Of a stretch of DNA of 64,000 bases, positions 1-64,000 are shown piece by piece. The position numbers were made by a program, and so were the translations under genes. Every line of letters starts with the position of its first letter. Within the stretch, counting starts at the first letter, position 1. Origin of the DNA: Anaerolineales bacterium (GTDB lineage Bacteria > Chloroflexota > Anaerolineae > Anaerolineales > UBA11579); contig JAJTXV010000005.1 of the NCBI GenBank assembly GCA_021463845.1, positions 131,718-195,717 of the forward strand, in the 5' to 3' direction. The notes below the pieces were generated by a model that was given only the letters and a program-made list of their open reading frames with translations, was not told the DNA's origin and ran no database searches.

Positions 1-975
1 GATGTCCACCGCCGGGCCGCGCGGGGCCGGGTTATCCTCGGGAAACATGCCAAGCTGGCCCAGCTTGGTGTCTTGCGGCATGCTGCCCAGCTCCAGCACG
101 GTGTTGAGCCGCTTCATCAGCGAGCGGAATTCCAGCTGGCGGAACAGCTCCAGCACGTCCTGCGATTTGATGCGATCGGTCCGCGCCTGCTGGATGTGGA
201 AATCAATATCCAGATCCGTGACGATGCGCGCCAGCTCATAGCTGAGATCAGCCTTCTCGCGCCCATCTTCAAACTTCTGGCGCTGGGCCGGCTTGAGCTT
301 GTCCAGGTTTGCATAGATGTTCTCGAGGGTCTGATACTCCGCCAACAGTCCAGCGGCGGTCTTCTCGCCAATCCCGGGGATGCCGGGAATGTTGTCAGAC
401 TTATCGCCGATCATGGCTTTGAAGTCCACCACCTGCTCCGGCATAACACCCAGAAACTCGAACACGTCCTGCGGCGCATAATCCTTGCCATCGGCCAGCT
501 GTTTGCCTGGTAGGCTGACAATAATGCGCTTGTCCACCAACTGCAGCAGGTCTTTGTCGCCGGTAATGATCTTGACCCCTACCCCTTCGCCCGCCACCTT
601 CTTGGCGATGCTGCCGATCACATCGTCAGCCTCGAAACCTTCCAGCTCCAAACGCGGGAAGCTGAAGGCGTCCACCATTTCACGGATGCGCTCCATCTGG
701 ACGCGCAGATCCTCCGGCATTTTCTCGCGGGTGGCCTTGTAATCAGGGTAGCGCTTGTCGCGGAAAGTTTTGCCAACGTCGAAGGCCACGGCCATATATT
801 CGGGCCGCTCCTGTTCGAGGATGCGCAGCAACACGGAGGTGAAACCAAACACGCCGGCGGTGGGCTCGCCTGCGCTGGTGGTCCAGCGGCTGCTGCCCGC
901 CCCAGCGCTGGTGAGCGCGAAGTAGGTGCGGTAGGCCAGCGCGTGGCCGTCAATGAGATAGAGCGTTTGGGGCAT
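1..975 (-). CDS. polA: DNA polymerase I, N-terminal part (cut by window edge)
   Basis: The reverse strand reads from ATG at 975 with an open frame to base 1, giving 325 residues. The protein starts MPQTLYLIDGHALAYRTYFA and contains GFEADDVIGSIAKK, ITGDKDLLQLV, GDKSDNIPGIPGIGEKTA. These are the conserved metal-binding and helix-hairpin-helix motifs of the 5'-3' exonuclease domain that begins bacterial DNA polymerase I. The polymerase domain would lie beyond the left edge. A 5'-nuclease-only protein cannot be excluded, but the sequence continues past the usual nuclease end. A TACAAT hexamer (reverse strand, 982-987) lies exactly six bases before the ATG, suggesting a leaderless transcript. Confidence 0.93.
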   Translation of the reverse strand, partial: MPQTLYLIDGHALAYRTYFALTSAGAGSSRWTTSAGEPTAGVFGFTSVLLRILEQERPEYMAVAFDVGKTFRDKRYPDYKATREKMPEDLRVQMERIREMVDAFSFPRLELEGFEADDVIGSIAKKVAGEGVGVKIITGDKDLLQLVDKRIIVSLPGKQLADGKDYAPQDVFEFLGVMPEQVVDFKAMIGDKSDNIPGIPGIGEKTAAGLLAEYQTLENIYANLDKLKPAQRQKFEDGREKADLSYELARIVTDLDIDFHIQQARTDRIKSQDVLELFRQLEFRSLMKRLNTVLELGSMPQDTKLGQLGMFPEDNPAPRGPAVDI

Positions 976-981
976 TGTGAG

Positions 982-987
982 ATTGTA
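982..987 (-). promoter_or_regulatory. -10 element of polA, leaderless geometry
   Basis: Reverse-strand TACAAT is followed by six bases and then the polA ATG at 975. No Shine-Dalgarno sequence fits in this space, so transcription would start at or next to the start codon. The same geometry recurs at rsmG, tilS, mutL and phhB in this window. No clear -35 is visible. Confidence 0.5.
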
Positions 988-999
988 CTGCGGGAGCGA

Positions 1000-1067
1000 G
1001 TGAGCAGTGATTGGTGATCAGGAGCGGAGATAGCCGTGAGGTTTTCTGCTCACCGATCACTGCTCAC
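1000..1067. repeat. Inverted repeat between polA and the next gene
   Basis: A 12-base arm GTGAGCAGTGAT (1000-1011) is matched by ATCACTGCTCAC (1056-1067). Related GATCACTG-like words lie between them. It fills most of the short space between polA and the downstream gene on the same strand. It looks like a dispersed palindromic intergenic element rather than a terminator, since no T-run follows it. Confidence 0.5.
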
Positions 1068-1073
1068 TAATCA

Positions 1074-2423
1074 CTATGTTGGAATTCCCTGGCGGTTGCG
1101 CGTGTGGGCAACAAAGTCGCTCACCTGCGCGTCGCTGGGCAAGCCGCCGTTCAGCACCAGGAAACCGGGGGCAAAGAAGTGGCCGGAAGGATTGTCGCGT
1201 TTGAGGCGCGGAAACTCTTCGAAGATGCGCTCAGACAAATGTGTGTCCAGCGTATGCACTACGCGTTCCGGCGCAGTCTCGGCGGGCAGGCTCACCATCC
1301 ACTGCAGGAAGCCATGCTGAATGCTGAGATGCTCCAGCCGCCAGGCGAAGGCAACGCACAACTGCGGCAGCCAGGCCGCCAGCTTCTCGGCCAGGTCGCC
1401 CTCCAGACGGTGCTCCGGCAGGCGCGGCACCAGCACATAGGCATAGCTCAACAAAGTGCTGCCGCCAGCCGCCGCCTGGGCGGCAGGCAGCCAGCGCACG
1501 CGCGGCGGCTGGGCTTGCACAGGCTCGGGCTGGGCTTGGCTGGGCACTGCCGGCGCGGCGGGGGCAGCCGCAGCCTGTTGGCCGCGGCTGGCCTGGGCGT
1601 GCACCACTGCGGGTTCTGCCAGGCTGGCCTCGCTGGCGGCCGCCATGGCCGCCGCCATTTTGTCCACCTGGCTGCGCATCTTGCTGAAAGGCACCTGGGT
1701 ATCAAAGACCAAGGCCAGCTTGTAGTCGCTGCCGATGGGCGTGGCGTACAGCATATAGTCGGCCTGGGTAGCTTCCAGGCGCACAAAGCGGGCCAGGTCA
1801 GCCCCGGCTTCACCGCCATTGGAGACGGCCGCCGCCAGCTCTTCGGCGGCGGCGCGCGGCAGCTCGCCGGCGTAGGCCCACACCTCGGCCCCGCGCGTGA
1901 TCAAGGCTGCCTGCGAAGCGGACTCGAGCGAAAGCTGGGCCAGGTGTTGGGCGGATAGCTTGGTGTCTGCCAGCCAAGCCGGGGCAGCGTGAGCCGGGGT
2001 TTCGGTGAGTCTTACTTCCACAAGGGCATTGCCGTACTGCGCCTTGGAAGGGGTGTCCGCTACGTGGAGCGGGCCATATAGTTGCTCAATAGCCGCCGCC
2101 AGGTCAGGCAAATAGAAGGGCTGGGCAAGCACTGCTTGCGCGCCCGCATGCTCCCAACCATCCGCGGGAGTGTCTTCGGCCAAAATAAGGATGAGTTTGA
2201 AGGCGGGGGCAAGCTGACGCATCTGCTCCAGATAGCTGGCGATGTCCATATCAGCAAAATCCGTATCCAGCACCAGCAGCTCCAACCCGCCAGCCGCGGT
2301 TTCCAGCGCCTGGGCAGGCGAAGACAGCAGCTGGGGTTGCAACCCATGCACATCGGCAAGCAGTTGGCGAACCATTTCGCCAAAAGCCTTGCTAGGGGTA
2401 AGAATGATGGCTTGATCGGCCAT
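1074..2423 (-). CDS. Receiver-like protein fused to an inactive IS200/IS605 (Y1) transposase-like domain
   Basis: 449 residues from ATG at 2423; an in-frame TTG at 2450 would add nine residues but is less likely. Residues 1-115 resemble a response-regulator receiver (LLVLDTDFADMDI at the phospho-acceptor strand). A long Ala/Pro/Gln-rich middle follows. Residues about 327-449 align by eye with the Y1 transposase fold: LEGDLAEKLAAWL, then WMVSLPAETAPERVV, ERIFEEFPRLK, FFAPGFLV. Where transposases have the metal-binding HUH motif this protein has F372 and Q374, and the catalytic Tyr position appears to be F437. Catalysis is therefore not expected. Role is unknown; a regulatory or nucleic-acid-binding use is inference. 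Confidence 0.72.
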   Translation of the reverse strand: MADQAIILTPSKAFGEMVRQLLADVHGLQPQLLSSPAQALETAAGGLELLVLDTDFADMDIASYLEQMRQLAPAFKLILILAEDTPADGWEHAGAQAVLAQPFYLPDLAAAIEQLYGPLHVADTPSKAQYGNALVEVRLTETPAHAAPAWLADTKLSAQHLAQLSLESASQAALITRGAEVWAYAGELPRAAAEELAAAVSNGGEAGADLARFVRLEATQADYMLYATPIGSDYKLALVFDTQVPFSKMRSQVDKMAAAMAAASEASLAEPAVVHAQASRGQQAAAAPAAPAVPSQAQPEPVQAQPPRVRWLPAAQAAAGGSTLLSYAYVLVPRLPEHRLEGDLAEKLAAWLPQLCVAFAWRLEHLSIQHGFLQWMVSLPAETAPERVVHTLDTHLSERIFEEFPRLKRDNPSGHFFAPGFLVLNGGLPSDAQVSDFVAHTRNRQGIPT

Positions 2424-2505
2424 AGGCGTCAAAAAAGCCCCAAAGGGCAAGTAAGTATAAGCTAAAGCCCCTGGGTTTTAACCAGCCAGTTTTACGGGTC
2501 AGCTT

Positions 2506-3783
2506 CTACTTCAGGCGTTTGCGCACGGCTTTGTAGCGAGCAGTGAGCCAGGTGCGCAGCTGCTTCCAGAACTGATGCAAGCGCTGTGCCAAAGAGTCAC
2601 GCGGAGCCAGCGGAACTTCTTTTTCTGGCCACGGATTGAGATCGAGCATTTTGCGCAAAGCGAAGCGCAACAAGAGCTGCAGGCTGGCCAGCACCGGCGC
2701 CGCCAGCAGCAAGCCCACAAAGCCCAGCAGGCTGGCCGCGATCAGGGCAGCCACCAGCACCGCGGCCGGGTGCACACCCAGAGACTTTCCAAAAATGCGC
2801 GGGCTGACCAGATTGTCAAAGATCTGGTCCAGTATCAGGGTTCCGGCTACCACGATCACAGCATATGCAAATGGTTCAATGCCAAGGTAATTGCCGCCCT
2901 GGAAGTACGCCACCAGCGCAGCCGTGCCACCTGCCACCACTGGCCCCACATAAGGAACAAACTTGGCCAGGCCGGTCAGGAACGCCAGGCCCAGGGCATT
3001 GTGCACGCCCAGAATGGTCATGAGCATGAAGTATGTGATGATGACCAAACTGATGATGAGCAGCTGACCGCGCAAGAAGGTATCCCAAATGCGGGAAAGC
3101 TCGCGCCCGATCCGGCGTATCTCAGCGTCATAGCCGGTATTTGCGATCTGGGCGAAGAAAGACGGCACGCCCTCGGCGTCTACCAGTAAAAAGTACGAGA
3201 TGATGAATATAAAAGCTGCCCAGCCCAAGGAGCTGAGCGCGCCGGTGGCCAGCAAGCCCAGCAGGCTGCCGGCCTGCCCCAGCAGGGGCTGCAAAGCAGA
3301 GAGCACTTGCTGGCCGAGGGTGACGAAGTTGAGGTTGAATTCCTCCTGAAGGATGCGCTCGACTTCGGAGAACTGAATATCAAACGGGCCGATCTGCAAA
3401 GATTGCGTGGCCAGCTGGCGGGCAAACTCCGGCAGGCTGGTGATCAAGTTCTGGCCCGCATTAACCAACGAGCCCATCTGGTCGACAACAGCAGAGCCAC
3501 CCAGGATCGAGAGCCAGATCACGACGGCCAGAAAGCCAACAAAGATCAAGCTGACGGCAGTGCGCCAATTCAGTCCGGTCGCTTTGGCCAGGCGCTCCAC
3601 AAACGGGTGCAGGATGTACGAGAGCATGAAGGCCACAAGCAGTGGGCCGATCAGATAATCAAAGCGCACCAGCACTGCGGCCAGCAAGGCCACCAGGCTG
3701 AGGGCGACGACCAATTTGGTGGTGGGGCTCCAGCGTTTGGGGGGTGCAGGCTTAGAGGGCAAGGTTTTTGTTTTGGCGGCCAT
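2506..3783 (-). CDS. AI-2E family (PerM/UPF0118) membrane transporter
   Basis: 425 residues. After a basic N-terminus there are several long hydrophobic segments, with family-typical stretches such as PLLVAFMLSYILHPFVERL near the start, FVPYVGPVVAGG and LDQIFDNLVSPRIFGKSLGVHP in the second half, and a basic tail. This is the AI-2E exporter/PerM topology. Substrates in the family are diverse (autoinducer-2, Na+/H+ exchange, uncharacterised), so no specific substrate is claimed. It is transcribed in the same direction as the upstream ccm operon but separated from it by a strong hairpin terminator, so it is probably an independent unit. Confidence 0.85.
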   Translation of the reverse strand: MAAKTKTLPSKPAPPKRWSPTTKLVVALSLVALLAAVLVRFDYLIGPLLVAFMLSYILHPFVERLAKATGLNWRTAVSLIFVGFLAVVIWLSILGGSAVVDQMGSLVNAGQNLITSLPEFARQLATQSLQIGPFDIQFSEVERILQEEFNLNFVTLGQQVLSALQPLLGQAGSLLGLLATGALSSLGWAAFIFIISYFLLVDAEGVPSFFAQIANTGYDAEIRRIGRELSRIWDTFLRGQLLIISLVIITYFMLMTILGVHNALGLAFLTGLAKFVPYVGPVVAGGTAALVAYFQGGNYLGIEPFAYAVIVVAGTLILDQIFDNLVSPRIFGKSLGVHPAAVLVAALIAASLLGFVGLLLAAPVLASLQLLLRFALRKMLDLNPWPEKEVPLAPRDSLAQRLHQFWKQLRTWLTARYKAVRKRLK

Positions 3784-3806
3784 TTTGGCATTCTAGCTCA
3801 AAAGCA

Positions 3807-3840
3807 AAATGGGCGGGGCACAGAAGTGCCCCGCCCATTT
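3807..3840 (-). terminator. Intrinsic terminator of the ccm operon
   Basis: A perfect 14-bp stem (AAATGGGCGGGGCA at 3807-3820 with its complement at 3827-3840) encloses a six-base loop. On the reverse strand a T-rich tail follows. It lies just after the last ccm gene. Confidence 0.85.
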
Positions 3841-3857
3841 GAGTTCTGTAAGGTTGC

Positions 3858-4085
3858 CTAGCGGCGCGCAGCCCGCTTGACGGTCTTCTTGGCCGCTTTT
3901 TTGGCGGCTGTTTTCTTGGCGGCCTTCTTGGGCGCAGCCTTCTTCGTAGGCTTGGCCGATCTCAGGATCTCGTAATCCGCCTTCAGGTTCTTGGCGCGCA
4001 GCGGAAAGCTGGCCAGATGCAGACCGATCACGGCAAAGGCGATGCCAAAGCCGAGGATCATGTAGTTGGTGGTTTCAATTGGCAT
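3858..4085 (-). CDS. ccmD: CcmD-like small membrane protein with Lys/Ala-rich tail
   Basis: 75 residues. Residues about 7-27 form one hydrophobic helix (NYMILGFGIAFAVIGLHLAS), followed by a short basic linker, matching the size and topology of CcmD, which helps CcmC release haem-loaded CcmE. From about residue 45 the protein becomes an unusual Lys/Ala/Pro repeat (KKAAPKKAAKKTAAKKAAKK), like histone H1 or AlgP tails, which standard CcmD lacks. It starts 14 bases after ccmC ends, in the same operon. The CcmD assignment rests on position and topology; the tail's purpose is unknown. Confidence 0.65.
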   Translation of the reverse strand: MPIETTNYMILGFGIAFAVIGLHLASFPLRAKNLKADYEILRSAKPTKKAAPKKAAKKTAAKKAAKKTVKRAARR

Positions 4086-4099
4086 TTTCTACTCCCGGC

Positions 4100-4816
4100 C
4101 TAGCGGCCCAACGCCTTCATGCGCAGTTCTTCTACTTTGTCGGCCAGCCAGCCCAGGCGCACACGGTGCCACAACAAGGTGGCGCCGAACACGCTGAAGG
4201 CCAGCAGACTGAACAGCAGCGTCCACACCATCGGGCGGGTCATATCAAAGCCGCCCTCGGCGCTGGGGCTGCCGCTGCCGATCACCACCGGGTGCAGGGT
4301 GCGCCAGATGCGGATCGAAAAGTAGGTCAGCGGAACCGTGATCGAGGCCAGGATGGCATAGATGGCGCCGAAGCGCGCCCGGCGCTGCGGGTCCTCGATG
4401 CCCTGGCGCAGCAGCATGTAAGCCATGTACACAAGAATGAGGATGGTGTACGTGACCACGCGCGGGTCCCAGGTCCACCAGGTGTTCCAGGCCGGGCGGG
4501 CCCAGATGGCGCCGGAGGTCACCGTGATGAAAGCGAACACCAGGCCGAGCTCGATGCAGGCCACGGCCAGAATGTCCAGCTTTTTCTGCGGGCGGAACAG
4601 GTAGATGATGCCAAGCACGGCCGCTAGGATCAGGACCGCCATGCTGACCCAGGCGCTGGCAACGTGGAAGTAAAACAAACGCTGCACATTGCCCATGACG
4701 CGCTCCATGGGAGCATAAAAGAACACCATATAGATGCTGCCCGCCATGAACAGCGCTGAAAGCACATTCAGCGCGCTCAACAAACGGGGCTTGGGGTCTA
4801 GCGAAGTTGATGCCAT
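4100..4816 (-). CDS. ccmC: Haem exporter membrane protein CcmC
   Basis: 238 residues from ATG at 4816, which has GGAGGA at 4828-4833 as ribosome binding site. An upstream TTG at 4846 is rejected. Six hydrophobic segments are visible and the tryptophan-rich haem-handling motif reads WNTWWTWDPR. A conserved His lies in LFYFHVASAW and another in RTLHPVVI. CcmC places haem on CcmE at the outer face of the membrane. It follows ccmB with a short gap and precedes ccmD. Confidence 0.93.
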   Translation of the reverse strand: MASTSLDPKPRLLSALNVLSALFMAGSIYMVFFYAPMERVMGNVQRLFYFHVASAWVSMAVLILAAVLGIIYLFRPQKKLDILAVACIELGLVFAFITVTSGAIWARPAWNTWWTWDPRVVTYTILILVYMAYMLLRQGIEDPQRRARFGAIYAILASITVPLTYFSIRIWRTLHPVVIGSGSPSAEGGFDMTRPMVWTLLFSLLAFSVFGATLLWHRVRLGWLADKVEELRMKALGR

Positions 4817-4823
4817 TTGAAGC

Positions 4824-5490
4824 TTACTCCTCCACAATGAAGTCAAAGAACATAAAGCCCAATGCGGGCATGATGAGACCGTACACTACCAGGATATTGA
4901 GGCTGGAGAGGGCATAGTCCAAACCGAGGCCGTTGACGAACGCGCTGCTGGCCCGCACCGAGGCCACCAGCACCGGCAGCACCATCGGGAACAGCAGCAC
5001 GGGCAGCAACAACTCCCGGCTGCGGGCCTGGGCCGCCATGGCGGCCAGCAAGGTGCCCACGCTGCAAAAGCACCACGATCCCAGCAACAGCACCAGCCAC
5101 AAACCCGGTTGTGCCAGGCTCATGTTGTAAAAGACAGCATAAAGCGGCAGGGTGAAAATTTCCACAACCAGCATGAAGAATAAGTTCGCAAGGGTTTTGC
5201 CAAAATAGATGGCGCTGCGCTCCACCGGGGCCAGCAGCAGGCCGTCCAGCGAGCCACGCTCACCTTCGGTGGCCAGGGTGCGGTTGAGCCCCAGCGTGCC
5301 GGCAAACGCGAACGTGCTCCACAGCACGCCTGCGGCGATCTGGCGGCGGGTCAGGGTGTCAATATCCAGCGTGAACGCAAAAATGAAGATGACCAGCACC
5401 ACGAAGACCAGCATGGCCGTCACCATCTGGCGGCTGCGCCACTCGGCCGCCAGATCCTTGCGCATGATGGCCAACACAGCCGAGAAATAG

Positions 5491-5498
<8 letters not shown>
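4824..5498 (-). CDS. ccmB: Haem exporter ABC permease CcmB
   Basis: 224 residues, using ATG at 5498, which overlaps the ccmA stop by eight bases. Longer upstream starts would read into ccmA in another frame. It has six predicted membrane segments. RSRQMVTAMLVFVVLVIFIFAF at the N-terminus, EGERGSLDGLLLAPVERS in the first cytoplasmic loop and SRELLLPVLLFPMVLPVL are typical of CcmB. It pairs with CcmA to form the ABC complex that drives release of holo-CcmE from CcmC. Confidence 0.93.
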
Positions 5499-6191
<693 letters not shown>

Positions 6192-6195
<4 letters not shown>

Positions 6196-7898
6196 TGCTT
6201 CTTCATCATACGCCGCAACTGCGCTTTGAGCGCGGCACGCTGGCGCTTGTACTGGTTCTGGGCCACATCGCCGGCTTCGAAGCGCTCATCGAGACGCGCG
6301 ATCTGCGCCACTATTTCATCCGGGCTGGTCTGCACGCGGCGCAGCCATAGCCAGGCCAGGCCCACCGCCAGGGTGAGCGCCGCCAGACCCACTATGACGC
6401 CATCGCTGGCCAGCACGGCCTGCAAGCCAACCCCGCCTTGCGGGTTACGCCCGCGCAGCTGCAGCTCGGCGGTATCCCCGGCGGAATACGTTTGGTTCGA
6501 TACATAGGCTCGGTACGAAACATTCTGGATCTGCTGCTCGCCCACCTCAGTGAAGTCGCTATTGTTCAAACGGACATCGCTGTCTTGCACCAGCACGGCC
6601 ACCGAGCGCACCGGCAGGTTCAGCGCCAGCGGCAGATCAAGGCTGCGCGTATACGGCATCTCATAGGCGAACAGAAGCTGATAGGTCTGCAGGCCGGGCA
6701 GCACGGCGCGCAGGTCGCCAAAGCCCTGCTCAGTGGGCAAGTAGCGCTCACGGAACACGCCTTCACTGAAGGCCAGGTCGCTGGCGCCGTCCGGCAGATC
6801 GTAGAACAGCACCGGCGCGCCTTCCACCGTGGGTGTGACAGCGCGCTGGCCAATATTGGAAACCAGGTACTGCTGCACCACGCGCACAAAACCGGGGCGC
6901 TCAAACTCCAGAATAAGGGTCAGACGCTCAACCGCCAGCTGGCTGGTGTCGGTGGTGGTTTCGTAGATCGTGATCGGTTGGCTGAATTCGGTCTGGCCTT
7001 CATTCAAGAACTCTGAGAAATAGCTCAGCCCCAAATAATCCACCGAAGCGAAAAAGGTGCGGCCTTCGGCAGCTGGCACCTCGTCAAAGGCAAAGCGGCC
7101 ATCCAAGCCCACTTCCGTTGTTTGGGTGTGCACCAGGGTCTGGCCCTCGTAGCCAAACAAGGTCACTTGCAGCCCGGGCGGCAGCTCGCCGTCTGTGCCG
7201 TCCTGCACGCGGCCGCGCAGCGCGCCGGTTGCCGCGACCTCGCCGCCGCTGGCAGACGCCAGCGGCTGGCTGCCCAGCGAGATAGCTTGCACATACGAGC
7301 CCAGGGCCAACAGCTCGGCCGAGGCCAGGCTGGGCACGGCCTGCTCGATGGCGCCGATGATGTCGTTGCGGCTATAGGCCGCCATCTGGCGAATATCGGC
7401 CAGCGGCAGGGCCGCTTCGATCACCTCCTGGTGCAGCGCATACAACTGCTGGCCGCCTTCAGCCGCCAGCGGGTCCTGGCTCAGTGAAAGCGTGTAGGCC
7501 AGCACATCCCAACGCTGCTGCAGGTCCAGTTGGCCTGCGAACGGCGGCATGAAGTTGTCCAGGTTGCCCTGGGTAATGATCTGGTACCAGGCGGCCGGGC
7601 TGGCCGCATCGGCCCGCTCGGCTACGCCGATCGGCGCCGGCTGCACAGGCAGCATGCTGGCTTGGCTGCCATCGCCCAGGCCGCTGGCGCCGTGGCACGG
7701 CGCACAACTCTGGGCGTAGATGGCCGCGCCGGCCGCCAGGTCAGCCGGCGCAGGCGGGTACTCCAGCGGAACAGGGGTGGAATCCACACCGCTGATGATG
7801 GCATGCGGCGGCGGGGTCACATCGCCCGCCAGCGAGAACTCGCAGGCGGCCAGCAGCATGGCCAGCAGCGGCAGCCAGTGCAACGCGCGCGGCCTCAT
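6192..7898 (-). CDS. Membrane-anchored c-type cytochrome with a large extracytoplasmic domain, inside the ccm operon
   Basis: 568 residues. It starts with a lipoprotein signal (MLLAAC, Cys19). A haem c site CAPCH (about residue 68) and the downstream Met in NFMPPFAGQLD indicate a single-haem class I cytochrome domain of about 110 residues. Next comes a beta-rich region with carboxypeptidase-regulatory-like features (GRVQDGTDGELPPGLQVTLFGY), then a membrane helix near residue 505-525 (GLAALTLAVGLAWLWL) and a short charged tail ending in RMMKKQ. It overlaps the genes on both sides. Its role is unknown; it may be an electron carrier or a client of the pathway. This is not a standard Ccm component. 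Confidence 0.75.
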
Positions 7899-8263
7899 TT
7901 CTTGCGCCGGGCGCCTTTCTTGTTTGACTTTCTGTACGCCGCGATCATAGCTTCCAACTCATCCCGTTCAGTATCAACCGGGGCGGGCTGCTCCAAGTCA
8001 GCTTTCTCCAAGGCGCGCAGTACGGCGGCGCCTTCGGCCAGCAATTGTTGGCGCTGGGGTTGGTAGATCTCCTCGGGCACTTTGCCCATCTCCCAGTCCG
8101 CGTCCAGCTCCAGCAGAGCTTCCAGCACGCGCTGGCGCTCGGCCTGTAGGTTGGCAAGCTCTGGGTTCAGGTCCTCATCGGGGTCGGCCAGCAGCGGGCG
8201 AGCCACATACAACCCGCACAAGACCAGCAGGGCCACAAACAGGAGCAGCGAACCTACATCCAT
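7895..8263 (-). CDS. Small membrane protein, CcmI-like position
   Basis: 122 residues. One N-terminal membrane helix (LLLFVALLVLCGLYVARPLL) is followed by a charged helical stretch with QAERQRVLEALLELDADWEMGKVPEEIY and a very basic C-terminus. The helix followed by a coiled, EALxELDxDxxxGK-type segment resembles the N-terminal part of CcmI and short CcmI-like proteins found in ccm operons. The TPR portion of full CcmI is absent. Both ends overlap neighbouring genes by four bases or less. The assignment rests on context and weak sequence resemblance. Confidence 0.6.
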   Translation of the reverse strand: MDVGSLLLFVALLVLCGLYVARPLLADPDEDLNPELANLQAERQRVLEALLELDADWEMGKVPEEIYQPQRQQLLAEGAAVLRALEKADLEQPAPVDTERDELEAMIAAYRKSNKKGARRKK

Positions 8264-8808
8264 CAGTCGAGCTCAAGCAAGCGGTCTACCACGGTGATGA
8301 TCTCCTCAACCGATTGGTAGGGGCCGATCTTGACCGAGGCAATTTCGCCCAGTTTGTTGATCACAAAGGTCTCGGGCACGCCGCGGGCACGGAAACTGGT
8401 GTATATGGTCGTACCCAGATCCGGCCCGTTGGGGTATGTGACATGGTGTTCCTCAATAAAGGCCAGCGACTCTTTCTCCGTGTCCACATAGGCCACACCG
8501 AGGAAAATCACATCACCGCGATCCTGATAGTGCTGCCAGGCCTGCTCCAGGTGAGCGGCCTCGTCTTTGCACGGCAGGCACCACGAGGCCCAGATGTTGA
8601 GCACCACCACTTTGCCTTCAATGTCAGCGCTGGTGATGGTCTGGCCGTCAAAGGTGGTCAGCGTGAAGTCCGGCGCTTGTTCGCCGCGGGTCAGCACGCC
8701 CTGCAGCGAGGAGCGCAGTTGCGCCCCCACCAGAGCCAGCAGCGTGATCAACAATCCCCAGGCCAATACGCGGCCCACGAACGAGGTTGGCTTCTTTTCC
8801 TCAGTCAT
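8263..8808 (-). CDS. ccmG: Membrane-anchored thioredoxin-like protein (CcmG/ResA/TlpA type)
   Basis: 181 residues. It has an N-terminal membrane anchor (residues about 9-30), then a thioredoxin fold with ApDFTLTTFDGQTIT, the redox motif CLPC in NIWASWCLPCKDE, and the cis-Pro region RGVPETFVINKLGEI. CcmG-type proteins reduce apocytochrome CXXCH cysteines outside the membrane. Its position between ccmH and the CcmI-like gene, with a TGATG junction to ccmH, supports that role. ResA and CcmG cannot be separated from sequence alone. Confidence 0.88.
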   Translation of the reverse strand: MTEEKKPTSFVGRVLAWGLLITLLALVGAQLRSSLQGVLTRGEQAPDFTLTTFDGQTITSADIEGKVVVLNIWASWCLPCKDEAAHLEQAWQHYQDRGDVIFLGVAYVDTEKESLAFIEEHHVTYPNGPDLGTTIYTSFRARGVPETFVINKLGEIASVKIGPYQSVEEIITVVDRLLELD

Positions 8809-9278
8809 CAGCGGCGCGCCTTGAGTTCTTCTTCCAGCTTGCGGGTGTATTCATCATCATTGCCAGGTTTGGCCGCACTGGGCGCCGCCTGCCAGCGGCG
8901 CAGGTTGCGCCCGAGTAGCAGCGCTGCACCCAGGATCACTGCCGGCGGCAGCAGGTACACTAGCCAGTTGAGGCCGCGGGCCGGCGGCACTGCCAGCACG
9001 CCCTGCCCGTACTGGGCGGCAAAATAATCGTAGACCTGCTGCTGGCTGTAGCCCTCGGCAAGCAGGTCGGCGATCTGGCCGCGCCACTGAGCGCAGGCCG
9101 CCGTGCCGCACACATCCAGCGGCACATTGGCGCACACTGGGCAATACAGGTTCTTGGCGACCGCGTTCACCTGGTCGGCGCTGGGCGTTCCACCCTGCGC
9201 ACTGGGCGCCACCGCCGGGCTGCCGGCGCAAGCCGCCAGCAGCAGGCAGGCGGCCAAGGTCAGCGCCAGCCGCTTCAT
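8808..9278 (-). CDS. ccmH: Cytochrome c maturation thiol oxidoreductase CcmH
   Basis: 156 residues from ATG at 9278, which overlaps the ccmF stop (ATGA). It has a lipoprotein-like signal (LLLAAC) and the CcmH redox site in LYCPVCANVPLDVC, followed by the helical segment AQWRGQIADLLAEGYSQQQVYDYF. The C-terminal membrane helix is WLVYLLPPAVILGAALLL. CcmH passes reduced apocytochrome to CcmF for haem ligation. The reading frame extends further upstream, but that part lies inside ccmF and looks out of frame with any signal peptide. Confidence 0.9.
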   Translation of the reverse strand: MKRLALTLAACLLLAACAGSPAVAPSAQGGTPSADQVNAVAKNLYCPVCANVPLDVCGTAACAQWRGQIADLLAEGYSQQQVYDYFAAQYGQGVLAVPPARGLNWLVYLLPPAVILGAALLLGRNLRRWQAAPSAAKPGNDDEYTRKLEEELKARR

Positions 9279-11368
9279 GCGCGCTCCGCCGTGCCGCGCA
9301 CGCCGGCACGGCTGCGCACGGGCTGAAGGTCGGCCTCCGGCCACGAGGCGACCAGTGTGCCGAAAATGAACACGAACCCGCCCAGCCAGATCCAATTCAC
9401 CAGCGGGTTGACATACATCTTGAACGTGGCGCTGCTGGCGCTCACAGGCTCCCAATCCACCAGTAGGATGTAGACATCATCCTCCAGCGTGCTGCGCAAC
9501 CCGGGGATGGTCATGGCCTGCTGCGACTCGTAATAAAAATCACGCCGCGGGTAGAGCTGGGTCAGCGGCTCCCCATTCTTGAACACATTCACCACGGCCC
9601 GGTCCACCAGGCGGCCATCCGGAGTTTCAAACTCGGCCAGCGACTCGTACTCGATGCTGTAGCTGCCCAGGTGCATGCGCTCGCCCACCGCCAGGCTGCC
9701 CTGGGTCTCCTGCTGGAACAGTTCAATACCTATGATGCCGACCGCGATCAGGATCACGCCGATGTGGATGATGTAGCCGCCATAGCGGCGGCGGTTGCGC
9801 GCCACTAGACGCCAAAACGCCTGGAAGAAGTGTTCACCGTGGCCGGTACGCGCCCGGGCGCCGCGCCAAAATTCGTAGACCGTTACCAGGAACACGAACG
9901 CGCAGATCCACAAGGCCAGCACAGCCAGCGGCTGGCGCATGCCGCCAACCAGCAGACCCGCCAGCACCACCAGCGAGACGGCGAAGGGTTTCCACATGGC
10001 GCGGCCCAGCGTGCGCGCCGTGGAGGCGCGCCAAGCCGAGAGCGGCGCAATGCCCATCAGCAGCAGCAGAGCTGCCCACAGCGGGCCGGTGGCGCTCTCA
10101 TAGAAGATGGGGCCGACCGTGGCGCGTTGGCCGGTGAAGATGTGCGCCAGCGCAGGGATGGCGCGGCCAATACCGCCGCTGGCCTCGCTGACGATCGGGA
10201 ACACGACGCCCCAGAAGCAGATCACCAGAATGCCCATGAAGAGCAGATTGTTTACAAGGAAGAGCGACTCGCGCGAGAGCAGCGAGGTCATCTCGACTTC
10301 AGACTTGAGCGTGGCCCAGCGCTTGTTGAGCAGGGCCAGCGACACCGCAAAGGTGAGGGCGATGAAGCCAAAGAACATCGGCCCGATGGCGCTCTGCGCA
10401 AAAGCATGCACCGAAGACAGCACGCCAGAACGGGTGAGGAAGGTGCCGAAGATGACCAGACAATAGGTGAGGATGACGAGCAGCATGTTCCAGTGCTTGA
10501 ACATGCCGCGCTTCTCCTGGATCATGACCGAGTGCAAAAAGGCCGTGCCGGTCAGCCAGGGCATGAACGCGGCGATCTCCACCGGATCCCAACCCCAGTA
10601 CCCACCCCAGCCCAGCACATCGTAAGCCCAGCGGCTGCCCAGGATCAGGCCCAGCGAGAGGAACAGCCAGGCGATCAGGGTCCAGCGGCGCGTGACGCGG
10701 ATCCAGCGGTCATCGCTGCGGCCAGTGACCAGGGCCGCGATGGCGAACGCGAACGGCACCACAAAGGCCACGAAACCTATATACAGCATGGGCGGGTGAA
10801 TGATCATGCCCGGGTGGCGCAGCAGCGGGTTGAGCCCGTTGCCGTCCATCGGAATGTACGGCTGGGCGCCGGTGGGCTGCCACATGGCCGCCCACACCGT
10901 CCCGGTGATGCCCTGCCAGTAGCGCAGGAAGGGATTCTCAAAGAACAGGATCAGCGCCAGGAAAAAGGCCAGCGTGCTGGCCGTGACGATGATGACCCAC
11001 GGCTCCAGGTCACGGTCACGCCGCCACTCGCGCAGCATGACCGCGAAGGTGAAGGCGGCCATCAACCAGGCCCAGAACAGCAGCGAGCCGGCCTGCCCAC
11101 CCCACAGCGCGGTGACGCGCAGGTACATGGGCATGCTGTGGCTGGTGACCTGGGTGACGTACTGCACATGAAAATCAAGATTGGCCAGCAAGTACACTAG
11201 GCTGGCACACGCGATGGTAAGTAGAGGAAAGCTAAGGATGGTGGCGGAACGAGCGCTGGAGACCCAGCGTTGCTGGCCGCGCTGGCTACCAAAGGCCGCC
11301 GCGGCGCACGCATACAGCGCCAGCAGGAAAGCGATCAGCAGCGCAAAGAAACCAAGATCAGCGATCAT
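9275..11368 (-). CDS. ccmF: Haem lyase subunit CcmF
   Basis: 697 residues with about fifteen hydrophobic segments. The signature WWD-type motif reads GWGGYWGWDPVEIAAFMPW. Other family stretches include GSLLFWAW, HPPMLYIGFVAFVVPF, RTLGRAMWKPF-type loops, and HIGVILIAVGIIGIELFQ before the final extracytoplasmic domain. CcmF ligates haem from CcmE to apocytochrome. The gene begins 13 bases after the ccmE stop. Confidence 0.95.
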   Translation of the reverse strand: MIADLGFFALLIAFLLALYACAAAAFGSQRGQQRWVSSARSATILSFPLLTIACASLVYLLANLDFHVQYVTQVTSHSMPMYLRVTALWGGQAGSLLFWAWLMAAFTFAVMLREWRRDRDLEPWVIIVTASTLAFFLALILFFENPFLRYWQGITGTVWAAMWQPTGAQPYIPMDGNGLNPLLRHPGMIIHPPMLYIGFVAFVVPFAFAIAALVTGRSDDRWIRVTRRWTLIAWLFLSLGLILGSRWAYDVLGWGGYWGWDPVEIAAFMPWLTGTAFLHSVMIQEKRGMFKHWNMLLVILTYCLVIFGTFLTRSGVLSSVHAFAQSAIGPMFFGFIALTFAVSLALLNKRWATLKSEVEMTSLLSRESLFLVNNLLFMGILVICFWGVVFPIVSEASGGIGRAIPALAHIFTGQRATVGPIFYESATGPLWAALLLLMGIAPLSAWRASTARTLGRAMWKPFAVSLVVLAGLLVGGMRQPLAVLALWICAFVFLVTVYEFWRGARARTGHGEHFFQAFWRLVARNRRRYGGYIIHIGVILIAVGIIGIELFQQETQGSLAVGERMHLGSYSIEYESLAEFETPDGRLVDRAVVNVFKNGEPLTQLYPRRDFYYESQQAMTIPGLRSTLEDDVYILLVDWEPVSASSATFKMYVNPLVNWIWLGGFVFIFGTLVASWPEADLQPVRSRAGVRGTAERA

Positions 11369-11380
11369 GTCAGGCAGGGA

Positions 11381-11908
11381 CTAGTACTCGCCAGACTGGC
11401 CGGGCAGCGCTTCTTCGTAGCGGGTCGGGCAGCGCAGCAGCAAGCCGTTCTCGTCGGCGTAGAACACGCCGTCTTCGCCCAGCTTGCCAGCCACAATGGC
11501 TTCGACCTCGTGGGCCAGCAGGTCAGGCTTGACGCCAATGTACTGCACCTGCAGGCGGGCACGCGTGGGGTCATTCACGGCTTCGTACAGAGCCTTGGCC
11601 AGGCCGCCGTCATCATTGATCAGGCGGGTATCGCCCGGCATGTGCACCATGGTGAAGGTGAGGGTCAGGGTCTCGGGGTCGTATTCGATCGTGTCGCCCA
11701 GTACGGCGCCAGCCACGCGGGCCGGTTTGCCCACGGCTTCGGCGCCGCGCTGGTTAAGCTCATCAATAGTGAAGAAGAATTGCGCCCCTGCCGCCGTGGA
11801 GGTGACGATGAGATACACCACCGCGGCCAGGATCAGCAGGCCGCCAATGATGAATTTCTTGTTTCCGAGGCCAGTGGGCAGAGGTTGGGCAAGGCTTGTG
11901 CTGCTCAT
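11381..11908 (-). CDS. ccmE: Haem chaperone CcmE, Cys-type (CXXXY)
   Basis: 175 residues from ATG at 11908 (TTG at 11914 also possible). It has an N-terminal membrane anchor (KKFIIGGLLILAAVVYLIV) and the OB-fold core with VAGAVL, TMVHMPGDTRLI and VQYIGVKPDLL. In most CcmE proteins haem attaches through a His in HXXXY. Here the matching segment reads CPTRY (Cys160, Tyr164), the CXXXY form described in archaea and some Desulfovibrio-like bacteria. This first gene of the ccm operon has its own candidate promoter. Confidence 0.9.
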   Translation of the reverse strand: MSSTSLAQPLPTGLGNKKFIIGGLLILAAVVYLIVTSTAAGAQFFFTIDELNQRGAEAVGKPARVAGAVLGDTIEYDPETLTLTFTMVHMPGDTRLINDDGGLAKALYEAVNDPTRARLQVQYIGVKPDLLAHEVEAIVAGKLGEDGVFYADENGLLLRCPTRYEEALPGQSGEY

Positions 11909-11912
11909 GTGC

Positions 11913-11939
11913 AATCTCTCACTTTCAAGAGAGATTATA
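11913..11939 (-). promoter_or_regulatory. Candidate ccm operon promoter with overlapping inverted repeat
   Basis: On the reverse strand TATAAT (11934-11939) lies about 25 bases before the ccmE ATG. It overlaps an inverted repeat AATCTCTC (11913-11920)/GAGAGATT (11929-11936) that could act as an operator or an mRNA hairpin near the ribosome binding site. No convincing -35 is seen. Confidence 0.4.
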
Positions 11940-11956
11940 CCGCCTGCACTAAACTT

Positions 11957-12661
11957 CTAATCCTCTGTAAGAGATTCTTCCTTCTTGTTAGAAAACTCAT
12001 TCATTAGACGTTGCAAAATTTGGGTAAACCACCGTTCATTAAAGCTTCCGCCCAAGGCCAATATCCATATCAATAAGGGTCGACCGTTAACATCAAATGG
12101 TAGGAACTCTGCAGAAAAAAAAAGATAAGTCATGATACCCATTAATGTTCCAGCTAAAGGTCTGTATAAAATCCACAATAAAGCCTTGCCTATATCAGGG
12201 TTTGGAAAATTTCTCATGCTAAGCAACATGTACAGGAGTGAGCCTTGAGCAGCCCAAAACCAAACTGGCACCGGCACTCCAATCCAAAGAAAACTGTTAA
12301 GAACTGCAGGGGGTAGACCTAGATTTGGTAGCGAATTGCTAGCCAACAGAAAAACAATTGTAACAAGCAGGATTACAACCGATACGGAGAGAAAGGGTAT
12401 TATTTTTGCATTCCGGACTTTCGTATTTATGGTAGCAACCTGCACCAAATTTTTCCATGCTAAAGCAAGTTGCTTGTTTGAAGGTTTGCCATATAAAATT
12501 TCTCTGGTCTTTTGCAAAAGACGCAATGCAACACCCATTTCTTCAGGAAAGGAATACAAGGTCCCTACCGAAGATCTTGCTAGTTGTTCAAGCCATTTCT
12601 TGAATTCTTGTTCTGTATCTGCTCTGGCTTGGGGCCTTTTTTTCCAAAATTGTAGGCTCAT
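11957..12661 (-). CDS. Unknown membrane protein of the AT-rich island
   Basis: 234 residues, not recognised. The first 85 residues are soluble and charged. Four hydrophobic segments follow, roughly residues 88-110, 120-150, 165-185 and 198-212, ending with a charged tail (FSNKKEESLTED). The start overlaps the stop of the upstream small gene (ATGA), so the two are probably translated together. Base composition and codon choice are clearly more AT-rich than the flanking ccm and transporter genes, a sign of acquisition from another source. Confidence 0.7.
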   Translation of the reverse strand: MSLQFWKKRPQARADTEQEFKKWLEQLARSSVGTLYSFPEEMGVALRLLQKTREILYGKPSNKQLALAWKNLVQVATINTKVRNAKIIPFLSVSVVILLVTIVFLLASNSLPNLGLPPAVLNSFLWIGVPVPVWFWAAQGSLLYMLLSMRNFPNPDIGKALLWILYRPLAGTLMGIMTYLFFSAEFLPFDVNGRPLLIWILALGGSFNERWFTQILQRLMNEFSNKKEESLTED

Positions 12662-12855
12662 TTCCCCTCAGTAAATAACTGCACAACTAAGTAAAGAATA
12701 AGCCCCACAAACAACAAGAAGGCAATGACTAAAGGTTGAGATCCATAAGTGCAAACAACCCAAACAAAAAACACCAACCAACAAACTAGGGCTACTATAT
12801 GCCAAAAAACTTTAGTCCGAGTAGGACCATGGAACGCCATCCCAACTACAATCAA
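12658..12855 (-). CDS. Unknown 65-residue membrane protein
   Basis: 65 residues from a TTG at 12855, which has GAGGT four bases upstream; an ATG at 12840 is the alternative. Two hydrophobic helices (VFWHIVALVCWLVFFVWVV and PLVIAFLLFVGLILYLVVQLF) fill the protein. It overlaps the downstream membrane protein gene by four bases and lies 52 bases after the TPR gene, so all three probably form one operon. No family is recognised. Confidence 0.6.
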   Translation of the reverse strand: MIVVGMAFHGPTRTKVFWHIVALVCWLVFFVWVVCTYGSQPLVIAFLLFVGLILYLVVQLFTEGK

Positions 12856-12907
12856 GATACCTCACCCCGAGTGATAGACTGGAACGGTAGTTTAGCACAT
12901 AAAGTGA

Positions 12908-15142
12908 TTAGTATTTGTTACTTGCTTCTAAAATACCAAGCGAAAATAATAGAATAACAACAGAAGCAGAGTAGTACGCCAACAACTGGCTTTCCCCCAC
13001 ATTGGTAATAGCAAGGATCAAGGCACTTAGGAAGACCGAAATGTAAAGCAGAAAAACAAATAAAAGACCCCACCGAATAATCTTCCCCCTTTTTCGAAAC
13101 AGATTAAAACTTGACAGCAAGGAAAGAAGTTTAGGGTCAGCAGACTTCCCTCCTGCGCCGGCCAATATTGCCGGTTCAATCACTTGAATTCGTCTGACTC
13201 CCAATACTTCTGTCACCATTTTCTCCGCGACAATGGGCAGTAGCTCTAAAATTCCACCTTTCTTAAAAAACCAAATCAGGAAATTCAGTTTCCGACCCTC
13301 ACCTAAACCATCACCAATAAAATCGACTAGCGCTGACAGGCGCCTAAACTGGCCCAACGCGTCGCGGTAGTGACGTTTACCAATCAGGGCGAAAATAAGG
13401 TAACGGAGAGTTTTTGCCTCTCCATAATAATCATTAATAAGGTTAAAAAGTTGTACGGCTTGATGATAATAATCAACTGCCAAATCAAGCTCGCCTTGCT
13501 TCTCTGAGAGCATTCCCAAATGCTTTAAACACCAAGCCTCCGAAAAAGAGTTGCGCGTCTGTTTATCGCGGTATACCTGCAAACATTCTTCAAAAACACG
13601 TTCGGCATACTGGTAGTCCCCAAGCTGAAGGTGGACAAAAGCAATTTGCTCATTTGTGCGTGCCAGATTCTGAATATTCTTTATATCTCGCCAAAGATTT
13701 GCCGACAGTTCTAAATAGAACAAAGCCTCTAAGTGATGCCCCGCTTCTATCAGAGATTGTCCCAATGTCAGCAAAGACCAAGCAGCTCGAGTTTTGTTGT
13801 CTCTGTTATCACTGGAGTTCAACGAAAACCAGCTAAAAGCCTCAAAAGCTAGGGTAGCCGCTTTAGCAGGAAAGTCTTTGTACAAAAAAATTACGGCAAG
13901 CAGTGCTCTTGCGCGAGCGGAGACTGTCTCGCTGGTGCTTTCACTTACAATTTGCTCAAGGACCGGGATAGCTTTCGTCCATCTCATCTGAAAGAAATTC
14001 AACCGGCATCTTCGATATCTGATTAGATCGGCGTCCTGGTTCGACAAAAAAGGCTGAGCAAACTCAGCATGCGTAACTATCCTATCAGCAATAACAAATT
14101 CGTCTGCAAGCATTGCACTTTTAAACTTTTTTTCGAAGAATTGGAGAGCCTTTGGCCGAGTTTCACTTACCAAAAGTTGATGGTACATTTTTTGGAGTTC
14201 AAGCTCAAATTTAAAACCTCCGGCCTCCCTGATCCGTTGGTCAATTAACTCCAAGGCTCGAAGATTCAATTGGCGAAAAAGAGACGGGTTCTCAAGACTC
14301 AAAAATTGAAGCTTTGAAAGCCGTAATTCGAAGGGCAGCATGCGCAATGACGATTCCTCGTCTATTTTTAATGCCTGTCCTTTTTCTATAAATTCTTCAA
14401 AACTCTCTTCCCTGCTTAGTAGCCAATGAGTCTCCTGATATCTTGTTGAGATAGCGCTTAACTCCAGTAGTAGATTTCTATCAAACGACACAGGTATTGA
14501 GGCAACTTCAAGGAGTACGCTAGAGGTTTCACTTTTCTCCGTATCAACGACATGCTGTGGGGATAACACGATGCTCTGAATGTCTTCGCGAGGAATAAAC
14601 GAAGGTATATCTGCATTTTCTGCATTAATTATGAAACGGAATCTGGAACTATCTTCACTTGACAAGGATTGATACAGGTCGAGCCAAAACCAGTCTCTCG
14701 AAGAGAAAGAACTCTGTTCGTAGTTCGAAACAAAGACTATCTCTTCGTCTTTTCCTTGCAAAGCCGCCAAATCGCTCGTTAGATTTAACAGAATCTTTTT
14801 TCTTGTCTGCAATGACAAAGACTGTTGCGCGGACAGAGCGCTTTCAGCAGACCGACTTTCATCCTCAATACGCTCCACCAATTTGCTTGCATTTGAATCA
14901 GACAAGCTGCCAGCTAAATCTCTTACCACCCCAAATTGCAATGGGGCTGGCTCGCATGTTGCCAAGTTAAGGAAAAAGACTTCCTGCTTCTCGAAGAATG
15001 AGTTTATTGCCTGAGAAAGTAAGTGTTTGGATTCCAAGTTTTCTCCAACACTCACAACCAGTACTCGCTGACTACAATCAGTAAATCTACTAAAGCCAGA
15101 AGCAAGTTCGTGGCGTATATTGTTTATATATTGACCCGTCAA
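12908..15142 (-). CDS. Large TPR protein with degenerate ATPase-like N-terminus and C-terminal membrane anchor
   Basis: 744 residues from TTG at 15142, with GGGAG about six bases upstream. The N-terminal 200 residues look like a STAND/AAA ATPase (RVLVVSVGENLESKHLLSQAI, then EEIVFVSNYEQSS), but no GxxxxGK[ST] P-loop is present. From about residue 390 to 610 there are helical TPR-like repeats (LEALFYLELSANLWRDI, GDYQYAERVFEECLQVY, GELDLAVDYYHQAVQLF, RHYRDALGQFRRLSALV). Two membrane helices close the protein (about 680-735). AT-rich composition separates it from its neighbours. Function is unknown; a membrane-tethered scaffold or sensor is the natural reading. Confidence 0.75.
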   Translation of the reverse strand: MTGQYINNIRHELASGFSRFTDCSQRVLVVSVGENLESKHLLSQAINSFFEKQEVFFLNLATCEPAPLQFGVVRDLAGSLSDSNASKLVERIEDESRSAESALSAQQSLSLQTRKKILLNLTSDLAALQGKDEEIVFVSNYEQSSFSSRDWFWLDLYQSLSSEDSSRFRFIINAENADIPSFIPREDIQSIVLSPQHVVDTEKSETSSVLLEVASIPVSFDRNLLLELSAISTRYQETHWLLSREESFEEFIEKGQALKIDEESSLRMLPFELRLSKLQFLSLENPSLFRQLNLRALELIDQRIREAGGFKFELELQKMYHQLLVSETRPKALQFFEKKFKSAMLADEFVIADRIVTHAEFAQPFLSNQDADLIRYRRCRLNFFQMRWTKAIPVLEQIVSESTSETVSARARALLAVIFLYKDFPAKAATLAFEAFSWFSLNSSDNRDNKTRAAWSLLTLGQSLIEAGHHLEALFYLELSANLWRDIKNIQNLARTNEQIAFVHLQLGDYQYAERVFEECLQVYRDKQTRNSFSEAWCLKHLGMLSEKQGELDLAVDYYHQAVQLFNLINDYYGEAKTLRYLIFALIGKRHYRDALGQFRRLSALVDFIGDGLGEGRKLNFLIWFFKKGGILELLPIVAEKMVTEVLGVRRIQVIEPAILAGAGGKSADPKLLSLLSSFNLFRKRGKIIRWGLLFVFLLYISVFLSALILAITNVGESQLLAYYSASVVILLFSLGILEASNKY

Positions 15143-15261
15143 AATACTCTCCCTATCAGTTCTGCTTACACGATATCCCAGTTGCTTTACTCTAACATTA
15201 GAAACCCCCCAACGACACTCATCGGTACGGTTATTTGGCTATTTGTGAATAACTGCGCAAT

Positions 15262-16023
15262 CTAGTTTTCTATAGCAGCCCGCAGCCGGGCCGCCATGCG
15301 CCCAAAGGCGGGCGAATAGCGCACCGCCAGCTTGCGCGGGCGCGCCAGCTTGACCTGCATATCCAGCTTGATGCTGGCCGGGCGGCGGCCGAGCACCAGC
15401 ACGCGATCGGCCAGGTACAGGGCCTCATGGATGTCGTGCGTGACCATCACCACGGTCTTGTGCTCCAGCTCCCAGATGCGCAGCAACTCTTCGCCCATTT
15501 TCTCGCGGGTCAGCGCATCCAGCGAGCCGAAGGGCTCGTCCAGCAACAGCAACTGCGGGTCCTGCACCAGCGCCCGGCCGATCGCCACGCGCTGCGCCAT
15601 CCCGCCGGAGAGCTCGCTGGGTAGCGCCTGCTCAAAGCCGCGCAGGCCGACCAGATTGAGCATGTCCCAGGCGCGGTCGATCGCATCCGGGTCATTGCGC
15701 AGCTCCAGCGGCAGAGCCACATTGTCCAGCGCAGTCCGCCAGGGCATCAGGTTCGCATCCTGAAACACCAGCCCCACTCCGGCCTGCGGGCCTTGCACCG
15801 CCTGGCCCGCGAACAATATCCGCCCGCGGCTGGCGGGCAGCAAGCCCGCCAGCAGGCGCAGCAGCGTGCTCTTGCCCGCGCCGGACGGGCCGAGCACGCA
15901 CACAAACTGACCGCGCGGCACGCTGAAACTTACGTTGCGCAGCACGGCCAGCTGGCCGTTGCGGTCAGCGAAGCTGGCGGACACCTTCTCCACCGAGAGC
16001 AAAGGAGCGTTACTAACCATCAC
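15262..16023 (-). CDS. ABC transporter ATP-binding subunit (NitT/TauT type), riboflavin importer
   Basis: 253 residues. Walker A GPSGAGKST, Q-loop VFQDANLMPW, signature LSGGMAQRVAIGRAL, Walker B LLLLDEPFGSLD and switch VTHDIHEAL are all intact, and the last is typical of NitT/TauT/SsuB-type importers. The start overlaps the stop of the substrate-binding protein gene. The FMN riboswitch at the head of the operon argues that the substrate is riboflavin or a related flavin rather than nitrate, taurine or a thiamine precursor. Confidence 0.85.
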   Translation of the reverse strand: MMVSNAPLLSVEKVSASFADRNGQLAVLRNVSFSVPRGQFVCVLGPSGAGKSTLLRLLAGLLPASRGRILFAGQAVQGPQAGVGLVFQDANLMPWRTALDNVALPLELRNDPDAIDRAWDMLNLVGLRGFEQALPSELSGGMAQRVAIGRALVQDPQLLLLDEPFGSLDALTREKMGEELLRIWELEHKTVVMVTHDIHEALYLADRVLVLGRRPASIKLDMQVKLARPRKLAVRYSPAFGRMAARLRAAIEN

Positions 16024-17000
16024 TCTGCCGGCAAGTAGTCGTTGCTGAACGCCGCGCCCAGGTCCAGGGGTTGGGTGATCAGGCCCATCTCCAGCAGCAC
16101 GGTGTGCATGTTCTGCCAGGCCTCAGGGCTGGAATAGCCCAGTGGGTCCGCATGCCACGACTCTATGGAAAGAGTGAGCACAGCCATCTGGGTGTCTCTA
16201 TCCAGCGCATCCAGGCCATCCACATATTTCTTGGAGATCTCGAACGCGGCCTCAGGGTCAGCAATGGTGTCGGCCAGCCCACGCAAGAGGGCACGCACGA
16301 AGGCGCGCACTTGTTCCGGATGCTCGGCCAGCATGCGCTCGTTGGTCAGCACGCCGTTGGCGGCCAGTTCCACGTAGTCGGCCACATGCAGCACAATCAC
16401 ATCGTAGCCCTCGGCCTCAAGCTGGATCGGCTCGTTGTTGACATAGCCCACCACGGCCTGCTGCTGCCCGGCGGCCAGCGCCTGCACCTGGTTGAAGCCG
16501 ATAGAGTCCAGCACCACTTCGGACTCGGGGATGCCGGCGCTGCTCAGCAAGGCGCGCAGGCCAATGTAATTGGCGCCGAACAAGCCGGGCAGCCCAATAC
16601 GCTGGCCGCGCAGGTCTTCGGGTGTGGTGATGCCGCTCTCCGCCAGGGAGACCACCGCCACCGGGAACTCGTGGTACCAGGCCGCCACGTACACGATCGG
16701 CAGGCCAGCGGCGCGGCCCAGCAGCACCTGCTCGCCAGACACGATCGCAAACGGCAAATCGCCCGCCCCCACCAAAGCCACGCCATCCGTCTCGAAGCTG
16801 TAGTCGAACTCGATCGCAAAGCCCGCCTCGATGAAGTAGCCGCGCTCCACCGCTACGTAGAACGGCGCATACTGCACGTTGGGGATGTAGCCCATTGGCA
16901 GGCGCAAGGGCTGTACGCCCGCCGGCGCCTGCCGCTCACTGTCGCAGGCCGCCAGCAGCAGCCCGCAGATAACCAGAATTAACAAGATACGAGTCTTCAT
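16020..17000 (-). CDS. ribY: Substrate-binding lipoprotein, NMT1/THI5-like (RibY-type)
   Basis: 326 residues from ATG at 17000 (GGAGAG just upstream). Lipoprotein signal ends LLLAAC. The mature protein follows the NMT1/THI5-like binding-protein pattern: LRLPMGYIPNVQYAPFYVAVERGYF, then DLRGQRIGLPGLFGANYIGL and ERMLAEHPEQVRAFVRALLRGL. In Chloroflexi a THI5-like binding protein (RibY) with permease RibX imports riboflavin under an FMN riboswitch. The operon here has exactly that composition. Ligand identity is inferred from the riboswitch, not from binding-site residues. Confidence 0.8.
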   Translation of the reverse strand: MKTRILLILVICGLLLAACDSERQAPAGVQPLRLPMGYIPNVQYAPFYVAVERGYFIEAGFAIEFDYSFETDGVALVGAGDLPFAIVSGEQVLLGRAAGLPIVYVAAWYHEFPVAVVSLAESGITTPEDLRGQRIGLPGLFGANYIGLRALLSSAGIPESEVVLDSIGFNQVQALAAGQQQAVVGYVNNEPIQLEAEGYDVIVLHVADYVELAANGVLTNERMLAEHPEQVRAFVRALLRGLADTIADPEAAFEISKKYVDGLDALDRDTQMAVLTLSIESWHADPLGYSSPEAWQNMHTVLLEMGLITQPLDLGAAFSNDYLPAE

Positions 17001-17803
17001 TGCTCTCCATAAGAAAAAGAAGAAGGATTGGATTTTTGTTGCCACCACAGCCAGCGCCGCTCGGCCAGCACCACCAGGCCATACAGGCTCAGCGCCAGCG
17101 CCACCAGGGCGAACACGGCCACAAAGACCAGGGCAGTATCGTACTGGCCGCGGCCCACATTGATGAGGAAGCCCAGCCCGCGGTCTGCGCCCACCAGCTC
17201 GCCTACCACTGCGCCAATGACCGACAGCGTAGCGCCGATGCGCAAGCCGCCCATGAACACAGGCAGCGCGGCGGGCAGCTCCAGCAGGCGGAAGGTCTGG
17301 GCGCGGCTGGCCTGCAAGCTGCGCATCAGGTCACGCAGCTCCTGCGGCACGCTGTGCAGACCCACGATGGTGTTGATAAGAATGGGAAAGAATACGATGA
17401 GGGCACAGATCAGCGTCTTTGACAGCAGGCCCGGCCCAAACCAGATCACCAGCAAGGGCGCGATGGCTACGATGGGCACAGACTGGCTGGCCACCACGAA
17501 CGGAGCCAGCAGCCGCTCCCAACGCGGCGAGCGTGCCAACCAATAGCCCAGCAGCGCAGCCGCCAGCACGCCGATGGCCAGGCCCAGCAGCACTTCCTGC
17601 AGGGTGACCAGCCCATGCCGCAACAGTGTGCCATCCTGCACGGCGATCAGCAGGCGGCCCCACACCGCGCCCGGAGCGGGCAGAATGAAGGCGGGCAGCT
17701 GAGTCACCCGCACCACCAGCTCCCAAGCCAACAGCGCTAGTGCGGCCACAGCGGGGCCTAGCAGCCAGGTCAAGCGCTCTGAATGATCCTGCGTATTCTT
17801 CAC
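16997..17803 (-). CDS. ribX: ABC transporter permease (RibX-type riboflavin importer)
   Basis: 268 residues from GTG at 17803, chosen because GAGGTG lies six bases upstream and because the reading frame further upstream runs through the terminator and riboswitch. Six membrane segments are visible, with the permease EAA-loop region ELRDLMRSLQASRAQTFRLLELPAALP and the typical VIGAVVGELVGADRGLGFLI. It is the first gene of the importer operon and overlaps the binding-protein gene by four bases. NitT/TauT-type fold; flavin specificity follows from the leader. Confidence 0.82.
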   Translation of the reverse strand: MKNTQDHSERLTWLLGPAVAALALLAWELVVRVTQLPAFILPAPGAVWGRLLIAVQDGTLLRHGLVTLQEVLLGLAIGVLAAALLGYWLARSPRWERLLAPFVVASQSVPIVAIAPLLVIWFGPGLLSKTLICALIVFFPILINTIVGLHSVPQELRDLMRSLQASRAQTFRLLELPAALPVFMGGLRIGATLSVIGAVVGELVGADRGLGFLINVGRGQYDTALVFVAVFALVALALSLYGLVVLAERRWLWWQQKSNPSSFSYGEQ

Positions 17804-17824
17804 TACAATCACCTCGTCCAAACA

Positions 17825-17855
17825 AAACAGCCCCGATGGATCATCGGGGCTGTTT
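17825..17855 (-). terminator. Attenuation terminator of the FMN riboswitch
   Basis: A 14-bp perfect stem (AAACAGCCCCGATG, 17825-17838, with 17842-17855) and a three-base loop are followed on the reverse strand by TGTTT. It sits between the riboswitch aptamer and the ribX start, as expected for an OFF-switch that terminates transcription when FMN is bound. Confidence 0.85.
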
Positions 17856-17899
17856 GCATGCGCGCATAGCACAAGCCACGCATCCCGCGCCGCAAAACA

Positions 17900-17978
17900 A
17901 TGCCCCAAAGCAAACTGCTTTGGGGCATGCGAGCACGCGTTATGCGTAAACAAGCAAAAGCACAAGTGCTTTTGCTTG
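17900..17978 (-). repeat. Two perfect hairpins between aptamer and terminator
   Basis: Two 13-bp perfect stems stand side by side: 17900-17912 with 17916-17928 (ATGCCCCAAAGCA) and 17951-17963 with 17966-17978 (CAAGCAAAAGCAC). Neither is part of the FMN aptamer consensus. They lengthen the expression platform and may include an antiterminator partner or be inserted palindromes. Confidence 0.65.
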
Positions 17979-18000
17979 CTTGCGGAGTCTTCGATTCTCC

Positions 18001-18188
18001 GCTCTTCTTTCATCCGGACTATACCGTCGGCCCCGGAGTTTCACCGGATCCTGCGCTCAAACGAGCGCTCGTGGGCTCTACCACCGATCGGGAATCTACG
18101 TATCGGCTTCGCCGATACTAATGGCGTTGCTCCGCAACGCCACTAAATGGAGCGCAGCTCCACTGTATCACCCTGCCCCGAAGAGTAT
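18001..18188 (-). promoter_or_regulatory. FMN riboswitch (RFN element) with an enlarged P2 loop
   Basis: Read on the reverse strand. It starts CTCTTCGGGGCAGGGTGA (5' P1 and P2), continues ATTCCCGATCGGTGGTAGAG and GGATCCGGTGAAACTCCGG, then GCCGACGGTATAGTCCGGAT, and ends GAAAGAAGAG, which closes P1. These are the conserved RFN blocks in order. Between GGGTG (18169-18173) and TTCCC (18090-18094), where the P2 loop is normally a few bases, there are 74 bases holding three perfect hairpins (18100-18118, 18122-18142, 18148-18162). It controls the ABC importer genes downstream. Confidence 0.92.
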
Positions 18189-18202
18189 TTAGTTGTCAAA
18201 AC

Positions 18203-18417
18203 CCAGTAGCAGCAGTTGCGTAGCAACTGCCAACGTTGTGGCGCTAGCCACAACGCACCTGCCACCGAAGAGTATTCAATTGCATGAAAACCATGGCGTT
18301 TCATGCTTTTCGAAACGCCCAGCGCAGCAAAGCTGCGCAAAAGCCAGTAGCAGCAGTTGCGTAGCAACTGCCAACGTTGTGGCGCTAGCCACAACGTACC
18401 TGCCACCGAAGAGTATT
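18203..18417. repeat. Two 74-bp repeats upstream of the riboswitch, each carrying a copy of the riboswitch 5' arm
   Basis: 18203-18276 and 18344-18417 are almost identical (one visible mismatch). Each contains hairpins CAGTTGCGTAGCAACTG and CGTTGTGGCGCTAGCCACAACG and ends in ACCTGCCACCGAAGAGTATT. That 20-mer nearly equals the riboswitch 5' segment at 18170-18189 (ACCCTGCCCCGAAGAGTATT). Between and after the repeats are further hairpins built on GCGTTTC/GAAACGC and GCGCAGC/GCTGCGC. No gene is seen in 18189-18506. Confidence 0.8.
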
Positions 18418-18506
18418 TAGTTGTAAGGGCAACCGGCGTTTCGTGCTTTCCGAAACGCCCGCGCAGCGAAGCTGCGCAACTCACTGATTATAACCACCTG
18501 CATGCA

Positions 18507-19022
18507 CTACTTCGAGCCACCCTCAACCGTCTCGATGTCGGCCAGGGTGCTTTGCACGTACTGCTCTGCCAGCAGCAGGTTGCCGCTAGAGCGTTCGATC
18601 ACGCTCAGGATCGTGCTCATCTTGGAGACTTCCTCCAGCTGCTCGTTCACGAACCAGCCCAGGAACTCCTGGGCGATGTAGTCCTTCTCCTTGACGGCAA
18701 TGTCCATCAGGTCATTGATCTGGCGGGTAACTTCCTCTTCCCACTGCAACGCCGCACCCACCGCATCCTGCGGCGACTTAAAGTCAGCCCGCGCTTGCGC
18801 AATAGCCGGCACACCGATCGTGCCGCCCGCATCCAGCACATAGCGCACAAACTTCATGGCGTGGGCATTCTCCTCGGCGGCCTGGTCAAAGAACAGCTTG
18901 CCGAACATCAGCATGTTCTCAGCGGTGAAGTATGAGGCAATGTTGACATACTGCATGGCGGCGCCAAACTCACGCCCCACTTGGTCATTGATGGCTTTTT
19001 CAAGCGTTTTGCTAATTAACAT
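18507..19022 (-). CDS. ftnA: Ferritin
   Basis: 171 residues from ATG at 19022, which has AGGAGC at a good distance; upstream in-frame starts lack a ribosome site. Four-helix ferritin fold with metal-site residues in NDQVGREFGAAMQYVNIASYF, FFDQAAEENAHAMKFVRYV (ExxH), and WFVNEQLEEVSKMSTIL. Length matches bacterial non-haem ferritin, which oxidises and stores iron in a 24-mer shell. It lies on the same strand just upstream of the riboswitch leader but is probably a separate unit. Confidence 0.92.
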   Translation of the reverse strand: MLISKTLEKAINDQVGREFGAAMQYVNIASYFTAENMLMFGKLFFDQAAEENAHAMKFVRYVLDAGGTIGVPAIAQARADFKSPQDAVGAALQWEEEVTRQINDLMDIAVKEKDYIAQEFLGWFVNEQLEEVSKMSTILSVIERSSGNLLLAEQYVQSTLADIETVEGGSK

Positions 19023-19138
19023 TCTTGCTCCTTTGTTGCCCAAGTCTACCATATGTTCACCCTGGTTGATAAATAAAAACAACTAAATATAAGATTGCGG
19101 TTATTTCTATGGGTTATATCATAAATATTCTTAAAAGC

Positions 19139-19164
19139 AACGGCCAGCCTCTCGGCTGGCCGTT
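19139..19164 (-). terminator. Terminator after the SPFH gene
   Basis: An 11-bp perfect stem (AACGGCCAGCC, 19139-19149, with 19154-19164), four-base loop, and GCTTTT following on the reverse strand. Confidence 0.8.
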
Positions 19165-19181
19165 GACATATTCATCGAGCC

Positions 19182-20210
19182 TTACGGGTTGGTGCTCGGC
19201 AGCGGCAGCAGGAAGGGGTTATCCGTAGGCACCAACATCACCTGGATGTTGGGCGCCAGCTTCTGGATGTACTCGAGCGTCAAGATGTCCGGGTTCTGGC
19301 CGATGGCTTCCGCCAGCATGCGCAGCGCTTCAGCCTCGGCTTCCGCCTGGATCAGGCGGGCCTCCGCCTCACCCTGCGCACGGATCACGGCCGCATCCGC
19401 CGCACCCTGCGCCACCTGGCGGGCCTGCTCGGCCTCCTGGCGGCGCTGCTCCACGACAAACGCAGCCTGCTGGGCCTGCTGCTCGGCGATCTGCTTCTGC
19501 TCCACCGAGTCAGCATACTCAGCCGAGAAGGCAATATTGCGCACAACAAAGTCAGCCAGCTCCAGCCCGTTCATTTCAAAACGGCGCTGCAGCTCAGCCG
19601 AGATCATCTCGGTCAGCTCCAGGCGGTGAGTGCTGTAGACCTGCTCAATGCCGAACTGAGCCACCGCATCGCGGATGATGCCGCGCACGATCGGGCGCAC
19701 CATGCCGTTGATGTAGCGGTTCTGCCAGCGAATGTGCACATCCACCACTTCTTCGGGCTTGATCGAAAAGATCACTGAAGCGTCCACATGCACGATCTGA
19801 CCATCCGAGGTACGCGACTCGACCGCATCATCGCGGAACACATCGCTTTCCTCAGGCACCACCGACATGGTATAGGTCTGGCGCGAGATCGTATACGGGA
19901 TCACGTTCTCAGCGAACGGCACCACCCAGTGCAAGCCGGGCTGCAGAGCTTCGTTACGGATACCGCCCTGGGTGGCGCTGATGACCACGCCGCGCTCACT
20001 CGGCTGGATGAACACCAAGCCGGCTGCCAGCGTGCTAAGCACCACGGCCAGGGCGATCGAGCCGGCGATCAGCAGACCGCCACCAGCCATGCTAGTTGCG
20101 CCGCGCACGCTGCGGCTGCGCACGGTGCGCACCACCACCAGGGCGATGACACCGATCACCACCAGCCAGGCCACTGCAGAAAGAAATGCCAGAATATTTA
20201 CAAGTTCCAT
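19182..20210 (-). CDS. SPFH/band-7 (prohibitin/HflK-like) membrane protein
   Basis: 342 residues. Two N-terminal hydrophobic helices (about 5-27 and 44-70) are followed by a band-7 domain (ERGVVISATQGGIRNEALQPGLHWVVPF, VHVDASVIFSIKPEE, RNIAFSAEYADSVEQKQIAEQQAQQAAFVVEQ). A long Ala/Glu/Gln-rich coiled coil follows (about 235-305), and the tail has LTLEYIQKLAPNIQVMLVP. Such proteins form large membrane-bound rings and often modulate proteases. No protease partner is adjacent. SD sequence GGAGGAGC precedes the ATG. Confidence 0.88.
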   Translation of the reverse strand: MELVNILAFLSAVAWLVVIGVIALVVVRTVRSRSVRGATSMAGGGLLIAGSIALAVVLSTLAAGLVFIQPSERGVVISATQGGIRNEALQPGLHWVVPFAENVIPYTISRQTYTMSVVPEESDVFRDDAVESRTSDGQIVHVDASVIFSIKPEEVVDVHIRWQNRYINGMVRPIVRGIIRDAVAQFGIEQVYSTHRLELTEMISAELQRRFEMNGLELADFVVRNIAFSAEYADSVEQKQIAEQQAQQAAFVVEQRRQEAEQARQVAQGAADAAVIRAQGEAEARLIQAEAEAEALRMLAEAIGQNPDILTLEYIQKLAPNIQVMLVPTDNPFLLPLPSTNP

Positions 20211-20264
20211 TGCTCCTCCTCAAGAGCCGGACCGGCTTGCGTGGTAGCATGCCGAGGGATTGCG

Positions 20265-20969
20265 ATGATTCATTATAAGGCGCGCCTCACCTCCCTCCTG
20301 TTAGAACCCTATCAGAACGCCGCCGCCCGGCTGCTGCTGCCGCGCGCCGCCCTGCCCCGCCCTGGCCAATACTTGCAAGCGCACGACCCCGCCGACGGCG
20401 AGGCCGCCATCGCCACCCAACTGTTCGCGGCGGGCTACGAGCCCGCGGACGCGGAGGGCGAATTGGCCCAACTGGCCGTGGCCGGCCCGTTACCCGCGGG
20501 CTGGCAGCCAGGCGCCAGCTTGCAGCTGCGCGGCCCGCTGGGCCGCGGCTTCAGCCTGCCGCACAACGCCCGGCGTTTGGCGCTGGCCGCCAGCGGCCGC
20601 CACCCCGCCCGCCTGCTGCCGCTAGCCGTGCAAGCGGCCGAGGTGGCCCTGTTCTGCGATGAGCCGCTGGGCGAACTGCCTGCCCAGATCGAAGTGCAGC
20701 CGCTGTCTGCCCTCGCCTCCGCACTTACTTGGGCCGACTTTGTGGCCGTGGACATCCCACCTGCTCATATAGAAGAACTGCCCAGGCTGCTGGGCATCCA
20801 TGAGCGCGCCCCTAAGACGCTGCGCGGCCAGGCGCTGGTCACGCCGCCCATGCCGTGTGGCGGGTTGGCACAGTGCGGCGTCTGCAGTTTATCCACTCCG
20901 CACAAGCCCTTACTGGCCTGCGGAAGTGGCCCGGTTTATGACCTGGCAAGCCTGCTGCCCAATGCTTGA
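20265..20969 (+). CDS. PyrK-like protein: dihydroorotate dehydrogenase electron-transfer subunit relative
   Basis: 234 residues from ATG at 20265 with GAGGG seven bases upstream. The C-terminus carries the PyrK [2Fe-2S] pattern PCGGLAQCGVC followed by LLACGSGPVYDL, four cysteines in the expected spacing. The N-terminal half (LRGPLGRGFSLP) is compatible with a reduced flavin-binding reductase domain, but the classical RxYS and NAD motifs are not obvious. PyrD is not adjacent. It may be a divergent PyrK or an uncharacterised Fe-S flavoprotein subunit. Divergently oriented from the SPFH gene. Confidence 0.7.
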   Translation: MIHYKARLTSLLLEPYQNAAARLLLPRAALPRPGQYLQAHDPADGEAAIATQLFAAGYEPADAEGELAQLAVAGPLPAGWQPGASLQLRGPLGRGFSLPHNARRLALAASGRHPARLLPLAVQAAEVALFCDEPLGELPAQIEVQPLSALASALTWADFVAVDIPPAHIEELPRLLGIHERAPKTLRGQALVTPPMPCGGLAQCGVCSLSTPHKPLLACGSGPVYDLASLLPNA

Positions 20970-21240
20970 CAAGCCAGCTCGCATACAAAAGCCGAGGAAT
21001 CCTTTAGGTCAAGAAGAGACGCCCGGTATCAGCCTAGCCAACAAGAAGACTCACAGCCGTCCTGTCCAGCAGCTTGACGCACCCAACAACATCCCGGCTT
21101 GCATACAAACTTGCGTTATAGATGCCGCATGCAAACCATGTCAGTCACATCAGCTGGCTACACCCAGCGGTCGCCTACTCCATCCCCCCAAAGCCCTCTG
21201 TAAAGTTGTTACTAATATATTTTGACCCCCACCCTGCGTC
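20970..21240. other. Noncoding stretch after the PyrK-like gene
   Basis: About 270 bases with no convincing gene, promoter or RNA. Words such as GCTTGCATACAAA recur loosely (near 20977 and 21100). It leads into the 96-bp repeats. Confidence 0.5.
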
Positions 21241-21448
21241 GCGCAATAATAACTTCACACAGATGTGTAGTTTCGTTGCCGGGCGTGCCCGGCAGAAACT
21301 ACAACGCGTGGCGCAGCCACGCAACCACCCCGCGCCGCGCAATAATAACTTCACACAGATGTGTAGTTTCGTTGCCGGGCGTACCCAGCAGAAACTACAA
21401 CGCGTGGCGCAGCCACGCAACCGCCCCTCTCCGCGCACTAATAACTTC
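21241..21448. repeat. 96-bp tandem repeat, about 2.2 copies, strongly palindromic
   Basis: Copies begin at 21241, 21337 and 21433 (partial), each opening GCGCAATAATAACTTC (third copy GCGCACTAATAACTTC). Within each full unit lie a long hairpin, TGTAGTTTC...GAAACTACA enclosing TTGCCGGGC/GCCCGGCA, and a shorter one, GCGTGGCGCAGCCACGC. Few differences separate the copies. The array fills the space between two convergent genes. Confidence 0.85.
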
Positions 21449-21466
21449 TGCGCCGGTGAGATACCT

Positions 21467-22912
21467 CTACGAAACGCTGGCGGCGACCTGTTCCCCGTAG
21501 GCCATCAGCGCCGCCACCATTTCCGGCGTGCGGCCTTCGGCGTACACACGCAGCACCGGCTCGGTGCCCGAAGGGCGGATCAGCAGCCACGAATCATCCG
21601 CCATGATGTACTTGCTGCCATCCCGGCTCACCACCTCCAGCACTTTCTCGCCGCCGATGGCGTCAGGCGCTTCTTCGGTGAGCTTGGCAGTCATCACCTT
21701 CTTCTCCACCGGGCGGCTGAGCCGCAGGTCCTTGCGCGCATAGTGCGCCGGCCCCACACTGGCCAGCAGGTCCGCCACCAGGGCGCCCAGCGTGCCGCCC
21801 GAGCGCGCCACCATCTCGACCACCAGCAAACCCATCAGCACCCCATCGCCTTCGGGGATATGCCCGGTGAACGAAATACCACCCGACTCTTCCCCACCGA
21901 TGAGCACATTGCCCGCCAGCATGTGGTCGGCAATGTGATTGAAGCCCACCGGGGTCTCTTCCACCTGCAGGCCGTACTTGGCCGCCAGGCGGTCGATCAT
22001 CCGCGTTGTGGACACGGTGCGGATCACCTTGCCCTTCAGGCCGCGCGTCTCCACCAAGTGGCGCAGCGCCAGCGACATGATCTTGTGCGGGTCAACGAAC
22101 ATGCCGTCTTCATCCATGGCTCCCACCCGGTCGGCGTCGCCGTCCGTGGCCACTCCAAAGTAGCCGGGGTGCTGGGCGATGGCATCCGCCAGCTCCTGCA
22201 AATGCGGCATGATCGGCTCCGGGTGCACGCCGCCGAAGCCGGGGTTCATCTCGCCGCGGATCTCGGTCACTTCGCAGCCCGCCTCGCGCAGCATGGCGGC
22301 GATATGCCGGCGGCCGGAGCCGAACATGGAATCCACCAACACCCGCTGCGGATTCTTGCGGATGGTGTCAAAGTCGATCAAAGTAGCCAGATGGGCCTTG
22401 TAGGCCGGCATGGGGTCAAAGCGGGTGACCAGCTCTTGCGCCACGGCTTGCTTGAAATCCATCACCGAGGCGCCCCGGCCGCGGGCTTCGTTGTCGCTCA
22501 GGTAAATTTCCACCCGGTGGCACAGCTCGTGCGGGGCCGAGCCGCCATAGGCGGCCTTGAGCTTGACGCCGTTGTAGCGCGGCGGGTTGTGCGAGGCCGT
22601 GATCATCACCCCGCCGATCGCCTGGTGCTCACGCACCGCATACGAGATCGCCGGGGTGGGCGCATCGGCAACCGCCAGCAGCACGCGCAGCCCGTTGGCG
22701 GCCAGCACGCGGGCCACATCGCCCGCGAAACGGTCAGACAGAAAGCGCGTATCGAAGCCCACCACCACCTGGGGCGACTGCTCCCCGCCGTTGGTCTGCA
22801 GGTCAGCCCGCATCGCATCCGCGATCGCCTGGGCCACCATGCGCAGATTGGCAAAGGTGAAGGTATCGGAGATCACGGCGCGCCAGCCGTCTGTACCGAA
22901 ATGAATGGGCAT
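21467..22912 (-). CDS. Phosphoglucomutase/phosphomannomutase family protein
   Basis: 481 residues. All four family motifs are intact: catalytic serine loop TASHNPPRYNGVKLK, metal loop DGDADR, sugar-binding loop GEESGGIS, and phosphate-binding loop RPSGTEPVLRVYAE. The start MPIHFGTDGWRA matches the usual N-terminus. The enzyme interconverts hexose 1- and 6-phosphates; which sugar is preferred cannot be decided. Convergent with the preceding plus-strand gene across the tandem repeat. Confidence 0.92.
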   Translation of the reverse strand: MPIHFGTDGWRAVISDTFTFANLRMVAQAIADAMRADLQTNGGEQSPQVVVGFDTRFLSDRFAGDVARVLAANGLRVLLAVADAPTPAISYAVREHQAIGGVMITASHNPPRYNGVKLKAAYGGSAPHELCHRVEIYLSDNEARGRGASVMDFKQAVAQELVTRFDPMPAYKAHLATLIDFDTIRKNPQRVLVDSMFGSGRRHIAAMLREAGCEVTEIRGEMNPGFGGVHPEPIMPHLQELADAIAQHPGYFGVATDGDADRVGAMDEDGMFVDPHKIMSLALRHLVETRGLKGKVIRTVSTTRMIDRLAAKYGLQVEETPVGFNHIADHMLAGNVLIGGEESGGISFTGHIPEGDGVLMGLLVVEMVARSGGTLGALVADLLASVGPAHYARKDLRLSRPVEKKVMTAKLTEEAPDAIGGEKVLEVVSRDGSKYIMADDSWLLIRPSGTEPVLRVYAEGRTPEMVAALMAYGEQVAASVS

Positions 22913-23031
22913 TTGTATTGACCTCGTTACTAGTTTGTCAGGGGAAGTGCAAAAATTCTAACACTGCTGGCCAATTTTTCGCCGAACGCCCCGAAAAGCG
23001 CCTGATTCTTGCGCATGCTAAAATGCCAACT

Positions 23032-24684
23032 ATGGCTACAAAGAACGGCGCCAGTGTGGCTGAGCGCGTTGCCCTTTTAAAGGAACTGGCGCTCTTCCGA
23101 GACATTAGCGAAGTGGACCTGCAGCACATTGCCGCCCGTTTCATCGAGTATCACCTGCCGCGCGGGCAGGAGCTGTACGAGCAGGGCGAGCTGGCCGAGA
23201 ACCTGTATATCGTCCACAGCGGCCACCTGCGCTGCGAGCTGGTCAACGCCAGCCAACAGGTCGTGGCCTCAGCCCTGCAAAATGGCGATGTGTTCGGCGC
23301 CCGCAGTCTGGGCTTGGACGGTAGCGCCATCTCGCGGGTCAAAGCCCTTCACGCCACCCAGCTCCTCTACTTGCCCCGCCGTGACCTGGCGCGCCTGCTG
23401 CAAGCCTTCCCGGCTCTGGCGGAGCGCCTGCGCACGCTGGCCGCCGGCCGCTCGCTCAAGCCGGATGCCGAGTTTGACTGGCTGGGCCGCGATGAGTCGA
23501 TCCAGTTCGTGATGCGCAAGCATTCCGCCGCCCTGTGGCTGCGCATGGCCCGCGCCCTACTGCTGGCCATCGGCAGCATGCTGTGCATACTCTTCGGGCT
23601 GGAGGCAGCCAACCCGCTGCCCTGGCTGCTGGCCGCCTCCGGCCTGCTGCTGGGCGCCGGCGGCTGGGCCGCTTGGGAGCTGGCCGACTGGCGTAACGAC
23701 TACTATGTCCTCACCGACCAGCGCGTGATCTGGCTGGAGCAGAAACTGTTGCGCTCCGCCAGCCGGGTCGAAGCGCCGCTGGAAACGGTGCAATCCGTCA
23801 ACACTCACACCACCCTACTGGGGCGCATACTGGGCTTTGGCGATGTGATGATCCAGACTTTCACCAGCACCGTGGCCATGCCCAAGGTCGGCGACCCGCA
23901 GACCACCAAATTCCTAGTCGAGGAATACGTGCTGCGCCAACGCCGCGGCGCCCGCGCCACCCGCCACGACGATATTCGCCAGGCCGTGCGTGAGAGCCTC
24001 GGCACTGCCCCACACAACCGCGCCACCGGCCGGCCCATCGCGTCTGTGGCTCAGGCGCCCAGCCGCACCGAGCGCCTGTGGATGTTCCCCACTCGCACGG
24101 TGGACGGCGACAAGATCATCTATCACAAGCACTGGGCCAAGCTGTTCGGCACACTGGTCTTCCCAGTGCTGGCGTTCATCGGCGTGCTGTGGGCGGTCAA
24201 CTTCGTATACAACGGCCTGCCCAGCGATGGCGCCGGCTGGCTCATCATGCTGGCCGCCTTGCTCATCCCGATCGGCTTCATGGTTTACCACTATGTGGAC
24301 TGGCAGAACGATATCTACCTGCTCACGCCCGAAAGCCTGATGGACTCGGAGAAGAAGCCGCTGGGCAGCCTGATCACCAAAACCGCGCCGCTCGCCAATG
24401 TGCTCAGCCTGGAGAACCACCGCATCGGGCTGCTGGGCCTACTCTTCAACTTCGGCGTGGTGCGCATCAATGTAGGCGACAGCTGGCTGGATTTTGACGG
24501 CGTGCACGACCCGGCCCAGGTGCAGCAAGACATCTTTGCCCGTATCGAAGCCTTCAAGCTCAAAGCGCAAAAGCAGCGAGACCTGGATGAGCGCGGCCGC
24601 ATGGCCGAATGGCTCAAGGTCTACGAAGAAGAGCGCACCCGCGGCCTGCGCCGGGCGGGCGATGACACCGAAGCGGTAGAATAA
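23032..24684 (+). CDS. Cyclic-nucleotide-binding-domain protein with membrane helices and PH-like domains
   Basis: 550 residues from ATG at 23032. Residues about 15-125 form a cNMP/Crp-type beta-barrel (LFRDISEVDLQHIAARFIEYHLPRGQELYEQGELAENLYIVHSG). Next come two membrane helices, a bacterial PH-like segment (YYVLTDQRVIWLEQ, GFGDVMIQTF), then a second pair of helices and a second PH-like segment (NDIYLLTPESLMDSEKKPLG, FNFGVVRINVG). The tail is charged. No DNA-binding domain is present, so this is a membrane sensor-like protein. The ATG at 23023 overlaps a TAAAAT box (23019-23024) that suits a leaderless start at 23032. Confidence 0.8.
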   Translation: MATKNGASVAERVALLKELALFRDISEVDLQHIAARFIEYHLPRGQELYEQGELAENLYIVHSGHLRCELVNASQQVVASALQNGDVFGARSLGLDGSAISRVKALHATQLLYLPRRDLARLLQAFPALAERLRTLAAGRSLKPDAEFDWLGRDESIQFVMRKHSAALWLRMARALLLAIGSMLCILFGLEAANPLPWLLAASGLLLGAGGWAAWELADWRNDYYVLTDQRVIWLEQKLLRSASRVEAPLETVQSVNTHTTLLGRILGFGDVMIQTFTSTVAMPKVGDPQTTKFLVEEYVLRQRRGARATRHDDIRQAVRESLGTAPHNRATGRPIASVAQAPSRTERLWMFPTRTVDGDKIIYHKHWAKLFGTLVFPVLAFIGVLWAVNFVYNGLPSDGAGWLIMLAALLIPIGFMVYHYVDWQNDIYLLTPESLMDSEKKPLGSLITKTAPLANVLSLENHRIGLLGLLFNFGVVRINVGDSWLDFDGVHDPAQVQQDIFARIEAFKLKAQKQRDLDERGRMAEWLKVYEEERTRGLRRAGDDTEAVE

Positions 24685-24697
24685 CGCCTTGGAATTT

Positions 24698-25222
24698 ATG
24701 GCTACCCGACAGATCGTCAACTATCCCAGCGACATTCTGGAGCAAAAAGCGCAGCGCGTAGAGCGCATTGACGCCGAAGTCCAGACCCTGATCGACGACA
24801 TGATCGAGACCATGCGCAATGCGCCCGGGGTAGGCCTGGCCGCGCCGCAGGTCAACGTGCCGCTTCGTATTGTGGTTATCGAATACGGCGAACCTGACAA
24901 CGAAGACGAGGAGCCGGCCGAGAAGCAGCTCTTCACGCTCATCAATCCTGAAATAAGCCGCATGAGCCGCGAAAAAGAGATGGGTACCGAAGGCTGCCTA
25001 TCCTTCCCCGGCATTCTGGCCGAAGTCGAGCGCTCGCTGGCTGTCACCGTGGTGGCGCAGGATCGCAACGGCGATCCGCTCAAGATCAAGGCGGAAGGCT
25101 GGCTGGCGCGCATCTTCCAGCACGAAATTGACCACCTCAACGGCGTGCTGTTCACCGAACGCGCCCAGAAGGTGTACGAGATCAAGCCGGACGAAGAAGC
25201 CGAACAAGACCCCGCGGCCTGA
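24698..25222 (+). CDS. def: Peptide deformylase
   Basis: 174 residues from ATG at 24698; a TTG at 24689 would add three residues. The three deformylase motifs are intact: GVGLAAPQV, EGCLSFPG and QHEIDHLNG, giving the metal ligands Cys, His and His and the catalytic Glu. It removes formyl groups from nascent chains. It follows the cNMP/PH gene closely and is followed 11 bases later by recF, so the three may share a transcript. Confidence 0.95.
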   Translation: MATRQIVNYPSDILEQKAQRVERIDAEVQTLIDDMIETMRNAPGVGLAAPQVNVPLRIVVIEYGEPDNEDEEPAEKQLFTLINPEISRMSREKEMGTEGCLSFPGILAEVERSLAVTVVAQDRNGDPLKIKAEGWLARIFQHEIDHLNGVLFTERAQKVYEIKPDEEAEQDPAA

Positions 25223-25232
25223 GGCCAGCTGC

Positions 25233-26498
25233 ATGCAGCTCAAGCGCCTCTCGCTCACCCATTTTCGCAACTTTGCGCGCATGGACGTGCAAGTTCCCCC
25301 ACAGGCCGTGCTCATCGTAGGCCGCAACGCCCAGGGCAAAACCAGCCTGCTGGAAGCCATCTACTTCCTGGCGACGCTCAACTCCTTTCACGCCGATACT
25401 GACCGCCAGCTGATCAATTTCATCGAAGCGCGTAACCCGCTGGCCGTGGCGCGCTTGCAAGCCACCTACGAGCGCAACGGGCGCGAGCACCAGCTGGAGA
25501 TCCGCGTCATCAAGGACCAGACCCGCAACGGCGAGCGCAGCCGCAAGGAAGTGCTGCTGGATGGCGCCAAAAAGAAAGCCAACGAAGTCATCGGCCAGTT
25601 CCAGGCCGTGCTCTTCCTGCCACAGATGTTGCAGATCGTTGACGGCTCGCCGCGCCACCGCCGCCGCTACCTTGACCTGGCGCTGGCGCAGGTGCAGAGC
25701 CAGTACGGTGAAAACCTGGGCGAATTTGAGAGCGTGCTGACCCAGCGCAACGCCCTGCTGCGCCAGCTGGGCGAGAACGGCGGCGACCAAAGCCAGCTCG
25801 ATTTCTGGGACCAGCGCCTGGCGGCCCGCGGCGCGCAGGTGCTGGCCGCCCGCTTCCGCGCAGTGCAGGAGCTGGAGCAGGCCGCTGCCCGCCTGCACCA
25901 CGGCCTTACCCGCGGCGCCGAGGTGCTGCGCCTCAGCTACCAGCCCAGCTATGACCCGCTGCCAGCGCCCGCCGGCCAGCGCACCCTGCTCGACGCACCG
26001 ACCGACCGCAGCGGCGTTTCCGCCGACAAGCTGGAGACCGGCTACCTGGCCGCTCTGCAAAAAGCCCGCCGCGAGGACCTGGCGCGTGGCACCACCAGCC
26101 TCGGCCCGCACCGTGACGAGTTGCGCTTCCTCGGCAACGGTGTTGACCTTGGCAGCTATGGCAGCCGCGGCCAGGTGCGCACCGCCCTGCTCACGCTCAA
26201 GTTGGCCGAACTGGAGTGGATGCACGCCCGTAGCGGGCAGCGCCCGGTGCTGCTGCTGGACGAGGTACTGGCCGAACTTGACGAAAGCCGCCGCGCCGAT
26301 CTGCTGGAGCGGCTGAAAGCCAACAGCGATCAGGTGCTGCTCACCACCACGGACTTCAACCTGTTCACACCGGAGTTTCTCGAGAGCGCCGCCCGCTGGG
26401 AAATTGATGGCGGCCAGCTGACAAACGGAATTGAAAATGCCCAAGGACTATTCAAGGGCATTGATACGGACGTTGACCGCGAACCAGATCGGCTTTAA
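25233..26498 (+). CDS. recF: DNA replication and repair protein RecF
   Basis: 421 residues from ATG at 25233, the first start giving MQLKRLSLTHFRNFARMDV, the family N-terminus. Walker A reads GRNAQGKTS. The SMC-type signature region is YGSRGQVRTALLTLKLAEL and Walker B is LLLDEVLAELD. QRNALLRQL and SPRHRRRYLDLAL are also RecF-typical. RecF loads RecA at gaps. The usual dnaA-dnaN-recF-gyr context is absent, so recF is detached from the replication-origin cluster in this genome. Confidence 0.93.
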   Translation: MQLKRLSLTHFRNFARMDVQVPPQAVLIVGRNAQGKTSLLEAIYFLATLNSFHADTDRQLINFIEARNPLAVARLQATYERNGREHQLEIRVIKDQTRNGERSRKEVLLDGAKKKANEVIGQFQAVLFLPQMLQIVDGSPRHRRRYLDLALAQVQSQYGENLGEFESVLTQRNALLRQLGENGGDQSQLDFWDQRLAARGAQVLAARFRAVQELEQAAARLHHGLTRGAEVLRLSYQPSYDPLPAPAGQRTLLDAPTDRSGVSADKLETGYLAALQKARREDLARGTTSLGPHRDELRFLGNGVDLGSYGSRGQVRTALLTLKLAELEWMHARSGQRPVLLLDEVLAELDESRRADLLERLKANSDQVLLTTTDFNLFTPEFLESAARWEIDGGQLTNGIENAQGLFKGIDTDVDREPDRL

Positions 26499-26509
26499 AC
26501 GAGATGGAT

Positions 26510-26537
26510 GCAGGGACGAGGCATGCCTCGCCCCTGC
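26510..26537 (+). terminator. Hairpin after recF
   Basis: A 14-bp stem with one mismatch (GCAGGGACGAGGCA with TGCCTCGCCCCTGC) and almost no loop. The following sequence lacks a clear T-run, so termination strength is uncertain. Confidence 0.45.
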
Positions 26538-26620
26538 GATAGTGGCTTGCTATAAACCTGCTGGCAATGAGAACAACATCTCCTAAGGGCTTAAAGCCGA
26601 TAGCTAACAGCTGACCGCTT

Positions 26621-27334
26621 CTACAGCGGCTTCTTGCTGGGCGTGCCTGCCTGGCGCGGGAAGCGCGTCTGGGTCGGCTTGAGCTTGCGCACCACCACCA
26701 GCCAGCGCTCTTCGTCTTCCAAACCCGGCACCCGCACCTGGATCAGATCCTCCAGCTTGCCGCCCAGCTGCCCAAAAGCGTTGGCGGCGTCCTTGGCTTC
26801 CTCCGCCACGCCGCGCGCCTTCTGCGCCAGCATACAGCCGCCCACCCGCACGAAGGGCAGCAGGTACTCTGCCAGCACGGGCAGCGGGGCCACCGCCCGC
26901 GCCACCGCCCAGTCATACTGCTCGCGGTGGGCAGGCTGCTGGGCGGCATCCTCGGCCCGCTGGGCCAGCACCTGCACATTTTGCAGGCCTAGAACTTGCA
27001 CAATATGTTCCAGGAAGCTGGCTTTCTTGCCGACTGATTCCAGCAGGCTCAACTGCAGCTCGGGCCGCCAGATCTTGAGCGGCAGCCCGGGCAGCCCGGC
27101 GCCGGTACCCACATCGATCAGGCGCTCGCCCGGCTGGGCGCGCATCGCCAGCCAGCAGCTCAGCGAATCGAGGAAGTGACGCGTGAACACCGCCTCACGC
27201 TCGCGCACGGCGGTCAGGTTGATGCGCTGGTTCCACTCCATCAGCTCATCCGCATAACGCTCGAACGCGGCGGACTGGGCCATGCTGAGCGGCTCGCCCA
27301 GCATGGCTTGCACTGAATCATCAAAGGAAGGCAT
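26621..27334 (-). CDS. rsmG: 16S rRNA (guanine527-N7)-methyltransferase RsmG
   Basis: 237 residues. The SAM-binding motif reads LIDVGTGAGLPGLPLKI. N-terminal NLTAVREREAVFTRHFLDSL and central YDWAVARAVAPLPVLAEYLLPFVRVGG are strongly conserved in RsmG (GidB). A TATAAT box (27341-27346, reverse strand) ends exactly six bases before the ATG, so the message is probably leaderless. The C-terminal PRQAGTPSKKPL is the family's usual end. Confidence 0.94.
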   Translation of the reverse strand: MPSFDDSVQAMLGEPLSMAQSAAFERYADELMEWNQRINLTAVREREAVFTRHFLDSLSCWLAMRAQPGERLIDVGTGAGLPGLPLKIWRPELQLSLLESVGKKASFLEHIVQVLGLQNVQVLAQRAEDAAQQPAHREQYDWAVARAVAPLPVLAEYLLPFVRVGGCMLAQKARGVAEEAKDAANAFGQLGGKLEDLIQVRVPGLEDEERWLVVVRKLKPTQTRFPRQAGTPSKKPL

Positions 27335-27340
27335 GCGGCG

Positions 27341-27346
27341 ATTATA
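27341..27346 (-). promoter_or_regulatory. -10 element of rsmG, leaderless geometry
   Basis: Reverse-strand TATAAT with a six-base gap to the rsmG ATG. There is no room for a ribosome binding site. Confidence 0.6.
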
Positions 27347-27366
27347 TATGCGAGACTACGGGATAA

Positions 27367-27372
27367 GATACT
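27367..27372 (+). promoter_or_regulatory. -10-like element of the C39/LysM gene
   Basis: GATACT followed by six bases and the ATG at 27379, repeating the leaderless geometry of rsmG on the opposite strand. The two promoters are back to back within about 45 bases. Confidence 0.45.
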
Positions 27373-27378
27373 GACTGC

Positions 27379-28584
27379 ATGAAGAAGACGATGTTCATCT
27401 TGCTCAGCGTGTTTGCAGCGCTGGTAACTGCATATAGCACCGCCCGCGCCGCGCAAAGCGACCTGCCCTCCCAGGCGTACATCAGCGGCTTCGTCGGGCG
27501 CGCCCAGCAGTATTCGCTTTCCTGCGAATCGCGCTCAGCGGTGGACGTGGCCGCCTTCTGGGGCTATTCCATTTCCGAAACCGAATTCTTCAACAATCTG
27601 CCTAGTTCAGATGACCCCAATCAGGGCTTCGTGGGCAATGTCAACGACCCGTGGGGCTACATCCCGCCCGCCTCCTACGGCGTGCATGCCGAGCCGATCG
27701 CGCGCCTGATGCGCAGCTACGGGCTCGACGCCCGCGCTGAAGAGAGGCTGAGCTGGCAAGACCTGCAGAACGAGATCGCCGCCGGCCGCCCCGTGATCGT
27801 GTGGGTCATCGGCAGCGTGTGGTCCGGTACCCAGCGCTTCTACACCACCCAGGCTGGCAACACGGTGCTGGTGGCCAACAACCAGCACACCATGACCCTC
27901 ATCGGCTATGACCAGAATTCGGTCCAGCTGGTCGACGCCCTCACCGGCTACACCATCACCCACTCCATCCAGAACTTCATGGCTTCCTGGGGCGTGCTCA
28001 ATAACATGGCGGTGCTGACCGATGGCCCGCCGCAAACCCAGCCTGAGGCCGAGCCGCCCACCAGCGAGCAGCCCAGCGGCGAGAGCCATACCGTGCAGGC
28101 CGGCGATACCCTAAACCGGATCGCCGGCCGCCTTGGCTTCACCTGGGTCGACCTCGCCGCCTGGAACAACATCACTTACCCTTACACGCTGTTTCCCGGC
28201 CAGGCGCTGGCGCTCTATCCCAGCCAGCCTGAGGCTGGCCCGCAGCCTTCGGCTGACAGCTACATCGTGCAGCGCGGCGACCACCTGATGAAGATCGCCC
28301 GCGAGCTGGAGCTCAACTGGCAGGACCTGGCGGCCCTAAACGATCTGGCCGCGCCGTATCTGATCATGCCCGGCCAGGTGCTACGCCTGCCCGCCAGCCA
28401 GACCGCCGCCCCGACGCCCAATGAGCCCGTAGAGGCGCCGGAGTTCTACACCGCCACACGCAGCGAGAGCTTGTTCGCCCTGGCGCATTACTACGGGCTG
28501 GATTGGCTGGAGGTGGCCGCGCTTAACAACATCAACTTTCCATTCATGCTGGCCCCCGGCCAAACCGTGACGCTGCAACATTAA
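27379..28584 (+). CDS. Secreted C39-like cysteine peptidase domain with three LysM repeats
   Basis: 401 residues with a signal peptide (KKTMFILLSVFAALVTAYSTARA). The first 200 mature residues match the C39-like peptidase fold: catalytic Cys in QYSLSCESRSAVDVAAFWG, His in NNQHTMTLIGYD, and a following Asp. Three LysM modules follow (about 235-280, 290-335 and 355-400), each with the pattern VQxGDxLxxIA...LNxxxxPyxlxPGQxL. LysM binds peptidoglycan-type glycans, so the protein is probably cell-wall or surface retained. The peptidase substrate is unknown. Confidence 0.88.
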   Translation: MKKTMFILLSVFAALVTAYSTARAAQSDLPSQAYISGFVGRAQQYSLSCESRSAVDVAAFWGYSISETEFFNNLPSSDDPNQGFVGNVNDPWGYIPPASYGVHAEPIARLMRSYGLDARAEERLSWQDLQNEIAAGRPVIVWVIGSVWSGTQRFYTTQAGNTVLVANNQHTMTLIGYDQNSVQLVDALTGYTITHSIQNFMASWGVLNNMAVLTDGPPQTQPEAEPPTSEQPSGESHTVQAGDTLNRIAGRLGFTWVDLAAWNNITYPYTLFPGQALALYPSQPEAGPQPSADSYIVQRGDHLMKIARELELNWQDLAALNDLAAPYLIMPGQVLRLPASQTAAPTPNEPVEAPEFYTATRSESLFALAHYYGLDWLEVAALNNINFPFMLAPGQTVTLQH

Positions 28585-28588
28585 ACAA

Positions 28589-28614
28589 AAACGCCCCGCA
28601 GTTGCGGGGCGTTT
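28589..28614. terminator. Bidirectional terminator between the C39/LysM gene and infA
   Basis: A 12-bp perfect stem (AAACGCCCCGCA, 28589-28600, with 28603-28614) and two-base loop, with A- and T-rich flanks on both sides. It serves two convergent genes. Confidence 0.85.
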
Positions 28615-28617
28615 GAT

Positions 28618-28881
28618 TTACACCAGGCTTTCGCCTTGCTGCTGTTGTTGCCCAGGCGCCTTGTTGTAGCGGTACACGATGCGGCCGCGCTGCATGTCGT
28701 ACGGGGACATTTCCAGCGTTACGCGGTCGCCCAGCAGGATGCGGATGTAGAAGCGGCGCATCTTGCCAGACAAATAGGCCAGCACGCGGTGACCGTTATC
28801 CAGCTCTACTTGAAATTGGGTGCCGGGCAGCGCTTCGATCACCGTGCCCTCCACCTTAACCATATCTTTTTCTTTTGCCAT
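28618..28881 (-). CDS. infA: Translation initiation factor IF-1
   Basis: 87 residues. The S1-like OB fold is clear: [34 protein letters not shown], then [26 protein letters not shown]. Typical IF-1 has about 72 residues and ends after the R-YR motif. Here a Gln-rich extension ([14 protein letters not shown]) follows. It stands alone rather than in the usual ribosomal-protein cluster. TATAGT lies nine bases before the ATG, giving a very short leader. Confidence 0.93.
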
Positions 28882-28984
28882 AACCCGTTAACTATACCTC
28901 ATTGCCAGCAATAACACACTACCCGTTCAGGTAGTTACGCCGTGCCGCAGGCCGCCAGGCCAGTACAGGTATACTCTGCCCACA

Positions 28985-30604
<1,620 letters not shown>

Positions 30605-30617
30605 GGAGCGCGCTCGA

Positions 30618-31169
30618 ATGCCATCGTTCGTCAAGAAGATCGATCACATTGCGGTTGTCGTCAAAGACATGGACAAAGCGCTGGAGTTCTGGAAGGATGC
30701 CCTGGGGCTCGACCTGTCGCACATTGAAGAAGTGCCCAGTGAGAAGTCCATCGTAGCCTTCCTGCCCGCCGCCGAGAGCGAAGTTGAGCTGGTGACCCCC
30801 ACCGACACCGAGAGCGGGGTGGCTCGCTATCTCGAAAAGCGCGGGCCAGGCATGCACCACATCTGCTTTGAAGTCTACGACATTCAGGCCACCATGGAGC
30901 ATCTCAAGACCAAGGGCGTGCGTCTCATCAACCCTGAGCCGATCATCGGCACGGGCGGCAAGAAGATCGCCTTTATCCACCCCGAGAGCACTCATGGCGT
31001 GCTGGTGGAGTTGTACGAACTGAGCGGGCAGGAACTGCAGATCCGTTTGGAGCGCGCCCGCCAGGCCGCCGAACGCCTGCTCAACGAGGGCCAACTGCGC
31101 GCCGCCGAGGCCATCGAATATCTGCGCAAGCTCACCCGCCCAGCCGGCGAGCGCGACAAGCGCAACTAG
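30618..31169 (+). CDS. mce: Methylmalonyl-CoA epimerase
   Basis: 183 residues with AAGGAG upstream. Vicinal-oxygen-chelate fold with metal ligands in KIDHIAVVVKDMDKALEFW (His), GPGMHHICFEV (His) and HPESTHGVLVELYEL (Glu). The family core is about 135 residues. A C-terminal helical extension rich in Arg and Ala (QIRLERARQAAERLLNEG) is additional. It converts (S)- to (R)-methylmalonyl-CoA and forms an operon with the mutase gene just upstream. Confidence 0.92.
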   Translation: MPSFVKKIDHIAVVVKDMDKALEFWKDALGLDLSHIEEVPSEKSIVAFLPAAESEVELVTPTDTESGVARYLEKRGPGMHHICFEVYDIQATMEHLKTKGVRLINPEPIIGTGGKKIAFIHPESTHGVLVELYELSGQELQIRLERARQAAERLLNEGQLRAAEAIEYLRKLTRPAGERDKRN

Positions 31170-32029
31170 GCGCGGTTCACCACAAGCACGCTGCCGAGCA
31201 CGAGCGCTCCGCCCGCCAACAGCAGCGGGTCCAGGGTTTCATTCAGGAACAAGGTTCCCATCGCGATCCCCACCAGCGGGAAGGTATAGGTGGTCATCGA
31301 TGCGCGGGTCGGGCCGATCGTGCGGATCAGGTAGTAGTACAGCATATACGCCAGGTACGAGCTGGCGCCGCCCAGCACAATGATGCCCAGCAGGGTCATC
31401 AACTCGGTAGGCGCCTGCACCGGGCTCTCCACCAGCGGCACCGCCGCCCACACCAGCGCCCCGCTGAACGCGGTCGGCACCAGTGCCTGCACGATCACAC
31501 TGTGGCCGTGCAGGGTCTTGCGCGCGAACACGGCGCTACCGGCATACAGCATCGCCGCCAGCAGGTGCGATACATAGCCCCACAGGGTAGATTGACCGCC
31601 GCCAATGTCGCGCAGCAACAGCAGCACCACGCCGCCAAAGCCCACCAGCAGACCGGCCAGTTGCCAGCCGTTGAGGCTGTCCTCGCGAAGCGCAAAGTAC
31701 GACACGATCATGGTGAACAACGGCACCGTGGAGAGTACGATCGAGGCCACGCCGGTGTCAATGTACTGCTGGCCTGAGGTCGTCATTACCAGCGGGATGG
31801 CAATATTGAGCAAGCCCATCAGCAACAGTGGCCACCACTGCGCCCAGCCGCGCGGCATGGCGCTGCGCTTGACGTACGCGGTGAGCGCCAGCAGCAGGCT
31901 GCCCAGCAGCAGACGCCAAGCCACCAGGGTGAACGGCTGCAGCTGCTCCAGCGCCACCTTGATCCAGTAGAAGGCGCTGCCCCAGGCCAGGCTCAGCGCC
32001 ACGAAGGCAAAAAGTTGCTTCTGATTCAT
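31166..32029 (-). CDS. EamA/DMT-family transporter, copy 1
   Basis: 287 residues with ten hydrophobic segments arranged as two five-helix EamA halves (SLAWGSAFYWIKVALEQLQPFTLVAWRLLLG early, PTRASMTTYTFPLVGIAMGTLFLNETLDPLLLAGGALVLGSVLVV late). It lies six bases after the neighbouring EamA gene, to which it is clearly paralogous. Substrates of this family are usually small metabolites and cannot be predicted here. Confidence 0.88.
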   Translation of the reverse strand: MNQKQLFAFVALSLAWGSAFYWIKVALEQLQPFTLVAWRLLLGSLLLALTAYVKRSAMPRGWAQWWPLLLMGLLNIAIPLVMTTSGQQYIDTGVASIVLSTVPLFTMIVSYFALREDSLNGWQLAGLLVGFGGVVLLLLRDIGGGQSTLWGYVSHLLAAMLYAGSAVFARKTLHGHSVIVQALVPTAFSGALVWAAVPLVESPVQAPTELMTLLGIIVLGGASSYLAYMLYYYLIRTIGPTRASMTTYTFPLVGIAMGTLFLNETLDPLLLAGGALVLGSVLVVNRA

Positions 32030-32035
32030 GCAGGG

Positions 32036-32902
32036 TTAGCCGCGGTTGACGATCAGCAGGCTGGCCAGGATCAATATGCCGCCCGCCACCAGCTGCCAAT
32101 CCAGCGCTTCGCCCAGGAACAGCACGCCGAGGGTCACCCCCACCACCGGGAAGGTGTACGTGACCATGGTGGTGCGCGTGGGACCAACCGAATGGATCAG
32201 GTAATAGTAGAAGAGATACGCCGCGCACGAGCCAGCCAGGCCGAGCCACAACAGCGCCACCCAGGTGCTGGTTTGGCCGGGCAAATGCACCGGCCCCTCC
32301 ACCATGAAAGTGGCCGCCCACATGAACGCGGTGGCCGAGACCAGCGGCACCATGGCTTGCACTTCCTGCGGGGCGCCCTTGGTCTTGCTGCGAGCGAACA
32401 CCGCGCTGCCGGCGTAGAACAGCACCGCCAGGATCATGGCGCCCTGCGCCAGCAGGTTCATGTGCAGGTCGCCCGGCACATCCCGCAGCACCAGCAGCGC
32501 CACGCCGGCAAAGCCCACCAGCAGGCCCAGCACTCGGCGTGAGCTCATCTTGTCATCGGTCAGGGCAATATGGGCGATCACGGTGGTGAACAGCGGCACG
32601 GAACTGTTGAGCACGGACGCCACCGCCGAGTCGATATGCAGTTCAGCCCACGAGATCAGAATGAACGGGAAGGCCGTATTGGTCAGGCCCAACAGCAGCA
32701 GGTTGCGCAACAGGGTCTTGTCCGTGGGCCAGACCGGGTGGCGAAGCATATACACCACCAGCAAACCCAGCAAACCGAACAGCACGCGCATGGACACCAG
32801 CAGGAAAGGCCCCACCTCTTCCAGAGCGATCTTGATCCAAAAGAAGGAGGAGCCCCACACTAGGGCCAGACCAATAAAGACCAACCAATCTTTGCTTTTC
32901 AT
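32036..32902 (-). CDS. EamA/DMT-family transporter, copy 2
   Basis: 288 residues, ten hydrophobic segments. GLALVWGSSFFWIKIALEEVGPFLLVSMRVLFGLL and VGPTRTTMVTYTFPVVGVTLGVLFLGEALDWQLVAGGILIL match copy 1 almost segment for segment. This indicates a tandem duplication that has since diverged. AAGGAG lies upstream of the ATG. The two genes are probably one transcript. Confidence 0.88.
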   Translation of the reverse strand: MKSKDWLVFIGLALVWGSSFFWIKIALEEVGPFLLVSMRVLFGLLGLLVVYMLRHPVWPTDKTLLRNLLLLGLTNTAFPFILISWAELHIDSAVASVLNSSVPLFTTVIAHIALTDDKMSSRRVLGLLVGFAGVALLVLRDVPGDLHMNLLAQGAMILAVLFYAGSAVFARSKTKGAPQEVQAMVPLVSATAFMWAATFMVEGPVHLPGQTSTWVALLWLGLAGSCAAYLFYYYLIHSVGPTRTTMVTYTFPVVGVTLGVLFLGEALDWQLVAGGILILASLLIVNRG

Positions 32903-32999
32903 ACTACGCGCAGCTCCTTGCCAACAACCATGACTACAAAGAAAAACACCGCAACACCTGCGGCGATACTGTTATAACCCGACCACTGCTAAAAATGTG

Positions 33000-33025
33000 A
33001 AAGAGGCTGGTTGCCCAGCCTCTTT
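33000..33025. terminator. Hairpin terminator after the MacAB-like operon
   Basis: An 11-bp perfect stem (AAAGAGGCTGG, 33000-33010, with 33015-33025) and a four-base loop. T-rich sequence is present on both sides, so it can stop transcription from either direction. Confidence 0.75.
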
Positions 33026-33042
33026 TTGTATGCTCGCGTAGT

Positions 33043-34269
33043 TTACTCGTAGCGCAGCGCTTCCACCGGCTCCAGGCTTGCCGCCCGGTTGGCCGGGTAC
33101 AGACCAAAGAACAGACCCACCGCCATCGAGAACAGGGTCGCCAGCAGCACCGAATCCACGCCAATGACCGGCGTGATGTCGGCATTGCTGGCGGCGGCTA
33201 CCGCGCCCACCGCGGCCGAGATCAGCCAGCCCAGGATGATGCCCAGCACGCCGCCCAACAGGCTCAACATCGAGGACTCGGCCAGGAACTGGATCATGAT
33301 GTCGCGCTTGCGCGCCCCCAATGCCTTGCGTAGGCCGATCTCGCGAGTACGCTCGATCACTGACACCAGCATGATGTTCATGATGCCGATGCCGCCCACC
33401 AGTAGCGAGATGGCCGCCACACCGCCCAAGAAGATGGTCAGCACGCCGGTCACCGCCGCCGCCGTATCCAGAAAGTCCTGCTGGTTCAATACGGTGAAGT
33501 CGTCCGCGCCGATGCCGGTGCGGTGGCGTGCCCGCAAGATGGCAGCAATTTCCTCGCTGGCTTGCGGCACCGCTTCAGAACTGGCCGCCTGGACAATGAT
33601 CATGTCGACCCGATTGGGCGTGCTGCGGCGCAGCAAGCGCGCCTGGGCAGTGGTCAACGGCACGATCACGCGGTTGTCCTCATTGGTGAAGCCCGAACCA
33701 CCTCTGGAAACCAACAAGCCGATCACGCGGAAAGGCTGGCCCTCAATGCGCACGGTCTCGCCCACCACGCCATCCGTGCGGCCAAACAGCTCCTCGGCCA
33801 CATCCGGCCCAAGGACCACCACGGCCGAGCGCGCCAGAATGTGCGCCTCACTGATGAATTCGCCCTCGGTCAATTCCAGGTTGCGCACCCAGCCATAGTC
33901 CGGCGTGACGGCTTCGAGCATCGTCGAGGTGCTCTCACCTTGCGCCGTGACGGTGGCCGAGCCTTGCATCATGGGCGCCACACCGATCACGGACGGCGCC
34001 GCGAAGCTGTCGCGCAGGGCCTGGGAATCCGCCAGGGTCAGCGGCTTGGGGTTGGTCACATCGCTGTTGCCGCCGGAAATGACGAACAGCAGGTTGGTGC
34101 CGATGCCTTCGATCGTGCCGGTGATGGTGCTCTGCGCACCGCGGCCCACCGCCAGCATGGCGATCACCGCCGCCACGCCGATCACAATCCCCAGCACCGT
34201 CAACGCCGAGCGCAGCTTGTTGGCCGCCAGGCTCTCCAGCGCCACTACAAAAGAGTTCAGATAGTTCAT
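33043..34269 (-). CDS. MacB-like ABC transporter permease
   Basis: 408 residues. N-terminal membrane helix after a conserved start (ESLAANKLRSALTVLGIVIGVAAVIAMLAVGRGA), then a large extracytoplasmic domain with GVAPMMQGSATVTAQGE, then three helices in an FtsX-like unit (GGIGIMNIMLVSVIERTREIGLRKALGARKRDI). This is the MacB/LolC-type mechanotransmission permease without a fused ATPase. The ATPase and periplasmic adaptor genes lie directly upstream in the same operon, so it belongs to a tripartite-like exporter. Confidence 0.92.
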   Translation of the reverse strand: MNYLNSFVVALESLAANKLRSALTVLGIVIGVAAVIAMLAVGRGAQSTITGTIEGIGTNLLFVISGGNSDVTNPKPLTLADSQALRDSFAAPSVIGVAPMMQGSATVTAQGESTSTMLEAVTPDYGWVRNLELTEGEFISEAHILARSAVVVLGPDVAEELFGRTDGVVGETVRIEGQPFRVIGLLVSRGGSGFTNEDNRVIVPLTTAQARLLRRSTPNRVDMIIVQAASSEAVPQASEEIAAILRARHRTGIGADDFTVLNQQDFLDTAAAVTGVLTIFLGGVAAISLLVGGIGIMNIMLVSVIERTREIGLRKALGARKRDIMIQFLAESSMLSLLGGVLGIILGWLISAAVGAVAAASNADITPVIGVDSVLLATLFSMAVGLFFGLYPANRAASLEPVEALRYE

Positions 34270-34274
34270 GCGTC

Positions 34275-34940
34275 CTACTTGTCCGCCACCTGGCCGTCAC
34301 GAATGGTGACGACCCGTTCGGTGCGCTTGGCAATTTCCGGGTCATGCGTCACGATGATCACGGTCACACCGCGCTCTTTGTTCAAGGCCAGCAGCATCTT
34401 CATGATCTCGTCGCCCGACTTGCTGTCCAGGTTGCCGGTCGGCTCATCGGCCATGATGAAGGCCGGGTTGTTCACCAGGGCGCGGGCGATCGCCACACGC
34501 TGCTGCTGCCCACCCGAGAGCTCGTTGGGTTTGTGATGCAAGCGCTCACCCAGGCCCACGGATTCCAGGGCCTGGCGGGCGATCTGGGTGCGGTCCTCAT
34601 TGCGGTTGGCATAGCGCAGCGGCAGCTCCACATTCGCCAGCGCCGAGGCGCGCTTGAGCAGGTTGAAGGTCTGGAAGATGAAGCCTACCTTGCGGTTGCG
34701 CACATCCGCCAGCTGGTCGTCATTCATCTCAGCCACGCTCTCGCCGTCCAGGTAGTACTCGCCGCTGGTCGGCCGGTCCAAGCAGCCCAGCGTGTTCATC
34801 AATGTGGATTTACCAGAGCCGGACGGCCCCATGATGGACATGATCTCGCCGCGTTCGATCTGCAACGAGAGGCCGCGCAGCGCGTGCACTTCCACATCGC
34901 CCATTGTGTAGACCTTGGTCAGGTTGCGGGCTTCGATCAC
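34275..34940 (-). CDS. MacB-like ABC transporter ATP-binding subunit
   Basis: 221 residues from GTG at 34940, chosen because the protein then begins IEARNLTKVYTMGDVEVHALRG, the usual N-terminus. Other in-frame starts (GTG 34973, TTG 35009) overlap the adaptor gene. Walker A GPSGSGKST, signature LSGGQQQRVAIARAL, Walker B IMADEPTGNLD and switch VTHDPEIA are intact. It energises the adjacent permease. Confidence 0.9.
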   Translation of the reverse strand: MIEARNLTKVYTMGDVEVHALRGLSLQIERGEIMSIMGPSGSGKSTLMNTLGCLDRPTSGEYYLDGESVAEMNDDQLADVRNRKVGFIFQTFNLLKRASALANVELPLRYANRNEDRTQIARQALESVGLGERLHHKPNELSGGQQQRVAIARALVNNPAFIMADEPTGNLDSKSGDEIMKMLLALNKERGVTVIIVTHDPEIAKRTERVVTIRDGQVADK

Positions 34941-34956
34941 CAGGTCTTTCTTGGCG

Positions 34957-36417
34957 CTAATTGAAGCCTCCACCGCCCATGAACTGGTTCGAGGGGTCCA
35001 TCGGGTCAAAACTTGAGACCGGCGGGTTCAGTACGATCACATCGCCTTCGGCCAGGTCACCGCCGATCACTTCGCTGAACGTCTCAGAAGAGGCGCCCAG
35101 CATGATCTGCACTGGCTGCATGCTGACGCCGCGCATCACATACACCACCCGGTTGCCATTCTGCACGCGCACCGCGCGGTTGGGAACCAGCAGCACACCT
35201 TCAAGCTCCGTCACCACAATATTGACCGCCGCGGTCATGCCCGGGCGCACATTGGCGTCCGCATCCTCCAGCTCAACCACCACGCGGAAGTTGACGCCGG
35301 TCTGGGTCACATTGCCAGACAAAGCCACCGCCACCACTTCGCCCGGGTACTGCACATCCTGCACAGCATCCAGCACGATCGTGGCGGGTTGGCCCACCTG
35401 CACGCGGTTGATGTCGACTTCGGAAACTTCCACCACCACCTGCACCGTGCTCAGGTCATCCACCTGCACCGCACTGCTGCCGGCATTCACCTGGTCACCC
35501 TGGTTGGGGTAGATGTCCGTCACCGTGCCGCTGAACGGGGCAATGATGTAGCCCATGTCCACACTGGCCTGCGCCGCCGCCAGCCGCGCTTGGGCGGCAG
35601 CCAGCTGCAGCGCCGTGGGGCCGGCCATGATCTCGTCATAGTTCTGCTGGGCAATGTCCAGCTGGGCTTGCGCCAACGCCAGGTCGGCTTCGGCCTGGGC
35701 GATCGGCGTGCTGCCCGAGCCAGAGGTGCGCGCGTTGTACTGGCGCAAAGCCGCATCGTACTGCTGCCTGGCCTCGGTCACCTGCAGCAGGAAGTTAGCC
35801 CGCACCAGATCGTTCTCGGAGCGGCCGGCATACGGTTCATACGCTTCCTCGGCCCGGTTGAGCCGGTCCTGCGCCAGCACCAGATTGGCCTGGGCCTGGT
35901 CAATATCCACCGCGCGGCCCGGGTTGCTGATCGAGCTCAGATAGCGGGCCGCCTTCTCGTAGGTATCCTGAGCATCCGCCAGCGCCTTTTGCGCCTGGCT
36001 GATGCCCAGATCACCAAACGAGTTCTCGAAGTCTTCCATGGCGTCTTGGGCGGTCTGCAGGTCAGCCTGGGCCAGTATCACGTTGGCGGGCATGGAGCCC
36101 GTGAGCAGCTTGGCGATCACATCGCCTTCGCGCACCCGGTCACCCACCGCAAAGTTGATCTCCTCCACAATGCCGGAGGTTTCCCACATTAGCGCCGCGC
36201 TCTGCAAGGCGCGCACGCTGCCGGTGGCGCCTACTGTCGCCACCAGGTTGCCGCGCGCCACCGGCGCGGTTTGCAGGCTGGCGCTGGCCGCCTGGGCAGC
36301 CCGGCCTGCGCCGTTCACCATCACGGCTACCACCAGCACCACCAGTGCAGCCCCGCCGAGCACAAACCACTTGCGGTTGTCCAGCTTGTTGAACCATTCC
36401 TTGAATCTTGCGATCAT
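34957..36417 (-). CDS. Periplasmic-adaptor-like protein (HlyD/MacA/RND family)
   Basis: 486 residues. One N-terminal membrane helix (KWFVLGGAALVVLVVAVMV), a biotinyl-lipoyl half (GNLVATVGATGSVRALQSAALMWETSGIVEEINFAVGDRVREGDVIAKL), a long coiled-coil hairpin rich in Ala/Gln/Asp (about 110-290), then the second lipoyl half and beta-barrel (APFSGTVTDIYPNQGDQVNAG). The C-terminus ends in Gly-rich MGGGGFN. It starts at a four-base overlap with marR, so regulation is shared. An outer-membrane partner is not present in the window, which fits a single-membrane cell. Confidence 0.9.
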   Translation of the reverse strand: MIARFKEWFNKLDNRKWFVLGGAALVVLVVAVMVNGAGRAAQAASASLQTAPVARGNLVATVGATGSVRALQSAALMWETSGIVEEINFAVGDRVREGDVIAKLLTGSMPANVILAQADLQTAQDAMEDFENSFGDLGISQAQKALADAQDTYEKAARYLSSISNPGRAVDIDQAQANLVLAQDRLNRAEEAYEPYAGRSENDLVRANFLLQVTEARQQYDAALRQYNARTSGSGSTPIAQAEADLALAQAQLDIAQQNYDEIMAGPTALQLAAAQARLAAAQASVDMGYIIAPFSGTVTDIYPNQGDQVNAGSSAVQVDDLSTVQVVVEVSEVDINRVQVGQPATIVLDAVQDVQYPGEVVAVALSGNVTQTGVNFRVVVELEDADANVRPGMTAAVNIVVTELEGVLLVPNRAVRVQNGNRVVYVMRGVSMQPVQIMLGASSETFSEVIGGDLAEGDVIVLNPPVSSFDPMDPSNQFMGGGGFN

Positions 36418-36875
36418 TGCTTTGATTTCTCCTTCGTATGCGCCTGTTCTTCCAGGCGGGTAATGGCCTTGTCCAATAAATGAACCAACTGGGCTTGCTC
36501 CTCGGCGCTCAACGCGCTCAAGAACACTCCAGTCTGTTTACGTTCAAACTCCTGCACTCGTTTCGCGAAGTTTTTGGCTTTGTCGGTCAAGTACAGCTGA
36601 AACGAGCGCTTGTCCTCCGGGTCCGGCTCACGGCGCACCCAGCCCTCGTCCTCCAGCCGGCGCAGCCCCACGCTCACCGTGGGCGCGCTGAGTTGCAGCA
36701 GCTGCGCCAGCTCGTTGACCCGGATCCCGGGTGTGCGGCGCACGGCCAATAGCAAGCCCAATTGCGGCAGGCTGAGCTGCATTTCTTTCAATGGGGCCTT
36801 GCTGCCCACGCCCAAACGCTCCAGGCGTTCGAACAGGGTTTGCAAGCGGTCGAGAGGGGATGGTGGGTTAGCCAT
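36414..36875 (-). CDS. MarR-family transcriptional regulator
   Basis: 153 residues with a winged helix-turn-helix: LSLPQLGLLLAVRRTPGIRVNELAQLLQLSAPTVSVGLRRLEDEGWVRREPDPEDKRSFQLYLTDKA. Helices on each side form the dimer region. The gene is first in the exporter operon, and a palindrome sits directly upstream, so it most likely represses its own operon until a ligand binds. The ligand is unknown. Confidence 0.9.
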   Translation of the reverse strand: MANPPSPLDRLQTLFERLERLGVGSKAPLKEMQLSLPQLGLLLAVRRTPGIRVNELAQLLQLSAPTVSVGLRRLEDEGWVRREPDPEDKRSFQLYLTDKAKNFAKRVQEFERKQTGVFLSALSAEEQAQLVHLLDKAITRLEEQAHTKEKSKQ

Positions 36876-36879
36876 AATA

Positions 36880-36898
36880 GTTAGTTTATCTAACTAAC
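36880..36898 (-). promoter_or_regulatory. MarR operator and promoter of the exporter operon
   Basis: A perfect inverted repeat GTTAGTT (36880-36886), five-base spacer, AACTAAC (36892-36898) lies five bases upstream of the marR ATG. A TAAACT -10-like hexamer falls inside it, so bound repressor would block RNA polymerase directly. Confidence 0.65.
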
Positions 36899-37025
36899 GA
36901 ATTGTAACAAGCTGCGCACGGATCTGTATGTGAACTGCATGAGACTCAGCCCCCATTCCATTTGACACTCACCTCAGCCCTGCCCTACACTCCAGTTTGA
37001 TGTCTATGCGCATTAAGGAGTCGTG

Positions 37026-37937
37026 ATGCCCAAAGCTGCTGTAGCCGCACCCCTCAGCCCCAAAACCACCCTGCCCCCTGCCATCCAGGCCTGGGGCAGC
37101 TTCCTGCAAGACCAGGGCTCATCCGTGCACACGGTCAAAGCCTTCACTGGCGATGTGCGCTTGCTGGCCAGCTTCCTGCCCGCCGATCAGGCCGTCGGCG
37201 CCATCACCACCAATGACCTCAACAATTTTCTGGATTGGATGCAGCACAAGCGCGGCGTAGAGTGCAGCCCCAAAACGCTCAGCCGACGCATCACATCGCT
37301 GAAGGGTTTCTTCCGCTGGCTGCAAAGCGGCGGAGCGGTACTGGCTGACCCCGCCGAGCGCGTGGTGCAGCGCAGTGTGCTCAGCCCGCTGCCGGGCGTG
37401 CTCAGCGAAGACGAGATGGACAAGGTGCTCAGCGTGGCCGCCCGCCAGCGCCGCGGCAAAAAAGGCGATGCCCGCGCCTACACGCTGGCCGCATTGCTGC
37501 TCAGCACCGGCATCAAAAAGGGCGAGACCCTGGCGCTCAAGACCAATCACATCGACCTTGACGCGGCGGATGGCCCGATCCTGTTCGTGCGCTACCCTGG
37601 CCCCAAAGACCGCTACAAGGAACGCAAGATCAGCCTGCCGGCTGAATGGGTGGAAGCCTATGCGGAGTACAGCACCCAGTACGATCTGAGCGACGCGCTG
37701 TTCCCCTGGTCGCCGCGCCGCCTTGAGTATCTACTTGAAGATCTCGGCAAAGAAGCCGGCCTGGAGCAGCAGCTTTCATTCCTGATGTGCCGTTGGAGCT
37801 GTGCCCTGCGCGATCTGCGCAGCGGCATGAGCGAAGATCATTTGCGCCAGAAACTGGGCGTCTCCGAGATCCAATGGCGTGAGCTCAGCATGAAGCTCAG
37901 CCGCCTGCGCGCCGAAGACCAACTGCAGATGTTTTAG
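37026..37937 (+). CDS. Tyrosine-recombinase-fold protein lacking catalytic residues
   Basis: 303 residues from ATG at 37026, which has AAGGAG five bases upstream. The N-terminal SAM-like domain (about 20-105) and the recombinase catalytic fold follow the XerC pattern. At the first catalytic Arg (xTGLRxSEL) it has STGIKKGE. HxLRHxFA reads LMCRWSCA. The LGHxxxxTTxxY block reads LGVSEIQWRELS, so a Ser stands where the nucleophilic Tyr should be. Only one Arg and a Lys remain. It should not recombine DNA. A DNA-binding role is plausible but unproven. Confidence 0.75.
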   Translation: MPKAAVAAPLSPKTTLPPAIQAWGSFLQDQGSSVHTVKAFTGDVRLLASFLPADQAVGAITTNDLNNFLDWMQHKRGVECSPKTLSRRITSLKGFFRWLQSGGAVLADPAERVVQRSVLSPLPGVLSEDEMDKVLSVAARQRRGKKGDARAYTLAALLLSTGIKKGETLALKTNHIDLDAADGPILFVRYPGPKDRYKERKISLPAEWVEAYAEYSTQYDLSDALFPWSPRRLEYLLEDLGKEAGLEQQLSFLMCRWSCALRDLRSGMSEDHLRQKLGVSEIQWRELSMKLSRLRAEDQLQMF

Positions 37938-38000
37938 AAACCAAAATCAATACAAGAGACAGGCCACAAATAAAACTTTGTGAGCTTTGTGTCTTTGTGG

Positions 38001-39380
38001 TTAAGCTGTTCTCACCACCTGCACATGCACAGCCGGCTGCCGCGCTTGCGCCGCGTAGCCGTGCGCCAGGCGCAAGCCTGCGGCCCACACCACCTCATCG
38101 CCCTTGCACAGCAGCGGCCAGGCCGCCCGCGCCCGCTGCGGCACTTTGGCATTGATGAACACATCGGAAAGCTTTTGCGTGCCCTGCGCCAGCGCAATGC
38201 GGTCGCCGGGGCGCGGGCGCCGCAACGTCATCTCGCCAATCCGTTCAGCATCCAGCCAGGCTTCGTACACATCTGTTGGCGTTGCCGCGGCTTGGGCGGG
38301 CCGCAGGCTTAGTTGCCACTCTGGCCCCAACTGCACAACTACAGGCGTCTCGATAGGCAGCGCGCTCTCAGGCGCCTGCGGCCAGGCCGCGGGCAGCTGG
38401 GTGCCGCGCTCCGCCAGCCACAGCCGTTCACCTTCAACCAAGAGCACCAACTCTTCGAACCAGTCATAAGGTCCGCCCTCACTCTGCAGTGCGACCCGTG
38501 CCTGCTCGACCAGCGCAAAACTCAGCTCGCCGCCCGGGCGCAGCGTGCGGGCAGCTCGTTGCAGCACGCGCCGCTGCAGCGCCAGCGGCTCCACAAGCAG
38601 CACACTACGCTGCAAGCCCACATAGCCGGCACCCGCCGCGGCCAGGCTGCGCCGCCAGGCAGCTTCGACTACGCCCTGCAGCACAGCCTCCTCGGCCGCC
38701 AGCAGTTCGCCGGTCTGCACCAGGCGGCCCTTCACGCCAGCGGCATACTGCTCCATCAACGGTAGTAGTTCGTGCCGCACTTTATTCCGAAAATAGGCCG
38801 GGTCTTCATTACTTGGGTCATGCACCACCGCCAAACCATGCGCTTCACAATACGCCAGCACCTGTTGGCGGCTGGCTTTCAGCAGCGGGCGCACCAACGC
38901 CACGTTATCACTCCACGGGTTGGGCAGCCACAGCTCGGGCATGCCGTGCAGCCCTTGCGGGCCTGCCCCGCGCAGCAAGTGCATCATGATCGTCTCGGCC
39001 TGGTCATCCGCGGTATGCGCGGTCACCATCGCCTGCGCGCCATGCGTATGGGCCATCTCAAACAAAAAGCTGTAGCGTGCCGCCCGCGCCGCTTCTTCCA
39101 CCGTCTGCCCGTTGGCGATGGCCAGTGCGGCTACATCCACCCGCTGGCTCTCAAAACCCACTCCATAGCCGGCGGCTACGCCCGCCGCGGCCTCAGCGTC
39201 CTGCGCCGATTCGGGCCGCAGCCCATGGTCCAGGTGGGCGGCCAGCAGCGGCCAGCCGGCCGCATGCAGCGCATGCAGGGCCGCGGCGCTGTCCGGCCCA
39301 CCGGAAAAACCCAGCACCAATATCTTCCCAGGCTTCAGCTGGTTCATTGCGGTTTCACTTAACAGGCTATGCGCAGTCAC
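38001..39380 (-). CDS. tilS: tRNA(Ile)-lysidine synthase TilS
   Basis: 459 residues. The PP-loop ATP site is SGGPDS, with HLDHGLRPES and TAHTADDQAETIMMHLLRGAG as the other N-type ATPase motifs, and a TilS C-terminal domain (LRRPRPGDRIALAQGTQKLSDVFINAKVP). The start is GTG at 39380 because TATAAT (39387-39392, reverse strand) ends exactly six bases before it. ATG at 39347 is the alternative. The enzyme modifies C34 of the tRNA that reads AUA codons. Confidence 0.93.
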   Translation of the reverse strand: MTAHSLLSETAMNQLKPGKILVLGFSGGPDSAAALHALHAAGWPLLAAHLDHGLRPESAQDAEAAAGVAAGYGVGFESQRVDVAALAIANGQTVEEAARAARYSFLFEMAHTHGAQAMVTAHTADDQAETIMMHLLRGAGPQGLHGMPELWLPNPWSDNVALVRPLLKASRQQVLAYCEAHGLAVVHDPSNEDPAYFRNKVRHELLPLMEQYAAGVKGRLVQTGELLAAEEAVLQGVVEAAWRRSLAAAGAGYVGLQRSVLLVEPLALQRRVLQRAARTLRPGGELSFALVEQARVALQSEGGPYDWFEELVLLVEGERLWLAERGTQLPAAWPQAPESALPIETPVVVQLGPEWQLSLRPAQAAATPTDVYEAWLDAERIGEMTLRRPRPGDRIALAQGTQKLSDVFINAKVPQRARAAWPLLCKGDEVVWAAGLRLAHGYAAQARQPAVHVQVVRTA

Positions 39381-39386
39381 ACCGTG

Positions 39387-39392
39387 ATTATA
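39387..39392 (-). promoter_or_regulatory. -10 element of tilS, leaderless geometry
   Basis: Reverse-strand TATAAT, six bases before GTG at 39380. This is the main reason for choosing the GTG start. Confidence 0.5.
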
Positions 39393-39469
39393 GCGACGCG
39401 TTCGCTTCCGCAGCCTAAACCTGGCGTAATTGCCGCTCTGCCTCCTTTGTGCTAGACTGGACTTCCTTT

Positions 39470-40723
<1,254 letters not shown>

Positions 40724-40728
40724 GTATC

Positions 40729-42453
40729 TTAGCGGGCGCCGCGCCGCCCGAACTGCTTCTCCAGCAAGTCGATCGACAAATGGATCATCGTAGGCCGGCC
40801 GTGCGGGCAGGTGCGCGGCGCTTCGCACGCCTCCAGGTCACGCAATAACGCGCGCTGCGCCTCCGGCGAGAGGGTCTGCCCGGCTTTGACTGCGATCCGC
40901 TTGCAGATCCGCGCGATCAGGCGCGCTTCCAGCTGCTTCTCCAGCGGCTGCTCATCTTCTTCAAAGTCCTCGACCACCGCACGCAGGGCGGTCTCCGGGT
41001 CACTGCCCAACAGCACGGCCGGGATGGCGCGGATCTTGTAGGCCTGCGGCCCGAACGCTTCGATGTCGAAGGCCAGCTCGCGCAGCGTGTCCAGCTGGCT
41101 TTCGAGCAACTCAGCCTGCGCGGCGGGCAGCTGCACCGTCACCGGCTCCAGCAGGATCTGCGAGCCGAGCTGCTGGCGCTGGCTGCGGAAACGCTCGAAC
41201 AGGACACGCTCGTGGGCGGCATGCTGGTCCACCAGGTACAAACCGTCCGGCGCCTCGGCCACCAGGTAGGCCGCGCCGACCTGGCCCACCAGGCGCAGCA
41301 GCGGCACGCCTGGCAACCGCGGCTGCGGGCTGGCTTCGGGCTGCTCGCCGTCTTCGGCTTCTACGGGCGCAGCCAGCTCCGACTCGGGTTCAGGCATCGG
41401 CTCGGGCGGGGCGGGCATGGGCCGCCACGCCAGGCCGGGCTGCAGCGGCTCCAGCTGCGGCACGGGCGCGTGCGCCAGCAAGGCGCGGCGCACGGCGCGC
41501 TGCACGCTGGTGAACACGCGGTCGCGCTGCGCAAAGCGCACCTCAGCCTTGGTGGGATGCACATTGACATCCACCATTTCGCTGGGCATGTCAACGAAGA
41601 GCACCACCATGGGGTAGCGCCCCACCATCAGCATGCCGTGATAGGCCTGCACGGCGGCGGCCGCCAGGGCGCTGTCCTGCACCCAGCGCCCATTCACAAA
41701 AAAGGTCAGCTCGGCGCGGTTGGCGCGGGTCAGCTCCGGCGGGCTGATGAAGCCCGTCACGCCGATCTCGGCGTCAGGCGCCTCGACCGGGATCATGCGG
41801 CGGGCCATGCCGGCGTCATACAACGCCGCCAGGATCTCGCGCCGGTCGCCGTTGCCGCTGGTTTGCAAGCTGTGCTTGCCATCCAGCTGCAGCTCGAAAG
41901 CCACTTGCGGATAGGCCAGCGCATAGCGCGCCACCAGCTGGCTGATGTGGCGGCGCTCGGTCACATCGCCCTTGAGGAACTTGCGCCGGGCCGGCAGGTT
42001 GAAGAACAAATCCTCCACATGCGCCAGCGTGCCCACCGGCGCGCCGACCTGGTCAAGCCCGGCCCGTTTGCCCGCATCCACCTGGATGCGGGCGGCGGCC
42101 TCGCTCTCGGCCGGGCGGGAGGTCAGCGTGAAGCGCGAGACAGAGGCGATGGCGGCCAGCGCCTCGCCGCGGAAGCCGAGGGTGTGGATGTGCTCCAGAT
42201 CCTCGGGCGTGCTGAGCTTGCTGGTGGCGTGGCGCTCCAGCGCCAGCGGCAGCTCAGCCACGGGGATGCCGAGGCCGTCATCGCTGACCTCGATCAGGCG
42301 CTGGCCGGCGCCTTCGATGCGCACCTGGATGCGGCTGGCGCCAGCATCCAGGGCGTTCTCGATGAGTTCCTTGACCACGGAGGCGGGGCGCTCGACGACT
42401 TCGCCAGCGGCGATCTGCGAGGCCAGCGCTTGCGGCAGCATGCGAATTGGCAT
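40729..42453 (-). CDS. mutL: DNA mismatch repair protein MutL
   Basis: 574 residues. GHKL ATPase motifs are clear: VVKELIENALDAGA, VSDDGLGI, ERHATSK and GFRGEALAAIASV. The C-terminal region keeps the endonuclease motif DQHAAHERVLFE and CPHGRPTMI, as in MutL proteins that nick DNA themselves in organisms without MutH. A TAATAT hexamer (42460-42465, reverse strand) ends six bases before the ATG, again suggesting a leaderless message. mutS is not in the window. Confidence 0.95.
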   Translation of the reverse strand: MPIRMLPQALASQIAAGEVVERPASVVKELIENALDAGASRIQVRIEGAGQRLIEVSDDGLGIPVAELPLALERHATSKLSTPEDLEHIHTLGFRGEALAAIASVSRFTLTSRPAESEAAARIQVDAGKRAGLDQVGAPVGTLAHVEDLFFNLPARRKFLKGDVTERRHISQLVARYALAYPQVAFELQLDGKHSLQTSGNGDRREILAALYDAGMARRMIPVEAPDAEIGVTGFISPPELTRANRAELTFFVNGRWVQDSALAAAAVQAYHGMLMVGRYPMVVLFVDMPSEMVDVNVHPTKAEVRFAQRDRVFTSVQRAVRRALLAHAPVPQLEPLQPGLAWRPMPAPPEPMPEPESELAAPVEAEDGEQPEASPQPRLPGVPLLRLVGQVGAAYLVAEAPDGLYLVDQHAAHERVLFERFRSQRQQLGSQILLEPVTVQLPAAQAELLESQLDTLRELAFDIEAFGPQAYKIRAIPAVLLGSDPETALRAVVEDFEEDEQPLEKQLEARLIARICKRIAVKAGQTLSPEAQRALLRDLEACEAPRTCPHGRPTMIHLSIDLLEKQFGRRGAR

Positions 42454-42459
42454 GGGTAC

Positions 42460-42465
42460 ATATTA
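42460..42465 (-). promoter_or_regulatory. -10 element of mutL, leaderless geometry
   Basis: Reverse-strand TAATAT with a six-base gap to the mutL ATG and no ribosome binding site. Confidence 0.5.
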
Positions 42466-42550
42466 ACCGAACACACACCCTGCCAGCACTTTGGCATACT
42501 ATTCTTGTCAATGTGTCGTTATCCTTGGCACACCATTTGAAGGAGACCGA

Positions 42551-43354
42551 ATGAACCTTTTGAACTACAAGCATGTCAAGCTCTTGGCGCTGCTGGCGGC
42601 GCTGGCCCTGGTGCTGGCGGCTTGCGGCGGCAGCGAGCCTACCGCCACACCGGAGACCGCGGTTGAGGCCACGGAGACCGCCGAGGTTGCGGACAGCGGC
42701 GTCACCGGCCTGTGCGCCAATGAGTACCAGCCCCTGATGGAAGGCTCCACCTGGACCTACGAGGTGAAGGATGCGGATAGCACCGAAACCTACATCACCA
42801 CGGTGAGCGAGCTGCGCGCGGATGGCTTCACCTTCACGCATGAGTTTGAGAACACCACCGTCACCCAAGTATGGGCCTGCACTCCCGAGGGCCTGAGCGC
42901 CCTGGAGTATGGCGATGGGCCGGAAGCCAGCATTGTTGGCGGCGGCTTTAGCGCCGACATTGAAACCTTGGCCGTCACGGGCATTACCTTCCCCAAGGAC
43001 CTGGCGCCGGGCACCAGCTGGGAGCAGACCTATGACGTGCAGGGCAACATCAGTATGGGTGGCGGCATGGAAGGCACGGCCTCCGGCACGGTAACGCACA
43101 CTTTCACTGCCATCGGCGAAGAGACGGTGACGGTGCCCGGGGGCAGCTTCACCGCCATGCGAGTGGAAGGCACCAATGTCATCAGCTTCGTGGGCACTGT
43201 ATCCGGCATAGCCATCCCGATCGAGATCGAGGGCACGACCGTGATCTGGTGGGCGCGTGATGTTGGCATGGTGCGCAGCGAATCGGCCCTGGGTGCGGAG
43301 GGCGGCGAGCCCTTCGTCGGCACCGTGGAGCTGATGAGCTACAGCCTGCCTTAA
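42551..43354 (+). CDS. Hypothetical lipoprotein
   Basis: 267 residues from ATG at 42551 with AAGGAG upstream. Lipoprotein signal ends VLAACGGSEPTATPE, typical of Chloroflexi-style lipoproteins with a Thr/Pro/Glu-rich linker. The mature part is beta-strand rich with YQPLMEGSTWTYEVKDADSTETYITTV near the start and GTTVIWWARDVGMVRSES near the end. The pattern, with WTY early and W..VGMV late, resembles many uncharacterised surface beta-barrel or lipocalin-like proteins. No function is assigned. Convergent with the fumarase gene. Confidence 0.8.
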   Translation: MNLLNYKHVKLLALLAALALVLAACGGSEPTATPETAVEATETAEVADSGVTGLCANEYQPLMEGSTWTYEVKDADSTETYITTVSELRADGFTFTHEFENTTVTQVWACTPEGLSALEYGDGPEASIVGGGFSADIETLAVTGITFPKDLAPGTSWEQTYDVQGNISMGGGMEGTASGTVTHTFTAIGEETVTVPGGSFTAMRVEGTNVISFVGTVSGIAIPIEIEGTTVIWWARDVGMVRSESALGAEGGEPFVGTVELMSYSLP

Positions 43355-43391
43355 CACGCCACCTGTTTGCAAATTACCCCCTTTTTATATA

Positions 43392-43421
43392 AAAAAGCGC
43401 CGGCGAATGCCGGCGCTTTTT
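43392..43421. terminator. Bidirectional terminator
   Basis: A 13-bp perfect stem (AAAAAGCGCCGGC with its complement) and four-base loop lies between two convergent genes. Confidence 0.9.
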
Positions 43422-43423
43422 GT

Positions 43424-44860
43424 TTACTTGACGATGCCTCCGTCAGTGAGCTTGCGTAAGTCACTGAGGGCATGGCGGATCTCATCCGCCGTGACCGGGC
43501 GGTCTTCCTTGACGTGCTTGAGCGCGCCGCTGTTGGCTTTCTCCACGGCGAGTTCAGTGATGGCCAGGTTGTCCTTGACGGCTTCCTTGACCAGCGCGGC
43601 GCCGGCCTGGTAGCCGATCAATGGGTTGAGGGCGGTGACGATGATGGCGTTGCGGGCCAGCCAGCCTTCAGCCTTCTCCTGATTGGCGGTGAGGCCGATG
43701 ACGCAACGCTCGGTGAAAGCATTGATGGAACCGATGATGACCTGCATCATCTCGAACAGGTTGTGAGCGATGATGGGCATCATTACGTTGAGCTCGAGCT
43801 GGCCGGCGGACGAGGCCAGGGCCACGGTGGTGTCGCAGCCGATGACATGATACATGGCCATGTTCATCATTTCTGCCAATACCGGATTGACCTTGCCGGG
43901 CATGATGCTGGAGCCGGGCTGCAGGGCCGGCAAACGAATTTCGTCGAGGCCAGTGGAGGGGCCGGAAGCCAACAGGCGGAAGTCATTGGCGATGCGGGTC
44001 ATGGTGAGGGCGAAGGTGCGCAGGGCGGCGGAGAAATCGGCGGCGTCCGCCAGGCTCTGCATGCTCTCGAACAGATTGTCCGAAGTGTACAGCTCCAGGC
44101 CAGTGATCTCGCCCAGGTGCTTGACCATGTTCTTGTGATAGTCGGGATGGGCGTTGAGCCCAGTGCCGGTGGCGGTGCCGCCGATGCCGAGGCGGCGCAG
44201 GCCTTCAGCCGAGCGGCGGATGCGCTCGGCATCCCGGCGCACAGCTTCGGCGTAGGCGCCGAACTCCTGCCCCAGGCGCACGGGCACGGCATCCTGCAGG
44301 TGAGTGCGGCCGGATTTGACAATGCCGTCAAACTCTACGGCCTTGGCCTCCAGCGCGGCGGCCAGGCCATCGACGGCGGCCAGCAGCGCGTCCAGACGCC
44401 ACAGCGCGCCGAGGCGGATGGCGGTGGGGATGGTGTCATTGGTGGACTGGGCCATGTTGACATGATCGTTGGGATTGGCGATGTAGTTGCCGAGCTGGCC
44501 GCCGAGGATCTGGGTGGCGCGGTTGGCCAGCACTTCGTTCATGTTCATGTTGTGGCTGGTGCCAGCGCCGGCCTGGAAAGGATCGACGACGAACTGGTCA
44601 GCCCACTGGCCTTCCATGACTTCGGCGGCGGCTTTGGCGATGGCGTTGGCCTTGTCGCCATCCAGCAGGCCGAGGCCGGCATTGACATCGGCAGCGGCGC
44701 GTTTGATGGCGGCCATGGACCAGACGAAGGCGGGCCAGGGTTTGAGGCCGGAGATGGGGAAGTTATCCACGGCGCGCTGGGTCTGTGCGCCATACAAGGC
44801 CCCGGCGGGGACTTTGACCTCGCCCAGGGAGTCTTTCTCGATACGTACGTCTTGGCTCAT
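43424..44860 (-). CDS. fumC: Class II fumarase / aspartase superfamily lyase
   Basis: 478 residues. N-terminal RIEKDSLGEVKVPAGALYGAQTQRAVDNFPISG, central TSHNMNMNEVLANRA, SGRTHLQDAVPVRLGQEF, and the catalytic GSSIMPGKVNP loop define the superfamily. The N-terminus favours fumarase. GQLELNVMMPIIAHNLF is closer to aspartase, which has GQLQLNV where fumarase usually has GNFELNV. Either fumarate hydratase or aspartate ammonia-lyase is possible, with fumarase somewhat preferred. It starts opposite a long noncoding stretch. Confidence 0.85.
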   Translation of the reverse strand: MSQDVRIEKDSLGEVKVPAGALYGAQTQRAVDNFPISGLKPWPAFVWSMAAIKRAAADVNAGLGLLDGDKANAIAKAAAEVMEGQWADQFVVDPFQAGAGTSHNMNMNEVLANRATQILGGQLGNYIANPNDHVNMAQSTNDTIPTAIRLGALWRLDALLAAVDGLAAALEAKAVEFDGIVKSGRTHLQDAVPVRLGQEFGAYAEAVRRDAERIRRSAEGLRRLGIGGTATGTGLNAHPDYHKNMVKHLGEITGLELYTSDNLFESMQSLADAADFSAALRTFALTMTRIANDFRLLASGPSTGLDEIRLPALQPGSSIMPGKVNPVLAEMMNMAMYHVIGCDTTVALASSAGQLELNVMMPIIAHNLFEMMQVIIGSINAFTERCVIGLTANQEKAEGWLARNAIIVTALNPLIGYQAGAALVKEAVKDNLAITELAVEKANSGALKHVKEDRPVTADEIRHALSDLRKLTDGGIVK

Positions 44861-45516
44861 GCTGTCCTTTGGTGGGTTGGTAGGTAATGCCGTTCAGGCA
44901 GGTCTATTTTAGTCGATTGCGGAAAAGCTTTAATCATCATCATAGTTGTTTGGAGGGGGCGGGTTGCGGGGTGTTAATAGTTAATAGTTCAAGGACCTTG
45001 ACGGGTGTTGAGGTGCGAATGGACATGGGATGGTTCTATCGCGGATGTTGGAATCTGGTGTGGGATTCGAGTCTGGCGTCAAGCTGTTGGGGCGCACTGC
45101 GGTGCGCCCCTAACGGTTTGCGGAAACAGCCAGATTGCTTGCGTGGGCAGAATACGCCCATGCGTTGGCCAAAATCAAAAACCAGATTGCTTCGTGCGCA
45201 GCTCCTGCGGAGCTTGCGCCTCGCAATGACGGCAGAAGCGATGTTGGGGCGCTTGCGTGGGCAAAAAGACGCCCACGCGTTGGCCTTGCTACTCGGCTAA
45301 CGCCGAGTAACGCAAGGCTGCATGTTTTGGAAGGTAAGAGCTGACAAGGCGCTGCCCAGAATAACAATCTTCGGGGAGTTGTCATTCCGGGCAGCTTGCG
45401 AGGCAAGCTCGCGTGCGAGGCAAGCTCTTGCGAGCAGGCTCGCGTGTGAGCGGCGCCTATCACACCGCTCACCAAGAAGAAGTGCACGTCGTTTCGCCGT
45501 GCTGGCAGTAGTATAG
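44861..45516. other. Noncoding, repeat-rich stretch
   Basis: About 650 bases without a convincing gene. It contains a hairpin GGGGCGCAC/GTGCGCCCC (45089-45110), two similar hairpin units GCGTGGGC...GCCCA(T/C)GCGTTGGCC (near 45137 and 45254), and one half of an intergenic repeat (CCAGATTGCTTCG to CCTCGCAATGACGG, about 45184-45233) seen complete at 54174-54287. A cluster of GCGAGGCAAGCTC-type words follows (45395-45450). Confidence 0.65.
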
Positions 45517-45546
45517 AAAAAACGACCCCGTTGGGGGTCGTTTTTT
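45517..45546 (-). terminator. Terminator after the zinc-ribbon gene
   Basis: A 13-bp perfect stem (AAAAAACGACCCC, 45517-45529, with 45534-45546) and a four-base loop lie immediately after the stop codon on the reverse strand. Confidence 0.9.
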
Positions 45547-45548
45547 GG

Positions 45549-46100
45549 CTACTTCTTTTTGGCGGCCTTTTTCTTGGCCGGGGCCTTTTTGGCCGGAGCT
45601 TTCTTGGCCGCCTTTTTGGGAGCGGCCTTCTTCGGAGCGGCCTTCTTCACAGCCTTCTTGGCTGCCGGCTTCTTAGCGGCCGCCTTCTTAGGCGCTGCTT
45701 TCTTCACGGCCTTCTTCGGGGCAGCCTTGGCGGGCGCCTTCTTGGCCGGGGCGGCCTTCTTGGCGGCTGGCTTGGGTGCCGGGGCCTTGGCGGCCGGCTT
45801 CTCAACCTTCGGCGGCGCGGTCACTGCAGGCGCGGCGGCGCTGGAAGCCGGAGCGCTGGCGGCGGGCGCAGGGCTGGCAGCCGGGGCGCCAGAGGGAGCG
45901 CCAGCCGGTGCGCCGGAGGGCGACCACTCGGGAGCGAAGCGCATGAGCTGGTCACGCGGCACCACATTGGTGCGGGCGCAGCGGGGGCAGTAGGCGTTGT
46001 AATGCTTCCAGCCCTTGGCCTCGATCTGGTCAAGCGCGGCGTGAATGGTTTCCTGGTTCAGGGTGAAAGGGGTGTGGCAATGCGTACAGCGTACAAGCAT
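45549..46100 (-). CDS. Zinc-ribbon protein with a histone H1-like Lys/Ala/Pro tail
   Basis: 183 residues from ATG at 46100 with AAGGAG six bases upstream. The reading frame upstream of this lies inside the next gene and is not translated. Residues 1-50 form a small zinc ribbon (CTHC near residue 5, CPRC near 38). After a Pro/Ala/Ser linker the last 85 residues are KKAAPKKA-type repeats, strongly basic and without predicted fold, like eukaryotic H1 or bacterial AlgP/HupN-type tails. It probably binds DNA or RNA non-specifically. A similar tail occurs on the CcmD-like protein. Confidence 0.85.
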   Translation of the reverse strand: MLVRCTHCHTPFTLNQETIHAALDQIEAKGWKHYNAYCPRCARTNVVPRDQLMRFAPEWSPSGAPAGAPSGAPAASPAPAASAPASSAAAPAVTAPPKVEKPAAKAPAPKPAAKKAAPAKKAPAKAAPKKAVKKAAPKKAAAKKPAAKKAVKKAAPKKAAPKKAAKKAPAKKAPAKKKAAKKK

Positions 46101-46126
46101 GGTTAACTCCTTTGTCAGTTCTCTAA

Positions 46127-47074
46127 TTATACATCTCGCGCCTGTGGAGACGGTTTCACAGTGGCGATGAGGATGCCGAGCAGGATCAATGCGGCGCCCA
46201 CCAGCTTGATGGCGCTGGGCACCTCGCCCAGCAGCAGGACGGCCAGGATGGTGCTGCTGACCGGCTCGCCCAGCAGGGCAATCGAAACGTACGAGGCGGG
46301 CAGATGAGCCAAGGCCCAGTTGAAGCTGGAGTGCCCGATGAGCTGGGGCAGCACGGCCAGCAGCAGCAGGTATACATAGGTAACGGGCGAGAAGCCAAAG
46401 GCGTGCTGGCCTGAGAACGGCACCAGCGCCACCAGCACCAGAGCCGCCATGCCGTATACAAGGAAGATATAGGCGGTCAGCGACAGCTGCGGGCGCAGGC
46501 TGCGCCCGATGAGGATGTAGCCTGCCCCACTCCAGGCGCCGACCAGGGCCAGGAAGTTGCCGTAGAAGGCGCGCCCGCCCACAAATTCGCTGAATGGCGG
46601 GCATTGAACGGACCCGGCCGCCAGCGTGCAGCTATCGCTGAAGGCTACCACCACCCCACCGGCCAGGGCCACCAGCATACCCAGCAGCACGCCGCGGCCC
46701 AGCTTCTCTTTCAAGACCAGCGGGGCCAACAGGGCGACCCACAGCGGGTTGGTGGTGACCAGCACGACTGAGCTGGCCACGCTGGTGTACTCCAGCGAAA
46801 GGATCCAGCTGGCGAAGTGGATGGCCAGCAGCACCCCGCTGAGCGCGGCCAGGGCCAGGCCGCGGCGGCTGAGCTGGCGCAGCTCGCCGGTGTGGCGCGG
46901 CAAGGTGAGCGGGATGAGGATGAGGGCGGAGAGCGCCATGCGGTAGGCGGCGATGACCAGCGAGCCGGCCTCCTGCTGGGCATAGCGGATCAGCAGCGAG
47001 GACGAGGCCACGGCGAAGATGCCGAGCAGCAGCACAAGCTGCGGCGATATTTTAGGCTGGGCGGGGGTGTTCAC
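46127..47074 (-). CDS. EamA/DMT-family transporter, third copy
   Basis: 315 residues from GTG at 47074, ten hydrophobic segments in two EamA halves (QEAGSLVIAAYRMALSALILIPLTL, then SSFNWALAHLPASYVSIALLGEPVSSTILAVLLLGEVPSAIKLVGAALILLGI). It is more distant from the tandem pair at 31166-32902 than those are from each other. The gene lies just upstream of, and in the same direction as, the zinc-ribbon gene. Substrate unknown. Confidence 0.87.
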   Translation of the reverse strand: MNTPAQPKISPQLVLLLGIFAVASSSLLIRYAQQEAGSLVIAAYRMALSALILIPLTLPRHTGELRQLSRRGLALAALSGVLLAIHFASWILSLEYTSVASSVVLVTTNPLWVALLAPLVLKEKLGRGVLLGMLVALAGGVVVAFSDSCTLAAGSVQCPPFSEFVGGRAFYGNFLALVGAWSGAGYILIGRSLRPQLSLTAYIFLVYGMAALVLVALVPFSGQHAFGFSPVTYVYLLLLAVLPQLIGHSSFNWALAHLPASYVSIALLGEPVSSTILAVLLLGEVPSAIKLVGAALILLGILIATVKPSPQARDV

Positions 47075-47186
47075 AGGCGCGGGATCGTACTTTTCTTGAC
47101 AAAGGGGTTTTGCAACGCTTACAATCGCCTCGGTTCATTGTAACTTAACCAACCTTTGGCCGTTTTCTCATTGAAAGGAGCTCAAA

Positions 47187-47789
<603 letters not shown>

Positions 47790-47878
47790 GCTTGCAGGCG
47801 CTGGCTTAGAGATTGCTAAATCTAGGCTAGCAAAAATCGCAACCTGGGTGTAAAATCGCCTCAACGGAGATTAACTAA

Positions 47879-48304
47879 ATGACCCACATCATCACTAGTT
47901 TGTGTCTGCGCGACGGTGGTTGCGTTGAAGTTTGCCCGGTTGAGTGCATTGTTCCCGGTATGCCGCAGGACCAGTACCCTTGGTACTACATCGACCCGGC
48001 TACCTGCATTGACTGCGGCGCGTGCATCCCGGAGTGCCCGTTCGAGGCGATCTTCACCGAGGACGAAGTGCCCGATGCCTATGACGCCAAGGCTGACCAG
48101 AAGCAGGCCAAGCCTGCCGGCACGCCTGGGTTCACTGAGCACTTTGAAGGCAGCAACCATCACGGCCACGCCGTGGTGATGGATACGGTTAAGACGCTCA
48201 CCGCTGGCGAGACCATTAACCTCCGTGATGACATCCAGCCCAACTACGATTACTTCGAGAAGGGCCCTGGCTACTGGGACGGCTGGCAGCAGCACGCCAA
48301 GTAA
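47879..48304 (+). CDS. Ferredoxin with C-terminal extension
   Basis: 141 residues. Two Fe-S motifs are present: CVEVCPVEC with an earlier Cys in the first eight residues (CLRDGGCVEVCP), and CIDCGACIPECP, as in 7Fe/8Fe bacterial ferredoxins. The first 60 residues carry the clusters. The C-terminal 80 residues (HFEGSNHHGHAVVMDTVK...NYDYFEKGPGYWDGWQQHAK) are an extension common in Chloroflexi ferredoxins of unknown role. GGAG lies upstream of the ATG. Confidence 0.88.
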   Translation: MTHIITSLCLRDGGCVEVCPVECIVPGMPQDQYPWYYIDPATCIDCGACIPECPFEAIFTEDEVPDAYDAKADQKQAKPAGTPGFTEHFEGSNHHGHAVVMDTVKTLTAGETINLRDDIQPNYDYFEKGPGYWDGWQQHAK

Positions 48305-48321
48305 GCCTGATCCTAGAAATA

Positions 48322-48350
48322 AAAAAAACCGCCCTATGGGCGGTTTTTTT
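48322..48350. terminator. Bidirectional terminator
   Basis: A 13-bp perfect stem AAAAAAACCGCCC/GGGCGGTTTTTTT with a three-base loop, between convergent ferredoxin and malQ genes. Confidence 0.9.
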
Positions 48351-48366
48351 GTTTAAGGTTGCAATA

Positions 48367-49857
48367 CTAGGCGGTGCGCTTATTCTCGGCGTTCAAGGCG
48401 GCGATGCGCTGGGCGAGTACATCGGTGAGCTGGGCGCCGTCGACGCGCCAGTGCCAGTTACCCAGCGGGGTGCCGGGGATGTTCATGCGGGCTTCGCTGC
48501 CCAATTCCAAAAAGTCCTGAATGGGGGCGACGGCGAGGGCGGCCTGTGAGCCCCACAGCATCTGGAGCATGCTCCACACGAAGCCCTGCGGGCCAACTTG
48601 GATATAGCGCTCACACAGGGCTCGCTCGGCCGCCGGGGCGTGCTCGAACCAGCCCAGGAAGGTGTCATTGTCGTGCGTGCCGGAGTAGGCCACGCAGTTG
48701 ACCGGGTAGTTGTGCGGCAGGAAAGGATGCTCCATGCCGAGGTCAAAGCCGAACTGGAAGACCTTCATGCCGGGCAGATGGAACTGGTCACGCAGGGCGA
48801 TCACCTCGGGGGCGGCCTCGCCGCCGAGGTCTTCGGCGATGAGCGGCAGGTGGCCGAGCTCACGCTCGACGGTGTGAAAGAAATCCTCGCCCGGGCCGAA
48901 CTCCCACGTGCCGTTCATGGCCGTGTCTTCGCTGGCCGGGATGGCGTAATAGGTGGCGAAACCACGGAAGTGGTCAAGGCGGATCACATCTGAGAGGGCC
49001 AGGGTGGCGCGCAGGCGGTTGAGCCACCAGGCGTAGCCCTGCTTCTTGTGCAAGTCCCAGCGGTAGAGCGGGTTGCCCCACAGCTGGCCAGTGGTGCTGA
49101 AAATATCGGGCGGCACGCCGGCCACGCGCAGCGGCGCGCCGCGCTCATCGAGCTCGAAGAGTTCGGGGCTGCACCACACATCCACGCTGTCGTGGGCCAC
49201 ATAGATGGGCAAGTCACCGATGATGCCTATGCCGCGCTCGGCCATGTAGGCGCGCAGCCCGGCCCACTGGCGGAAGAGCAGGAACTGCTGGAAGGCGAAG
49301 TAGCGCAGGGTGGCTTCGTTGGCCTGGCGGGCTTCGACCAGGGCGGCTGGCTGGCGGCCGCGCAGCGGCGCCGGCCAGTGCGGCCAGGCCTGCTGGCCGT
49401 GCTGGCTCTTGAGGGTCATGAACAGGCTGTAATCGTCGAGCCAGGCGGCCTGGGCGGCACAGAAGTCTTCGAACTCGGCGCGCAGGGCCGGCATGCTATT
49501 TAGGCGGGCGAAGGCGACCTGGTACAGGCCGCGCTTCCACTGGGTCACAGCGCCGAAGTCTACGCTGTGGGTTGGGAAGGCCGGCGCGGTCTGCAGGTGA
49601 GCCGCATCCAGCAGGCCGTCATCGGCCAGCAGCTGCGGGCTGATGAGATTCGGATTGAGGGCGAACGAGGAATATGACTGGTACGGCGATTCGCCGTAGC
49701 CGGTGGGGCCGAGCGGCAGGGTCTGCCACCAGCGCGTGCCGCTGGCGACGAGGAAGTCTACCCAGGCCCGCGCCTGCGGCCCCAGGTCGCCGATGCCAAA
49801 GCGGCCGGGCAGGCTGGTGACGTGGAGCAGGATGCCGGAGCGGTGCTGGAAGTCCAT
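48367..49857 (-). CDS. malQ: 4-alpha-glucanotransferase (amylomaltase, GH77)
   Basis: 496 residues from ATG at 49857; the reading frame upstream comes from an intergenic repeat and is not used. N-terminal RSGILLHVTSLPGRFGIGDLGP is the GH77 start. IGDLPIYVAHDSVDVW, IRLDHFRGFATYYAIPA, LIAEDLGGEAAPEV (nucleophile and acid/base region) and YSGTHDNDTFLGWF are all intact. The enzyme transfers maltooligosaccharide units and works in glycogen or maltodextrin turnover. No other glycogen genes are nearby. Confidence 0.93.
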   Translation of the reverse strand: MDFQHRSGILLHVTSLPGRFGIGDLGPQARAWVDFLVASGTRWWQTLPLGPTGYGESPYQSYSSFALNPNLISPQLLADDGLLDAAHLQTAPAFPTHSVDFGAVTQWKRGLYQVAFARLNSMPALRAEFEDFCAAQAAWLDDYSLFMTLKSQHGQQAWPHWPAPLRGRQPAALVEARQANEATLRYFAFQQFLLFRQWAGLRAYMAERGIGIIGDLPIYVAHDSVDVWCSPELFELDERGAPLRVAGVPPDIFSTTGQLWGNPLYRWDLHKKQGYAWWLNRLRATLALSDVIRLDHFRGFATYYAIPASEDTAMNGTWEFGPGEDFFHTVERELGHLPLIAEDLGGEAAPEVIALRDQFHLPGMKVFQFGFDLGMEHPFLPHNYPVNCVAYSGTHDNDTFLGWFEHAPAAERALCERYIQVGPQGFVWSMLQMLWGSQAALAVAPIQDFLELGSEARMNIPGTPLGNWHWRVDGAQLTDVLAQRIAALNAENKRTA

Positions 49858-49897
49858 GGGTGCTGGGATTCTATCAAGGGATGGGAGTGCAAGGCTA

Positions 49898-49986
49898 CCC
49901 TCACCCCACTCCCTGCGGGAGTATCCCCTCTCCCTTAGGGAGAGGGGAGCTGGCAAATTATCCGATATTGAATTCAACGGGGTGAG
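49898..49986. repeat. Palindromic intergenic repeat (CCCTCACCCC/GGGGTGAG type)
   Basis: Outer arms CTCACCCC (49900-49907) and GGGGTGAG (49979-49986) enclose an inner stem CCCCTCTCCC (49925-49934)/GGGAGAGGGG (49938-49947). Repeats of this kind are widespread in many bacterial genomes and behave like miniature transposable or REP-type elements. Confidence 0.7.
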
Positions 49987-50034
49987 GATCTGACATGGCT
50001 GAAGGCTGACGGCTGTTTGGTACACTCAGCAGAT

Positions 50035-51369
50035 ATGCAATCCACTGGCGCCACCCCACCCCTATCCCAAAAACGAATACTGCTGACCTGGCTGCCGCTG
50101 GCGGCCAGCTGGCTGCTGATGGCGCTGGAGATGCCGTATGTCAATGCGGCCCTGGCGCGGCTGCCGGACAGCGTGCTGATGATCGCCGCCTTCGGGTTGG
50201 CCGCATCGCTCAGCATCACGATCGAGAGCCCGGTCATCTCGCTGCTGGCCACCAGCACCGCGTTGGCGCGCAGCCCGCAGAACTACGCCATGCTGCGCCG
50301 TTTCACCGTGCAGCTGATGGTGGGCACCACCCTGCTGCAGGCCCTGCTGGCTTGGTCGCCGCTGTTTGAGCTGGTGGTGCGGGATTGGATGGGCGTGCCC
50401 ACCAGCCTGCTGGCGCCGGTCAAGCTCGGCTTGCAACTGATGTTGTTGTGGAGCGCGGCCATCGCCTGGCGGCGCTTCCGCCAGGGAATTCTCATTCGTT
50501 TCGGGCAGAGCGCCTCGGTGGGCAAAGGCACCGTGGTGCGCCTGCTGGCCTCGGCCGGCACGGCCACCCTGCTGGCGGTGTTCACCGAGGCCAGCGGCGT
50601 GGCGCTGGGCACGCTGGCGCTGAGCCTGGGCGTGATCGCCGAGGCGATATATGCGCACATCGCCTCGGCTGGTTTGGTGCGCACGCATTTCGGCGCCGAG
50701 AGTACGCTGCAGGCGCCTGAGCTGAGCTACCGCGCCCTGGTCAACTTCCACTGGCCGCTGGCCACCAGCAATCTACTGTTCCTGCTGACCCAGCCGCTGA
50801 TCGCGGCGGCCCTGGCACGCAGCCCGGAGCCGGAGACGGCGCTGGCGGCCTGGCCAGTGCTCAACGGCCTGTTCTTCATCAGCCGCTCGCTGGAGATGGC
50901 GTTGCCTGAAGTCGTCATCGCCCACTACGACGAGCCCGGCAGCCAGCCGGCCCTGCGGCGCTTCAGCTACAGCGTGGGGCTGGCCGCCTGCGCCCTGCTG
51001 GCGCTAGTGGCCTACACCCCGCTGTCGGATTTTTATTTTCACACTCTGATCGGCGTCAGCGATGAGCTGGCCGTGATCGCCGAAGGCGGCGCACGCCTGG
51101 GCGTGCTGCTGCCGTTGGCGATGGCGGCGGTGTGCCTGGCGCGCGGCCTGCTGACGGCGCGGCGCAACACCCGCCCGCAGGCCTACGCCATGGCGCTGGA
51201 GCTGGGCGTGCTGGCCGGCGTGCTGGCGCTGGGCGTAGCCCTGCGCCTGCCCAGCATCCCCACGGCGGTGGCGGCGCTGACCCTCTCGCTGGGCACCGAG
51301 GCGATCTACCTCGGCAGCCTGGCGCAAAAACCACACATTCACGCGGCGGCTGTGCCGGCGCAAAACTAA
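50035..51369 (+). CDS. Multi-pass membrane protein with MOP-flippase-like architecture
   Basis: 444 residues from ATG at 50035, with TACACT eight bases upstream. About twelve hydrophobic segments cover the length, in two similar halves (LTWLPLAASWLLMALEMPYVNAALARLP early, YRALVNFHWPLATSNLLFLLTQPLIAAALARSPEP at mid-length). A conserved-looking ESPVISLLATSTAL follows the first helix. The pattern recalls MATE/MOP flippases, but no specific motif is recognised. Ends nine bases before the aldo/keto reductase gene, so the two are probably co-transcribed. Confidence 0.7.
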   Translation: MQSTGATPPLSQKRILLTWLPLAASWLLMALEMPYVNAALARLPDSVLMIAAFGLAASLSITIESPVISLLATSTALARSPQNYAMLRRFTVQLMVGTTLLQALLAWSPLFELVVRDWMGVPTSLLAPVKLGLQLMLLWSAAIAWRRFRQGILIRFGQSASVGKGTVVRLLASAGTATLLAVFTEASGVALGTLALSLGVIAEAIYAHIASAGLVRTHFGAESTLQAPELSYRALVNFHWPLATSNLLFLLTQPLIAAALARSPEPETALAAWPVLNGLFFISRSLEMALPEVVIAHYDEPGSQPALRRFSYSVGLAACALLALVAYTPLSDFYFHTLIGVSDELAVIAEGGARLGVLLPLAMAAVCLARGLLTARRNTRPQAYAMALELGVLAGVLALGVALRLPSIPTAVAALTLSLGTEAIYLGSLAQKPHIHAAAVPAQN

Positions 51370-51378
51370 GGAGCCCTC

Positions 51379-52356
51379 ATGGACATGCAATACACCTATC
51401 TGGGACGCACCGGCCTGCAAGTCAGCCGCCTGTGCCTGGGCACGATGAACTTCGGCCCCAAGACCAGCGAAGCCGACAGTTTCGCGATCATGGACCGCGC
51501 ACTGGAGCTGGGCATCAACTTCTTCGACACGGCCAACGTGTACGGCTGGAAGAAGGGCGAAGGCATCACCGAGAACATCATCGGGCGCTGGTTCGCCCAG
51601 GGCGGCGGACGCCGCGAGAAAGTGGTGCTGGCCACCAAGGTCTACGGCGAAATGGGCGATTGGCCGAACCAGAAGCGCCTCTCGGCCCTGCACATCCGCC
51701 AGGCCTGCGAAGCCAGCCTGAAGCGCATGCAGACCGACTATATCGACCTGTACCAAATGCACCACATTGACCGCAACACGCCGTGGGAAGAGGTATGGCA
51801 GGCGATGGAAGTGCTGGTGCAGCAAGGCAAAGTGATCTACGTCGGCAGCAGCAACTTTGCCAGCTTCCACATTGCGCAAGCGCAGGCCGAGGCCAAGGCG
51901 CGCAACTTCATGGGCCTGGTGTGCGAGCAGAGCCTGTACAACCTGGCCGCCCGCCGCATCGAGCAGGAGCTCATCCCGGCCTGCCGCGAGTACGGCCTGG
52001 GCCTGATCCCATACAGCCCGCTGGCGGCGGGCACGCTGGCCGGCGCCTTCGAGAAGGTGAAGGACAGCCGCCGCACGGATGACCGCAACCAGGAGCAGGT
52101 CAAGCGCCGCGAGCAGCAGCACAAGGACTACGAGGCGCTGTGCAAGCAGCTGGGCGCCAGCCCGGCCACGGTGGCGATGGCCTGGCTGCTATCGAATCCC
52201 ATCGTGACCGCGCCGATCATTGGCCCGCGCACGCTGGAGCAGCTGGAGACGGCCCTGGAGCCGCTGGAATTCTCGCTGGACGCAGAGGCGATGAAGAAGC
52301 TCGACGAGATCTGGCCCGGCCCCGGCGGTGAGGCGCCCGAGGCTTACGCTTGGTAG
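51379..52356 (+). CDS. Aldo/keto reductase
   Basis: 325 residues with AAGGAG six bases upstream. The catalytic tetrad of the family is visible: Asp and Tyr in FFDTANVYGW, Lys in VLATKVYGE, His in YQMHHIDRN. The NADPH phosphate-binding end reads PIIGPRTLEQLETAL. The family reduces aldehydes and ketones; YghZ/YajO-like and potassium-channel beta-subunit-like members are closest. No partner gene gives a substrate hint. Confidence 0.92.
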   Translation: MDMQYTYLGRTGLQVSRLCLGTMNFGPKTSEADSFAIMDRALELGINFFDTANVYGWKKGEGITENIIGRWFAQGGGRREKVVLATKVYGEMGDWPNQKRLSALHIRQACEASLKRMQTDYIDLYQMHHIDRNTPWEEVWQAMEVLVQQGKVIYVGSSNFASFHIAQAQAEAKARNFMGLVCEQSLYNLAARRIEQELIPACREYGLGLIPYSPLAAGTLAGAFEKVKDSRRTDDRNQEQVKRREQQHKDYEALCKQLGASPATVAMAWLLSNPIVTAPIIGPRTLEQLETALEPLEFSLDAEAMKKLDEIWPGPGGEAPEAYAW

Positions 52357-52360
52357 TTTT

Positions 52361-52475
52361 GTCATTCCGACCGAGTAAAACGAGGGAGGAATCCTTTATG
52401 GCATTCCAAATCAAGCTGGTGTTCCTTTGCCCTAAAGGATTCCTCCTCGCGGCATACGCCGCTCGTCGGAATGAC
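52361..52475. repeat. Inverted-repeat intergenic element (GTCATTCCGAC family)
   Basis: Outer arms GTCATTCCGAC (52361-52371)/GTCGGAATGAC (52465-52475) and inner arms AGGAATCCTTTA (52387-52398)/TAAAGGATTCCT (52433-52444). The 115-bp element sits between two genes. Relatives occur at 56430-56497 (partial) and 61283-61420. Confidence 0.8.
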
Positions 52476-52519
52476 AGACTGGCGTATGATTCACAGTAGT
52501 TAGCAAAGTGGAGAACACG

Positions 52520-53701
52520 ATGGCAACACTCGTACAAGAGAAAACGCAGCAAGCGGTCAGCATTCTGCAGGAGAAGGGCGTAGATATGTGGCTGACCTTC
52601 GTGCGCGAGACACGCGCGGCGGGCGACCCGATGCTGCCGATCATTTTCGGGGCCGACCTGACCTGGCAGAGCGCGCTGATCATGACCCGCGCCGGCGAGC
52701 GCATCGCCATCCTGGGCAACCTGGAAGCGGATACGGCCCAGAACACGGGCGCGTACGACACCATCGTCGGCTACGACCATTCCGTGCGCCAGGTACTACA
52801 GGACACCATCAAGCGTCTGGACCCGAAGCAGATCGCGGTCAACATCTCGCGCAATGACCCGTTCGCAGACGGGCTGAGCAGCGGGCTGGGCGAGCTGCTG
52901 CGTGATTATTTGGGCGAGTACGCTGGGCGCATCGTCTCGGCCGAGCCGGTGATCAACGCCGTGCGCGGGCGCAAGACGGCCGAGGAGCAGCGCCGCATCC
53001 GCGCTGCCATCGCCAGCACCGCCGATATTTACGCCGCCACCTACCCCTTCGTCAAGGTGGGCCAGACCGAGCGCGAGATCGCGGCCCACATGCACGCCGA
53101 GACGCTCAAGCGCGAGCTGGGCTTTGCCTGGGAGCAGAAGTTCTGCCCGGCAGTGAATGCCGGGCCGGACAGCCCCATCGGCCATGCCGCGCCGACCGAT
53201 ATCAAGGTCGAGCCGGGTCAGATCATTCACTTTGACTTTGGCGTGCTGCAGGAGGACTACACCTCCGACATCCAGCGGGTGATGTACGTATTGCGGCCCG
53301 GCGAGAGCCAGGCGCCCAAGGAAGTGCAGCACGGCTTCGACACGGCGCGGGCCGCCATTGAGGCGGCCATGGCGCTGATCAAGCCCGGCGCCACCGGGCT
53401 TGCGGCTGACACGGCCGCCCGCACGATCGTCACCGATGCGGGCTTCACCGAATTCAAGCATGCCCTCGGCCACCAGATGGGCCGCAGCGTGCACGACGGC
53501 GGCGCCCTGCTGGGCCCGCTGTGGGAGAAATACGGCGAGACGCCCAACATGCCGCTGGAAGTGGGCCAGGTCTTCACCATCGAGCCGAGCCTGATGGTGG
53601 CCGGCCACGGCTGCATCGGCATCGAGGAAGATGTTGTGGTGACCGAGAACGGCTGCGAGTACCTGGGCGCGCCGCAAACCGAACTGATCTACGCGGAGTA
53701 A
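52520..53701 (+). CDS. M24-family metallopeptidase (Xaa-Pro aminopeptidase-like)
   Basis: 393 residues from ATG at 52520 (GGAGA seven bases upstream; GTG at 52508 also possible). The creatinase/prolidase N-domain is followed by the pita-bread metal site: Asp in HFDFGV, Asp in YTSDIQR, His in HALGHQMGRSVHDGG, Glu in FTIEPS, Glu in GIEEDVVV. All five ligands are intact, so dipeptidase or aminopeptidase activity with two metal ions is expected. The mgsA gene starts three bases after it. Confidence 0.92.
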   Translation: MATLVQEKTQQAVSILQEKGVDMWLTFVRETRAAGDPMLPIIFGADLTWQSALIMTRAGERIAILGNLEADTAQNTGAYDTIVGYDHSVRQVLQDTIKRLDPKQIAVNISRNDPFADGLSSGLGELLRDYLGEYAGRIVSAEPVINAVRGRKTAEEQRRIRAAIASTADIYAATYPFVKVGQTEREIAAHMHAETLKRELGFAWEQKFCPAVNAGPDSPIGHAAPTDIKVEPGQIIHFDFGVLQEDYTSDIQRVMYVLRPGESQAPKEVQHGFDTARAAIEAAMALIKPGATGLAADTAARTIVTDAGFTEFKHALGHQMGRSVHDGGALLGPLWEKYGETPNMPLEVGQVFTIEPSLMVAGHGCIGIEEDVVVTENGCEYLGAPQTELIYAE

Positions 53702-53703
53702 CT

Positions 53704-54168
53704 ATGCCAATCCATACGCTGCCGGCTCAAAAACGCATCGCCCTGGTGGCCCACGACGGGCGCAAGAAGGACCTGATCGAATGGGCGGTCTACAACAAAG
53801 CCATCCTGGCCAATCACGAGCTATATGGCACGGGTGGCACGGGCACGCGCATCAGCGAGGCGACCGGGCTGCCGGTAAGCCGCTTCCTGAGCGGCCCGCT
53901 GGGCGGAGACCAACAGCTGGGCGCGGCGATCGCGGTGGCCGAGATCGACATGCTGGTCTTTTTCTGGGACCCGCTGGAGCCGCAGCCGCACGACCCGGAT
54001 GTGAAGGCGCTGCTGCGCCTGGCAGTGCTGCACAACATCCCCACCGCCTCCAACCGGGCTACGGCCGACTTCCTGATCACGTCGCCGCTGATGGCGCAGG
54101 AGTACGGGCGCAAAGTGCCGGATCTCTCGCGAAGGATGCAGGAGATCCGTGAGGATGAGGCGGATTAG
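53704..54168 (+). CDS. mgsA: Methylglyoxal synthase
   Basis: 154 residues. Family signatures: RIALVAHDGRKKDLIEWA, YGTGGTGTRISEATGL (phosphate-binding), SGPLGGDQQLGA, MLVFFWDPLEPQPHDPDVKALLRLA (catalytic Asp) and NIPTASNRATADFL. The enzyme converts dihydroxyacetone phosphate to methylglyoxal and phosphate. It directly follows the M24 peptidase gene and is probably co-transcribed. Confidence 0.94.
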   Translation: MPIHTLPAQKRIALVAHDGRKKDLIEWAVYNKAILANHELYGTGGTGTRISEATGLPVSRFLSGPLGGDQQLGAAIAVAEIDMLVFFWDPLEPQPHDPDVKALLRLAVLHNIPTASNRATADFLITSPLMAQEYGRKVPDLSRRMQEIREDEAD

Positions 54169-54173
54169 TAGCT

Positions 54174-54287
54174 CGTCATTGCGAGCGCAGCGAAGCAATC
54201 TGGTTTTAAGCCAGCGCGCAAACCCAGATTGCTTCGTTCGTTTGCAGATCGCATTACATGCGATCTGCAATACTCCTCGCAATGACG
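54174..54287. repeat. Inverted-repeat intergenic element (CGTCATTGCGAG family)
   Basis: 12-base perfect ends CGTCATTGCGAG (54174-54185)/CTCGCAATGACG (54276-54287) and inner arms GAAGCAATCTGG (54192-54203)/CCAGATTGCTTC (54224-54235). A separate perfect hairpin (GCAGATCGCAT/ATGCGATCTGC) sits near 54244-54268. A half copy lies at about 45184-45233. Confidence 0.85.
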
Positions 54288-54336
54288 GTTTGGCTTTAGG
54301 CCTTGCAACTGATAGCTAAAAAGCCAATCGCCATGA

Positions 54337-54362
54337 TGTCGATTCGGGGTGATCCTGTTCGA
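54337..54362 (+). promoter_or_regulatory. Candidate ECF42-type promoter of the YCII gene
   Basis: TGTCGA (54337-54342), a 17-base spacer, and CGA at 54360-54362. A TGTCGA -35 element with CGA near -10 is the pattern reported upstream of DGPF/YCII genes controlled by ECF42 sigma factors. The sigma gene lies downstream in the same operon, so autoregulation is likely. Confidence 0.55.
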
Positions 54363-54413
54363 CGTGATAGTAGGAGGACGCAACGGGCGGCCTCGCACGA
54401 AAGGAGAATCACC

Positions 54414-54827
54414 ATGAAGTACATGCTCATCATGCGCGACACCCAGGAGGCCTTTGAAGCCAGCCAGAAGGTTGACTTCGAAGAGATCATCAACGCCATG
54501 GGCGCCTACAACGAGTCCTTGATCAAGGCAGGCGTGCTGGCCAGCGTAGAAGGCCTGGCGCCTGCAACCGAAGGTTTCGTCGTCGATTTCGCCGGCGAGA
54601 AGCCGATCGTGACCGACGGCCCCTACGGCGAGACCCACGAGTTGTTCAACGGATTTTGGATCCTCGAAGTGTCGAGCAAAGAAGAAGCCATCGAGTGGGC
54701 CAGCCGCGCCCCGCTCGGGCCGGGCTCCAAGATGGAAGTGCGCCGTATCCCCACGGCTGAAGAGGCCTTCGCCGACTATGCTGACAATGAGTATGTCAAG
54801 AAGGGCCGCCAGAGCAAGGCAGACTAA
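54414..54827 (+). CDS. YCII/DGPF-domain protein
   Basis: 137 residues from ATG at 54414 with AAAGGAG upstream. KYMLIMRDTQEAF at the start and VTDGPYGETHELFNGFWILEV in the middle are the YCII-related DGPF signature; a dimeric ferredoxin-like fold is expected. Such genes are nearly always paired with ECF42 sigma factors, as here (20 bases to the next gene). Their biochemical function is not established; links to stress or antibiotic responses have been reported. Confidence 0.9.
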   Translation: MKYMLIMRDTQEAFEASQKVDFEEIINAMGAYNESLIKAGVLASVEGLAPATEGFVVDFAGEKPIVTDGPYGETHELFNGFWILEVSSKEEAIEWASRAPLGPGSKMEVRRIPTAEEAFADYADNEYVKKGRQSKAD

Positions 54828-54847
54828 GGCCGTCTAGCGGTGACAGC

Positions 54848-56074
54848 GTGAGCGATATCCAGCGAACGGTCGACGCGGTCTGGCGCATCGAGAGCGCCCG
54901 CATCGTAGCCACACTGGCCAAGATGACTGGCGACCTGGGCCTGGCCGAGGATCTGGCGCAAGAGGCGCTCGTTGATGCGCTGACCCAATGGCCGGAGTCA
55001 GGCGTACCGCACAATGCGGGTGCCTGGCTCACGGCCGTGGCCAAGCGCAAAGCGATCGACGACTGGCGCCGGCGGCAACGCCTTGACGAGCGCTACCGCA
55101 CCATCGCCCACAACCTGTCGGAGGCCAGCGAAGACGAGTGGCAGCCGCTCGACGATGACGTCATCCGGCTCGTGTTCACCGCCTGCCATCCTGTGCTTTC
55201 GCGTGAAGCGCAGGTCGCCCTGACGCTGCGCGTCGTCGCAGGCTTGACGACCCAAGAGATCGCTCGCCTGCTGCTGGTGCCGGTGGCGACCGTGCAGCAG
55301 CGCATCGTGCGCGCCAAAAAGACGCTCTCCGCCGCCCATGTGCCGTTTGAGGCGCCCGAGCCGGGCGAGTGGACTGCCCGGCTCGGGGCGGTGCTGGGTG
55401 TGGTGTACCTGGTCTTCACTGAGGGCTACGCGGCAACCTCGGGCGACCGCTGGATCCGCACTGAGATCGCCAACGAAGCGCTGCGGTTGGGGCGCGTGCT
55501 GGCCGGCCTGTTGCCAGGCGAGCCGGAAGTGCACGGCCTGGTGGCGCTGATGGAGTTCCAGGCTTCACGGTTCGGGGCACGGGTCGCCGGGGACGGCAGC
55601 CCGATCCTGCTCGCTGAGCAGGATCGGGCGCGGTGGGACCATGCCCAGATCAAGCGCGGCCGCGCCACGCTCGAGCGAGCGGATGCCGTTGGCCGTGGGC
55701 GCGGCAACTATGCGCTGCAGGCGGCGATCGCCGAATGTCACGCCATCGCTGCGAGCATCGAGAAGACCGATTGGGACCGCATCGTGCTGCTCTATGAGGC
55801 GCTTGGCCGGCTGGCCCCCAGCCCGGTGGTCGAGCTGAACCGGGCGGTGGCCGTCTCGATGGCCAGCGGTCCGGCGGACGCGCTGGCTATCGTCGACCGG
55901 CTGGCGTCGCATGGAGAGCTGCGCGGGTCGCACCTGTTGCCGAGCGTGCGGGGTGAGTTGCTCGCCCGGCTTGGCCGCACCGATGAGGCCCGCGCCGAGC
56001 TGATCACCGCCGCCGGCTTGGCGACCAACGAGCGCGAACGCGCCGTGCTGAGCGCCAAGGCCGCCGCGCTGTGA
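54848..56074 (+). CDS. ECF sigma factor with C-terminal TPR-like domain (ECF42 type)
   Basis: 408 residues from GTG at 54848. Region 2 (EDLAQEALVDALTQWP, RKAIDDWRRRQ) and region 4 (VALTLRVVAGLTTQEIARLLLVPVATVQQRIVRAKKTL) fill the first 180 residues. The remaining 220 residues are helical and include VELNRAVAVSMASGPADALAIVDRL, as in the ECF42 group, where this extension replaces an anti-sigma factor as the controller. It forms an operon with the YCII gene. Confidence 0.9.
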   Translation: MSDIQRTVDAVWRIESARIVATLAKMTGDLGLAEDLAQEALVDALTQWPESGVPHNAGAWLTAVAKRKAIDDWRRRQRLDERYRTIAHNLSEASEDEWQPLDDDVIRLVFTACHPVLSREAQVALTLRVVAGLTTQEIARLLLVPVATVQQRIVRAKKTLSAAHVPFEAPEPGEWTARLGAVLGVVYLVFTEGYAATSGDRWIRTEIANEALRLGRVLAGLLPGEPEVHGLVALMEFQASRFGARVAGDGSPILLAEQDRARWDHAQIKRGRATLERADAVGRGRGNYALQAAIAECHAIAASIEKTDWDRIVLLYEALGRLAPSPVVELNRAVAVSMASGPADALAIVDRLASHGELRGSHLLPSVRGELLARLGRTDEARAELITAAGLATNERERAVLSAKAAAL

Positions 56075-56203
56075 GGTGCGAGCTGAATCGTCGGCTGTTC
56101 CCGCCTGCTCAGAGGTGACAGGTGTATTGGGTTATGAACCCTACGCACCAAGATTAATATCGCCGCTGTAAGGTTAGAGAATCGCCGATATTTAATCTCG
56201 GCG

Positions 56204-56212
56204 TGCTATAAA
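56204..56212 (+). promoter_or_regulatory. Extended -10 promoter of the candidate RNA
   Basis: TGCTATAAA (56204-56212) is an extended -10 element. It ends six bases before the first base of the closing stem of the structured region at 56218. No good -35 is seen, as is common with extended -10 promoters. Confidence 0.55.
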
Positions 56213-56217
56213 CAATC

Positions 56218-56425
56218 AACCCGCTGTGCTGCCCATTTTTACATGGGCTTGCAGCCTTGAGCTTTTGAACCAACACAAGTACTTCGGGGCTCGGCTTCCA
56301 GAACAGTTGCAACAAACCGCGTGTTCCCCCGCGGGCTTTCGGAGCGAGACCAGCTTGACCCTTTGGGTTCAAAACTCCCGCTGCACTCCTGGCTTCGCTG
56401 GGAAAGCACAGCGGGTTTATTTTTT
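56218..56425 (+). ncRNA. Candidate structured noncoding RNA of about 205 nt (possible 6S-like RNA)
   Basis: No open frame explains this block. The ends pair: AACCCGCTGTGCT (56218-56230) with AGCACAGCGGGTT (56405-56417), then TATTTTTT, giving a closing stem that doubles as terminator. Inside, GCCCAT/ATGGGC (56231-56247) and a CCTGGCTTCGCTGGG hairpin (about 56388-56402) flank a long stem: TGCAG/CTGCA and GAGCTTTTGAACC (56259-56271) with GGTTCAAAACTC (about 56366-56377). Further hairpins lie within. Size, promoter and end-to-end pairing recall 6S RNA, but no conserved 6S motif was confirmed. Confidence 0.55.
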
Positions 56426-56429
56426 AAAG

Positions 56430-56497
56430 TGTCATTCCGAGCGGGTGCTTAAGACGCCACCAGATCGCCGAACCCGCATCAGCGAGGAATCCTTATA
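56430..56497. repeat. Partial copy of the GTCATTCCGA repeat family
   Basis: GTCATTCCGAGCGGGTGC begins the segment and CAGCGAGGAATCCTTA ends it. It matches the left half of the element at 52361-52475. The rest of the stretch up to 56549 holds nothing recognisable. Confidence 0.6.
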
Positions 56498-56549
56498 GGG
56501 CGGTCTTCCAAGCTGAGCAAGCAGAAAGTCGGGTCGCAGTTGTATCGCA

Positions 56550-57200
56550 CTACTGTCCGCTACGCTTCTCCGGCACCATATAGATCAGCGGCAGACTCAA
56601 TACCGTCACCGCATACTTCACCAGCAAATTCACCACAAAGATGCCCCACACCGTGGCCCACGGTAGCACGCCGCCGAAGGCGCCCACCGCGAAGATCACA
56701 TTGTCCACCGGCACGCTCAGGCTGTTGCTCACCAGCACCCGCGCCCATTGGTAGCGGCGCGTGATGCGGGTCACGAACAGGTGATACAGCTCCGTATCCA
56801 GCAGCTCGCTCACCACCTCAGCCGCGATCGATGCCAGCGTGATGCGCCACACCGGCGCCAGCACGGCGGCGAACTCGGCGCCCAGCCCCCAGCTGGCGTC
56901 GCTGGGGAAGTTGGCCGCCCACACCAGGTAGGCCGCCATCACCAGGTTGATGGCGCCAGCCGCCACCACCAGCGTGCGGGCCACCTGGCGGCCCAGCAGC
57001 TTGTGCACCAGATCGCGCAGGGTGAAGGTGATCGGGTAGATGAAGGTGCCCATGTCCACTGCCAGGCTGCCGAGGGCCGGCAGCGTAAGCACGCCAATCT
57101 TGACGCTGGCCACGTCCGAAAGCATCTGGGCGGCGATGTAGGCCGCGATCACCACTACAGCGGCGCGTGAGATCGTTTCAGTTACTTGCTTGTTTGCCAT
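56550..57200 (-). CDS. VUT-family transporter, probable queuosine precursor importer
   Basis: 216 residues from ATG at 57200 with AGGAGC upstream. It has about six hydrophobic segments. The conserved motifs FIYPITFTLRDLVHKLLGRQVAR, ITLASIAAEVVSELLDTELYHL and SVPVDNVIFAVGAFGG are those of the DUF165/YhhQ (QPTR) family, which imports 7-deazaguanine precursors of queuosine. Whether preQ0, preQ1 or queuine is carried cannot be told. No queuosine synthesis gene is adjacent. Confidence 0.85.
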   Translation of the reverse strand: MANKQVTETISRAAVVVIAAYIAAQMLSDVASVKIGVLTLPALGSLAVDMGTFIYPITFTLRDLVHKLLGRQVARTLVVAAGAINLVMAAYLVWAANFPSDASWGLGAEFAAVLAPVWRITLASIAAEVVSELLDTELYHLFVTRITRRYQWARVLVSNSLSVPVDNVIFAVGAFGGVLPWATVWGIFVVNLLVKYAVTVLSLPLIYMVPEKRSGQ

Positions 57201-57208
57201 CTTTGCTC

Positions 57209-57264
57209 CTAGGCGGCGAGTTCTGCGCACACAAAAAGAAAAGAGAACGCGCAGTTCTCGCCGC
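57209..57264 (-). promoter_or_regulatory. Hairpin leader before the VUT transporter, with alternative pairing
   Basis: On the reverse strand GCGGCGAG..TGCGC pairs with GCGCA..CTCGCCGC across a T-rich loop, ending at the ribosome binding site CTAGGAGC. A competing hairpin GAGAACTGCGCGTTCTC uses the same 5' bases. Such mutually exclusive folds next to the start codon are typical of regulated leaders. No known preQ1 riboswitch consensus was found. Confidence 0.45.
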
Positions 57265-57343
57265 AGTTTTGATAAGCCGGGTGCGCTGCTACCGGCGCCC
57301 GCCAGGCTTAGGTCAGTCTAAGCTTGGCGCGCTGCCTGAACAT

Positions 57344-57349
57344 TATAAT
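57344..57349 (+). promoter_or_regulatory. -10 element of phhB, leaderless geometry
   Basis: TATAAT followed by six bases and the ATG at 57356. No ribosome binding site is possible in this space. Confidence 0.65.
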
Positions 57350-57355
57350 CATCCT

Positions 57356-57706
57356 ATGAGTGCAAATACGCCTCTTGCGCAGCAAAGCTGCGCCGCCTGC
57401 CGCGGCGACGAGCCCAGCCTGACCCAGCCGGAGATCGAACGCATGCTGCCGCTGGTGCCGGAGTGGCAGGTCGTCACCGTTGCCAATGTGCCCCGCCTGC
57501 GCCGTACCTTCCGCTTCGATGACTTCGCCGGCGCGCTGGCCTTCACCCAGCAAGTTGGCGAGCTGGCCGAAGCCCAGGGCCACCACCCGGTGCTGCGCAC
57601 CGAGTGGGGCAAGGTGCGCGTGGACTGGTGGACGCACAAGATCAACGGCCTGCACAACAATGATTTCGTGATGGCCGCCAAATCAGACGAGCTGTTCAGC
57701 GCCTGA
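57356..57706 (+). CDS. phhB: Pterin-4a-carbinolamine dehydratase
   Basis: 116 residues from ATG at 57356. The dehydratase signature is complete: EAQGHHPVLRTEWGKVRVDWWTHKINGLHNNDFVMAAK, with the two His and the later Asp of the active site. A short N-terminal extension has two Cys (CAACRGDE). The enzyme recycles pterin cofactor of aromatic amino-acid hydroxylases and also occurs without them. The next gene starts at a TGATG overlap, so the two are coupled. Confidence 0.92.
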   Translation: MSANTPLAQQSCAACRGDEPSLTQPEIERMLPLVPEWQVVTVANVPRLRRTFRFDDFAGALAFTQQVGELAEAQGHHPVLRTEWGKVRVDWWTHKINGLHNNDFVMAAKSDELFSA

Positions 57707-58968
57707 TGTTGACCCCGCGCCGCGCTGTCCTTGTATTCATCTGCCTGGCCGCGGCGCTGGCAGCTTGCCAGCCGCTCACCACGGTTCCCATCACGCCGCC
57801 AGAACGCCTTCCCACCAATACACCTTTCGCCTTCTCCAGCCTGTATGGGCAGCTGGCGCCTACCTACACGCCCACCGCGCCGCCCGAGCCCACCGCCACC
57901 CAGCAACCGCCAGCACTCACTGGTGAGAGCATTCCGCTGCACTTGTTCTGCACGCAGAGCGGCCCGCTGGGCGAGCTGGCCGCGGCCCGCGCCGCCGCCT
58001 TTGAGGCGGCCGTGCAGGCTCACAATGCGGCCGGCGGCATCCAAGGCGCCCAGATGACCTTGCAGATCACTGACATCGGCGCGGCCGAAGACCCCGCCGC
58101 GCTAGCCGAGCGCGCTTTGGATGCGATGCCCGCGCCGCTGGTTGTCCTGTGCGATGCCGCCAGCGAAGCCGCCCTGGCCGAGCTGTTAGCCCAGCGCCGC
58201 ACACCCGCCATTGCGCTGGGCGCAATGGCTGAGCGCCGCGGCACGCTGTATGCCATTGAGCCGTCGCCCAGCCACGCCTTGGCCTACTTGCTGCGCACGC
58301 TGCAAGCGGGCTGGGGCGGGTTCAAGCCCACCGGGGCCAGCGCCCTGCGCCTGGCGGTTCTCAGCTGGCCTGAGGCGTACGCGGGCCGCGCCGTCACCGA
58401 GGAGCTGGCCGCCTTCGCCGAGGAACGCAACATTGAGCTAGTCTTGCAAGCCGAGTACGAGCCGCGGCTTGACCTGAATGTCTATGACTCGCTCTTCGCT
58501 ATGCGAGATGAGCACGCCAATCTTGTTTTCGTGAATGCAGATTCGTTTGGGCTGGCCCAGGTGCTGAATGCGCTCTCGCACCTCGGCCTGCGCAGCCGGG
58601 TCGTGGTGGCCGCGCCCGCCGCAGCCTATGAGCCGGTGCTCTACACCTACCTGGTCGACCCAACCTATGCCGAGGGCCTGTACCTGGTCTCGGCCTGGGA
58701 CTATACGCCGCAGAACTGGGAGCAGCTGCACATGGCCGCCGCGCTCGGCCTGGCCGAGGACGCCATGGCCCGCGCCCTGGAAGCCGGCGGCCCGCAAGCG
58801 CTGACGCCAGCTGCGCTGGCGCAGGCCTTGCAGGCCGCGCCCTTTGGCCCGCTGGATTTTGCCGGCGGGGCGCGCTGGCCTGCCCAGCTGGCGCTGTGGC
58901 AGGTGGGCGCCGCCCCCGGCCAGCTGACCCGCGTCAGCCAACCGGCTGCGCTGCCAGAATTGCCCTAG
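57706..58968 (+). CDS. Lipoprotein with periplasmic-binding (Leu/Ile/Val-binding-like) fold
   Basis: 420 residues. Lipoprotein signal ends ALAAC. After a Pro/Thr-rich linker the mature part follows the type I binding-protein fold used for branched-chain amino acids and receptor ligand domains: GPLGELAAARAAAFEAAVQAHNAAGGIQGAQMTLQITDIGAAEDPAALAERAL, then AIEPSPSHALAYLLRTL, and ANLVFVNADSFGLAQVLNALSHLGLRSRVVVAAP. No ABC transporter is adjacent, so it may be a sensor or an orphan binding protein. Coupled to phhB by a one-base overlap. Confidence 0.82.
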   Translation: MLTPRRAVLVFICLAAALAACQPLTTVPITPPERLPTNTPFAFSSLYGQLAPTYTPTAPPEPTATQQPPALTGESIPLHLFCTQSGPLGELAAARAAAFEAAVQAHNAAGGIQGAQMTLQITDIGAAEDPAALAERALDAMPAPLVVLCDAASEAALAELLAQRRTPAIALGAMAERRGTLYAIEPSPSHALAYLLRTLQAGWGGFKPTGASALRLAVLSWPEAYAGRAVTEELAAFAEERNIELVLQAEYEPRLDLNVYDSLFAMRDEHANLVFVNADSFGLAQVLNALSHLGLRSRVVVAAPAAAYEPVLYTYLVDPTYAEGLYLVSAWDYTPQNWEQLHMAAALGLAEDAMARALEAGGPQALTPAALAQALQAAPFGPLDFAGGARWPAQLALWQVGAAPGQLTRVSQPAALPELP

Positions 58969-58986
58969 GTTCGCCCTGGGTTTACC

Positions 58987-60234
58987 CTAGCTTTGCGCTA
59001 ACTTGACGATCTGCTTAAGAGAGCTGTCGCGCTTAACCACCGGCCCGATCTGCACCGCCTGCGCACCCAGATAGTTTGCAAACTGGCGCACGCATTCCGC
59101 CAGCGCTCCCAGAGCGGCCTCATCTTTGCGCGGTGCGCCGGGCTGCCACCACCAATTCTTGATCGTGAAGGTCTTGCTGTCGCGCACGAAGCCCGGGTCC
59201 AACCGAGCGATCAGCTGGTCGCCATACAACACCGGCAGCACATAGTAGCCATACTGTCGCTTGGGCTCCGGCACATAGACTTCCCAGCGATAGAAAAAAT
59301 CAAAGACGTGCTCGATCAGGGTACGGTCCCATAGGAAATTATCCAGCGGGGCGATGAAGGCGGCCTGCGCCTTGCCCTTGCGGGCCGGCGCCTGAAGCGC
59401 GGCCAGCTGCGCCCGCGGCACATAGAACTCGCCCGGCACGCCCTCCACGCCCACGCGGGCGATCTGTTCGCGGCCCAGCAGCCGCGCAAAGCTGGGCTGC
59501 AGCGAGCCCTGGCGGTTCACGCCCACCCAGTGGTCGTTGCCCACCGGGCGGGCCATGCCCAGGCTCTCGACGCGGCGCATCACATGCCAGTCGCGGTAGG
59601 CCTCGATGTTGGCGTGCGGGTCAGCTTTGGCGAGCAGCTTCTTGTTCAGCATGCGGTGCGAATATTCAAAGTAGCGGCGCGTGCCGACGCGGTGGTGCAC
59701 CACCAGCTCACCGGAATAGAAGAGAATGTCGAGCGCGATGCGCGCCGCCCGCGCCGAATTGGCCAGCCACCAGTCCATCTTGGTGTCGTCCTCGAGCTCC
59801 AGTGAGGATATCGGGCCACGGGTCTTGACCTCAGTACGCACCCAGTCCAGCAGCTTGGTCGCCTTCTGCGTGCTGCTGGCCTGCCGGTAGCGCTGGCCCA
59901 TGCGGGCGCGGTAGCCGCTGAAGAACGGCCAGTCTTCGGTGGGGTAGATCGACATCACCTTATCGAAGCCGTCCACTAGGCTGCGGTCGGCGTACAGCAG
60001 CTCGTCCAGCATGTACGGTTTGTAGTTGCGCACGCGGGATTGCAAGACCAGGTGTGGGTTTTGGCCCACGATGTTGATCGGGTCGTACTGGATGCAGTTG
60101 ACCTGGCGCACGTACTCCAGCGCGCCGGCCTTGCCCGCCAGTTTGCGCGGCGGGGCCAGGCGGTGATAGGCCACCAGGTAGCGGCGCGCTTGCGCCTTGC
60201 TGATGACGAGCTCGGGCGGAAGGGTCTTTGCCAT
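58987..60234 (-). CDS. Winged-helix DNA glycosylase, YcaQ/AlkZ family
   Basis: 415 residues from ATG at 60234 (a GTG three bases earlier is also possible). The N-terminal winged helix has YVRQVNCIQYDPINIVGQNPHLVLQSRV, which contains the Q-x-D motif (IQYDP) of the YcaQ subgroup. LDNFLWDRTLIEHVFDFFYRWEVYVPEPKRQYGYYVLPVLYGDQLIARLDP is the C-terminal signature. Family members unhook interstrand cross-links or excise N-alkylated bases. It overlaps the upstream SGNH hydrolase gene by one base (TGATG). Confidence 0.88.
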   Translation of the reverse strand: MAKTLPPELVISKAQARRYLVAYHRLAPPRKLAGKAGALEYVRQVNCIQYDPINIVGQNPHLVLQSRVRNYKPYMLDELLYADRSLVDGFDKVMSIYPTEDWPFFSGYRARMGQRYRQASSTQKATKLLDWVRTEVKTRGPISSLELEDDTKMDWWLANSARAARIALDILFYSGELVVHHRVGTRRYFEYSHRMLNKKLLAKADPHANIEAYRDWHVMRRVESLGMARPVGNDHWVGVNRQGSLQPSFARLLGREQIARVGVEGVPGEFYVPRAQLAALQAPARKGKAQAAFIAPLDNFLWDRTLIEHVFDFFYRWEVYVPEPKRQYGYYVLPVLYGDQLIARLDPGFVRDSKTFTIKNWWWQPGAPRKDEAALGALAECVRQFANYLGAQAVQIGPVVKRDSSLKQIVKLAQS

Positions 60235-60836
60235 CACAGCCAGCTTTCCAGTTGGGCGCGCACTGCCTCAGCGATGAGGGCGTGCCCGGCCGGGGTGGGG
60301 TGCAGCCCGTCCGAGGTCAGGCGGGCGGCGCCGCCCGCCTGCTCGAAGGCAGGCATCAGCGCCACGTAGCCATAGCCGTGCTGCGCCGCAAAGCGGCGCA
60401 GCGCCGCGTCATAGTCGCTGGCGGCGATCTGGGTGTAGTGCAGATCCTCGGCGATGGGCAAGGTGCGTGGCTCGTCAACCGGGGTCAGGCCGATGATGAG
60501 GATACGGGTCGCCTTGCGGGCCGCGTGCCCACGCATCCGGCTGGCGAACTCAGCCAGCCCGCGCTCAAAATCTTCCAGCTTGACCTCGTAGCGCCCGGCG
60601 GTGTAGCGGCGCGAATCGTTGATGCCCACCGCCAGCACGAGAATATCCGGCTGGTATATCAGCGCATCTTGCTCCAAGCGGGCCAGAATGTGAAAGATGG
60701 TGTCGCCGCCCACGCCAGCGTGCACGGCCTCCCAGCCGTCAGGCAGCGTGGCTGCCAGACGGCGAGTCCAGCCGCCGCGCTCGTGGTCGGCAGCGCCCTC
60801 CGTGATGGAGTCTCCGATGAATACGATAGTTTGCAT
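60234..60836 (-). CDS. SGNH/GDSL-family hydrolase
   Basis: 200 residues. All four blocks are visible: Ser in FIGDSITEG, Gly in GVGGDTIFHI, Asn in AVGINDSRR, and Asp/His in TSDGLHPTPAGHALIAEAV. There is no signal peptide, so it acts in the cytoplasm on small esters or acyl groups; substrate unknown. A TATAAT box (60847-60852, reverse strand) lies ten bases before the ATG, giving only a few bases of leader. It is coupled with the downstream glycosylase gene. Confidence 0.9.
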   Translation of the reverse strand: MQTIVFIGDSITEGAADHERGGWTRRLAATLPDGWEAVHAGVGGDTIFHILARLEQDALIYQPDILVLAVGINDSRRYTAGRYEVKLEDFERGLAEFASRMRGHAARKATRILIIGLTPVDEPRTLPIAEDLHYTQIAASDYDAALRRFAAQHGYGYVALMPAFEQAGGAARLTSDGLHPTPAGHALIAEAVRAQLESWL

Positions 60837-60863
60837 GGAAGCGGTTATTATAGTCAGGCAAAC

Positions 60864-60900
60864 TCTCCAATCTCATTTTATTGAGATTCGAGATTGGAGA
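60864..60900. repeat. Inverted repeat between divergent genes
   Basis: TCTCCAATCTC (60864-60874) and GAGATTGGAGA (60890-60900) form an 11-bp perfect palindrome. A nested pair AATCTCA/TGAGATT can form instead. It lies between two divergent starts and could be an operator or a hairpin in the 5' end of the plus-strand message. Confidence 0.6.
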
Positions 60901-60913
60901 TTGACTTTGTTCT

Positions 60914-61327
60914 ATGGAACCCAAACGCGTTCTCGCTATTTCCAACGATCTGTTCTTCATGCCCCAAGTGGAAGCCGCCGCCAAGGCGGCCGGCCACAGC
61001 TTTGAGTGGCTGGATGCGCCGCTCAGCCAGGCCGACTTTCTCGCCCGCCTAACGGCGCAGCCCACCAGCCTGGTCGTGCTCGACCTGACCACGCGGCTGC
61101 CCTGGCAGGAGTGGCTGCCGGCCGCCAAGGTCGACGCTGCTACCGCAGCGGTGGCCTGGCTGGCCTTCGGCCCGCATACGGATGCGCCCACGCTGGCCGC
61201 CGCCCGCAAGGCGGGCGCGGCCAAAGCGGTGGCGCGCTCACAGTTCGCCCAAGCGCTGCATACCATGCTGGCCAACTCGCCCGTGCATCCCGAGCGCAGC
61301 GAGGGATCCTCGCTGTCGCATGGGTAA
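60914..61327 (+). CDS. Receiver-like protein whose C-terminus runs into an intergenic repeat
   Basis: 137 residues. The first 120 look like a response-regulator receiver of a degenerate type (RVLAISNDLFFMPQVEAAAKAAGHSFEWLD, LVVLDLTTRLPW, ARKAGAAKAVARSQFAQAL). The usual acidic pair near the N-terminus is incomplete. The last residues HPERSEGSSLSHG are translated from the dispersed repeat at 61283-61420, so the original stop was probably displaced by the repeat. Function unknown. Confidence 0.7.
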   Translation: MEPKRVLAISNDLFFMPQVEAAAKAAGHSFEWLDAPLSQADFLARLTAQPTSLVVLDLTTRLPWQEWLPAAKVDAATAAVAWLAFGPHTDAPTLAAARKAGAAKAVARSQFAQALHTMLANSPVHPERSEGSSLSHG

Positions 61328-61420
61328 CTCCCGCTATACATAGAAGACCTGCCAGCAAGGATTCTTCGCTGGTCAAGCCCCAGCGATCTGGTGCGGAGGT
61401 ATCAACCCGCTCAGGATGAC
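61283..61420. repeat. Inverted-repeat intergenic element overlapping the gene end
   Basis: The element starts GTGCATCCCGAGCGCAGCGA and ends CGCTCAGGATGAC. Inner arms AGGGATCC and AAGGATTCTTCGCTGG are imperfect. It is related to the GTCATTCCGA family at 52361-52475 and contributes the last codons of the receiver-like gene. Confidence 0.65.
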
Positions 61421-61428
61421 AGTACCAA

Positions 61429-61458
61429 AAACGGCCCGTGCAAAAGCACGGGCCGTTT
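61429..61458. terminator. Bidirectional terminator
   Basis: A 12-bp perfect stem AAACGGCCCGTG/CACGGGCCGTTT with a six-base loop and flanking A- and T-runs, between convergent genes. Confidence 0.88.
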
Positions 61459-61478
61459 CTTTATGCGTGAACGATCTT

Positions 61479-62099
61479 CTACGGAGCGATCTGGCGCAAC
61501 TGCTCCATCAGCATGGAGCCGCCGCCAGCCGCCAAGCCCACCGCAGCCAATACCAGGCCGCCGATGAAGCCGGTGACGAAGAAGCTGGCGATCCAGCCGA
61601 TGATGACCGTAATGGCGGTCTGCCCGCCGTCCAGATCCAGCGCTTCCTGCGCGGCAATGAACCACGACACCAGGCCCAGGATGGCGGCGATGCAGGCGAT
61701 GGGAGCGGTGATGCAGCCCAACAGGGGCACCACTGCGCCAACCACGCCCAGCACGCCAGCCAGGCCCCAGATCTGGGCCAGGCCCAGGGTGCGCACCATC
61801 TCATCGAAGCTGACGTCGGCCTTGAACAGCGCCTTGCCCAGCCAGGAAATGATGAAGGCGCCCAGCGCGAAGCCAGCCACGCTGACCACCGCGCCAACCA
61901 CACCGCCCAGGATCCAGCTGGTCATGTCCAGCTGGCCGCCTTCGGTGTAGGCGAAGGTGGCCGCCGAGCCCAGCTGGCTCAGCAGGCCCACCACGGCCAC
62001 AATGCCCCAGGCCGTGGAGGTGAACGTGGTGTCCTTCTCTACATCTGCATACACTTGGCGCTTGAACGTAAGCGCGCCGATGATACGTTCCATCAACAT
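61479..62099 (-). CDS. Yip1-family membrane protein
   Basis: 206 residues from ATG at 62099, with AGGAGG seven bases upstream. A short cytoplasmic start (ERIIGALTFKRQVYADVEKD) is followed by five hydrophobic helices. LGAFIISWLGKALFKADVSFDEMVRTLGLAQIWGLAGVLG fits the Yip1 domain, as does a Gly-rich C-terminal helix pair. Bacterial Yip1 proteins have no established role. It stands alone between two terminators or gaps. Confidence 0.83.
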   Translation of the reverse strand: MLMERIIGALTFKRQVYADVEKDTTFTSTAWGIVAVVGLLSQLGSAATFAYTEGGQLDMTSWILGGVVGAVVSVAGFALGAFIISWLGKALFKADVSFDEMVRTLGLAQIWGLAGVLGVVGAVVPLLGCITAPIACIAAILGLVSWFIAAQEALDLDGGQTAITVIIGWIASFFVTGFIGGLVLAAVGLAAGGGSMLMEQLRQIAP

Positions 62100-62159
62100 A
62101 AACTTCCTCCTGTTTGGAATAATGAATTCACAAGTGTTAACACGCTGGCGGCAAATTCG

Positions 62160-63152
62160 TTACCGCAGATCATGCAGGCTGGGCACGCCGGCCAGGCCGC
62201 GGGCGGCCTGCAGAGCGTTGTAGACCGCCTGCACCACCGCCTCGGCCGCAAAGGCGCCCACGATGCTGACATCCGCCTTCTTGCGCCCCGTGCTGAGCGC
62301 AAAGATGGTGTCGCCGTCCAGCATTGTGTTGGCCGGGCGCAGGCAGCGCGCCAGCCCGTTGCTGGCCATGGCGGCCACCTTCGTGGCGCCTTCTTTGTCC
62401 AGCTGGGCGTTGGTGGCCACCACGCCGATGACGGTGTTGCTGCCCTGTGCCAGGCCCATCACGCTGCGCCCGGCCGCGGTGCGCAGCAGCTGCAGGCTGT
62501 CAGCGAAGACGCCCTTGCCGATCTTGAGCGGGCCTTTCTTCACGGAACGCACGCCCGCCAGTATCTCGCCATCCGGCCCGATCACATCGCCAAAAGTGTT
62601 GACCGCAATCAACGCGCCCACCTTGACCCCGCCGCCCGCGTCCAGCAGGGCGTTGCCGATGCCGCCCTTCACCGCCTGGCCCATTCCCAATAGCTTGCCG
62701 ACGGTGGCGCCCATGCCCGCCCCGGCGTTGCCCTGGGCCGGCTCGCCGGCGCTGGCGTTCTGGCAGGCTATATAGCCCATCTCGGCGTCCGGGCGACGTT
62801 TGGCCGAGCCGATGCCCAGGTCGAACAAGATGGCCGCCGGCACGATCGGCACCCGCGCCACGCCCACGTTCAAGCCCACTTTGCGCTCCTCGAGGTAGCG
62901 CATGGCCCCGCTGGCCGCGTCCAGCCCAAAGGCCGAGCCGCCCGCCAGCATGACCGCGTGCACCTTGCTCACCAGGTGGGCCGGGCGCAGCGCGTCCGTC
63001 TCACGCGTGCCGGGCGCGCCGCCGCGCTGGTCTACGCCGGCCACCGCGCCCTTCTCGGTCAGGATGACGGTGCAGCCGGTAGCGGCCTCTTCGTCATGCG
63101 CATGGCCGACGCGGATGCCGGGGATGGCAGTGATGGAGTTATTTGTTGGCAT
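62160..63152 (-). CDS. P1-family (DmpA/S58-type) peptidase homologue
   Basis: 330 residues with AGGAGA upstream. Family motifs: ITAIPGIRVGHAHDEEAATGCTVIL, AVMLAGGSAFGLDAASG, GNAGAGMGATVGK, and the catalytic Thr/Ser region VIGVVATNAQLDKEGATKVAAMASNGLARCLRP with DGDTIFALSTG. Self-processing at an internal residue creates the nucleophile in this N-terminal-nucleophile-like family. The substrates are small peptides or amides; the physiological role here is unknown. Confidence 0.88.
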   Translation of the reverse strand: MPTNNSITAIPGIRVGHAHDEEAATGCTVILTEKGAVAGVDQRGGAPGTRETDALRPAHLVSKVHAVMLAGGSAFGLDAASGAMRYLEERKVGLNVGVARVPIVPAAILFDLGIGSAKRRPDAEMGYIACQNASAGEPAQGNAGAGMGATVGKLLGMGQAVKGGIGNALLDAGGGVKVGALIAVNTFGDVIGPDGEILAGVRSVKKGPLKIGKGVFADSLQLLRTAAGRSVMGLAQGSNTVIGVVATNAQLDKEGATKVAAMASNGLARCLRPANTMLDGDTIFALSTGRKKADVSIVGAFAAEAVVQAVYNALQAARGLAGVPSLHDLR

Positions 63153-63214
63153 AGGTCTCCTGCGGGGAGTGTATCAGCTATCGGCGAACAGCCCTACCCT
63201 ACTCCGCAAAAACA

Positions 63215-63242
63215 AAAAGGCCGAGCGTATGCTCGGCCTTTT
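63215..63242. terminator. Terminator after aspS
   Basis: A 12-bp perfect stem AAAAGGCCGAGC/GCTCGGCCTTTT with a four-base loop lies directly after the aspS stop on the reverse strand. Confidence 0.85.
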
Positions 63243-63246
63243 GTGT

Positions 63247-64000
63247 TTACTCGGCTTTCTTGGGTGCGTCGACCTTGATGTGCAGCTCTTTGAGCTGGCG
63301 ATCCTCAGTGGGCGACGGCGCGTCGGCCATCACATCGCGGGCGGCCTGGTTCTTGGGGAAGGCGATGACCTCGCGGATGCTGTCTTCGTCAGCCAGGATC
63401 ATGGCCAGGCGGTCAATGCCGGAAGCGATGCCGCCGTGCGGTGGTGCGCCGTACTCGAAGGCTTCCAGCATGTGGCCGAAGCGCTCCTGCGCCACGTCCT
63501 CGCTGAGGCCGATCAGCTTGAAGATGCGCGATTGCAAGGCGCGGTCGTGGATGCGGATGGAGCCGCCAGCCACTTCGGTGTTGTTGAGCACCATGTCGTA
63601 CTGGGTGCCGCGCATGTTGGCCGGGTCTTTCTCGATCAGGTCAATATCCTCTGGCATGGGCGAGGTGAACAGATGCTGGCTGGGGTCCCAGCGCTGCTCC
63701 TCCTCGTTCCAGAAGGCGAACGGGAAATCAATGACCCAGCAAAACGCCAGCAGGTCCGGGTCGGCCAGCTTGAGTTGCTCGGCCAGGTGGACGCGCAGGC
63801 GGCCGAGGGTGTCATAAACCACGGCCGGCTGGTCAGCCACGAACAACAGCAGGTCGCCGGGCTCGGCGCTCATGGCCTGCTTGAGGGCGGCCAGCCCCTC
63901 AGGGCTGAGGAACTTGATGAACGAAGAGCGGTCCTCGCCTTCGCTGGCGACGGCCAGCCAGGCCAGGCCCTTGGCCTTGAACTGCTTGACGTAGTCGGTC
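63247..64000 (-). CDS. aspS: Aspartyl-tRNA synthetase, C-terminal part (cut by window edge)
   Basis: About 250 residues up to the stop at 63247; the gene continues past the right edge. EGEDRSSFIKFLSPEGLAALKQ and EPGDLLLFVADQPAVVYDTLGRLR belong to the GAD insertion domain of bacterial-type AspRS. The catalytic part follows: VIDFPFAFWNEEEQRWDPSQHLFTSP, then YDMVLNNTEVAGGSIRIHD and motif 3 PPHGGIASGIDRLAMIL. The C-terminal SPTEDRQLKELHIKV is the usual end. It charges tRNA-Asp; discriminating or Asp/Asn-dual type cannot be told. Confidence 0.95.
   Translation of the reverse strand, partial: TDYVKQFKAKGLAWLAVASEGEDRSSFIKFLSPEGLAALKQAMSAEPGDLLLFVADQPAVVYDTLGRLRVHLAEQLKLADPDLLAFCWVIDFPFAFWNEEEQRWDPSQHLFTSPMPEDIDLIEKDPANMRGTQYDMVLNNTEVAGGSIRIHDRALQSRIFKLIGLSEDVAQERFGHMLEAFEYGAPPHGGIASGIDRLAMILADEDSIREVIAFPKNQAARDVMADAPSPTEDRQLKELHIKVDAPKKAE

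Follow-up and report, generated by a model that had tools for sequence, protein, structure and literature searches.

A three-hairpin insert in the T-loop of an Anaerolineales FMN riboswitch and its likeness to a family-specific double-hairpin repeat

How can an FMN riboswitch accommodate a long, hairpin-filled insert in L2, the loop that docks on L6, and what is the source of such an insert? We describe here a locus that raises both questions, within a 64,000-nucleotide stretch of DNA from an Anaerolineales bacterium (the window), the features of which are collected in Table 1. A default Rfam search at the gathering threshold missed the riboswitch. At a permissive threshold RF00050 gives a significant full-model match (model positions 1-138, E = 6.4e-14), though at 63.2 bits it falls below the curated cut-off of 66.2 because the P1/P2 5' strand of the aptamer is wrongly aligned inside the insert. 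The insert thus explains why default Rfam annotation misses the riboswitch in the window genome, where this is the single FMN match in 2.33 Mb, and in the relatives G001 and G010, whose FMN matches likewise lie below the cut-off. The conserved blocks P2 to P6 are present in order, bearing out a sequence-only reading of this DNA that had reported all of the RFN blocks, and the L2 T-loop consensus (U1 G2 N3 R4 A5 UU) is retained as UGA, the insert, and GAUU. The complete aptamer fold is not obtained when the whole leader is folded as a single sequence. The riboswitch is predicted to bind FMN.

The same reading had noticed a P2 loop filled with hairpins, an observation that is confirmed with two corrections: the insert is 71 nt long (18097-18167) and not 74, and its three hairpins are perfect apart from a single G-U pair in hairpin a and another in hairpin b. 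From 5' to 3' the insert consists of UAC, hairpin a, hairpin b, hairpin c, and GUA, and on folding UAC and GUA form a closing helix that makes a four-way junction with zero unpaired junction bases. The minimum free energy of the insert is -44.4 kcal/mol, compared to -32.4 for the best of 200 dinucleotide shuffles (z = -7.1). Clusters of at least three perfect palindromes are found six times in a 464-kb sample (the window and twenty 20-kb stretches of the same genome), and two of these six, including the largest, are in the riboswitch leader.

Table 1. Features of the riboswitch locus and related genes in the window (all on the minus strand)
Feature	Position	Strand	Basis or remark
457-aa protein, C-terminal Y1-transposase-like domain	1074-2450	-	PF01797
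ABC transporter ATPase	15262..16023	-	PF00005
NMT1/THI5-like substrate-binding protein (RibY-like)	16020..17048	-	PF09084; best solved relative 3ix1
ABC transporter permease (RibX-like)	16997..17812	-	PF00528
Terminator-like hairpin 2, 5' arm GCCCCGA complementary to aptamer 5' strand UCGGGGC	17820..17855	-	absent from terminator scan output
Terminator-like hairpin 1, U-rich tail	17894..17928	-	terminator scan
FMN riboswitch aptamer (RFN element)	17997..18188	-	RF00050, 63.2 bits, E 6.4e-14
Insert in L2 T-loop between nt 3 (A) and nt 4 (G), 71 nt	18097..18167	-	T-loop register, fold
Insert hairpin c, 8 bp, loop GAA	18100..18118	-	fold; second hairpin of double-hairpin element
Insert hairpin b, 12 bp, loop GGA	18119..18145	-	fold; related to dispersed GGAGTTYGC hairpin
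Insert hairpin a, 8 bp, loop UGC	18146..18164	-	fold
Module A2: second aptamer 5'-strand copy (18275-18258) and two hairpins	18212..18275	-
Module B2, two adjacent hairpins	18295..18338	-	leader sequence
Module A1: aptamer 5'-strand copy AUACUCUUCGGUGGCAGG (18416-18399), then hairpins 18396-18375 and 18371-18353	18353..18416	-
Module B1, two adjacent hairpins (18477-18461, 18459-18435)	18435..18477	-	leader sequence
TATAAT, likely -10 box	18487..18492	-	inferred; 310 nt before aptamer 5' strand

The aptamer lies on the minus strand between a ferritin gene (PF00210) and an ABC transporter operon. FMN-controlled RibXY has been described in Chloroflexi, a few species also having ribZ, which encodes an ATPase (PMC4418817), and the gene set here (NMT1 binding protein, permease, and ATPase) resembles those published systems. 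The closest solved structure to the binding protein is that of a pyrimidine-precursor binder, and the riboflavin assignment therefore rests on the riboswitch.

The leader also suggests how the operon could be controlled. The terminator scan reports two sites against a shuffle mean of 1.3, which alone is not significant. Between the aptamer 5' strand and the 3' leader, the longest complement in 21 family leaders averages 7.9, compared to 5.74 for shuffled leaders (highest shuffle mean 6.24), with non-complement controls on the real leaders giving 6.2 and 6.8, at or above that highest shuffle; the complement is usually GCCCCGA in a terminator arm. These patterns are consistent with transcription attenuation in which the aptamer 5' strand serves as antiterminator. 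With FMN bound, the 5' strand UUCGGGGC would be held in the aptamer and the terminators before ribX would form, and without FMN the strand would be free to pair with the terminator arm.

Upstream of the aptamer the B and A modules form a unit repeated in tandem with a 141-nt period and 90% identity, so that part of the riboswitch 5' half is duplicated across 18197-18480 on the minus strand. Among 41 genomes such 5'-strand copies precede the riboswitch only in the window genome (G000), G001, G005, and G007, and they are absent from G008, a close relative of G007; we read them as a recent tandem duplication. The copy module folds into a three-way junction; across five copies 98.5% of cells pair and two pairs are compensated, a weak covariation whose score was reached by 17 of 500 shuffles. 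We set aside the idea that the copies are an independent element, as they occur only before the FMN riboswitch in these four genomes and other matches lie elsewhere, and also that they act as extra antiterminators, as the match is interrupted by an extra U (CGGUGGC) and each copied strand finds its partner inside the module to which it belongs. In relatives, the aptamer 5' strand is preceded by a TATAAT at a distance of 26-31 nt in 11 of 20 family loci, and a sigma-70 scan gave no complete promoter. Four species (L032, L033, L037, and L038) have tandem repeats with a seven-base unit (AGTGAGC, AAGCTAT, CAGCTAT) close to the -10 box and upstream of the aptamer.

A large insertion in this loop was initially thought to be unexpected. 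The site itself, however, is already in print: Barrick and Breaker 2007 (PMC2258182) describe helix insertion at a specific T-loop position in L2 of FMN riboswitches, and in a structure survey (PMC3764141) L2-L6 docking is attributed to a base that intercalates between T-loop bases four and five. Insertions recur, moreover, in related genomes. We parsed 124 of 125 FMN matches, from 122 of 151 genomes with the window genome included (the weak match L071 and the twice-fetched locus L126 lie outside the 124), and 94 of these riboswitches of the order carry an L2 insert. A helix of at least 3 bp starts exactly between T-loop nucleotides 3 and 4 in 82 of the 94, compared to a mean of 16.8 and a maximum of 25 for controls that join the 5' flank of one genome to the 3' flank of another. 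Counts at out-of-phase registers are 0-9, and those of 77 and 59 at in-phase registers reflect the same helix counted further in. T-loop A5 is kept in all 124 and U1-G2 in 122. Because the window's riboswitch obeys this register, with U-G-A and G-A-UU kept on either side, the insert need not disturb docking, and T-loop docking is probably retained.

What is unusual is therefore not the insertion site but the size of the insert, its three-hairpin form, and its origin. Thirty of the 124 riboswitches have no insert, 84 have one of 8-36 nt, and ten exceed 36 nt, these being the window's riboswitch and those of eight other members of its genus and one representative of another genus in the same family. 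We also scanned contigs of 84,980 species for spacings of 42-102 nt, a search that undercounts since near-consensus flanks were required. It returned 50 stretches, 38 of them with an FMN 3' core (counted by hand), of which one, L181, is a run of N. The remaining real long-spacing loci, including those of Bacillota, Thermogemmatispora, and Ktedonobacter, mostly form one long helix, and a Lentisphaeria locus (L166) has two hairpins in its insert. A three-hairpin fold on the T-loop is found only in L151 and L161, both of the window's genus; L155 has three hairpins, but these are off the T-loop.

The likely origin of the insert is indicated by a repeat dispersed in genomes of the family. We defined the core of this double-hairpin element as GGAGTTN?GC-NNN-GCN?AACTCC, which is matched exactly 63 times across 18 of the 24 genomes in the window's family and occurs in two of 177 genomes elsewhere in the order; a reversed control pattern matches in one genome. 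Hairpin b of the FMN riboswitch in relatives accounts for six of the 63 places. Of the other 57, some of which are orthologous or tandem and hence not all independent, 42 have a second, different perfect hairpin (arm of at least 6) within the flanking 30 nt, compared to 30 of 171 windows at a distance of 60-170 nt and 78 of 1140 flanks after shuffling. The layout is that of a constant hairpin, a spacer usually of 0-4 nt, and then a variable hairpin without fixed sequence.

The riboswitch insert in the window comes close to this layout. Hairpin b, GGCGTTGC-GGA-GCAACGCC, is one compensated pair change from the core and so is missed by the exact pattern, which matches at one place only in the window genome, and hairpin c follows b, with ATTA between the GGCGTTGC core and c, within the usual spacing of 0-4 nt. 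An intergenic copy in the same genome (C1:164676), TGGCGTTTTGC..GCAAAACGCCA-TTA-GCAGCGGC..GCCGCTGC-GTA, shares with the insert its GGCGTT arms, its ATTA spacer, and its GTA end, and its first hairpin also appears in the palindrome survey of the 464-kb sample. The riboswitches of G007 and G008 contain GGAGTTTGC..GCAAACTCC-ATTA-GCAGCGGC..GCCGCTGC-GTA, which across 48 nt is 98% identical to an intergenic element in G005, the riboswitch of which has a different partner hairpin. At two element loci the orthologous sites in sisters lack the element. At one, L224 (about 1470-1530; G008:C1:828135), two element hairpins replace sequence in a region that aligns with a gene conserved in sisters, with a net change of +6 nt (read by hand). 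At the other, two hairpins are found 5' of a SAM-I riboswitch in G007 and G008, with none there in G005, G000, or G002.

Several further observations concern the surroundings of the element. Besides those of G007 and G008, an element is found in G006 at a similar place 5' of the SAM-I riboswitch, next to a different neighbour hairpin; among these loci, the SAM match and the element are at 1383-1484 and 1503 in L251, and at 1370-1470 and 1500 in L217. A tRNA gene lies within about 150 nt of the element at seven of the 40 loci scanned with Rfam, from 52 (L128, L218, L273, L278, L283, L287, and L290), and at L128 (G000:C1:762027-762147) the palindrome cluster downstream of the tRNA gene is similar in style to the riboswitch hairpins. 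Three parts of L280 (query 357-412, 547-597, and 707-763) are additional dispersed repeats of roughly 50 nt, present at several places in G005 and its relatives, beside the element. We do not favor an uptake-sequence interpretation, as the half-site GGAGTTTGC is not enriched (7 versus 5.5 expected in 464 kb), and the palindrome GTTGCGGC..GCCGCAAC is not above control as a second dispersed family.

The insert varies between species in the number, order, and sequence of its hairpins, and that of G004, a member of the genus, is a plain hairpin of 36 nt. In an alignment of hairpins b and c from five species, 97.1% of cells are paired and three pairs are changed on both sides, compared to 0-1 when slid. 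These compensatory changes indicate conserved pairing, not necessarily selection, because arm-to-arm correction could give the same outcome. The most stable predicted structure for the inserts of G002, G005, G007, G008, and G010 is a single long hairpin with no multibranch, and two alternative insert states are possible on such predictions. The third hairpin in the insert of L036 (G006) ends in a T-loop-like GGUGAAAUUCC that may serve as a second docking loop.

We consider it probable that this is a working FMN riboswitch in which the T-loop was interrupted at the permissive site between nucleotides 3 and 4, initially by a helix and later by the dispersed double-hairpin element, and that the insert is tolerated. 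A plain helix at this site, which is widespread in the order, would represent the first step; the family-specific element (b, ATTA, and c) would have entered the same site later, with hairpin a joined to the b-c unit. The four-way junction would point away from the aptamer, and the T-loop halves UGA and GAUU could still meet and dock on L6, such that FMN would still be bound. Tolerance of the insert, and not a use for it, is the most likely situation, in agreement with the tolerance of inserted palindromes suggested by the sequence-only reading, as b-c matches a dispersed element and insertion between nucleotides 3 and 4 leaves the docking bases in place. Several points weigh against this explanation: transfer could have run from riboswitch to genome as well as from genome to riboswitch, hairpin b of the window departs from the exact core, the inserts of five genus members fold as one long hairpin, and at L224 the element replaces coding sequence and is no simple addition. 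A rather unlikely alternative is that template switching during replication expanded the P2.1 helix where it stood, with the likeness across the genome reflecting the same mutational process. This would account for hairpin arms that vary freely yet stay complementary, for a second hairpin without fixed sequence, and for the lack of a transposase linked to the element; however, 98% identity over 48 nt between a riboswitch insert and an unlinked intergenic element, together with confinement of the GGAGTT core to one family, is not expected from independent template switches.

It is improbable that the insert has gained a function, for example as a site for a protein or RNase, as an element that sets folding speed or pausing, or as another sensor. 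All ten genus members that have an FMN match carry an insert, the closing helix is kept, and there are compensatory changes in b and c, but the ambiguity of those changes, the variation in hairpins between species, and the plain hairpin of G004 argue otherwise, and we find no evidence for the added regulatory function that had been proposed. A dead riboswitch, with L2 broken by the insert and the upstream 5' copies as debris, is very unlikely; a score under the Rfam cut-off and the partial duplications would fit, whereas the core blocks, T-loop bases, synteny, and terminator-like hairpins are all kept in genus members with 71-92% RibX identity. The window genome is in 20 contigs, and palindromes and repeats are error-prone, although an assembly artefact is scarcely credible when an insert is present in nine other genus genomes, including the single-contig G005 and G007.

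The dispersal of the double-hairpin element suggests that it is mobile, although we found no mobilising enzyme for it. PF01797 has one match in the window genome, as in most genus members, within a 457-aa protein in which the HUH pair (QHGF) and the catalytic tyrosine seem by eye to be missing; its N-terminus appears receiver-like, also by eye. A RAYT mobiliser was thus rejected, with this single degenerate and fused Y1 domain as the only candidate. It is doubtful that the element has a preference for entering folded RNAs or sites next to them (the FMN T-loop, the 5' side of SAM-I, and near tRNA genes), but if it did, this would imply an RNA-level or structure-guided insertion route and a riboswitch periphery made from selfish hairpins.

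The riboswitch class is ordinary and the insertion site known; it is the insert that is exceptional, with a family-specific double-hairpin repeat as its probable source. A dispersed hairpin repeat at a docking-neutral loop site offers a route by which the variable insertions of riboswitches can arise, and the natural size variants, from 0 to 111 nt, provide a means of gauging the carrying capacity of the T-loop. The window's riboswitch shares its conserved blocks and its T-loop insertion position with the published helix-interrupted L2 riboswitches, and differs from the typical 8-36-nt inserts of the order in having a three-hairpin four-way junction. Literature searches, in the texts available, returned no description of a double-hairpin repeat of this family. 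REP/RAYT systems also include short dispersed palindromes, which are alike in this respect, although the sole Y1-like protein of the window genome is divergent and fused. Double-hairpin elements in Allomyces mitochondria, reportedly described by Paquin et al. in 2000, are said to be dispersed and tolerated in transcripts outside structurally important gene parts. The likeness to these, by description and not by sequence, lies in two adjacent dispersed hairpins, whereas the present element is bacterial-chromosomal with a GGAGTT core of one Anaerolineales family; the Allomyces elements are cited in PMC2800124. Small palindromic repeats are likewise found within genes in Rickettsia, including the RNA genes for tmRNA and M1 RNA (Delihas 2007, PMC2229807), but these are 105-146 bp with one long stem, whereas the Anaerolineales element is about 40-50 nt, forms two separate hairpins, and resides in a riboswitch.

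What the first reader, a model, noticed from the sequence alone, without database searches (positions are those of the whole stretch)
56204..56425. Orphan structured RNA with its own promoter and terminator, possibly a divergent 6S RNA
Seen: extended -10 TGCTATAAA, then a region whose two ends are complementary (13 bp), with nested hairpins and a long internal stem, followed by TATTTTTT. There is no plausible open frame and it belongs to no neighbouring gene. Established: 6S RNAs are about 180-200 nt with end-to-end closing stems. Inference: this is a standalone regulatory RNA, either an unrecognised 6S or a new family.
Basis: partly seen in the sequence, partly recalled or inferred. Interest (0 to 1): 0.75.

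Follow-up and report, generated by a model that had tools for sequence, protein, structure and literature searches.

The report
Divergent 6S RNA that Rfam misses
This stretch encodes a 6S RNA, a widespread bacterial RNA that shuts off RNA polymerase by imitating an open promoter; it has drifted so far, including extra hairpins built into its end stem, that the standard RNA database does not recognise it.

Summary
Window 56204-56425 carries an extended -10, a 13-bp end-to-end stem, nested hairpins and a U-tract, and folds far better than shuffles (z about -4.5). Rfam finds nothing here even at E<=10, and finds no 6S anywhere in this Anaerolineales (Chloroflexota) genome.

The RNA is nonetheless this genus's 6S RNA. 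Three lines agree. (1) Position: in related genomes the Rfam-recognised 6S gene lies tail-to-tail with the same Vut_1/yhhQ transporter gene. (2) Models: a covariance model built only from 31 6S RNAs outside the genus has this RNA as its only hit in the genome; the reverse model, built from this RNA and its four close relatives, hits recognised 6S genes at their exact places. (3) Intermediates: three congeners carry 6S RNAs without the extra hairpins at the same locus. The helix beside the central bubble covaries with canonical 6S.

Rfam misses it because the genus has lost the conserved apical motif, and the closing stem of five species has gained about 14-18 nt on each strand (two hairpins, or a longer stem).

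Likely mechanism: promoter mimicry, RNA polymerase sequestration, release by pRNA synthesis. This is inferred from family membership; no transcript was tested. New variant of a known kind, modest interest.

The parts
56204..56212 (+). extended -10 element TGCTATAAA of the 6S gene's own promoter
   Evidence: TGCTATAA invariant in 8 genomes of the genus, including those with canonical-length 6S; no consensus -35
56218..56418 (+). 6S RNA gene (predicted transcript body; 5' end inferred to be about 56217-56220)
   Evidence: z -4.54; R1 hit 56250-56385, E 4.6e-4 in the window; synteny
56218..56230 (+). closing stem, 5' strand (AACCCGCUGUGCU)
   Evidence: 13 bp with 56405-56417; same CCCGCUGUGCUG / CAGCACAGCGGG in the Rfam-recognised 6S of G012
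56231..56248 (+). extra hairpin inserted in the 5' strand of the closing stem (GCCCAUUUUUACAUGGGC)
   Evidence: present in window, G001, G005, G007, G008; absent in G003, G009, G010, G012; folding alternatives
56250..56255 (+). inner closing-arm helix, 5' strand UGCAGC
   Evidence: pairs with 56380-56385; 4 of 6 pairs have two-sided compensatory changes, 99% of cells paired over 16 sequences
56262..56271 (+). P2 (downstream) helix, 5' strand CUUUUGAACC; template for pRNA if 6S-like
   Evidence: counterpart of GUUUUGAGCC in canonical 6S; 91.8% of cells paired
56272..56285 (+). 5' side of the central bubble (AACACAAGUACUUC); proposed pRNA start at C56274
   Evidence: CCAACA invariant across 16 6S sequences; start site inferred by analogy
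56286..56351 (+). apical (internal) arm, diverged; lacks the GAUGCGAUAGGC...GCCAAGGC motif of other Anaerolineales 6S RNAs
   Evidence: alignments
56352..56365 (+). 3' side of the central bubble; holds most of the UUGACCC(UUU)GGGUUCAA hairpin that competes with P2
   Evidence: predicted hairpin -5.5 kcal/mol, P2 -6.4 kcal/mol, sharing the GGUUCAA strand
56366..56375 (+). P2 helix, 3' strand GGUUCAAAAC
56380..56385 (+). inner closing-arm helix, 3' strand GCUGCA
56387..56403 (+). extra hairpin inserted in the 3' strand of the closing stem (UCCUGGCUUCGCUGGGA)
56405..56417 (+). closing stem, 3' strand (AGCACAGCGGGUU)
56416..56425 (+). U-tract TTTATTTTTT, intrinsic terminator tail
   Evidence: terminator-like site 56394-56415 followed by the T-run
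56550..57230 (-). convergent Vut_1 / yhhQ-type transporter gene: the syntenic marker of the 6S locus, not part of the RNA
   Evidence: PF02592 5.4e-35; same arrangement beside 6S in G010, G012, G015, G016, G019

Best explanation
It is the single-copy 6S RNA gene of this Anaerolineales genus. Shown here: the locus, the closing stem, the helix flanking the central bubble and the bubble's CCAACA motif are homologous to Rfam-recognised 6S RNAs of related genomes, and the promoter is shared with the insert-free 6S genes of the genus. Inferred from the family: the RNA is made from its own promoter, folds into a promoter-like rod with a central bubble, binds the housekeeping sigma RNA polymerase and blocks promoters when growth slows; on nutrient return the polymerase copies the 5' bubble and P2 strand into a short pRNA (predicted 5'-GUUGGUUCAAAAGC..., starting at C56274), which opens P2, lets the 3' strand refold into UUGACCC-UUU-GGGUUCAA, and releases the polymerase. 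In five species the closing stem gained matching insertions on both strands. They fold either as two facing hairpins (favoured in the window) or as a longer continuous stem (favoured in three relatives), and should lengthen or branch the end stem without touching the bubble.
For: Synteny: Rfam 6S in G010, G012, G015, G016 and G019 is tail-to-tail with Vut_1, as here, with a class II (aspartyl-type) tRNA synthetase gene on the other side in several. Independent model R1 (31 non-genus 6S): window 56250-56385 at 21.6 bits, E 4.6e-4 in the window, next best 1.2; its only hit with E<=1 in the whole genome, E 0.017. Intermediates in the genus: G010 53.8 bits, G009 49.3, G003 40. Reciprocal R2 (5 insert-type cores): hits at the 6S position in 15 of 34 loci at E<=10, best G003 at 9.5e-7 and, outside the genus, G016 at 1.3e-5; G003, G009, G010 also genome-wide. 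Covariation over 16 sequences, MAFFT alignment not fitted to structure: 94.5% of cells paired, score 0.255 against 0.150 shuffled (0/500) and at most 0.09 when slid. Promoter TGCTATAA shared by both forms. No other 6S candidate in G000. Mechanism of 6S, pRNA and P2: PMC8876501.
Against: Rfam RF00013 itself gives no match at E<=10, in the segment or in the genome. R1 alone is only moderately significant genome-wide (0.017). The apical arm, including the part that would hold the -35-like element, has no recognisable conserved motif. Some P2 pairs are broken in G001 and G008 (G007 has the same change). No transcript, polymerase binding or pRNA was measured.
Confidence: 0.94

Rival explanations
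1. A new structured RNA family unrelated to 6S that happens to sit at the ancestral 6S place, while 6S was lost or moved in this genus.
For: No Rfam match; multi-branched fold in the window instead of a plain rod; apparent loss of 6S is seen in congener G002.
Against: Motif, helices and promoter are shared with canonical 6S, and graded intermediates exist in the same genus at the same locus.
Confidence: 0.02
2. It descends from 6S but has changed job: the diverged apical arm and the stem hairpins now bind another partner, or core polymerase in the manner of Ms1 RNA.
For: The apical motif conserved across the order is gone in the genus, and the inserts are kept by five species.
Against: The 5' bubble motif and P2, the part that 6S biology ties to polymerase and pRNA, are the best-conserved part; no other partner is indicated.
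Confidence: 0.03
3. A decaying or chance palindromic intergenic sequence, for example a mobile repeat.
For: Interspersed TGTCATTCCGAG repeats lie directly downstream and elsewhere in the window.
Against: Single copy in the genome; about 86% identity over most or all of the length in four other species with compensatory changes against canonical 6S.
Confidence: 0.01

Closest known systems
6S / SsrS RNA, RF00013, Anaerolineales members (e.g. G012, G010, G016)
   Same: locus beside Vut_1/yhhQ, closing stem sequence, GUUUUGAACC/GGUUCAAAAC helix, CCAACA in the 5' bubble, U-rich end; within the genus also the same promoter
   Different: window RNA is about 25-40 nt longer, has paired insertions in both strands of the closing stem, lacks the GCGAUAGGC...GCCAAGGC apical motif, and does not match RF00013
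E. coli 6S RNA
   Same: rod with central bubble; a 3' bubble hairpin that competes with the downstream helix (mechanism described in PMC8876501)
   Different: hairpin here is shorter (about 7 bp with a bulge, predicted only); extra hairpins in the closing stem; pRNA start not measured
B. subtilis 6S-1 RNA
   Same: overall architecture and, if the predicted start is right, a G-initiated pRNA
   Different: no central-bubble-collapse helix was tested here; no such hairpins in the 6S-1 closing stem (from memory)
Ms1 RNA (polymerase-binding RNA named beside 6S in the abstract of PMC11077062)
   Same: a structured RNA that associates with RNA polymerase
   Different: no model match here; the core of the window RNA matches 6S

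Membership tests
6S RNA (RF00013) | match to the Rfam covariance model at its gathering score | tested here: not met
   no match at E<=10. The Rfam cut-off is a detection threshold rather than a biological trait; congener G010's orthologue scores 37.7 bits, below the 46.4 cut-off
6S RNA (RF00013) | homology to recognised 6S RNAs | tested here: met
   models R1 and R2 hit reciprocally
6S RNA (RF00013) | same gene place as 6S in relatives | tested here: met
   tail-to-tail with Vut_1
6S RNA (RF00013) | 5' and 3' ends form a closing stem, central asymmetric bubble, apical arm, about 180-200 nt | tested here: met
   folds; about 201 nt; met with the reservation that the closing stem is branched in the window's MFE
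6S RNA (RF00013) | conserved helices supported by covariation | tested here: met
   for the inner closing-arm helix; P2 is mostly invariant and adds little; the apical arm is not supported by this test
6S RNA (RF00013) | only 6S gene of its genome | tested here: met
   single R1, R2 and R3 hit in G000
6S RNA (RF00013) | binds sigma-A/70 RNA polymerase holoenzyme | not testable with these tools
   needs biochemistry
6S RNA (RF00013) | templates pRNA synthesis from the 5' bubble | not testable with these tools
   pRNA sequence predicted only
Ms1 RNA | match to a known Ms1 model | tested here: inconclusive
   no Rfam family matched at E<=10, but whether an Ms1 model is in that library was not checked

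The most novel reading that the evidence does not exclude
A 6S RNA whose closing stem can switch between a four-way junction with two facing hairpins and a longer continuous rod, so that the shape of the end stem modulates polymerase binding or RNA stability.
Probability: 0.1. Interest if true: 0.55.

Novelty: new variant of a known kind. Interest (0 to 1): 0.36.

Why it matters
It shows that an apparent absence of 6S RNA in a clade can be a limit of the search model: synteny plus locally built models recover the gene in 8 of 11 members of a genus where Rfam finds at most one, below its cut-off. The insert-bearing species, set beside insert-free congeners, form a natural series showing which part of 6S is free to change (end stem, apical arm) and which is not (the 5' bubble motif and P2), and would extend RF00013.

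Tried and rejected
Rfam at gathering and at E<=10: nothing. tRNA/tmRNA: none. Coding: the ORFs crossing the segment are broken by indels. Plasmid search: no match. A 17-mer scan of viral contigs gave 13 exact matches that I did not examine and treat as chance. G039 partial BLAST match: short (27 bases, E 0.0096), opposite strand, no 6S-like surroundings; rejected. First alignment A1 was wrong because two loci were in the opposite orientation (redone). First constrained folds failed technically (redone). 6S in G002 and G004: yhhQ present, no RNA seen beside it, only chance-level hits with R3; G006 has neither, but is 68% complete. Covariation of the 3' bubble hairpin: its register differs between window and canonical 6S, so I make no covariation claim for it. 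Literature: four searches on 6S in Chloroflexi, closing stem and structural variants and one for 6S with yhhQ turned up no title or abstract reporting this variant; open library only and few papers read, so absence is weak evidence.

Full report
Observation. It folds better than all of 200 dinucleotide shuffles (z -4.24 for the given span, -4.54 for the RNA proper). Rfam gives nothing, even at E<=10.

Homologues. The genome (G000, 2.33 Mb, 96% complete) has one copy. Among 60 relatives, four congeners carry it at about 86% identity, three of them over nearly the full length and G001 over query 1-182, and one more (G003) weakly. Named records whose contigs match in length are Anaerolineales MAGs such as ACE_CHL1 (CP075367.1), TGS_CHL6 and TGS_CHL7, so the window comes from an uncultured Anaerolineales (Chloroflexota).

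6S by Rfam is missing from this genus. RF00013 is found in 42 of 61 genomes (36 over the cut-off), in nearly every family of the order, but in only one of 11 members of the genus, below cut-off (G010, 37.7 bits). G000 has none at E<=10.

Synteny. The recognised 6S genes of G010, G012, G015, G016 and G019 lie tail-to-tail with a Vut_1 (PF02592) gene, with a class II, aspartyl-type tRNA synthetase gene on the other side in several. The window RNA is tail-to-tail with the same Vut_1 gene (56550-57230, minus strand). In the window the upstream neighbour is instead a sigma-70/DUF6596 gene.

Models. R1, built from 31 6S RNAs with no member of the genus, gives the window RNA as the only good hit in the window (21.6 bits, E 4.6e-4; the next is 1.2) and the only hit with E<=1 in G000 (0.017). 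The match spans model positions 22-156, i.e. everything inside the closing stem, because the closing stem is interrupted by the insertions. R1 scores the congeners without insertions strongly: G010 53.8, G009 49.3, G003 40 bits. R2, built only from the five insert-bearing cores, finds the 6S gene at its known position in 15 of 34 loci at E<=10, nine of them at E<0.01. E-values from these models are rough by the tool's own statement; the weight lies in the hits falling at the right places.

Shared anatomy. Canonical: CCCUGCUGUG...UGCAGC...GUUUUGAGCCAACAC...GGUUCAAAAC...GCUGCA...GGGG. Window: CCCGCUGUGCU-[hairpin]-UGCAGC...CUUUUGAACCAACAC...GGUUCAAAAC...GCUGCA-[hairpin]-AGCACAGCGGG. On a sequence-only alignment of 16 cores, the inner closing-arm helix has two-sided changes at 4 of its 6 pairs and 99% pairing; overall covariation 0.255 against 0.150 (0 of 500 shuffles) and at most 0.09 in slid versions. 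P2 is mostly invariant and so adds little covariation; several of its A-U pairs fail in G001 and G008, and G007 shares the G008 change.

The insertions. Compared with G003, G009, G010 and G012, the window and G001, G005, G007, G008 have extra sequence on both strands of the closing stem. In the window two facing hairpins are the MFE (-85.3 free; -82.8 with cross-arm pairing of the inserts forbidden; -79.3 with hairpins forbidden). In G005, G008 and G007 a long continuous stem is better by 8 to 20 kcal/mol; G001 has a longer, branched 3' insert. That both strands grew together, and that the two strands can pair with each other, suggests an end stem that was lengthened, with the facing hairpins as an alternative. 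This is inference from predicted energies.

Mechanism. By established 6S biology (PMC8876501), 6S mimics an open promoter, blocks the housekeeping holoenzyme, and is released when the enzyme copies part of it into pRNA, opening helix P2. Truncated 6S-1 RNAs with only short arms around the bubble still go through the cycle in vitro, so changes in the outer closing stem, as here, need not abolish function. In the window RNA the invariant CCAAC lies at the start of the 5' bubble; a start at C56274 would give GUUGGUUCAAAAGC (position chosen by analogy, untested). The freed GGGUUCAA can then pair with UUGACCC (-5.5 kcal/mol), as an E. coli-like release hairpin; it competes with P2 (-6.4 kcal/mol).

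Limits. No expression or binding data; apical arm structure not supported by covariation; G002 (96% complete) has the Vut_1 gene but no detectable 6S, so loss within the genus is possible.

Verdict. A divergent 6S RNA, new as a structural variant and as a database gap, not a new family. 6S has been reported before from Chloroflexi (Wehner et al. 2014 as cited in PMC7726162), so its presence in the phylum is not new.

Noticed in passing
window 56430-56445, 52360-52375, 61406-61421: Interspersed intergenic sequence TGTCATTCCGAGCGGG...AGGAATCC: three copies with up to 2 mismatches against 0.16 expected; similar repeats fill the yhhQ flank of G002. Probably a short mobile or dispersed repeat.
   Followed up: partly
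G002 C2:232485-233099 region (L057 2116-2700): A 96% complete congener keeps the Vut_1 gene but has no detectable 6S beside it or elsewhere; the place is occupied by repeats. Possible true loss of 6S.
   Followed up: partly
window 54414-56074: YCII-domain gene followed by a sigma-70/DUF6596 gene, which takes the place of the tRNA synthetase gene upstream of 6S seen in relatives; the arrangement resembles known ECF sigma plus YCII/DGPF pairs (from memory).
   Followed up: partly
alignment A5 (L014-L044): Anaerolineales 6S RNAs outside this genus mostly share a strongly conserved apical motif GAUGCGAUAGGC...GCCAAGGC and a CCUGC-GNAA-GCAGG hairpin in the 3' bubble; the genus has lost the first and reshaped the second.
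   Followed up: partly
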